Shown here: one piece after another, positions 1 to 23,051 of the stretch
How the letters are laid out: each line of letters starts with the position of its first letter
How positions within the stretch are numbered: the stretch's first letter is position 1
Notes under the pieces: generated by a model
What the model saw: only the letters and a program-made list of their open reading frames with translations
What the model was told of the DNA's origin: nothing
The model's database searches: none
IMG/VR virus record: IMGVR_UViG_3300044990_001810
Span: 1-23,051 of that record
Length of the DNA: 23,051 nucleotides
Source: a virus
Reading direction: 5' to 3' (one strand)
Translations under genes and position numbers: made by a program

Positions 1-603
1 CTACGCTGTTTTTACAGAGGGGGTTTGTGGAATAGCTGATAAGACCCTGTAGACCGTTGTTCTTGGAAGTCCAAGGTTCTTGGCGATCTGTTTGTAGCCC
101 TGCCCCTGATTCCGCAACTCAATTGCCTTCCGAACGTCCACAGCTACCCTTGGACGACCGATCCTCACTCCTTCAGCCTTTGCCCTGTGGATGCCAGCCT
201 TTACCCTTTCAACAATCGTCTCCCTCTCAAATTCAGCAATCGCCGCCAAGAAGGTCAGCACCATTTTCCCCATGGAGGAGGTTGTATCAATGCTTTGGGT
301 TGTTGAGATAAAATCCACACCAGTGGCTTTTAGCTGTTGAAGGATGTGGAGAAGGTCAGAGGTTGAACGAGCCAGCCTGTCAATTTTCCAGACCATAAGA
401 ACCTCGAATTTGCCTTTGGCTGCATCCTTGAGCATCTGTTGTAGTGCAGAACGGTCGTACGTAGAACCAGATACGCCAGCATCTTCATAAACCTGTGAAA
501 TTGACCATCCCTGCCTCTCGCAATATGCCTCTAGCTCAAGCCTTTGATTCTCAACTGTCTGGGTTGATGTCGAGACTCGTAGATATATGGCTACTCTCTT
601 CAT
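1..603 (-). CDS. Serine recombinase (resolvase/invertase family)
   Basis: A 200-aa protein of the small serine recombinase family, which cuts and rejoins DNA through a 5'-phosphoserine link. The N-terminal catalytic domain shows the YLRVST motif with Arg9 and nucleophile Ser11, and the IDRLARS motif (Asp75, Arg76, Arg79). A long helix of about residues 110-145 leads to a GRP linker and a C-terminal Hin-type helix-turn-helix at about 168-188. The length fits Tn3-type resolvases and DNA invertases, not large serine integrases. The start is supported by GGAGGT six bases upstream, and the stop lies exactly at the window edge. It lies outside the prophage attachment site, so it probably belongs to the host or another mobile element. 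Whether it resolves, inverts or transposes cannot be told from the protein alone. Confidence 0.93.
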   Translation of the reverse strand: MKRVAIYLRVSTSTQTVENQRLELEAYCERQGWSISQVYEDAGVSGSTYDRSALQQMLKDAAKGKFEVLMVWKIDRLARSTSDLLHILQQLKATGVDFISTTQSIDTTSSMGKMVLTFLAAIAEFERETIVERVKAGIHRAKAEGVRIGRPRVAVDVRKAIELRNQGQGYKQIAKNLGLPRTTVYRVLSAIPQTPSVKTA

Positions 604-813
604 ATTGTGACCTCCATTGACATGATTGATCTTCCTGCCTTCTTAAAAACCCCCCATCTCATACATTACCAGTCTCATTTATAAACACGGGGAAAATATT
701 CCAAAATTCACTTTTATAAAAGCCATCATCGTCCCAATCTGATAAAGTGTATTTTCAATCGAACAGTTTAATTTGAGGCAGTTGAAAATGGACTCAAGTG
801 GAAGGGGACAATT
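604..813. other. AT-rich divergent intergenic region
   Basis: This spacer separates the leftward recombinase gene from the rightward HEPN gene. It contains a 12-bp palindrome CTTTTATAAAAG near 711-722 and another TATAAA near 680. These could be promoter elements or recombinase binding sites, but no pair of boxes is good enough to call. I see no gene here. Confidence 0.4.
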
Positions 814-1485
814 ATGGTTGCCAATCTGAAAGGTGATTATTCCAAATATCCTGAATCAGTAAGGGATATCGCTCCGTTGATAGCTGGCGAAATATGTATG
901 TTACGAAGAGCATGGGTTGTCTATGCAAGGCTGTTTATGGAAGATAAAACTCGAACGGAAGTCTTTTGTAAACTCATGGGTGAACTTGCATGGTATCTTC
1001 AAACCTCTCTCCAAGATCAAATGTTTCTTTCCGTCAGTCGCCTTACTGATCATGACACTCATCAGAAGGACAACAAATTGGAAAACCTCTCCCTAATGCG
1101 ACTTGTTGAAGGAGCTACCCAATCAGGAGATGACACATTTACGGCTGACGTAGATAAAGAAATCACCGCTATTCGGAAAGAAGCAAAGGACATTCGTTTG
1201 CATCGCCACAAGCGGATTGCCCACTTTGACCTCAATGTTTGTAGCTCTAACGAAACTTTACCCACTGTGACCTTCTCACAATTGAAGGGTATGATTGACC
1301 GAATAGAGGCATTCTTCAATCGTTTCAACAAACGGTATCAGAATAGAGAAGTCCTGTTTTCCATTATGACGGCGGATGATGTTACTGGCGGCTTTGAGAC
1401 AATAGTCGCGAAAGCCTTAATGTATGATGGACTTGAAAACGAGGGAGTAGTGGCAAAGTATAAGTGGAGAGATGCCATCATATAA
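814..1485 (+). CDS. AbiU2-like HEPN-domain protein
   Basis: A 223-aa mostly helical protein. Residues 131-137 read RHKRIAH, which fits the R-X(4-6)-H catalytic motif of HEPN ribonucleases. The preceding SRLTDHD at 75-81 and the later FSQLKGMIDRIEAF helix resemble the AbiU2 group, named after a lactococcal abortive-infection gene. HEPN proteins of this kind are usually RNases in defence or toxin-antitoxin systems. The start has a good AAGGGGA site just upstream. No antitoxin-like partner (MNT nucleotidyltransferase or small HTH) is adjacent, and the only neighbour is the divergent serine recombinase. Family assignment is by motif memory, and the RNase role is inferred. Confidence 0.62.
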   Translation: MVANLKGDYSKYPESVRDIAPLIAGEICMLRRAWVVYARLFMEDKTRTEVFCKLMGELAWYLQTSLQDQMFLSVSRLTDHDTHQKDNKLENLSLMRLVEGATQSGDDTFTADVDKEITAIRKEAKDIRLHRHKRIAHFDLNVCSSNETLPTVTFSQLKGMIDRIEAFFNRFNKRYQNREVLFSIMTADDVTGGFETIVAKALMYDGLENEGVVAKYKWRDAII

Positions 1486-1745
1486 GGAGCCTCTTATCTC
1501 GTACACAGCATAATCACTGGGTAAAAAGATGAGGGTTTTTCGTCCTTCCTGATCGATTCATAGGCGACATCTCTTCCAGTCACATAATAAAAGGTTACGA
1601 TTGAGGTTACGATTCAACTCGATTTTGATCATTTTGAGAGTCAGTCGGAGACCTCAACCCTAGCTCAAAGACATCATAGCCTTCACACAACTTCTATGTG
1701 TTTGTGCCTGACTTGAGAGTCCCGAATATGGTATCCTCTGGAAAG
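1486..1745. other. Gene-free flank with short repeats
   Basis: No convincing gene lies in this stretch. It holds two tandem copies of GGTTACGATT (1593-1602 and 1605-1614, 12-bp period), and at 1719-1728 the decamer GTCCCGAATA. That decamer recurs in inverted orientation at 1911-1920, next to the tRNA 3' fragment. The repeats could be arm-type or core-flanking sites of a recombinase. Confidence 0.35.
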
Positions 1746-1774
1746 TTGAATCGTCGCTAACCCTATGGTAATCA
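1746..1774 (+). promoter_or_regulatory. Probable promoter of the tRNA 5' fragment
   Basis: TTGAAT at 1746-1751 and TAATCA at 1769-1774 are separated by 17 bp. The predicted transcription start falls a few bases before the tRNA 5' fragment at 1789, the usual layout for a tRNA gene. This suggests the fragment was once a real gene with its own promoter. Confidence 0.45.
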
Positions 1775-1788
1775 AGGATGTTAGGTGC

Positions 1789-1814
1789 GGGCCTGTAGCT
1801 CAGTCGGTCAGAGC
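1789..1814 (+). pseudogene. 5' fragment of a tRNA (acceptor and D arm)
   Basis: The 26 bases form a tRNA 5' acceptor strand (GGGCCTG), the TA at positions 8-9, and a D arm with GCTC/GAGC stem. The tRNA homology stops at the start of the anticodon stem and runs into purine-rich sequence. Its acceptor strand can pair with that of the 3' fragment at 1866-1911 (TGGGCCC, with wobbles), so both come from the same CAU-anticodon isoacceptor, yet they lie on opposite strands. No functional tRNA can be made from this copy. Confidence 0.75.
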
Positions 1815-1829
1815 GGAGGAAAAGAAAAA

Positions 1830-1857
1830 GGACTTGCCAGCATACGCCAACAAGTCC
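1830..1857 (-). terminator. Rho-independent terminator after the tRNA fragment
   Basis: Read on the minus strand, GGACTTG and CAAGTCC form a 7-bp stem with a 14-base loop, followed at once by TTTTTCTTTT. It sits 8 bases beyond the CCA end of the minus-strand tRNA fragment, where a tRNA terminator is expected. On the plus strand there is no T tract. Confidence 0.72.
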
Positions 1858-1865
1858 AAAAAGGC

Positions 1866-1911
1866 TGGTGGGCCCAGCAGGACTCGAACCTGCGACCAAA
1901 GGATTATGAGT
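1866..1911 (-). other. attL: 3' half of tRNA (CAU anticodon), prophage junction
   Basis: On the minus strand these 46 bases run from the anticodon loop (CTCATAA, anticodon CAT) through the T arm (GCAGG-TTCGAGT-CCTGC) to TGGGCCC-A-CCA. The 5' half does not continue: upstream sequence gives AATA where an AAGGA anticodon-stem strand would be needed. A 3' tRNA fragment next to a tyrosine integrase gene is the usual signature of an attachment site, where phage DNA replaces the 5' side and the complete tRNA is rebuilt at the far end. Host DNA is therefore to the left and prophage to the right. The CAU anticodon could be elongator Met or Ile2. Confidence 0.8.
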
Positions 1912-1971
1912 ATTCGGGACGGTTTTGCAAATCAAGCACTTATGGCTTGCGTTGGCTAATCGATGAAAAGA

Positions 1972-2217
1972 CTATGCGAGGTCAACGGATTCATGCGTCC
2001 CATAAAGCAGCCAGCCCAGGGGCGTCTTGAGAACGTCAGACAACGCCTTCATCTCGAAACCATCCGGCGTCTCAAGATCCTTTTCGTAGTCGGAAAGATG
2101 CGACAAGGGTATTCCAACCAGGGAGGCGACTTGCCGCCGCGTCAACCTTGAAATCTTTATCGAATACGTGAGACGCTTCCCAAGCGTGCTCAGGTCTACT
2201 TTTTGTTCATCGAGCAT
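1972..2217 (-). CDS. Small XRE-family regulator downstream of integrase
   Basis: An 81-aa protein that is essentially one helix-turn-helix domain: residues about 25-65 read as an HTH (RRQVASLVGIPLSHLSDYEKD) followed by helices ending in PLGWLLYG, typical of Cro/CI-like proteins. AAGGAGG lies just before the ATG, and the gene starts inside the last 22 bp of the integrase gene, so the two are probably translated together. Lying between integrase and attachment site, it may control integration or excision or act as an excisionase-like factor. It is too small to contain a cleavage or oligomerisation domain. The HTH call is secure and the role is not. Confidence 0.82.
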   Translation of the reverse strand: MLDEQKVDLSTLGKRLTYSIKISRLTRRQVASLVGIPLSHLSDYEKDLETPDGFEMKALSDVLKTPLGWLLYGTHESVDLA

Positions 2218-3467
2218 GGATCCTCCTTGACCGGTACTATGTCAAAAAACTTCTTGCCGTCGCCCGGGTGGACGAGGCCGCGGTAGTGACGGAAGAAGAT
2301 GTCGGTGCCGCGGTGGCCCATCTCACTGGCAACCAGGGCGGCGTCGTGTGTCAATTCGTATGCGTAGGATGCGTAGCTGTGGCGCATGCAGTCCATCGGC
2401 CAGGCCAGGATATTGGAGGCGGCGTCTTCGAGCTCACGGCTCTGGGCGCACAGCTTGCGGATGGCCGCATACAGATGCTTCGCGGAGAGCGGAGTGATGG
2501 GGTTTGCCGGCGGATAGGCATCGAGCCAGGCTCGGAGGTTTTCACGGACCGGCACCGTGCGATGATCCGATGTCTTGGCAACGCTGCCGTCGATCACGAT
2601 CCACTCTTTACCGATCCGCGCCGGATCGAGGCGGGCCAGCTCGGCCGGACGGATGCCGGCGAAGAGCCCCAGCGCGAGATAGGGAACCAGCGCCGGGCGT
2701 TTCTCCTTGGCCAGCGTCATGAGCGCAGCCGTCTGCGCCACAGTCAGGATGCCGCGGCCGGGCTCGGCGGCGCGGGACCTGGGAACCAGGAGCGCGGGAT
2801 TGCCGGAGGCCATGCCTTCGCGCATCGCCCAGCGGAAGAAGGTGGCCAGGTGGCGTATGGAATTGTTGCGAGTGATTCCGGTGCGGGTGCCGATCAGCTG
2901 GTTGACATGGTGCGACTTGATTGAGGAGACCGGGGCGTCTTCGCCGCAAACCGCTCCTAGACGCGTCAGGACGTGCCGGTATCCGCGCACGGTCAAAGGC
3001 TTCGCCCCGTGCCTTCTCTCCTCAAGGAAGAGCCTTCTTGCTTCTTTTAGCGGTATCCTGGGGACAGCCATCTCTTTCGCGAGGGCTTTGGCGGCCTGGA
3101 GCAGCGTCGCGCCCGGGGGCAGCACGGCCAGCGCATCCTGAGCATCGAGCATCTGGGCGCGGGTCATAGGCGGCCTCGAGAACTTCATGGCGGTGTCCTG
3201 GGCGTCGATCCAGGCGCGGGCTGACGCTTCGTCAGGCATCCGGGCGCGCGTACGGCCGTATGCCTTGCAGATCACGCAGTCATAGCCACGGCCGTTAGCC
3301 GCGGGCGAATAGCGGCCCGGACCGTAGGGGATGCTGCGCCCCCTGCGCTTCACGGGTTTCGGAGGAACAGGCGCGGAAAACTTCAAGCCCGGCCCCCTGC
3401 GCCTCGGGGTCAGCTTCATAATGGGGCCCGCAGGGCCAGCCATGTATGGTACAGGGTCTTCACTCAT
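2196..3467 (-). CDS. int: Tyrosine-type site-specific integrase
   Basis: A 423-aa phage integrase that should recombine the phage site with the tRNA gene at 1866-1911. With the start at 3467, catalytic residues are Arg273 (in FAGIRPAEL), Lys298, Arg362 (in CMRHSYASY), His385 (in MGHRG) and the Tyr395 nucleophile (in FFRHYRG). The first residue of the H-x-x-R box appears to be Asp359, not His. A SAM-like core-binding domain covers about 145-230. The extended N-terminus is rich in Pro and Arg and includes a CVIC pair that may form a small arm-binding domain. An upstream in-frame extension to 3578 exists but overlaps the lipoprotein gene, and ATG 3467 sits two bases beyond that gene's stop, which suggests coupling. 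The Shine-Dalgarno is weak. Confidence 0.95.
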   Translation of the reverse strand: MSEDPVPYMAGPAGPIMKLTPRRRGPGLKFSAPVPPKPVKRRGRSIPYGPGRYSPAANGRGYDCVICKAYGRTRARMPDEASARAWIDAQDTAMKFSRPPMTRAQMLDAQDALAVLPPGATLLQAAKALAKEMAVPRIPLKEARRLFLEERRHGAKPLTVRGYRHVLTRLGAVCGEDAPVSSIKSHHVNQLIGTRTGITRNNSIRHLATFFRWAMREGMASGNPALLVPRSRAAEPGRGILTVAQTAALMTLAKEKRPALVPYLALGLFAGIRPAELARLDPARIGKEWIVIDGSVAKTSDHRTVPVRENLRAWLDAYPPANPITPLSAKHLYAAIRKLCAQSRELEDAASNILAWPMDCMRHSYASYAYELTHDAALVASEMGHRGTDIFFRHYRGLVHPGDGKKFFDIVPVKEDPCSMNKK

Positions 3468-3469
3468 AG

Positions 3470-3961
3470 CTACTTGCTTTCCCTTAACTTGCGGCCAGCA
3501 AAACTTGGATTCATAAAAACTAGAGCGGTCACATAGGGTCTGCGATCCAGCGTTAACTCTCCACCACAATAATTCCAAGATGCTATATTTTCTTCTTTGA
3601 CTAAAGGTTTCCCAAGCAACTTACTCATGCGTTTTACTGCCAGCTCGAATTGTCCGACATACGTTGTTGTTTCAGCAGAAATCAAAAGAACACCAACGCG
3701 TTCGCTAACGTTCAAATTACATGTTTCAAATTTAATACCTCCGAAATTCTCCGTGCACCGCATCTTATACATTTCAAAAGGACGGTTTTTAAGAAAGTTA
3801 TTATCTGCAACGCTCAATATATTTGTATTGGTATCCTTTATCTGCTCGTTCAACATGTAACCGAGACACGATAAAGGCGGCACATATGAATCATCACTAC
3901 AGGAAACCATAAAAACCGAAGCAACGACTACAGCTAATAGAAAACCAAACCGGCCAATCAT
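3470..3961 (-). CDS. Prophage lipoprotein, possible lysogenic-conversion factor
   Basis: A 163-aa protein with a signal peptide: MIGRF, a hydrophobic stretch to residue 20, then a lipobox MVSC with Cys21 as the lipidated residue. The mature part has five further cysteines and no family that I recognise. AGGGGG precedes the ATG. The gene lies between the repressor/membrane-peptide genes and the integrase in the minus-strand lysogeny operon, so it is likely made in the lysogen. It is clearly more AT-rich than the integrase, which suggests separate acquisition. Small lipoproteins in this position in other temperate phages can block superinfection or alter the cell surface. That role here is inference. 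Confidence 0.8.
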   Translation of the reverse strand: MIGRFGFLLAVVVASVFMVSCSDDSYVPPLSCLGYMLNEQIKDTNTNILSVADNNFLKNRPFEMYKMRCTENFGGIKFETCNLNVSERVGVLLISAETTTYVGQFELAVKRMSKLLGKPLVKEENIASWNYCGGELTLDRRPYVTALVFMNPSFAGRKLRESK

Positions 3962-3964
3962 AAT

Positions 3965-4111
3965 TTACCCCCTAAAAAGAAAGTCTAACAAACCTTTTGC
4001 AATATCCGATAATACAGGAATTTTAAAAGCCCTCAAAACAAAAAGACCAACAAGACCTAAAAACAGTGTTAGGCATATAATGTCTTCGCGCCTCTCTTTT
4101 TGATACCCCAT
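3965..4111 (-). CDS. 48-aa single-span membrane peptide
   Basis: A short gene encoding MGYQKERREDI followed by a hydrophobic span of about residues 12-27 (ICLTLFLGLVGLFVLR) and an amphipathic tail. It starts 12 bases after the repressor stop and ends three bases before the lipoprotein start, filling the gap exactly. A weak AGGTTG lies about ten bases before the ATG. The positive residues before the span predict the N-terminus inside the cell. It is AT-rich like the lipoprotein gene, and the pair may be one cassette. No family is recognised. Because it is short, translation is supported mainly by the tight fit and the membrane pattern. Confidence 0.6.
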   Translation of the reverse strand: MGYQKERREDIICLTLFLGLVGLFVLRAFKIPVLSDIAKGLLDFLFRG

Positions 4112-4122
4112 ATATCAACCTA

Positions 4123-4509
4123 TCAGCTCGCAGTTTTTGTAACAATGCGCCCACCAGTTTTGGCAGGAGCGGCAACCGAGGCTCGCCCCTCAGCAAGTTG
4201 CGCGACCAGTTGCGCGATGGTTGTTTGCTGGCTCATTGCTAAGTCACGCCAGTAGGTAACCGACTCGTCCGCTTGTTTGACCTTAGCAGCAGCTAGCGGC
4301 ACTGACGCCGCGTCAGTAAGACCAAGCAGCCAATCGGCTGAAGCCCCAGTTGCTTTGCAAATTTCAACCACAGCATCACCAGTTGGTGTTCTTTGCTCTT
4401 TAACATATCTGTCCAAAGAAGCCTGTTTAATGCCCCAGGAACGGGCGCATTCAGCAATACTCTTTCCATTGCACAACGACAGCAACCTAGAAGCAAAAAC
4501 TTTTTTCAT
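4123..4509 (-). CDS. Phage repressor (CI-like, HTH without protease domain)
   Basis: A 128-aa protein with an N-terminal helix-turn-helix at about residues 15-60 (SIAECARSWGIKQASLDRYVKE, then TGASADWLLGL). The tail of about 70 residues is helical and could serve for oligomerisation. There is no LexA-like S24 peptidase domain, so release of repression cannot occur through RecA-stimulated self-cleavage and would need another signal or an antirepressor. The start at 4509 was chosen because GGAG lies nine bases upstream; a longer reading frame would extend into the operator region. It is divergent from the early operon, the normal position for the master repressor, and heads the lysogeny operon. 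Confidence 0.8.
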   Translation of the reverse strand: MKKVFASRLLSLCNGKSIAECARSWGIKQASLDRYVKEQRTPTGDAVVEICKATGASADWLLGLTDAASVPLAAAKVKQADESVTYWRDLAMSQQTTIAQLVAQLAEGRASVAAPAKTGGRIVTKTAS

Positions 4510-4520
4510 AAAAATAATCT

Positions 4521-4555
4521 CCAATTGGTGTTGACACAGTACTCCAGATGGTGTA
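4521..4555. promoter_or_regulatory. Operator-like repeats CCANNTGG
   Basis: Two related sites, CCAATTGGTGTT (4521-4532) and CCAGATGGTGTA (4544-4555), each contain the dyad CCANNTGG. The first lies against the -35 box and the repressor's Shine-Dalgarno, and the second covers the spacer and the edge of the -10 box. They are 23 bp apart, about two helical turns. A third copy, CCAGTTGGTGTT, lies inside the repressor gene at 4379-4390. The arrangement fits binding by the 4123-4509 protein. Confidence 0.55.
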
Positions 4556-4559
4556 TAGT
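4531..4559 (+). promoter_or_regulatory. Main rightward early promoter
   Basis: TTGACA at 4531-4536 and TATAGT at 4554-4559 with a 17-bp spacer make a near-perfect sigma-70 promoter. It reads into the gene at 4641 after a leader of about 75 bases and should drive the early operon. A weaker candidate for the repressor on the minus strand (TTGTTT, 18 bp, TATACA) overlaps it, which would make the two promoters compete. Confidence 0.85.
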
Positions 4560-4640
4560 TGCCGCCATCAAACCAAAACAAGCAGGTTCAAGCGTAAATC
4601 AAACGGGCGAGCTTGTAAAGAAAAAGGAAACAGGAACAAC

Positions 4641-5069
4641 ATGAAAAAGTTAACAGCAGTCAAAGCGACCAACCAGGACAACCAGATTATCAATGCCGCC
4701 GTGGATGCGATCCGCAGCGTGCTGGAGCGTTTCCACGAGGCCAACAAGACTATCGGCTTCGCGCCGCGCGCCATGCTCCAGGTGAGCGTCATCGACTCGC
4801 GGTGCACGCTGACACTCGAAGGCAGCACGCGCTCACCGGCGAACGGACACACTATCGATGAGGCAATGGAATTCCTCTGCTCGAATCCGGATGCCGAGTT
4901 CCTGCGGGGCCGCGCAAAGTTGCTCATGGACAAGGCGCAGGAGATTCTCGCAGAGGCTTACAAGCTGGAAGGAATCGAGCCGCAATACGCCGTTGCTCAG
5001 GCCGTGGGCACTGTAGAGGCCGCTAAGGCAGCCGCAGACGAAACCGGGACGGAAGGCGGTGCTGAATGA
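4641..5069 (+). CDS. Uncharacterised early protein
   Basis: A 142-aa protein, the first gene of the rightward operon. It begins MKKLTAVKATNQDNQ and is predicted helical at both ends, with a central beta-like stretch (MLQVSVIDSRCTLTLEG) and an Ala/Glu-rich C-terminus. AGGAA and AGGA stretches precede the ATG. Its stop overlaps the next start in an ATGA junction, so the two genes are probably coupled. No family is recognised. First genes of such operons often encode regulators or recombination accessory proteins, but nothing in the sequence picks one. Confidence 0.72.
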   Translation: MKKLTAVKATNQDNQIINAAVDAIRSVLERFHEANKTIGFAPRAMLQVSVIDSRCTLTLEGSTRSPANGHTIDEAMEFLCSNPDAEFLRGRAKLLMDKAQEILAEAYKLEGIEPQYAVAQAVGTVEAAKAAADETGTEGGAE

Positions 5070-5512
5070 ACATCAACCAGGCATTCCCGAGGAAGTATGC
5101 CGTCGGCCAGGACATCGACGGCAAGCAGCCGACGCTCGCGATCCGGGCGGTGACGCTGGAACAGATGGGCGAAGACGGCGAGAAGAAGCCGGTCATCTGG
5201 TTTACGGGCGCGAAGAAGGGCGTGGTGCTCAACAAGACCATGGCCCGCGCCATCGCGAACATCTACGGTCCGGAGACGGACGGCTGGATCGGCAAGTATG
5301 TGACACTGTATTCGGAGTTTGTCCGGGCTTTCGGCGAGAATCACTGCGCGATCCGCGTCAAGGCCCCCCGCCCCGACCTCATCCCCGGCTACGTCGCGCC
5401 GGAGAACCACAGGCCTGTCGGCACCGTGACCATCGTCGGCCTGCACAACATGGCCGAAGTCGTTGAAAAAATCAGGGCCGAGAAAGCGGAACGGAAAGGC
5501 GGTGCGCAATGA
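5066..5512 (+). CDS. Conserved phage protein of unknown function
   Basis: A 148-aa protein starting MNINQAFPRKYAVGQDIDGK and containing IWFTGAKKGVVLNKTMARAI and YGPETDGWIGKYVTLY. I recognise this pattern (a DIDGK-like strand, then a 'KGVVLNKT' motif, then 'DGWIGKYVTLY') from many uncharacterised phage early proteins that lie near recombination or replication genes. It looks like a compact beta-rich domain, possibly nucleic-acid binding. It overlaps both neighbours by four bases (ATGA), placing it tightly in the operon. Confidence 0.8.
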   Translation: MNINQAFPRKYAVGQDIDGKQPTLAIRAVTLEQMGEDGEKKPVIWFTGAKKGVVLNKTMARAIANIYGPETDGWIGKYVTLYSEFVRAFGENHCAIRVKAPRPDLIPGYVAPENHRPVGTVTIVGLHNMAEVVEKIRAEKAERKGGAQ

Positions 5513-6516
5513 ACGTGCATTGCTTCTTCCACAAGTCCGACCTGGACGGCCACTGCTCGGGCGCGATCGTGCGCCTCTGGTGCGAGCGTAACCAGCACGT
5601 CTACGTGCCCCACGGCGTCAACTACGGCGAGCCGACCGATTGGGTCGAGTGGGCGGCTGGAAACGAAACCGCCGTGATCGTGGACTTCACTCCTGAACGC
5701 TGCAGCAAGGAAAATTTCCTATACAGCTCTTACGATGTCCTCACATACATCAAGCACGTCTATAACGACCTTATCTGGATTGACCACCATAAGACCGCCA
5801 TCGATGACGTGCAACAGGCGCAGCACCAATCCATGAAGGCCGGCAACGTGACGCATGATTTCAAAGGTATTCAGAAGAGCGGCACGGCGGCCTGCGTGCT
5901 GACCTGGCAGTACTTCTTTCCAGGCAAGGAGATCCCGACCGCCGTAAGCCTGCTCGGAGCTTACGACATCTTCGACAAGAGCGACGCTGAAGCATGGGCA
6001 AACGAGATCCTCCCTTTCCAATACGGCATGCGGACACGGGGCACGCTTCCGGACGGGACCGACGAAAAGGGACTATGGCTCAAGCTGCTCCTGGGGCGCA
6101 ACGAGGACAAGGAGAACCCCGGATACTATGAGCTCGGCTGGATTACAGCCGAAGGCACGACCGTGCTGAAATACGAACGGCTGCAGAACGAGAAGACCGC
6201 CAAGAGTGCGGCATACGACTGCACGTTCGCGGGCATGCTCTGCTGCGCGATCAACGCCCGGGGCAACAGCTTGCTCCTGGACACCTTCGCGCGGCCGGAA
6301 CACAAGATGCGCATCCTCTGGAGCTTCGACCGGAACAAGTGGCGCGTGCATCTGTACGAGAACGGGCACGACGATGTCCACTGCGGAGAGGTTGCCAAGA
6401 AATTCGGCGGCGGCGGACACAAGGGCGCAGCCGGATTCGAGCTTCACCACAAATGCACCATGGCTTGCTTCATGATCCCGGTCGACCGTTGCAACAAGCC
6501 GCCGGAAGAACTCTAA
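5509..6516 (+). CDS. DHH-family phosphoesterase (NrnA-like fold)
   Basis: A 335-aa protein with the full motif set of DHH/DHHA1 phosphoesterases. Motif I is HKSDLDG (His8, Asp11, Asp13), motif II is Asp59 in IVDF, motif III is IDHH at 91-94, and motif IV is probably Asp153 in AYDIFD. The C-terminal DHHA1 domain carries GGGGHKGAAG at 300-309. All metal-binding positions look intact, so it is likely an active Mn-dependent enzyme. Relatives degrade short RNA oligomers, pAp, linear products of cyclic dinucleotides or c-di-AMP. The substrate here is unknown: nucleotide salvage during infection and removal of host signal nucleotides are both possible. Confidence 0.88.
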   Translation: MNVHCFFHKSDLDGHCSGAIVRLWCERNQHVYVPHGVNYGEPTDWVEWAAGNETAVIVDFTPERCSKENFLYSSYDVLTYIKHVYNDLIWIDHHKTAIDDVQQAQHQSMKAGNVTHDFKGIQKSGTAACVLTWQYFFPGKEIPTAVSLLGAYDIFDKSDAEAWANEILPFQYGMRTRGTLPDGTDEKGLWLKLLLGRNEDKENPGYYELGWITAEGTTVLKYERLQNEKTAKSAAYDCTFAGMLCCAINARGNSLLLDTFARPEHKMRILWSFDRNKWRVHLYENGHDDVHCGEVAKKFGGGGHKGAAGFELHHKCTMACFMIPVDRCNKPPEEL

Positions 6517-6533
6517 CCGAAGGAGACCCACCC

Positions 6534-6776
6534 ATGCCAACCACAATGACAGAGACGCAGGCGAAAGCATATCCGGCCTTCGGGCGCGTGTTCCGCGTGG
6601 AACAGCTGAGCAAAGGGGGCACCTATTACGCGATCGGACGCGGACGCGGCCACAAGGCGATGGTCCTGGACAAGCTTGGCTGCAGGCCGAAACAGGAAGA
6701 CATGCAGCGCGCACTCGACACCTGGGCGGCGCGGCGCGGCACACAGCCCATCACGGACAGACAGGAGGCACGATGA
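6534..6776 (+). CDS. Small uncharacterised early protein
   Basis: An 80-aa protein with a strong AGGAGA site eight bases before ATG 6534. It is basic, with a Tyr/Gly-rich middle (KGGTYYAIGRGRGHKAMV) and a helical C-terminus (EDMQRALDTWAARRG). No domain is recognised. The gene follows the DHH phosphoesterase by 17 bp and overlaps the next small gene in an ATGA junction. Confidence 0.65.
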   Translation: MPTTMTETQAKAYPAFGRVFRVEQLSKGGTYYAIGRGRGHKAMVLDKLGCRPKQEDMQRALDTWAARRGTQPITDRQEAR

Positions 6777-6907
6777 ATATCATTGACTACCCCGAGCTCG
6801 CCGGGGATATCGAACGCAAACGCAAAGAACGCAAGGCATGGGGACGGCGCGCGCTGGCATGGCTGCCCCGCGCCTTCAGGAAGGGAACACGAAAATGGAA
6901 GCGCTAA
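6773..6907 (+). CDS. 44-aa highly basic peptide
   Basis: A very short gene with a consensus AGGAGG five bases before its ATG. The peptide begins MNIIDYPELAGDIE and then becomes almost entirely Arg/Lys/Trp (ERKRKERKAWGRR, then FRKGTRKWKR). It overlaps the stop of the preceding gene by four bases and the start of the next by 13. The charge suggests nucleic-acid or membrane contact, but no function can be assigned. The ribosome site and operon spacing are the evidence for translation. Confidence 0.55.
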   Translation: MNIIDYPELAGDIERKRKERKAWGRRALAWLPRAFRKGTRKWKR

Positions 6908-7248
6908 GACAGACAAACAACCTCGTCCAGGGGCTGGAGCCCCTGCTGACGGTGGACGAAGTGGCCGCGCTGATGAAGAAACCGAAGCGTTACGTCTCCG
7001 GGCTCATCAAGCGCCGCCAGCTCGCGGGCATCAAATTCGGGGGCAACTCCTGGCGGGTGGATCCCGAAGAGTGGCGGCGGTTCAAGACCGCCGCGGCGAC
7101 GGCGGGCGGGGTGGACGGGTTCCGCCACGCGCGGGCGTCGGGCGGAATACGCAAAGGCATGCTGGGCTTCAAACCTAAAAACCAAAACCAAAACGAAAGG
7201 ACCATGAAGAATGAACCGCAAGGCAGCTACCCAGAAGGCAGTGAATAA
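6895..7248 (+). CDS. Helix-turn-helix (excisionase/MerR-type) protein
   Basis: A 117-aa protein with a winged helix of the excisionase/HTH_17 type at about residues 16-60: LLTVDEVAALMKKPKRYVSGLIKRRQLAGIKFGGNSWRVDPEEW. This fold bends DNA in phage excisionases and also serves in plasmid and phage regulators. The C-terminus (GGVDGFRHARASGG, then Lys/Asn/Gln-rich) is extended and basic. The start at 6895 follows AGGAAGGGA. It is far from the integrase but directly upstream of, and overlapping by 38 bp, the ParB-like gene, so replication or partition control is as likely as excision. Confidence 0.75.
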   Translation: MEALRQTNNLVQGLEPLLTVDEVAALMKKPKRYVSGLIKRRQLAGIKFGGNSWRVDPEEWRRFKTAAATAGGVDGFRHARASGGIRKGMLGFKPKNQNQNERTMKNEPQGSYPEGSE

Positions 7249-8809
7249 ACCCGCAGCAGCGAAAGCCGCCGCGGCATCCAAGAAAATACCGCCGGTCAGC
7301 GTCGAAGACGCGCCGAAGAAACGCGGACGGCCCGCGAAGGCCCCCGCCCTGGTCCTTGAAAAAGCCACCGCGCCCAAGGCCGGACCCGCAGCCATGCCGC
7401 TCACCGGCACGGCCGTCATCATGGTGCCCGTCGACAGCATCATGCCGTCCCCCTTCCAGAAGCGCGGCAAGGAGACGGAAGCCGACCTGTCCGGACTCGC
7501 GGACTCGATCAAGGCCAACGGCATCCTGCAGCCGCTGACCGTGCGACCCGCCGGGGATGACGCGCCGTCAGGGATCAAACACGAACTGGTCTTCGGACAC
7601 CGCCGCCTCGCGGCCGCCAAGATCGCCGGGCTCAAGCACGTGCCCTGCATCCTGCGCACCATGGAGGACGACCGCGCGCAGTTTGCCCACATCATCGAAA
7701 ATTTGCAGCGCAAGGACCTGTCACCCATCGACGAAGCGGACGGCGTCAACGCGCTCACGCAGATGGAGGGCCAGACCGCGCCGCAGATCGCCAAGGCGCT
7801 TGGAGTCTCCGAACGCTGGGTGTTCCGGCGGCGCAAGCTCGCGGCCATCATCCCCGAGTGGCGCAAGATCCTCCTGGAGACAAAAGCCGGACAGCTCTTC
7901 TGCGAACGCCTGGCCGCATGTCCCGCGCCCCTGCAGAAAGTCCTGCTCAAGTCCGCACTGACGAAAGATCCGGACGCGGACAAGATCGGCGGCACGCTCT
8001 ACGAAGCCGGCGCGCGCGACATCAAGGAGATGCCCTGGTCAAAGAAACACAGCCACTGGTGCTTCGCATGCCCCAGCATCGTGGACACGGTCAAAGACGC
8101 TGACGTGGATCTCGGCCAGACCTACCGGCTCAACGGCTGCAAGTTCTGCGGCGATCCCGCCTGCCGCGCGAAGAAGGAAAAGGACTGGATCAAGGAGCAG
8201 ACCGAACACTTCGAACGCGTCCACAAGAACACTGCATTCTCTAAACCGCCTACGCTGGTCAAGCGCGACTATGACGCCGGATGGGACCGCAAAGACGCGC
8301 CATCCACAAAGTACTGCGAACCCTTCATGCTCACCGAGGGGCAGGAAGCCGGCAAGGTTATCTGGTGCCCGAAGCAAGGCGCGCCAACGGAGCGGCGGAA
8401 CGCTGCACCCGAACCCAAACCCGTGATACCCGGGCACAAGGAGAAGTACGCGCGGATCAAAGCCATCCACGCACTGATCGAAACAAAAGGGCTCGACGTG
8501 ATCAGCCCGCGCCGCGCGCTTGAACTGGCGCTGCTCTACACCATGGACTGGATCAGCGACAACAAAGAGCCGTCGCGCCACAGCCGGTTTCTGAAGGCGC
8601 TCAACATGCCGGACCAGGAGCTGGCCGAAACCGTATCCAAATGCGTCCGGGAGGATTTTTCTTGCTGGATTTCCGAAACACAATATACCACAACCCCCAA
8701 AGACCCCAACGACTACGAAGGAGAGGCCAACCAGCTCGCATTGACATTCGGTATCAGCGACAAAGACATCGAAAAGCAAGTGCGGGAGATGCTCGATGGC
8801 AACGATTGA
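7211..8809 (+). CDS. ParB/RepB/Spo0J-like protein with Cys cluster
   Basis: A 532-aa protein. An Ala/Lys-rich N-terminus carries an AT-hook-like KKRGRPAK at 36-43. The ParB N-terminal domain spans about 70-165, with GHRRLAAA (129-136) and ENLQRKDL (163-170), the signature boxes of CTP-dependent ParB clamps. A helix-turn-helix at 188-211 (APQIAKALGVSERWVFRRRKL) follows. Unlike chromosomal ParB it continues with Cys284, Cys287, Cys310, Cys313 and Cys318, a likely zinc-binding site, and a long C-terminal half of unknown fold. No ParA gene is seen in the window, so it may act in replication or transcription and not partition. It overlaps the primase-helicase gene by 14 bp. Confidence 0.85.
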   Translation: MNRKAATQKAVNKPAAAKAAAASKKIPPVSVEDAPKKRGRPAKAPALVLEKATAPKAGPAAMPLTGTAVIMVPVDSIMPSPFQKRGKETEADLSGLADSIKANGILQPLTVRPAGDDAPSGIKHELVFGHRRLAAAKIAGLKHVPCILRTMEDDRAQFAHIIENLQRKDLSPIDEADGVNALTQMEGQTAPQIAKALGVSERWVFRRRKLAAIIPEWRKILLETKAGQLFCERLAACPAPLQKVLLKSALTKDPDADKIGGTLYEAGARDIKEMPWSKKHSHWCFACPSIVDTVKDADVDLGQTYRLNGCKFCGDPACRAKKEKDWIKEQTEHFERVHKNTAFSKPPTLVKRDYDAGWDRKDAPSTKYCEPFMLTEGQEAGKVIWCPKQGAPTERRNAAPEPKPVIPGHKEKYARIKAIHALIETKGLDVISPRRALELALLYTMDWISDNKEPSRHSRFLKALNMPDQELAETVSKCVREDFSCWISETQYTTTPKDPNDYEGEANQLALTFGISDKDIEKQVREMLDGND

Positions 8810-11741
8810 TGAAGTCCTCTCAAAACTAAACAAGGCGCGCCCGCACGGCGACCGGTCATGGATGGCCTGCTGCCCGGCGCACGCCGACAAGAACCCCTCG
8901 CTCTCCGTATCGGAGGGCGAGGGCGGCAAGGTGCTCTTTCGCTGCTTCGCAGGCTGCCGCACCGAGGACGTGGTCTCCGCCCTGGGCTACCGGATGTCCG
9001 ACCTCATGGGCGAGAGCAAGGCCGCGCCGTCCGGATCACGCGCCCCTGCCCGCGCACCGGCGCCCCAGGCCGCGGCCCCGGCCGAGAAGAAGAAAGCCCG
9101 GCCGCCCTTCAGCCTGGCGGGCCTCAAGCCAGGCCACATCTGGAAACTTCACAAGCGCGACTACGCCTTCGTCGAATGGTATGACTACCAGGCCGCCGAC
9201 AAGTCGATCCTCTTCCGCAAGATGCGCTTCAAGTCCGTCGAGGACAGGGCGAAGACCTTCATCCAGTGCGTGCCCACGGAGGACGGGCTCTGGATGTTCG
9301 GCCGCGAGAGCCACGGCGTCAAGGAAGTCCCCTTCAATCTTCCGGAGGTGATCCGGGCCGCACAGGAGGGCGACGTCCTGGTGATCCTCGAGGGCGAGCA
9401 GGATGTCAACACGGCGAAGCGCATGGGCTTCGCTGCCACCTGCAACGCGGACGGGGCGGGCCACTGGCGGCCGGAGTTCGCCGACTTCATGATCGGCTGC
9501 TCCCACGTCGTCGTGATCGCGGACAACGACCCCGACGAAGCAGGGGCCAAGGCACTCAACCCGGCCGCGAAGGAGTGGTGGCAGGGCCAGCGGCACGCCA
9601 CGGACATCGCCGACTCCCTGGCCGCGCGCGGGATCCGGCACACCGTGCTCACGCTGCCGCCCGCAGAGGGCTTCCACGTCAAGGACACCACTGAATGGGC
9701 CGCCGTCGCCGGCACCGAGGAGGACTACGCGTCCGGCCGCTACCGCGCCCTGCTCACCGAGATCTTCGCAGACGCCAAGCCCTGGCCCTCAGACCTATAC
9801 CGCCGTCCGTTACGGGAGGAGCCTTCAGCCTCAAAGCGGGTCAAACCCAAAGGCAAGGACGCGGCACAGGACGGACTCCAGCCCCAGCCAAGCGGCGCGC
9901 TAATAAAAGATGCCGCCGGAGGCATGCCGACTCCTCCCCTCTCCGGAAATTCCGTCTCTCTCTCCCCTTCCACCCCTCACATGGAAGGCGTAAAAAATGT
10001 TGGTGGAAACGGGGGCGCGGACGATGAAGAGTGCTCTGTTTCCTACCTCCGGAGCCGCCTGATCGAGGCGATGACCGACAAGGACGCGTCCGGGCTCCAG
10101 AAGAAGCGGCTTATGTGCAGCGCGGTGTGCGAGTGGCTCGGCAAGCGCGGCAAGTTCTTCTACGACCTTGAGGACAAGGGCCACGGCACCGCGATGTGGT
10201 TCGACGCCGTGGAGAAGAAGCTGCACCGGATCAAGCAGGACTATTTCCAGTCATGGCTCTCGAGGGCGACCGCCTTCTCGCGCGAGTTCAAGGACTACAA
10301 GATGTTCATCTCGGCGGTCCAGGATGAATCCCTCATCGGCGAGGCCACGCAGGGCATACGGCCCAAGCGCTACTGGCACCGCGAGGGCGACCGCATCTAC
10401 CTTTCAAACGGCGAAGGCCGCATGGCGCGGATCACGGCCGACGACGTCACGATGGTCGACAACGGGACGGACGGCATCGTCTTCGAGCAGGGCTTCATCC
10501 TGACCCCGTGGGAGCTGCTCCCGGAAGCGGAAGCCCGCGACCCTTTCGAGTCATGCGGCGTGTTCAGCGGAATCTCCACGGTCGACGGGCGCGGCCTCAT
10601 GCTTGTGCGCCTCTGGTTCAGCGGCATGTTCGGCGTGACGGGCTGGAAACCTTTGCTCGTGCTGTCCGGCGACGTCGGCAGCGGAAAGACCCGCGTCGCG
10701 GTGGCCATGTTCCAGCTCCTGGGCGTCATCCAGCGCGTCACGGCCATCGACGCCATCGGCAACGTCAAGGACTTCTGGGCGAGCGTGGACAAGGGCGGCC
10801 TTTTCTGTCTGGACAACGCCGACCATCATATCACCTGGCTGCCGGACGCGCTTTCCGTGATCTCCACGGGCGGCACGTTCGAGAAGAAGAAGCTTTACAC
10901 GGACACCGAGACGGTCACCCAGGAGGCCCGCTGCTGGGCCGTGGTGACATCGGCCAACCCCTCTTTCGCCGCTGACGCGGGGCTCTCTGACCGCCTCATC
11001 ACGGTCAACCTGCAACGCGTCGAACGAGACACGGCCGAGAGCGAGCTGACGCACGAGATAGAGGCCAACCGGTTCGCGGCCATGACCTGGCTTTGCACGG
11101 TCATGCGCAAGGCGCTCGCCGACAAGGAGCCGGTCCCCAAGGGAATGAACCGACGCCACCCCGATTGGTCTAACTGGGTCTATAGAATCGGCAAGGCGGC
11201 AGGGAAAGCCGATGAGGCCGAGCGTGCGATCCGGGAGAACGAAGGCTTCAAAGCGCTCTTCTCGGTGTCAAATGACAGCTTCGGCAAGTTCGTCCTGGCC
11301 GCCATGAAGCAGCAGAAAGGCGAGTTCACGGGCTCCGCCGACGACCTTTCGAAGCTTTTATCTGAAAAATGTGAGGGGTTCTCTTCGGACATGTGGACAA
11401 CTGCGAAGATTGGCAAGGCGATGTCGCGCCTCTCGGTATCGCTCAAGAGCCTGTTCAAGTTTGAAAAGCTAAACCATTCAGGCCGAGCCGTTTACAAGTT
11501 GCATCCTTACGCCTCCCCTCTCGATGATTTACCCACAATCGAACAGCCTTTGTTGGGTGTTGTTGGGGATGTGGGGGTAAATCCGATAAAGTCCCATGAT
11601 AATAGTAATTTACACGACTTTTATGTTTTTAACCCCCACATCCCTAACAACCCCCCACATAACAGATTAGAAGGAGAGGGAGAGAGAATAGAAAGCCCGT
11701 CCGACCCGGACGGGGAATTGAATGAATGGGAGGTGCTGTGA
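8796..11741 (+). CDS. Primase-helicase fusion (CHC2 zinc finger, TOPRIM, AAA+ ATPase)
   Basis: A 981-aa replication protein that should prime and unwind DNA at the phage fork. A CHC2-type zinc finger holds Cys26, His29, Cys50 and Cys54. A TOPRIM domain at about 190-290 has the catalytic Glu199 (VILEGEQD) and the DxD pair Asp243/Asp245 (IADNDPD). A low-complexity linker at about 335-412 joins it to a C-terminal ATPase: Walker A GDVGSGKT at 625-632, Walker B LFCLDNAD at 669-676, and sensor/arginine-finger region SANPSFAADAGLSDRL at 719-734. The last 80 residues are AT-richer in DNA and cover the stem-loop at 11551-11659. It lies between the ParB-like gene and small accessory genes. Confidence 0.9.
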   Translation: MATIDEVLSKLNKARPHGDRSWMACCPAHADKNPSLSVSEGEGGKVLFRCFAGCRTEDVVSALGYRMSDLMGESKAAPSGSRAPARAPAPQAAAPAEKKKARPPFSLAGLKPGHIWKLHKRDYAFVEWYDYQAADKSILFRKMRFKSVEDRAKTFIQCVPTEDGLWMFGRESHGVKEVPFNLPEVIRAAQEGDVLVILEGEQDVNTAKRMGFAATCNADGAGHWRPEFADFMIGCSHVVVIADNDPDEAGAKALNPAAKEWWQGQRHATDIADSLAARGIRHTVLTLPPAEGFHVKDTTEWAAVAGTEEDYASGRYRALLTEIFADAKPWPSDLYRRPLREEPSASKRVKPKGKDAAQDGLQPQPSGALIKDAAGGMPTPPLSGNSVSLSPSTPHMEGVKNVGGNGGADDEECSVSYLRSRLIEAMTDKDASGLQKKRLMCSAVCEWLGKRGKFFYDLEDKGHGTAMWFDAVEKKLHRIKQDYFQSWLSRATAFSREFKDYKMFISAVQDESLIGEATQGIRPKRYWHREGDRIYLSNGEGRMARITADDVTMVDNGTDGIVFEQGFILTPWELLPEAEARDPFESCGVFSGISTVDGRGLMLVRLWFSGMFGVTGWKPLLVLSGDVGSGKTRVAVAMFQLLGVIQRVTAIDAIGNVKDFWASVDKGGLFCLDNADHHITWLPDALSVISTGGTFEKKKLYTDTETVTQEARCWAVVTSANPSFAADAGLSDRLITVNLQRVERDTAESELTHEIEANRFAAMTWLCTVMRKALADKEPVPKGMNRRHPDWSNWVYRIGKAAGKADEAERAIRENEGFKALFSVSNDSFGKFVLAAMKQQKGEFTGSADDLSKLLSEKCEGFSSDMWTTAKIGKAMSRLSVSLKSLFKFEKLNHSGRAVYKLHPYASPLDDLPTIEQPLLGVVGDVGVNPIKSHDNSNLHDFYVFNPHIPNNPPHNRLEGEGERIESPSDPDGELNEWEVL
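11551..11659. repeat. Long inverted repeat in primase-helicase 3' end
   Basis: A 20-base arm at 11559-11578 (GTTGTTGGGGATGTGGGGGT) is matched in inverted orientation at 11632-11651, with one difference that still allows G-U pairing. Further pairs extend the stem outward to about 11551 and 11659. The 53-base loop is AT-rich. The structure lies inside coding sequence, so it imposes Gly/Val-rich and Pro/Asn-rich residues on the protein. Confidence 0.8.
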
Positions 11742-12013
11742 GCGCATGGACACTGATAGACGAATGTGCGGACGCGGGGATCATCTTCCATCCCAGGGAC
11801 GGGAGGCTTTGTCCGGAGCTGACCAAAGGCAAGCCGCCGGAGGGTCTGCTCGACCGGGTGAAGGCCAGCCGGGCGGAAATACTGGACTGCCTCAGCGCAG
11901 CCACGGACTTCAGCGACATGGGCGAACATCCGCCGCTTCCGCAGCCGGAAACACACGAACTTGACGCAACCGAAGCATGGAGACAGCAGCATGAAAAAAC
12001 AGATAGCAAATGA
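11738..12013 (+). CDS. TubC-N-terminal-docking-like small protein
   Basis: A 91-aa protein (from the GTG start) whose pattern WTLIDECADAGIIFHP-DGRLCPELTKG-LLDRVKASRAEILDCL matches the TubC N-terminal docking-like domain common in phage and bacterial genomes, where a helix, a short hairpin and two helices form the fold. The GTG at 11738 follows GGGAGG and overlaps the primase-helicase stop (GTGA). An ATG at 11726 is an in-frame alternative without a ribosome site. In phages the function is unknown; in polyketide systems the domain docks proteins together. The last 23 bases overlap the ASCH gene. Confidence 0.65.
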   Translation: MSAWTLIDECADAGIIFHPRDGRLCPELTKGKPPEGLLDRVKASRAEILDCLSAATDFSDMGEHPPLPQPETHELDATEAWRQQHEKTDSK

Positions 12014-12407
12014 TAGCACGAAAGCGGGACAGACGCTTTGCCTGTCCATCCGGCAGCCCTGGGCTTGGCTGATCGTCAACGGCTGGAAGAATATCGAGAA
12101 CCGGACGCGCCGCACCACGTTCCGCGGACGGTTTCTCATCCATGCGTCCAGGGGCATGACCCGCGACGAATACGAAGCCTGCCAGATCTTCATCTACGGC
12201 TTCAGCGACATACGGCTGCCCCGCATGCAGGACCTGCCGCGCGGCGGCATCGTCGGATCCGCCGTCCTGCTGGACTGCGTGGACAGCCACGCCTCCGAAT
12301 GGTTTACGGGCCCGCACGGGTATGTCCTGGCAGACGTGACGGCGCGTCAGCTCGTCCCGTTCCCTGGGCAGCTCGGATTCTTCCCGTACACGGAAAGGAC
12401 AATATAG
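11991..12407 (+). CDS. ASCH-domain protein
   Basis: A 138-aa protein with the characteristic ASCH opening LCLSIRQPWAWLIVNGWKNIENRT, then FRGRFLIHAS, and a GGIVGSAVLLDCV strand later. ASCH domains are PUA-like beta barrels; some bind RNA and one bacterial member (YqfB) hydrolyses N4-acetylcytidine. Phage copies are frequent and mostly unassigned. The start at 11991 follows a GGAGA site. It overlaps the TubC-like gene, and the two may be coupled. RNA modification or nucleoside metabolism is the best guess. Confidence 0.85.
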   Translation: MKKQIANDSTKAGQTLCLSIRQPWAWLIVNGWKNIENRTRRTTFRGRFLIHASRGMTRDEYEACQIFIYGFSDIRLPRMQDLPRGGIVGSAVLLDCVDSHASEWFTGPHGYVLADVTARQLVPFPGQLGFFPYTERTI

Positions 12408-12409
12408 TC

Positions 12410-12685
12410 ATGCCAAAAAAACACAAAGCCAATTTTGGCGGTCATGTCGTCAAAGCGTTCGTGATCTACACGGAACCAGGCAAGTGCCCGGCAACCAAGG
12501 GGCCATTCTCAAATGATGACCAGATTGAAAACATGCTGCTAGAACTTCCCCGATCCTGCGAAAGCGGAACCGTCTACCTGGTCGCCAAGGTGACGCACTG
12601 TCACGACCTCTGGATTGAAACGGCGCGCGACTTCTTAACCGTGTTGGATCGAACGACCCCATCACGCAAAGGAGGTGCCCTATGA
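12410..12685 (+). CDS. Small uncharacterised protein
   Basis: A 91-aa protein starting MPKKHKANFGGHVVKAF, with a strand-rich pattern (VIYTEPGKC, then SGTVYLVAKVTHCHDLWIETARDF). AGGA lies about 12 bases before the ATG. Its stop overlaps the next start in an ATGA junction. No family is recognised. Confidence 0.6.
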   Translation: MPKKHKANFGGHVVKAFVIYTEPGKCPATKGPFSNDDQIENMLLELPRSCESGTVYLVAKVTHCHDLWIETARDFLTVLDRTTPSRKGGAL

Positions 12686-12864
12686 CCGTCGGCGACCTCA
12701 AAGAGCTGCTCAAGTCAAACCTGCTGGAAGACCGCAACCAGCTGTTCTTTGCCTTCCCCTCCGGAGACGACGAAGAGTTCAAGGGACTGACGGACTGCCA
12801 GATCGAGATGCACGCGAGCGGACGCGTGATCGTCTTCCGGTCACAAGCGGAGGGCCACCTGTAA
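12682..12864 (+). CDS. 60-aa uncharacterised protein
   Basis: A small acidic protein (MTVGDLKELLKSNLLEDRNQL, then GLTDCQIEMHASGRVIVFRS). The layout of one helix followed by strands looks like a compact alpha/beta domain. AGGAGGTG lies seven bases before the start, and its stop overlaps the TerS start (TAATGG), so it is tightly placed. No family is recognised. Confidence 0.62.
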   Translation: MTVGDLKELLKSNLLEDRNQLFFAFPSGDDEEFKGLTDCQIEMHASGRVIVFRSQAEGHL

Positions 12865-13382
12865 TGGACAGCATCCTCAACAAACCGAACACCGAAGCCC
12901 TGGCAGGCTCCACCCCCCTCGCCAAGCGCGCCCACGAAGTCTTTGCAGCGGCCGCCACCGGCTACAGCGGCGGGGATCCGGTCACAGCGACAGACGCCTA
13001 CCTCGCGGCCTACCCGAAGACCCAGTCCCGCGACGCGGCCCGGGCGAACGCGGCACGGCTCGCCGCGAGGCCTGACGTCGCGTCACGCTGCGCCTGGATG
13101 CGGACGCAGCTCGCCCAGTCCGTCCTCATGGACTCCGCCGCCGTACGGGCCAAGATTACGAAGCTCCGCCTCGATGTGATCGACAAGACCCAGAACACCT
13201 GCCACAAGGCGCTCGCGCTCGTCGCCGCCCGCGACCTGGAGAAAGGCCTCGGGCTCGGGGCTGAGGAGAAAGCCCCCGTCGAGGTCAACGTCACCACGCT
13301 GCAGACCGTCGCCGGGAACATCGCGGCCGCCATGGAGGCGGTCAAGGTCAGAATCGCCGTCAACCAGAAGGACGCATCATGA
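12864..13382 (+). CDS. terS: Terminase small subunit (probable)
   Basis: A 172-aa protein. The region of about residues 38-80 (TDAYLAAYPKTQSRDAARANAARLAARPDVASRCAW, given here as its key words AYLAAYP, ANAARL and RPDV) is the helix-turn-helix signature of Terminase_2-type small subunits, which recognise phage DNA and start packaging. A long helical C-terminal part follows, as expected for oligomerisation. It is two genes upstream of TerL, the usual neighbourhood. The start is ATG 12864, overlapping the stop of the previous gene; a longer frame upstream is antisense-like in composition and lacks a better site. Confidence 0.8.
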   Translation: MDSILNKPNTEALAGSTPLAKRAHEVFAAAATGYSGGDPVTATDAYLAAYPKTQSRDAARANAARLAARPDVASRCAWMRTQLAQSVLMDSAAVRAKITKLRLDVIDKTQNTCHKALALVAARDLEKGLGLGAEEKAPVEVNVTTLQTVAGNIAAAMEAVKVRIAVNQKDAS

Positions 13383-13819
13383 AAATCAGACTCGACAGAA
13401 CCATGTACGCCAAAGCCCAGCGCATCGCGGACGCGCACAACGAAACATTTGCCTCGTTCGCATCCCGCGCGGTGCGCTCTTACGCGTTTCCAGGTGAAAC
13501 TAAAACTCCACGCATATGCAAACTCACGCGCAAGAACAGCATCAGCGCGGCAATCCACTCACACCCACACCCATACGATGACGTAACTCCTGAGCGCATC
13601 CGCCAGTGCATCGCGCTGGCCATCGAGGAGCAGGACAAGCAGGACATCGGCTGGCCGTGGAGATATGACCGCTCCACGCTGGACGCCGCCATCCAGATCT
13701 CGGCGCTCCTGGAGCGTCGCGTGATCGGATATGAGGAAGCTCAGGCCTTCTGCGACCGCCGCGTCGCCCAGCGCAAAGAGGAATTGCGTGTGGCAGAAAA
13801 AGCCAAACGCAAAAAATGA
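13379..13819 (+). CDS. Ribbon-helix-helix-like protein between TerS and TerL
   Basis: A 146-aa basic protein. The first 35 residues (KIRLDRTMYAKAQRIADAHN, then ETFASFASRAVRSY) fit a ribbon-helix-helix DNA-binding fold: one strand and two helices. The rest has a His/Pro-rich stretch, a helix EERIRQCIALAIEEQDKQD-like region at about 75-90, and a charged C-terminal helix ending KAKRKK. It overlaps TerS by four bases and TerL by four. It could regulate the packaging genes or assist DNA recognition. The HTH/RHH call is by pattern only. Confidence 0.6.
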   Translation: MKIRLDRTMYAKAQRIADAHNETFASFASRAVRSYAFPGETKTPRICKLTRKNSISAAIHSHPHPYDDVTPERIRQCIALAIEEQDKQDIGWPWRYDRSTLDAAIQISALLERRVIGYEEAQAFCDRRVAQRKEELRVAEKAKRKK

Positions 13820-15381
13820 CACACGGAAAGCAAACCATGTACGACCTTAACACATCCGCGCCCGCAGCCCTCACGCTCCACAAAGAAGCCATCCATGCGC
13901 TACCTTTGCCTGCCGCGCTGCACTTCTATGACCAGATCATCAAGCTTGACGATCCAGAGACGCTGCGCTGGATGTGCCGGAATGACCGCTACTTCCTGCT
14001 CACGTGCATCATTGGGCGAGCGGACATGGTCAACGACTGGTGTTATGACCGCTGCCGCGAGGTCGAGGCCTCGCCGGACGGATGGCTCGACCTCTGGAGC
14101 CGCGGCCACTACAAGAGCACCATCATCACCTTCGCGGGCGTGATCCAGGAGATCCTCAAAAATCCGAACCTGACTTGCTGCATCCTGTCGTACAACGGCG
14201 CGACCGCGCGCACCTTCGTCTCGCAGATCATGCTCGCGCTTGAGATGCCGGTGCTCGTCAACCTCTTCCCGGACATCCTCTGGCAGAAGCCGCCGAGCGA
14301 GCGGTGGTCGATCCAGCGCGGCCTCTGGGTCAAGCGCACCACCACGGTCAAGGAGCCGACCGTATTCGGCGGCGGCCTGATCGACGCGCAGCCCACGGGC
14401 ATGCACTTCGAGCTGCGCGTGTACGATGACATCATCACGCCCGAGTCCGTCTCCACGCCCGACCAGATCATCAAGGTCACGAAGGCGTGGGAGCTTTCAG
14501 ACAACCTGAGCATCGGCGACGGCTCCCGCGTCTGGATGATCGGCACGCGCTACCACCCCATGGACACCTATTCCGACATCCTGAAGCGCAAGTCAGCCAA
14601 GGAGCGCCGCAGGATATGCCAGGACGAAGACGGGCGGCCGCTGCTCTTCACCCTGGAGACGCTGCAGCAGAAGCGGCGCGACATGGGCCCGCTGGTCTAT
14701 GCCGCGCAGATGCTCCAGAATCCGATAGGCGAAGGCGTGCGGATGTTTCGCGACGACTGGATCCAGTTCTACGACCGCGCGCCGGACCGCAAGAAGCTCA
14801 ACGTCTTCATCATCATCGACAGCGCGAACGCCAAGCGCAAGGGCAACGACTACACGACCATGTGGGTAATCGGCCTCGGCAGCGACAACAACTACTATGT
14901 CCTCGACATCATCCGCGACCGCATGAACCTGATCGAGCGCACGTCCGCGCTCTTCGACCTCCACAGGCAATGGAACCCGATCCGCGTCTTCTGGGAGCAG
15001 GTAGGGGCCATGAGCGACACCCAGCACGTCCGCGACGTCATGGAGCGCGAAAACTACCGCTTCGTCATCCAGGACATCTGCCAGCGCATCCCCAAGCGCG
15101 ACCGCATCGGATGGCTGATCCCGCTCTTCGAAGCCGGACGCATCTGGTTCCCCAGGCGGCTGCTGCGCCCGACCGTCTCCGGAGACACGCGAGACCTCAT
15201 CCTTGACTTCATCACGGACGAATACTCGGCCTATCCGATCGTCTCGCACGACGACATGCTCGATGACCTGGCAAACATCAAACATCCGGACTGCGCCGCC
15301 GTGATGAAGTTCCCGAAGGCGCAGGAGGAGAGGCGGCCGGAGACGGCGCGCAGCAATTCGGCATGGGATCCGTACGCATAG
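13816..15381 (+). CDS. terL: Terminase large subunit
   Basis: A 521-aa packaging motor with ATPase and nuclease domains. A divergent Walker A SRGHYKST is at 95-102 and Walker B LRVYDD at 200-205, with a coupling-like motif MIGTRYHPMD at 241-250. The RNase H-like nuclease has Asp335 (FIIIDSANAKRKGNDYTT), Glu394 (VFWEQVG) and the Asp cluster at 479-484 (HDDMLDDLA). The first ATG (13816) overlaps the previous stop; ATG 13837 has a better site (GGAAAG) and may be the true start, giving 514 residues. The nuclease and ATPase motifs are complete. Confidence 0.93.
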   Translation: MTHGKQTMYDLNTSAPAALTLHKEAIHALPLPAALHFYDQIIKLDDPETLRWMCRNDRYFLLTCIIGRADMVNDWCYDRCREVEASPDGWLDLWSRGHYKSTIITFAGVIQEILKNPNLTCCILSYNGATARTFVSQIMLALEMPVLVNLFPDILWQKPPSERWSIQRGLWVKRTTTVKEPTVFGGGLIDAQPTGMHFELRVYDDIITPESVSTPDQIIKVTKAWELSDNLSIGDGSRVWMIGTRYHPMDTYSDILKRKSAKERRRICQDEDGRPLLFTLETLQQKRRDMGPLVYAAQMLQNPIGEGVRMFRDDWIQFYDRAPDRKKLNVFIIIDSANAKRKGNDYTTMWVIGLGSDNNYYVLDIIRDRMNLIERTSALFDLHRQWNPIRVFWEQVGAMSDTQHVRDVMERENYRFVIQDICQRIPKRDRIGWLIPLFEAGRIWFPRRLLRPTVSGDTRDLILDFITDEYSAYPIVSHDDMLDDLANIKHPDCAAVMKFPKAQEERRPETARSNSAWDPYA

Positions 15382-15407
15382 GATTTTTTAAACAGAAAGG
15401 AAAAACA

Positions 15408-16031
15408 ATGAACACAGCAAACTACAAGACATCAAAGGACTACGCGAGACTGTGGGAACTTGCCAAGACGGCGCGCATCATCTGCATTACAGATTATCGC
15501 GCAGACCTGAATTCCCCGGCAAGCAGGGACGTCGCGGAAACAGTTTATTCCTCCGCCGACGGAGAGAGCGTTGTGATATGCGCGCGGGGAACCGTATACG
15601 CGTTCGGCTTAAGCAGGGAGGATTTCATCCGGCAATGCCAGCTTGTAAACGTCGAATTCATAGATCCGTGCGACTGGAGTCAACCGGCTGTTGATCTTAC
15701 CATACAGCACGCTACGCGGATCGTGAAGGAAGCCATCATGCTGATGGCTGAAGCCATTGACGATTGCGCCGGGCCACGCAACAAGAACGGCTGCTGGGAC
15801 TGCCCCAGACACCAGGACGGCTCATGCGCCGAGCGCCAGGCGATAGACAAGCTGATACCAGGGTACGGGAACACCGCATGCTTCCTGGACAGAGGCGGCT
15901 TTACGGAGTTTGTCAGCGGGCTGATAGAGGGATGGACGGTTGAAGGGCTTGGCCGCGCCTTCCTCAAGTCGCAGATTGAACGCGACATATTCTTGCTGGC
16001 ACTCCAGCAGCCACCAAAGGAGCAGCCATGA
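15408..16031 (+). CDS. Uncharacterised Cys-containing protein
   Basis: A 207-aa protein preceded by AGAAAGGA. The N-terminal part looks alpha/beta (ARIICITDYRAD, then ESVVICARGTVYAFGLS). From about residue 120 a cysteine group appears (DDCAGPRNKNGCWDCPRHQDGSCAE) that could bind metal, followed by a helical tail. No family is recognised. It opens the row of small genes between TerL and portal, and overlaps the next gene by four bases (ATGA). Confidence 0.65.
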   Translation: MNTANYKTSKDYARLWELAKTARIICITDYRADLNSPASRDVAETVYSSADGESVVICARGTVYAFGLSREDFIRQCQLVNVEFIDPCDWSQPAVDLTIQHATRIVKEAIMLMAEAIDDCAGPRNKNGCWDCPRHQDGSCAERQAIDKLIPGYGNTACFLDRGGFTEFVSGLIEGWTVEGLGRAFLKSQIERDIFLLALQQPPKEQP

Positions 16032-16291
16032 AAAACACCAACATAGTGCTCGCCGAGAACCAGATGACCGCCTTTGATCCGAAGTACGGCCGCCGCTACA
16101 TCGCGATCACGGCACCCACGACGTTCAAGCGCACAGGCGCAAAGGCCTGCGCGTGCTGGGAGTGCGACGTTAAGACCGGAGGCAGGCTCTGTAAGGCGCT
16201 GCCGTGCAGAGGCGATTCAGAACGCAAGCCCGTCCGCAACGACAGGCGCAACATGATTTGGGTCCGGCGCGTGCCGGAGGTCCACAAATAA
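16028..16291 (+). CDS. Small Cys-rich protein
   Basis: An 87-aa basic protein with a compact cysteine group at about residues 42-60 (ACACWECDVKTGGRLCKALPC). Small phage proteins with a similar spacing of cysteines, followed by an acidic/basic tail and a terminal 'IWV' strand, occur in gut phages without known function. AAGGAG lies upstream of the ATG, inside the previous gene. Metal binding is likely; a role is not assignable. Confidence 0.65.
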   Translation: MKNTNIVLAENQMTAFDPKYGRRYIAITAPTTFKRTGAKACACWECDVKTGGRLCKALPCRGDSERKPVRNDRRNMIWVRRVPEVHK

Positions 16292-16306
16292 GGAGTTTGA
16301 ACACAC

Positions 16307-16465
16307 ATGAACGAACACGACAAGAAATACGAGCAGACGAACGGGGAAGCCACGGCGCTGCTGAAGCAGATGGCCGCGGAGACTGACCCGGTCAAGATCG
16401 ATGTGATCGACAAGCAATGCGCGCTCAAGATCCAGGAGCTGCGCGGAATGATCAGAACAGTTTAA
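16307..16465 (+). CDS. 52-aa helical peptide
   Basis: A short gene with AGGAG about 11 bases before the ATG. The peptide (MNEHDKKYEQTNGEATALLK through KIQELRGMIRTV) is predicted to form one or two charged helices. It fits exactly between its neighbours, and its stop codon abuts the AAGGAGG site of the next gene. No family is recognised. Confidence 0.55.
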   Translation: MNEHDKKYEQTNGEATALLKQMAAETDPVKIDVIDKQCALKIQELRGMIRTV

Positions 16466-16476
16466 GGAGGCCAACG

Positions 16477-17124
16477 ATGAAATACAGAATAGCAAACGAC
16501 AGTGAACTAAACGCATTTATAAACAAGCACGTCCGCGAACTTGGGCACACAGCCCACGGCGTTAAAGGGCCGCCACCTGCAGGAGCTACATATTCGGACG
16601 GCAAGCCGATCATCCATGACATTAACGTCGAATGGGTTTGCAGCTGCGGCGAGTCCTGCAAGATCATAAACGAGGAAGACAAACCAACGGCTCTACAGGA
16701 AGAGTGCGCGCGCCTGGATCAGGCTGTGGACATCTTCGCGCAGCGGATGAAAGAGAAGCTTCACAAGAAAGCTGCAGCGGGCTTTATCGGATGGGATGAC
16801 ACCGCATTCGAGCCGATCATCAAAGGCAAGTTTATCGAGCGCGCGCACAGACTGCACGAAGGAGACACCAGCCAGGCCGTCGATGTCGCGAATCTGGCCA
16901 TGATGCTCTTCACCCAAGCCGGTCCGGATCCGGAGAACAACTGCATCTGCTACGCTTGCGGGACGGCGGGGCACAACGGCGGAGACGAGCAATGCGCCTG
17001 CGAAGACATACCTGTCTTTGACGCGGTGCGCTGCGGATCATGCAAGCACAAGGCCGCGTGCGATGTCGCGCTGCACCCAGAGCTCTATCCTGATGCGACG
17101 AGGGGAGAGGAGGCACGGCCATGA
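16477..17124 (+). CDS. Conserved phage protein with N-terminal helix domain and Cys-rich tail
   Basis: A 215-aa protein with a perfect AAGGAGG seven bases before ATG 16477. The middle (FAQRMKEKLHKKAAAGFIGWDD, shortened here to KEKLHKKAAAGFIGWDD, then GDTSQAVDVANLAMMLF) matches a recurring uncharacterised phage domain whose signature is 'KL-KK-GWDD ... GD--DVAN-AMML'. Flanking it are CSCGESC at about 56-62 and, at the C-terminus, CICYACG, CACED and CGSCKHKAAC, a probable zinc-binding region. It overlaps the next gene by four bases. Confidence 0.7.
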   Translation: MKYRIANDSELNAFINKHVRELGHTAHGVKGPPPAGATYSDGKPIIHDINVEWVCSCGESCKIINEEDKPTALQEECARLDQAVDIFAQRMKEKLHKKAAAGFIGWDDTAFEPIIKGKFIERAHRLHEGDTSQAVDVANLAMMLFTQAGPDPENNCICYACGTAGHNGGDEQCACEDIPVFDAVRCGSCKHKAACDVALHPELYPDATRGEEARP

Positions 17125-17456
17125 TAAAGAAAGCGCGGCCCACATCGAAGAGTGTCGAAGAGCTGAAAGCAGAACTTCGTAATGCGCACGAACATCTTGA
17201 AATGGCGTGGTGTGTGATCGCCAACGCGGGCGTGTCCCTGGGTGACTGGAAAAGCATGACACCAGAATGGCGAGAGGTAGCAATCAAATGGCGCGACCAG
17301 TGGCACCAGATGCGTTCAGTAGCCAAGAAGCCGCGCGAGGTGCGCCGCTGGAGATGCAAAGCCAATGGTGTATGCGTTAAACAGCCTCAATATCAACTTC
17401 CGGTGCACGGGAAATTCTGCACAGGATGCGACGGCAAAGGAGATGACAAGCCATGA
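17121..17456 (+). CDS. Uncharacterised helical protein with Cys tail
   Basis: A 111-aa protein. The N-terminal half is a long charged helix (SVEELKAELRNAHEHLEMAW), the middle is Trp-rich (EWREVAIKWRDQWHQM), and the C-terminus is basic with CKANGVC and CTGC pairs. GGAGAGGAGG lies just upstream of the ATG. It overlaps both neighbours by four bases. No family is recognised. Confidence 0.6.
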   Translation: MIKKARPTSKSVEELKAELRNAHEHLEMAWCVIANAGVSLGDWKSMTPEWREVAIKWRDQWHQMRSVAKKPREVRRWRCKANGVCVKQPQYQLPVHGKFCTGCDGKGDDKP

Positions 17457-17644
17457 AATTAAGCGAACGCACCACATCAATCATATTCTATGCGGTTGTC
17501 GTCTTCCTCCTGGTGTCGATGTTCCTGGCATTCATACGCAACTCAATGGACATGTACAGGGACTGGACCTACGTGGACAATACGCTTTTCATTCACCTCA
17601 CACTGACCAACGACGTCATCATCACGGAAGGCGGTGTCGAATGA
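17453..17644 (+). CDS. 63-aa single-span membrane protein
   Basis: One hydrophobic span covers about residues 9-28 (SIIFYAVVVFLLVSMFLAFI), with a charged N-terminus and a mostly polar C-terminus of about 35 residues. AAAGGAGATG lies before the ATG. It is too short for a typical holin with two spans, and no endolysin gene is next to it. It may be an accessory inner-membrane protein. It overlaps the previous and next genes by four bases. Confidence 0.6.
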   Translation: MKLSERTTSIIFYAVVVFLLVSMFLAFIRNSMDMYRDWTYVDNTLFIHLTLTNDVIITEGGVE

Positions 17645-17820
17645 AGTGCAAGGACTGCGGCAAGAAGTTCGTCAAGGTCGTGACGCGTCCCCAGCGCGAC
17701 GGAAGCCGCCTCAGCCAGTGGCGCTGCAAAGGGTGCAGCACTAAAATGGTGACGGTCGAACGCATACTTGCTATTCAACGGGCATCTGTCAAGAGGCCTG
17801 ACATGGAGTCAGTCTGTTAG
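17641..17820 (+). CDS. 59-aa zinc-ribbon protein
   Basis: A small basic protein with two CxxC pairs, CKDC at residues 3-6 and CKGC at 29-32, the arrangement of a zinc ribbon. The tail (KMVTVERILAIQRASVKRPD) is basic and could contact nucleic acid. The start overlaps the previous stop, with GGAAGGCGG upstream. The stop codon lies within the palindrome at 17816-17830. Zinc-ribbon peptides can bind DNA, RNA or RNA polymerase; which applies here is open. Confidence 0.68.
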   Translation: MKCKDCGKKFVKVVTRPQRDGSRLSQWRCKGCSTKMVTVERILAIQRASVKRPDMESVC

Positions 17821-17830
17821 ACAGTCTAAC
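17816..17830. repeat. 15-bp perfect palindrome (operator or weak terminator)
   Basis: GTTAGACAGTCTAAC is a perfect palindrome around one central base. It overlaps the stop codon of the zinc-ribbon gene and ends about seven bases before a TTGACA at 17838-17843. As RNA it gives only a 5-bp stem and is followed four bases later by TTTTT, so it may be a weak terminator, but its symmetry also fits a protein-binding site. Confidence 0.5.
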
Positions 17831-17858
17831 GGTATTTTTGACAAAACGCAGAGGCCTA

Positions 17859-17887
17859 TTGTTTTCTTGACAGCTCAGTGTTATAAA
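17859..17887 (+). promoter_or_regulatory. Probable promoter of the head-gene operon
   Basis: TTGTTT at 17859-17864 and TATAAA at 17882-17887 are separated by 17 bp, in the only AT-rich, gene-free gap between the small-protein island and the head genes. A transcript would start near 17894, at or inside the leader hairpin. Confidence 0.5.
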
Positions 17888-17889
17888 TT

Positions 17890-17931
17890 CTCCAGTCGTA
17901 CGGGAAGTTCCCAAACAACTGGAGATTTTTT
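17890..17931 (+). terminator. Leader hairpin with T tract (terminator or attenuator)
   Basis: CTCCAGT (17890-17896) pairs with ACTGGAG (17918-17924), with a small GGGAA-TTCCC dyad in between, and ATTTTTT follows directly. This is the form of an intrinsic terminator. The GGAG of the right arm is also the only ribosome binding site for the ATG at 17932, so the hairpin can block translation too. Confidence 0.65.
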
Positions 17932-18123
17932 ATGTGCTCATCAAACACGAAAATGCCCAAAGCGCAGGCCCCCGAGGAGCCAATGAAGAACGCGTCGCAG
18001 AAATCCACGGAGGCCAGCGACTCCACGGCGCGCGACCAGCAGCTCCGGCGCGGTCTCGCCTCAACCTACACGCGGAACCAGACGACCGCGGCCGCGCCCA
18101 CCTCTGACACCATCGGCGGATAA
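17932..18123 (+). CDS. Small disordered protein preceding portal
   Basis: A 63-aa polar, Ala/Ser/Thr-rich protein (MCSSNTKMPKAQAPEEPMKN to TTAAAPTSDTIGG) without predicted core. Podophages often encode a small low-complexity protein with an 'MC' or 'MG' start directly upstream of the portal; in T7 this position is taken by gp7.3, a virion protein. The position and composition suggest such a role here, not the sequence. The ATG follows the hairpin T tract at once. Confidence 0.55.
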   Translation: MCSSNTKMPKAQAPEEPMKNASQKSTEASDSTARDQQLRRGLASTYTRNQTTAAAPTSDTIGG

Positions 18124-18128
18124 CACGC

Positions 18129-19898
18129 ATGAAACTCTTCCCCAACACAGATTTTACGGAGTTGCGCGGATGGCTCAACAAGCGGGCCGCCTCGCTGAAG
18201 CAGGAGCGCCTCCCGCACGAGGGCTTCTGGCGCACGCTCGCGGATCACTACGAGCCCGACCTGGGCCGCGCGCTCTGCGACGACAACGCCGACATCGAGA
18301 ACCGGGCAGCTGCACCCCGCGACGCGAAGATCATGTCTTCGACTCCGCGCACGGAGCTGCGCCGCATGGCGGCCGCGATGAAGTCCGGCACGGCCAACGA
18401 AAGCCGGCAGTGGTTCCGGCTGCGCATCCACAAGGGGCAGGCCGCCCAGGTCGAGAACCCCTCCTGGACGCGCTGGCTCGACGATCTGCTGCTCGGCATG
18501 TCCTCGCTGCTCGACCAGTCCAACGCCTACGGGGCGCTTGGCAGACTCTTCCACCACGCCGTGCTGTTCGGCAACGGCGCGGGCATCGTGACCGGCAGCC
18601 ATCCGGACGACATCCTCGAAATCCGCGTGTGCGACACCGGCTCCTACTGGATCAGCTCGACCCGAGGCGGCCGCGTGGACGTGTTTTTGCGTCGCGTCGC
18701 CATGACTGCCCGCGAGATCCTGGAGGAGTTCGGCGAGAAGCGCTGCCCCGCCGACGCGGATGAGGCCTGCAAAGCCGGCAACGACGAAACCCGCTATACG
18801 CTCTGGAACCTCATCTGCCCGAACAAGGGCGACCGCTTCCCCGACCTGAATAAAGAGATGCCCTTCGCCTCTGTCTGGTGGACCGATTCCAAAAACGACT
18901 GCGGCGGCGAGCAGACCTCCGGCGTCGTGGACATCCGGGGCTACAGTTATAATCCGATCCTCTGCCCGCGATGGGACATCGTGGACGGCGTGTACGGCAC
19001 AGGCCCCGGGCGCATCGGCATGCCCGACGTGCTGGAACTCTACAAGCTGGAGAAGGATTCCCTCAAGGCGATCTCCCAGCGCGTGGATCCGCCGCTCGCG
19101 GCCCCCGAGGCCATGCGCGACTTCGCGATCAACACCTATCCAGGCGGCATCTCCTACTATCCCGAGACCATGCGCGGCGACCGCGCCATCCACAACCTCA
19201 TCGAGCAACCGCCGGATGTCGGGTCGCTTGAGACGAAGATCCAGCAGGTCGAGCAGCGCATCCGCCGCGTGTTCTACGCCGACCTGTTCAACGCCGTGCT
19301 CAACACCGCGAATTACACGGGTGTCCAGATGACGGCGCGTCAGGTCGACGAGATGTCCGGCGAGAAGATCTCGCTGCTCGGCCCCGTGCTCACCAACCTC
19401 AACCACGGCCTGTTCGACCCGCTCATCAACGCGGTCTACGGCGTCATGCTGGAAAACGATCTTGTCCCTGAACCGCCGCAAGGCATGGGCGGCGTGGACT
19501 GGCAGCCTGAATACGTCAGCACTCTGCACATGCGCCAGCAGGAGGAGGCACGGCTGGGCGGGATTATGCGCTTCATGAGCTTCGCGTCAGGCGTGATCCA
19601 GATCTCGCCCAAGTCAGCACGCAAGATCGACTTTGACCAGACGCTCGACGAGGCGTCCCAGGCGCTCGCCGTCCCAGGCTCCTGCATCCGCAGCGACAAA
19701 GAGGTGCAGCGCATCAATGAAGCCGAAGCCGCGCAGCAGCGGGAGATGCAGCTGCAGATGGCCAGGGCCGAAGTCGGCAGGCAGGTGCCCGGCTACGCAA
19801 AAGCCGCCAAGGATTTGAGCCAGACGCCCACGGCCGACGGCAACGCGCTGGAGACCCTGCTCGGGGCCAACGGACGCACAGAAGGAGGATTGCTATGA
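18129..19898 (+). CDS. Portal / head-to-tail connector protein
   Basis: A 589-aa protein of the podophage head-to-tail connector type. Residues about 5-110 contain the family pattern: a basic helix (RGWLNKRAASLKQERLPHEG), FWRTLADHYEPDLGR, then SSTPRTELRRMAAAMKSGTA and QWFRLRI. The later part (HNLIEQPPDVGSLETKIQQV, then IRRVFYADLF, TGVQMTARQVDEM) also fits. Portal proteins form the dodecameric gate through which TerL pumps DNA. The length is close to that of related podophage connectors. The downstream gene starts inside its stop (ATGA). Confidence 0.9.
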   Translation: MKLFPNTDFTELRGWLNKRAASLKQERLPHEGFWRTLADHYEPDLGRALCDDNADIENRAAAPRDAKIMSSTPRTELRRMAAAMKSGTANESRQWFRLRIHKGQAAQVENPSWTRWLDDLLLGMSSLLDQSNAYGALGRLFHHAVLFGNGAGIVTGSHPDDILEIRVCDTGSYWISSTRGGRVDVFLRRVAMTAREILEEFGEKRCPADADEACKAGNDETRYTLWNLICPNKGDRFPDLNKEMPFASVWWTDSKNDCGGEQTSGVVDIRGYSYNPILCPRWDIVDGVYGTGPGRIGMPDVLELYKLEKDSLKAISQRVDPPLAAPEAMRDFAINTYPGGISYYPETMRGDRAIHNLIEQPPDVGSLETKIQQVEQRIRRVFYADLFNAVLNTANYTGVQMTARQVDEMSGEKISLLGPVLTNLNHGLFDPLINAVYGVMLENDLVPEPPQGMGGVDWQPEYVSTLHMRQQEEARLGGIMRFMSFASGVIQISPKSARKIDFDQTLDEASQALAVPGSCIRSDKEVQRINEAEAAQQREMQLQMARAEVGRQVPGYAKAAKDLSQTPTADGNALETLLGANGRTEGGLL

Positions 19899-20248
19899 AC
19901 CGGAACGACACCCCAGTCAACGCGTGCCTCGAACGCCAGGCGAAGGAACGCAACAGCCAGATGGAAGCGGACGCCGCGACGATCCTCGCCACGAAGGCAG
20001 GCCGCCGCCTGCTCATGAACATCATCGCGAAGGGCGGCGTGTACGCCAAGAGCGCGGGGAACAACGGCGACCCCAGCAAACTCTTCTACACATCCGGGCG
20101 CCGCGACGCCGCTGTCGATTTGCTTGCGGTCTGCAACAAGGTCGCGCCAAACATGGTATTGCTCGCCATGCAAGAAAACAACGAGCGCATCGAAAAATTC
20201 AACGCGGAAATCGAAGCCGCAGAAAAAGAAATGGAGAAAGGCGAATGA
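19895..20248 (+). CDS. Bbp19-like virion protein
   Basis: A 117-aa protein whose middle (ILATKAGRRLLMNIIAKGGV, then FYTSGRRDAAVDLLAVCNKVAPNMVLLAMQEN-like region at about 66-95) follows the pattern of Bordetella phage BPP-1 protein Bbp19: 'GRR-L---L---GV ... F--GRR---L-LL -----P---L-M'. It sits between portal and scaffold candidate, as expected. A charged coiled helix closes the protein. GAAGGAGG precedes the ATG. Its exact role in the particle is unknown. Confidence 0.65.
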   Translation: MNRNDTPVNACLERQAKERNSQMEADAATILATKAGRRLLMNIIAKGGVYAKSAGNNGDPSKLFYTSGRRDAAVDLLAVCNKVAPNMVLLAMQENNERIEKFNAEIEAAEKEMEKGE

Positions 20249-21051
20249 AAAAACTGTTATTCGGATATGAACTGATGGACCAGGCGAGCGACGGCGGCGG
20301 CGGAGGCGGAACGCCTCCAGCTACACCTCCGGCAACTCCCCCAGCAACACCACCGGCGACTGCACCAGCTACGCCTCCCGCTACACCTCCGGCCACGCCA
20401 CCCGCTACACCGCCAGCTACGCCCCCAGCGACACCTCCCGGCGACCAGGACGGAGAAGAGACCGGCTCGCTTTTGGCCGAGGATGACGCGGACGGCAAAA
20501 AGACCGACGAAGCGGACGGCAAGAAGCCAGAGGACGGCAAGGCAGCCGCGGAGCCCACCCCCGAAGAGGTCGAGGCCTTTGTCAGCAAGATCAAGAAGAT
20601 CGAACCCGCAGCAGGCGAAATCGCCCCCGCATGGGACAGCGACGCTGTCAAGGCCGTAGCGCCCCTGCTGCTGAAACACAAGATCAGCGACGCCGCGGCC
20701 AACGACATCATCGGCGCGTATGCGACGTACGTGACAGGACAACTCAAGGCAGCCAGCGAGAGCGAACGCCAGCTGCTCGCGGGCCTGCGCACCGAGTGCA
20801 AGAACCGTTTCGGCGGCGACCTCAAGCGCTTCGCGCAGGAAGGCCGCAGGGGCGGCGAGCATGTCTTCGGCAAGGAAGTGTTCAAGCGCCTGGCCGGCGT
20901 CGAGGTCTTCGGCAGCGACCCGGACATCATCGAAGCCCTGGCCAAGATTGGACGCGGGCTCACGCCGGACAACGCAGGCGGCAACGGATCCGGAGGAACA
21001 GCCGACAAGAGCCTCGCGGACCGGATGTATCCGGACATCGGCAAGAAATAA
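20245..21051 (+). CDS. Putative scaffolding protein with Pro-Ala repeats
   Basis: A 268-aa acidic protein. After MKKLLFGYELMDQASD come six glycines and a repeat region of about residues 23-65 built from the unit TPPA, encoded by 12-bp near-repeats (about 20310-20438). Then follows an acidic/Lys stretch and a helical C-terminal half (AVKAVAPLLLKHKISDAAAN and on). Position directly before the major capsid gene, acidity and helix content fit an internal scaffold, which is removed during maturation. No sequence family is recognised, so the role rests on context. Confidence 0.7.
   Translation: MKKLLFGYELMDQASDGGGGGGTPPATPPATPPATPPATAPATPPATPPATPPATPPATPPATPPGDQDGEETGSLLAEDDADGKKTDEADGKKPEDGKAAAEPTPEEVEAFVSKIKKIEPAAGEIAPAWDSDAVKAVAPLLLKHKISDAAANDIIGAYATYVTGQLKAASESERQLLAGLRTECKNRFGGDLKRFAQEGRRGGEHVFGKEVFKRLAGVEVFGSDPDIIEALAKIGRGLTPDNAGGNGSGGTADKSLADRMYPDIGKK
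20310..20440 (+). repeat. 12-bp tandem repeat (TPPA coding)
   Basis: About ten near-copies of a 12-base unit read Thr-Pro-Pro-Ala. Third codon positions vary freely between copies, while the peptide is nearly constant; one unit carries Thr-Ala-Pro-Ala. This points to selection on the protein and to age, and copy number could change by slippage. Confidence 0.85.
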
Positions 21052-21058
21052 CCACTTT

Positions 21059-21076
21059 CCCGCGTAGTCTCGCGGG
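21059..21076 (+). promoter_or_regulatory. GC hairpin in the capsid gene leader
   Basis: CCCGCG, loop TAGTCT, CGCGGG forms a 6-bp all-GC stem between the scaffold and major capsid genes. It has no T tract, so it is not a classic terminator. AAGGAGAG, the ribosome site of the capsid gene, lies about ten bases further on. mRNA end protection or processing is possible. Confidence 0.5.
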
Positions 21077-21097
21077 GGTACACAAGGAGAGATACAC

Positions 21098-22114
21098 ATG
21101 GCAACAAAAGGTACACGCAACCCGACCCTCCGGGACTTGGCTAACGGTCTCAAGAGCGACGGGACGTTCGACAGCGACATTGTCGAGCTGGTATTGGAGG
21201 CGAACTCCGACCTGCTCGCGGACGCAGTCGTTAAAGAAGCGAATGGTGTCGACAACGACCGCACGACCATCCGCACAGGGCTCCCGGACGCGACATGGAC
21301 CGCCTATTATGAGGGCGTCCAGCCGAGCAAGGGCAACAAGAAACAGGTATCCAACTCGATCGGCACGCTCAAGAGCATGATCCAGGTGGACAAGGATCTA
21401 ATCGACGACTCGCCCAACGGCAAGGAAGAGATGCTGGACGAGGCCTTCGCCCACGCGGAGACCATGGGCAACGAAGTCGCCGACTGCATCTTCTACGGCA
21501 ACGTCAAGACCAACGCCAAGAAGTTCAACGGCCTCGGCCCGATCTATTCGACGTATGGCGGCACGGACAACAAGCAGTCCAGCTATTACTGCATTTCGTC
21601 GAAGCGCACGGCTACTCCGGATTCTTCGACGTTGCGCTCGATCTACCTGATCGGCTGGGGACGCCGCGGCGCGACCCTGATCTATCCGAAGGGATCGAAG
21701 GGCGGCCTGCAGCGCGACCCCGTGACGGACGAGACCATCACCCAGGCGGACGGTTCGCGCCTGAAAGTGAAGGAGCAGTTCTTCAAGTGGAATATCGGTC
21801 TGACGGTCAAGGACTTCCGCACGTGCGGACGCATCTGCAACATTGAGGGCAACACCCTCTCGACGCTGGACGTGGATCTCGGCGAATACATGCTGAAGAT
21901 CAAGACGCGCTGCAAGCGCGCGGGTCTGAAGTGCGTGTGGTACATGCCGGAGTCCGTTCTGGAATGGCTTGAAGTGAAAACCCGCCGCCAGACCCTGGTG
22001 ACGAGCTTCTCGTTCAAGGACGTCGCAGGGGAGCCGATCCTGCACTTCGACGGCATCCCGATCCGCAAACTCGAATGCCTCGAAACCAACGAGGCTGCGG
22101 TCGCAAGCGTCTAA
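21098..22114 (+). CDS. Major capsid protein
   Basis: A 338-aa protein with the pattern of the BPP-1-like podophage capsid family: NPTLRDLANGL near the start, then RTTIRTGLPDATWTAYYEGVQPSK (shortened key: TIRTGLPDATW and GVQPSK), VDKDLID, and ADCIFYGNVKTNAKKFNGLG. A strong AAGGAGAG lies nine bases before the ATG. The length suits a compact HK97 fold without a cleaved N-terminal domain, which agrees with a separate scaffold gene upstream. The gene should be the most highly expressed in the window. Hairpins flank it on both sides. Confidence 0.92.
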   Translation: MATKGTRNPTLRDLANGLKSDGTFDSDIVELVLEANSDLLADAVVKEANGVDNDRTTIRTGLPDATWTAYYEGVQPSKGNKKQVSNSIGTLKSMIQVDKDLIDDSPNGKEEMLDEAFAHAETMGNEVADCIFYGNVKTNAKKFNGLGPIYSTYGGTDNKQSSYYCISSKRTATPDSSTLRSIYLIGWGRRGATLIYPKGSKGGLQRDPVTDETITQADGSRLKVKEQFFKWNIGLTVKDFRTCGRICNIEGNTLSTLDVDLGEYMLKIKTRCKRAGLKCVWYMPESVLEWLEVKTRRQTLVTSFSFKDVAGEPILHFDGIPIRKLECLETNEAAVASV

Positions 22115-22143
22115 CCGGCGCTTACAACCCGATCTAATCGCGC

Positions 22144-22165
22144 GCAGGCCCTGCAAGGGGCCTGC
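22144..22165 (+). promoter_or_regulatory. GC hairpin after the capsid gene
   Basis: GCAGGCCC (22144-22151) and GGGCCTGC (22158-22165) form a perfect 8-bp stem with a 6-base loop in the 79-base gap after the capsid gene. Without a T tract it is unlikely to stop RNA polymerase fully, but it could protect the capsid mRNA 3' end or lower read-through. Confidence 0.55.
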
Positions 22166-22193
22166 CGCACAACCCAAGGAAAAGAAACAAGAC

Positions 22194-22583
22194 ATGAAAA
22201 CTTCCAAGCATGATATGTTCTGCGAGGCTCAAGACCTCGCCACGGCAGTCTCCACTGACGTCATTGATAATAAGCTCAACGGCGACGATCTTTCGCGCAC
22301 GCTCAATGTGTTCGCGAAGGTCGAAGGCGGAACGATGGCGGGCGGAACGAGCATGACCGCGAAGCTCCAGACGTCGGCGGACAACGAGACGTTCGCAGAC
22401 CTCGTGACCTACCCGGCCGCGACGCTGGCGACCATCAACGCCACGGGATACATCGTCCCGCCGACGCCGCTGCCATCAGGGCTCAAGCGCTACCTGCGCC
22501 TGGACTTCACGGCATCCGGAACCTTCACGGGCGACGGCAAGATCCTCGCAGGTCTCACGCCATCCCTCGACAAGCTCACGTAA
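22194..22583 (+). CDS. Bbp16-like capsid cement protein
   Basis: A 129-aa beta-rich protein whose pattern (MFCEAQDLATAVSTDVIDNK, then MTAKLQTSADNETFADLVTY, PLPSGLKRYLRLDFTASGTF) matches the Bbp16 family of phage BPP-1, which decorates and cements the capsid shell. Position right after the major capsid gene agrees. AAGGAAAAG lies upstream of the ATG. The length and all the conserved segments are present. Confidence 0.85.
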   Translation: MKTSKHDMFCEAQDLATAVSTDVIDNKLNGDDLSRTLNVFAKVEGGTMAGGTSMTAKLQTSADNETFADLVTYPAATLATINATGYIVPPTPLPSGLKRYLRLDFTASGTFTGDGKILAGLTPSLDKLT

Positions 22584-22598
22584 CCGGGCGGAACCCGG
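22584..22598 (+). promoter_or_regulatory. Small GC hairpin before the last gene
   Basis: CCGGG, loop CGGAA, CCCGG forms a 5-bp stem directly after the cement gene stop and directly before the AAAGGA ribosome site of the next gene. It is the third short GC hairpin in a row between head genes. Confidence 0.45.
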
Positions 22599-22613
22599 AA
22601 AGGAAAACCAGCA

Positions 22614-23051
22614 ATGGCGACATACATGCTCAAACCAGGACACGCGCGCACGTTCCTCCTCGGGGACGCGCGCAGGCCGGGCCAGCCTGTCGTCGTCGAA
22701 AACCTTGAGAGTCTTTCGGATTACGACCGCCAGGCTCTCAAGGCCCATTTCGACTGCACAAGCCCCGACAGCCCCAAAGCCGACCCGAAGGCCCCGAAGA
22801 AGCTCAAGAACGGCCTCACCATGGAGCAGGCCACACAGAAGCTTTCTTCCTCCGGGATTAACATCCAGGACGGCATCAGCATCGAAGACCTGGAGAAGCT
22901 TTACGACCAAGTCTTCTCATCCTTCCCAGGCGGCCAGCAGCCGGGCGAAGGCGCAGGCAAGGGCACGCCGCCCGCAGGCCAGCAGCAGCCCCTGCCGCTT
23001 GACGTCCCGCCCGCAGGCAAGGACGCGCCACCCGCAGGCGGCCAGCAGCCG
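22614..23051 (+). CDS. Pro/Gly/Gln-rich protein, cut by the window edge
   Basis: The reading frame is open for 146 codons to the last base of the window. It starts MATYMLKPGHARTFLLGD with AAAGGA about ten bases upstream. A short folded region runs to about residue 50, then a Pro/Lys stretch, a helical segment (TMEQATQKLSSSGINIQDGI) and, from about residue 105, a low-complexity tail with repeats of PPAGxxxP and GGQQP. Position after the cement protein suggests a virion or head-completion protein. The 3' end, and thus the full function, lies outside the window. Confidence 0.7.
   Translation, partial: MATYMLKPGHARTFLLGDARRPGQPVVVENLESLSDYDRQALKAHFDCTSPDSPKADPKAPKKLKNGLTMEQATQKLSSSGINIQDGISIEDLEKLYDQVFSSFPGGQQPGEGAGKGTPPAGQQQPLPLDVPPAGKDAPPAGGQQP

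Follow-up and report, generated by a model that had tools for sequence, protein, structure and literature searches.

A putative replication origin with opposed iterons in the 3′ end of a phage primase-helicase gene

The primase-helicase gene and its neighbours

The DNA analysed here, called the window in the following, is a stretch of 23,051 nt from a virus. It harbours the gene of a primase-helicase (Table 1). The protein starts with a DnaG zinc ribbon (residues 5-56), which is followed by a toprim-like region and an AAA+ helicase of the SF3/Rep type with the motifs LSGDVGSGKT (Walker A), LDN and TSANP. No Pfam model covers the helicase half at the default threshold. The AlphaFold model of residues 560-981 has a mean pLDDT of 64. 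It comprises the AAA+ region, a confidently predicted C-terminal winged helix (about residues 830-905) and a disordered tail (907-981). The best folds retrieved by Foldseek were the NrS-1 primase-helicase CTR, SCCmec Cch, SaPI5 PriRep1 with dsDNA, AAV Rep40 and vaccinia D5; with TM-scores of about 0.35, the likeness is one of fold class and does not imply a close relation.

A ParB-like protein is encoded just upstream (7211-8809). At 814-1485 (+ strand), near a weak phage-integrase match (2196-3578, - strand), lies the gene of a protein matching HEPN_AbiU2 (Pfam, E = 6e-16), possibly an abortive-infection gene at the end of the phage. PADLOC returned no match for this gene.

Table 1. Features of the primase-helicase gene and of the proposed origin (positions in the window)
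Feature	Position	Strand	Evidence and remarks
Primase-helicase gene, 981 aa	8796..11741	+	Pfam Zn_ribbon_DnaG 3e-6; PHROG DNA primase 1.8e-27; AlphaFold and Foldseek
Dyad as a whole, proposed core of the replication origin (AT-rich core between opposed arrays of iterons)	11551..11659	.	In frame in the gene tail; position and span kept in 21 homologues
Left array, three iterons: TGTTGGGTG (11551), TGTTGGGGA (11561), TGTGGGGGT (11570)	11551..11578	+	Motif scan; family-wide lag-9 autocorrelation
AT-rich core, 53 bp, 74% AT, containing AAAGTC and GACTTT as an inner inverted pair; putative site of unwinding	11579..11631	.	
Right array, three iterons: TGTGGGGGG (from 11659), TGTTAGGGA (11649), TGTGGGGGT (11640)	11632..11659	-	Motif scan
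Gene end, acidic tail ...GELNEWEVL	11660..11738	+	Ribosome-binding site (GGGAGG) for the following gene contained in the last codons

An inverted repeat made of 9-bp words

The strongest inverted repeat that a repeat search detected in the window is a dyad of 109 bp. It lies in frame within the 981-codon gene, its 3′ edge being 82 nt away from the end of the stop codon, and is translated as LLGVVGDVGV...NPHIPNNPPH near the end of the protein. The encoded residues belong to the predicted disordered tail behind the winged helix, which fits the low coding constraint that the first-pass annotation had assumed for the C-terminus. The arms (11551-11590 and 11620-11659) are 80% complementary across 40 nt. 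In their central part (11559-11578 versus 11632-11651), 19 of 20 bases are paired, and the single exception is a G.T. Against the high AT content of the core, the surrounding gene has 37% AT. All parts of the stem-loop noticed at first inspection, i.e., the 20-base arm with one wobble, the outer pairs and the AT-rich loop of 53 bases, were confirmed.

An inverted repeat of 12 bases alone is not rare; it was present in 23 of 200 triplet-shuffled windows. The dyad as a whole, gaps being allowed, scores 49, whereas the best of 20 shuffles of the gene tail reached 22. These shuffles, together with the conservation described below, rule out a chance origin. The cumulative GC skew, named as a check in the first-pass annotation, does not turn at 11.6 kb. 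This speaks against an origin here but carries little weight in a short mosaic window.

The arms have a substructure. Each contains three copies of a 9-bp word resembling TGTTGGGG, spaced by 10 and then by 9 on either side, and six of the seven words of this type found by a motif scan of the 23 kb lie in the dyad. The pattern TTGTTGGGGATGTNGGGG had 11 matches in viral contigs, only one of them in a relative (L014, the contig of L003), and therefore is not a general repeat. Across the family the arms display a single period of 9 bp: in an autocorrelation of hand-trimmed arms, with the other lags as control, lag 9 reached z = 15.6 and the runner-up, lag 8, z = 2.4. With the cores aligned in register by hand, the iterons of one element agreed to 0.90 within an arm, to 0.92 across the mirror and to 0.89 crosswise; between elements the agreement was 0.58. 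Two sets of short repeats around an AT-rich region are also the hallmark of origins of the PICI/SaPI type.

Conservation among relatives

The close relatives L003 (88% protein identity) and L004/L005 (69%) retain the dyad; in L004, each of the four good copies of the word reads TGTTAGGG. At about 30% protein identity, the distant relatives L020-L026 and L109-L129 have a dyad at the same place. Their iteron words are GGTGGGTT/GGTGGATT, AGTGGGT or TGAAGGATG. The layout is kept and the letters change together (TGTTAGGG, GGTGGGTT, TGAAGGATG, GCGGTGAT, TGCGGCTT and others). In L119 the dyad is perfect, with 32 of 32 pairs. All 21 non-redundant homologues contain a dyad near the gene end, with scores of 30-64 that in each case exceeded those of its own 20 shuffles. 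The span is mostly 102-109 bp (91 in L004); values of 131 and 125 are due to the alignment running past the arrays. Many homologues also retain the core sequence AAAGTCC ... GACTTT/GTTTT. The relic of a small element, which had been considered at first, is an unlikely explanation for a layout that is maintained although its letters vary in concert.

The trait was also found out of sample. A draw of 388 genomes from the phylum of G001 yielded 10 new loci, besides two that nearly duplicated loci already included. In eight of the 10, the best dyad of the locus lies close to the gene end, again with new words such as GCGGTGAT, GGTGGCTT, GGTGGGAG and TGCGGCTT; of the remainder, one locus lacks a dyad and one has a weak one. 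The element can also be located beyond the gene: in L141, L142 and L145 its centre lies 15-57 nt past the stop codon. In Methylobacterium and Stanieria plasmid relatives no clear dyad was seen near rep. Nor is the trait universal in D5/DUF5906 helicases, since in a wider sample of these the best dyad was near the gene end in six of 21 cases, at least one of which (AT-rich L159) resembles an ordinary palindrome.

At codons 921-960, the nucleotide identity with L003 (0.87) is higher than the amino-acid identity (0.78), the reverse of what is seen in the helicase core. Four-fold sites of the element are identical to those of L003 in 11 of 13 cases, an excess too small for significance. Beyond the dyad the protein ends in an acidic tip, NEWEVL in the window and in L004, HEWEVL in L003. 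Many distant relatives likewise have an acidic tip with a hydrophobic end. This tip may be the reason for an open reading frame that extends across the site. The tip (11700-11741 in the window, and in relatives; NEWEVL, DDMEFPL, YWDL) recalls the partner-recruiting tails of SSB or T7 gp4.

Other repeats were seen in these and in less related loci. The gene tails of L020-L026 and L109-L129 contain a strictly alternating ACGCGCGCGCG block (ARAR in the protein), located anywhere from 0 to 50 nt past the right array, and similar blocks occur in the cores of L029 and L083; probably they are a further DNA-level element. The small phage contigs L043-L058, which have a separate AAA_25/DnaB-like helicase gene, harbour another dyad, in which two copies of CTGAAGGTGCTCA are followed by the inverted word. 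In L043, for instance, it is found at 4935-5012, 27 codons before the helicase stop; it is placed as in the window, although the helicase is unrelated. By hhalign, the helicases of L029, L083 and L043 were not linked to the helicase family of the window. In the Methanothrix plasmid pH6Ac (L098, about 4330-4605), repeats of the TACCGCCTCC type surround in both orientations a purine-rich stretch in the tail of the replication gene, a candidate in-gene origin of an archaeal plasmid. In L031 (6490-6830), several repeats of the CTGGCTGGGT type follow a D5-type helicase gene in both orientations and form more than one dyad.

DNA site or RNA structure

An RNA switch or an mRNA structure had also been proposed for the stem-loop. 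A hairpin that limits the translation or the stability of the downstream genes would be in keeping with the good RNA fold (z-score -5.1 for the + strand, -3.5 for the - strand) and with the position of the dyad just ahead of the closely spaced start of the next gene, at about 11738. The mismatches in the dyads, however, show no preference for G.U (23 G.U versus 32 A.C), and a hairpin would not require arms built of tandem 9-bp repeats, as found here. L020, L023 and L024 have a spacing of 8 between the left repeats and of 9 between the right ones; the register of the stem is broken, yet the words are kept. In L029, L083, pFP11 and BPP-1, moreover, the element is located downstream of the gene stop. 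No Rfam family matches the dyad. The mRNA hairpin is therefore most improbable, and the RNA switch was rejected on the same grounds. The lack of a G.U bias and the 9-bp periodicity of the arms rather indicate a DNA site. An intrinsic terminator was rejected as well: terminator-like sites occur only on the - strand at 11695-11714, i.e., outside the dyad, and are no more frequent than expected by chance.

A proposed origin of replication

The element is probably (at roughly 80%) an opposed-iteron replication origin in the 3′ end of the gene of its own initiator, as judged from sequence comparison, a structural model and analogy. The comparison with relatives strongly supports the early suggestion that the end of the replication gene harbours an origin, and it is the layout of the stem, not its letters, that the homologues preserve. 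As a kind of origin this is known; what is new is that it is placed in frame and that its iterons change in a coordinated way across a family.

The way it works may be sketched from relatives and the literature. The winged-helix domain of the primase-helicase would bind the 9-bp iterons as duplex DNA. Because the arrays point in opposite directions, two helicase rings would be loaded head to head. The AT-rich core between the arrays would be opened, the rings would travel outward, and the fused DnaG-type primase would start both forks, which amounts to a bidirectional start.

The initiator might instead recognise an extruded DNA hairpin or cruciform. The very high symmetry of the arms in L119 and in the window would suit this idea, as would the plasmid pRN1, where a stem mutant was rescued only by a change restoring symmetry and recognition of the stem-loop was proposed by the authors (PMC4234260). 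Arm pairing is broken in many homologues, however, and the agreement across the mirror hardly exceeds that within an arm. In pWTY27, the footprint of RepA covers both arms and spares the loop, although the authors still draw a stem-loop (PMC3583192). We thus regard recognition of an extruded structure as unlikely; it may nevertheless matter in addition to duplex binding, because of the symmetry rescue in pRN1 and the failure to find specific binding there (PMC4234260).

The ParB-like protein is a further potential ligand, and the dyad had been suspected to be its target, be it centromere-like or regulatory. Its gene indeed adjoins the primase-helicase gene in the window and in L003-L005. Yet tblastn detected ParB homologues in only seven of 26 related loci (within limited flanks), some of them downstream, and the dyad keeps to the helicase gene end irrespective of the side on which ParB is encoded. 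Its layout, too, matches that of helicase-linked origins elsewhere. A ParB target is a weaker, improbable explanation when compared with an origin used by the primase-helicase.

Comparison with known systems

The closest precedent is pRN1 of Sulfolobus. Besides its replication operon, this plasmid needs only a 100-bp stem-loop downstream of the SF3-helicase gene, which is necessary and sufficient; the helicase has a C-terminal winged helix, and the authors saw neither iterons nor specific binding (PMC4234260). When re-read, the pRN1 arms contain TGTCCA twice, 9 bp apart, with a span of 98. The window shares with pRN1 the stem-loop of about 100 bp, the long AT-rich loop and the location at the 3′ end of a gene for an SF3 helicase with a C-terminal winged helix, which is here predicted with a moderate fold match. 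The primase of pRN1, in contrast, is archaeo-eukaryotic (prim-pol), whereas here a DnaG zinc ribbon is found. A similar stem-loop was proposed 3′ of the replication gene of the Bordetella phage BIP-1 (PMC4234260). In the related BPP-1, we read TTGCCTCGT twice per side, 9 bp apart, with a span of 104, and 518 nt past the primase stop. In pRN1 and BIP-1 the element is outside the coding region of the initiator; in the window it is in frame.

Every origin of a PICI contains, 3′ of rep, an AT-rich region with a set of iterons on either side (PMC6092414). They and the SaPI origins are described as following the gene (PMC6092414, PMC7581432), whereas the dyad of the window lies inside it. Here, a 9-bp unit occurs two or three times per array, the dyad has a fixed span (about 102-109 bp), and the element resides in a phage, which has capsid and connector genes. 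An origin of the PICI/SaPI kind is expected to be bound by the C-terminal domain of the adjacent self-loading helicase and to confer replication; the domain in question would here be the predicted winged helix.

The Streptomyces plasmid pWTY27 has a 105-bp inverted repeat with 8-bp repeats (PMC3583192); we liken it to the window by this published description and the footprint. For pFP11, RepA is reported to bind its iterons, according to a citation in PMC3583192. We found dyads of 102 and 110 bp, made of GGGWCGCA words, downstream of a pFP11 gene with a related AAA+ domain (hhalign 96.8%); the likeness to the helicase of the window concerns this domain, and the gene may be that of the reported RepA. 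Both plasmids differ from the window by the non-coding location, the 8-bp unit and a separate prim-pol gene.

The "stem-loop" origins of pRN1, BPP-1/BIP-1 and pWTY27 and the "two iteron sets" of PICI might all represent one architecture: pairs of words of about 9 bp arranged head to head, with outer edges about 100-109 bp apart, and read by the C-terminal winged helix of a linked SF3/Rep helicase. Within one large lineage of phages, this architecture would have moved into the reading frame of the initiator, where it is encoded by a disordered linker, initiator and iterons changing together. We offer this unification tentatively, the odds being somewhat against it. If the dyad is indeed the origin, the origins of many uncultured phages with this primase-helicase could be located from sequence, since the site has a fixed place in a recognisable gene, and the code between initiator and iterons could be read straight from the sequence. 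Stem-loop origins of a related kind have been suggested before in some phages, from which the present case differs by its in-frame location and by the turnover of iterons throughout the family.

The in-frame location has a parallel in phage lambda. There, iterons flank the AT-rich tract on a single side, and the helicase of the host is recruited; the window, in contrast, has symmetric opposed arrays, and the proposed initiator itself is the helicase. Common to both is an iteron origin with an AT-rich region in frame within the initiator gene, which is gene O in lambda (PMC7466680).
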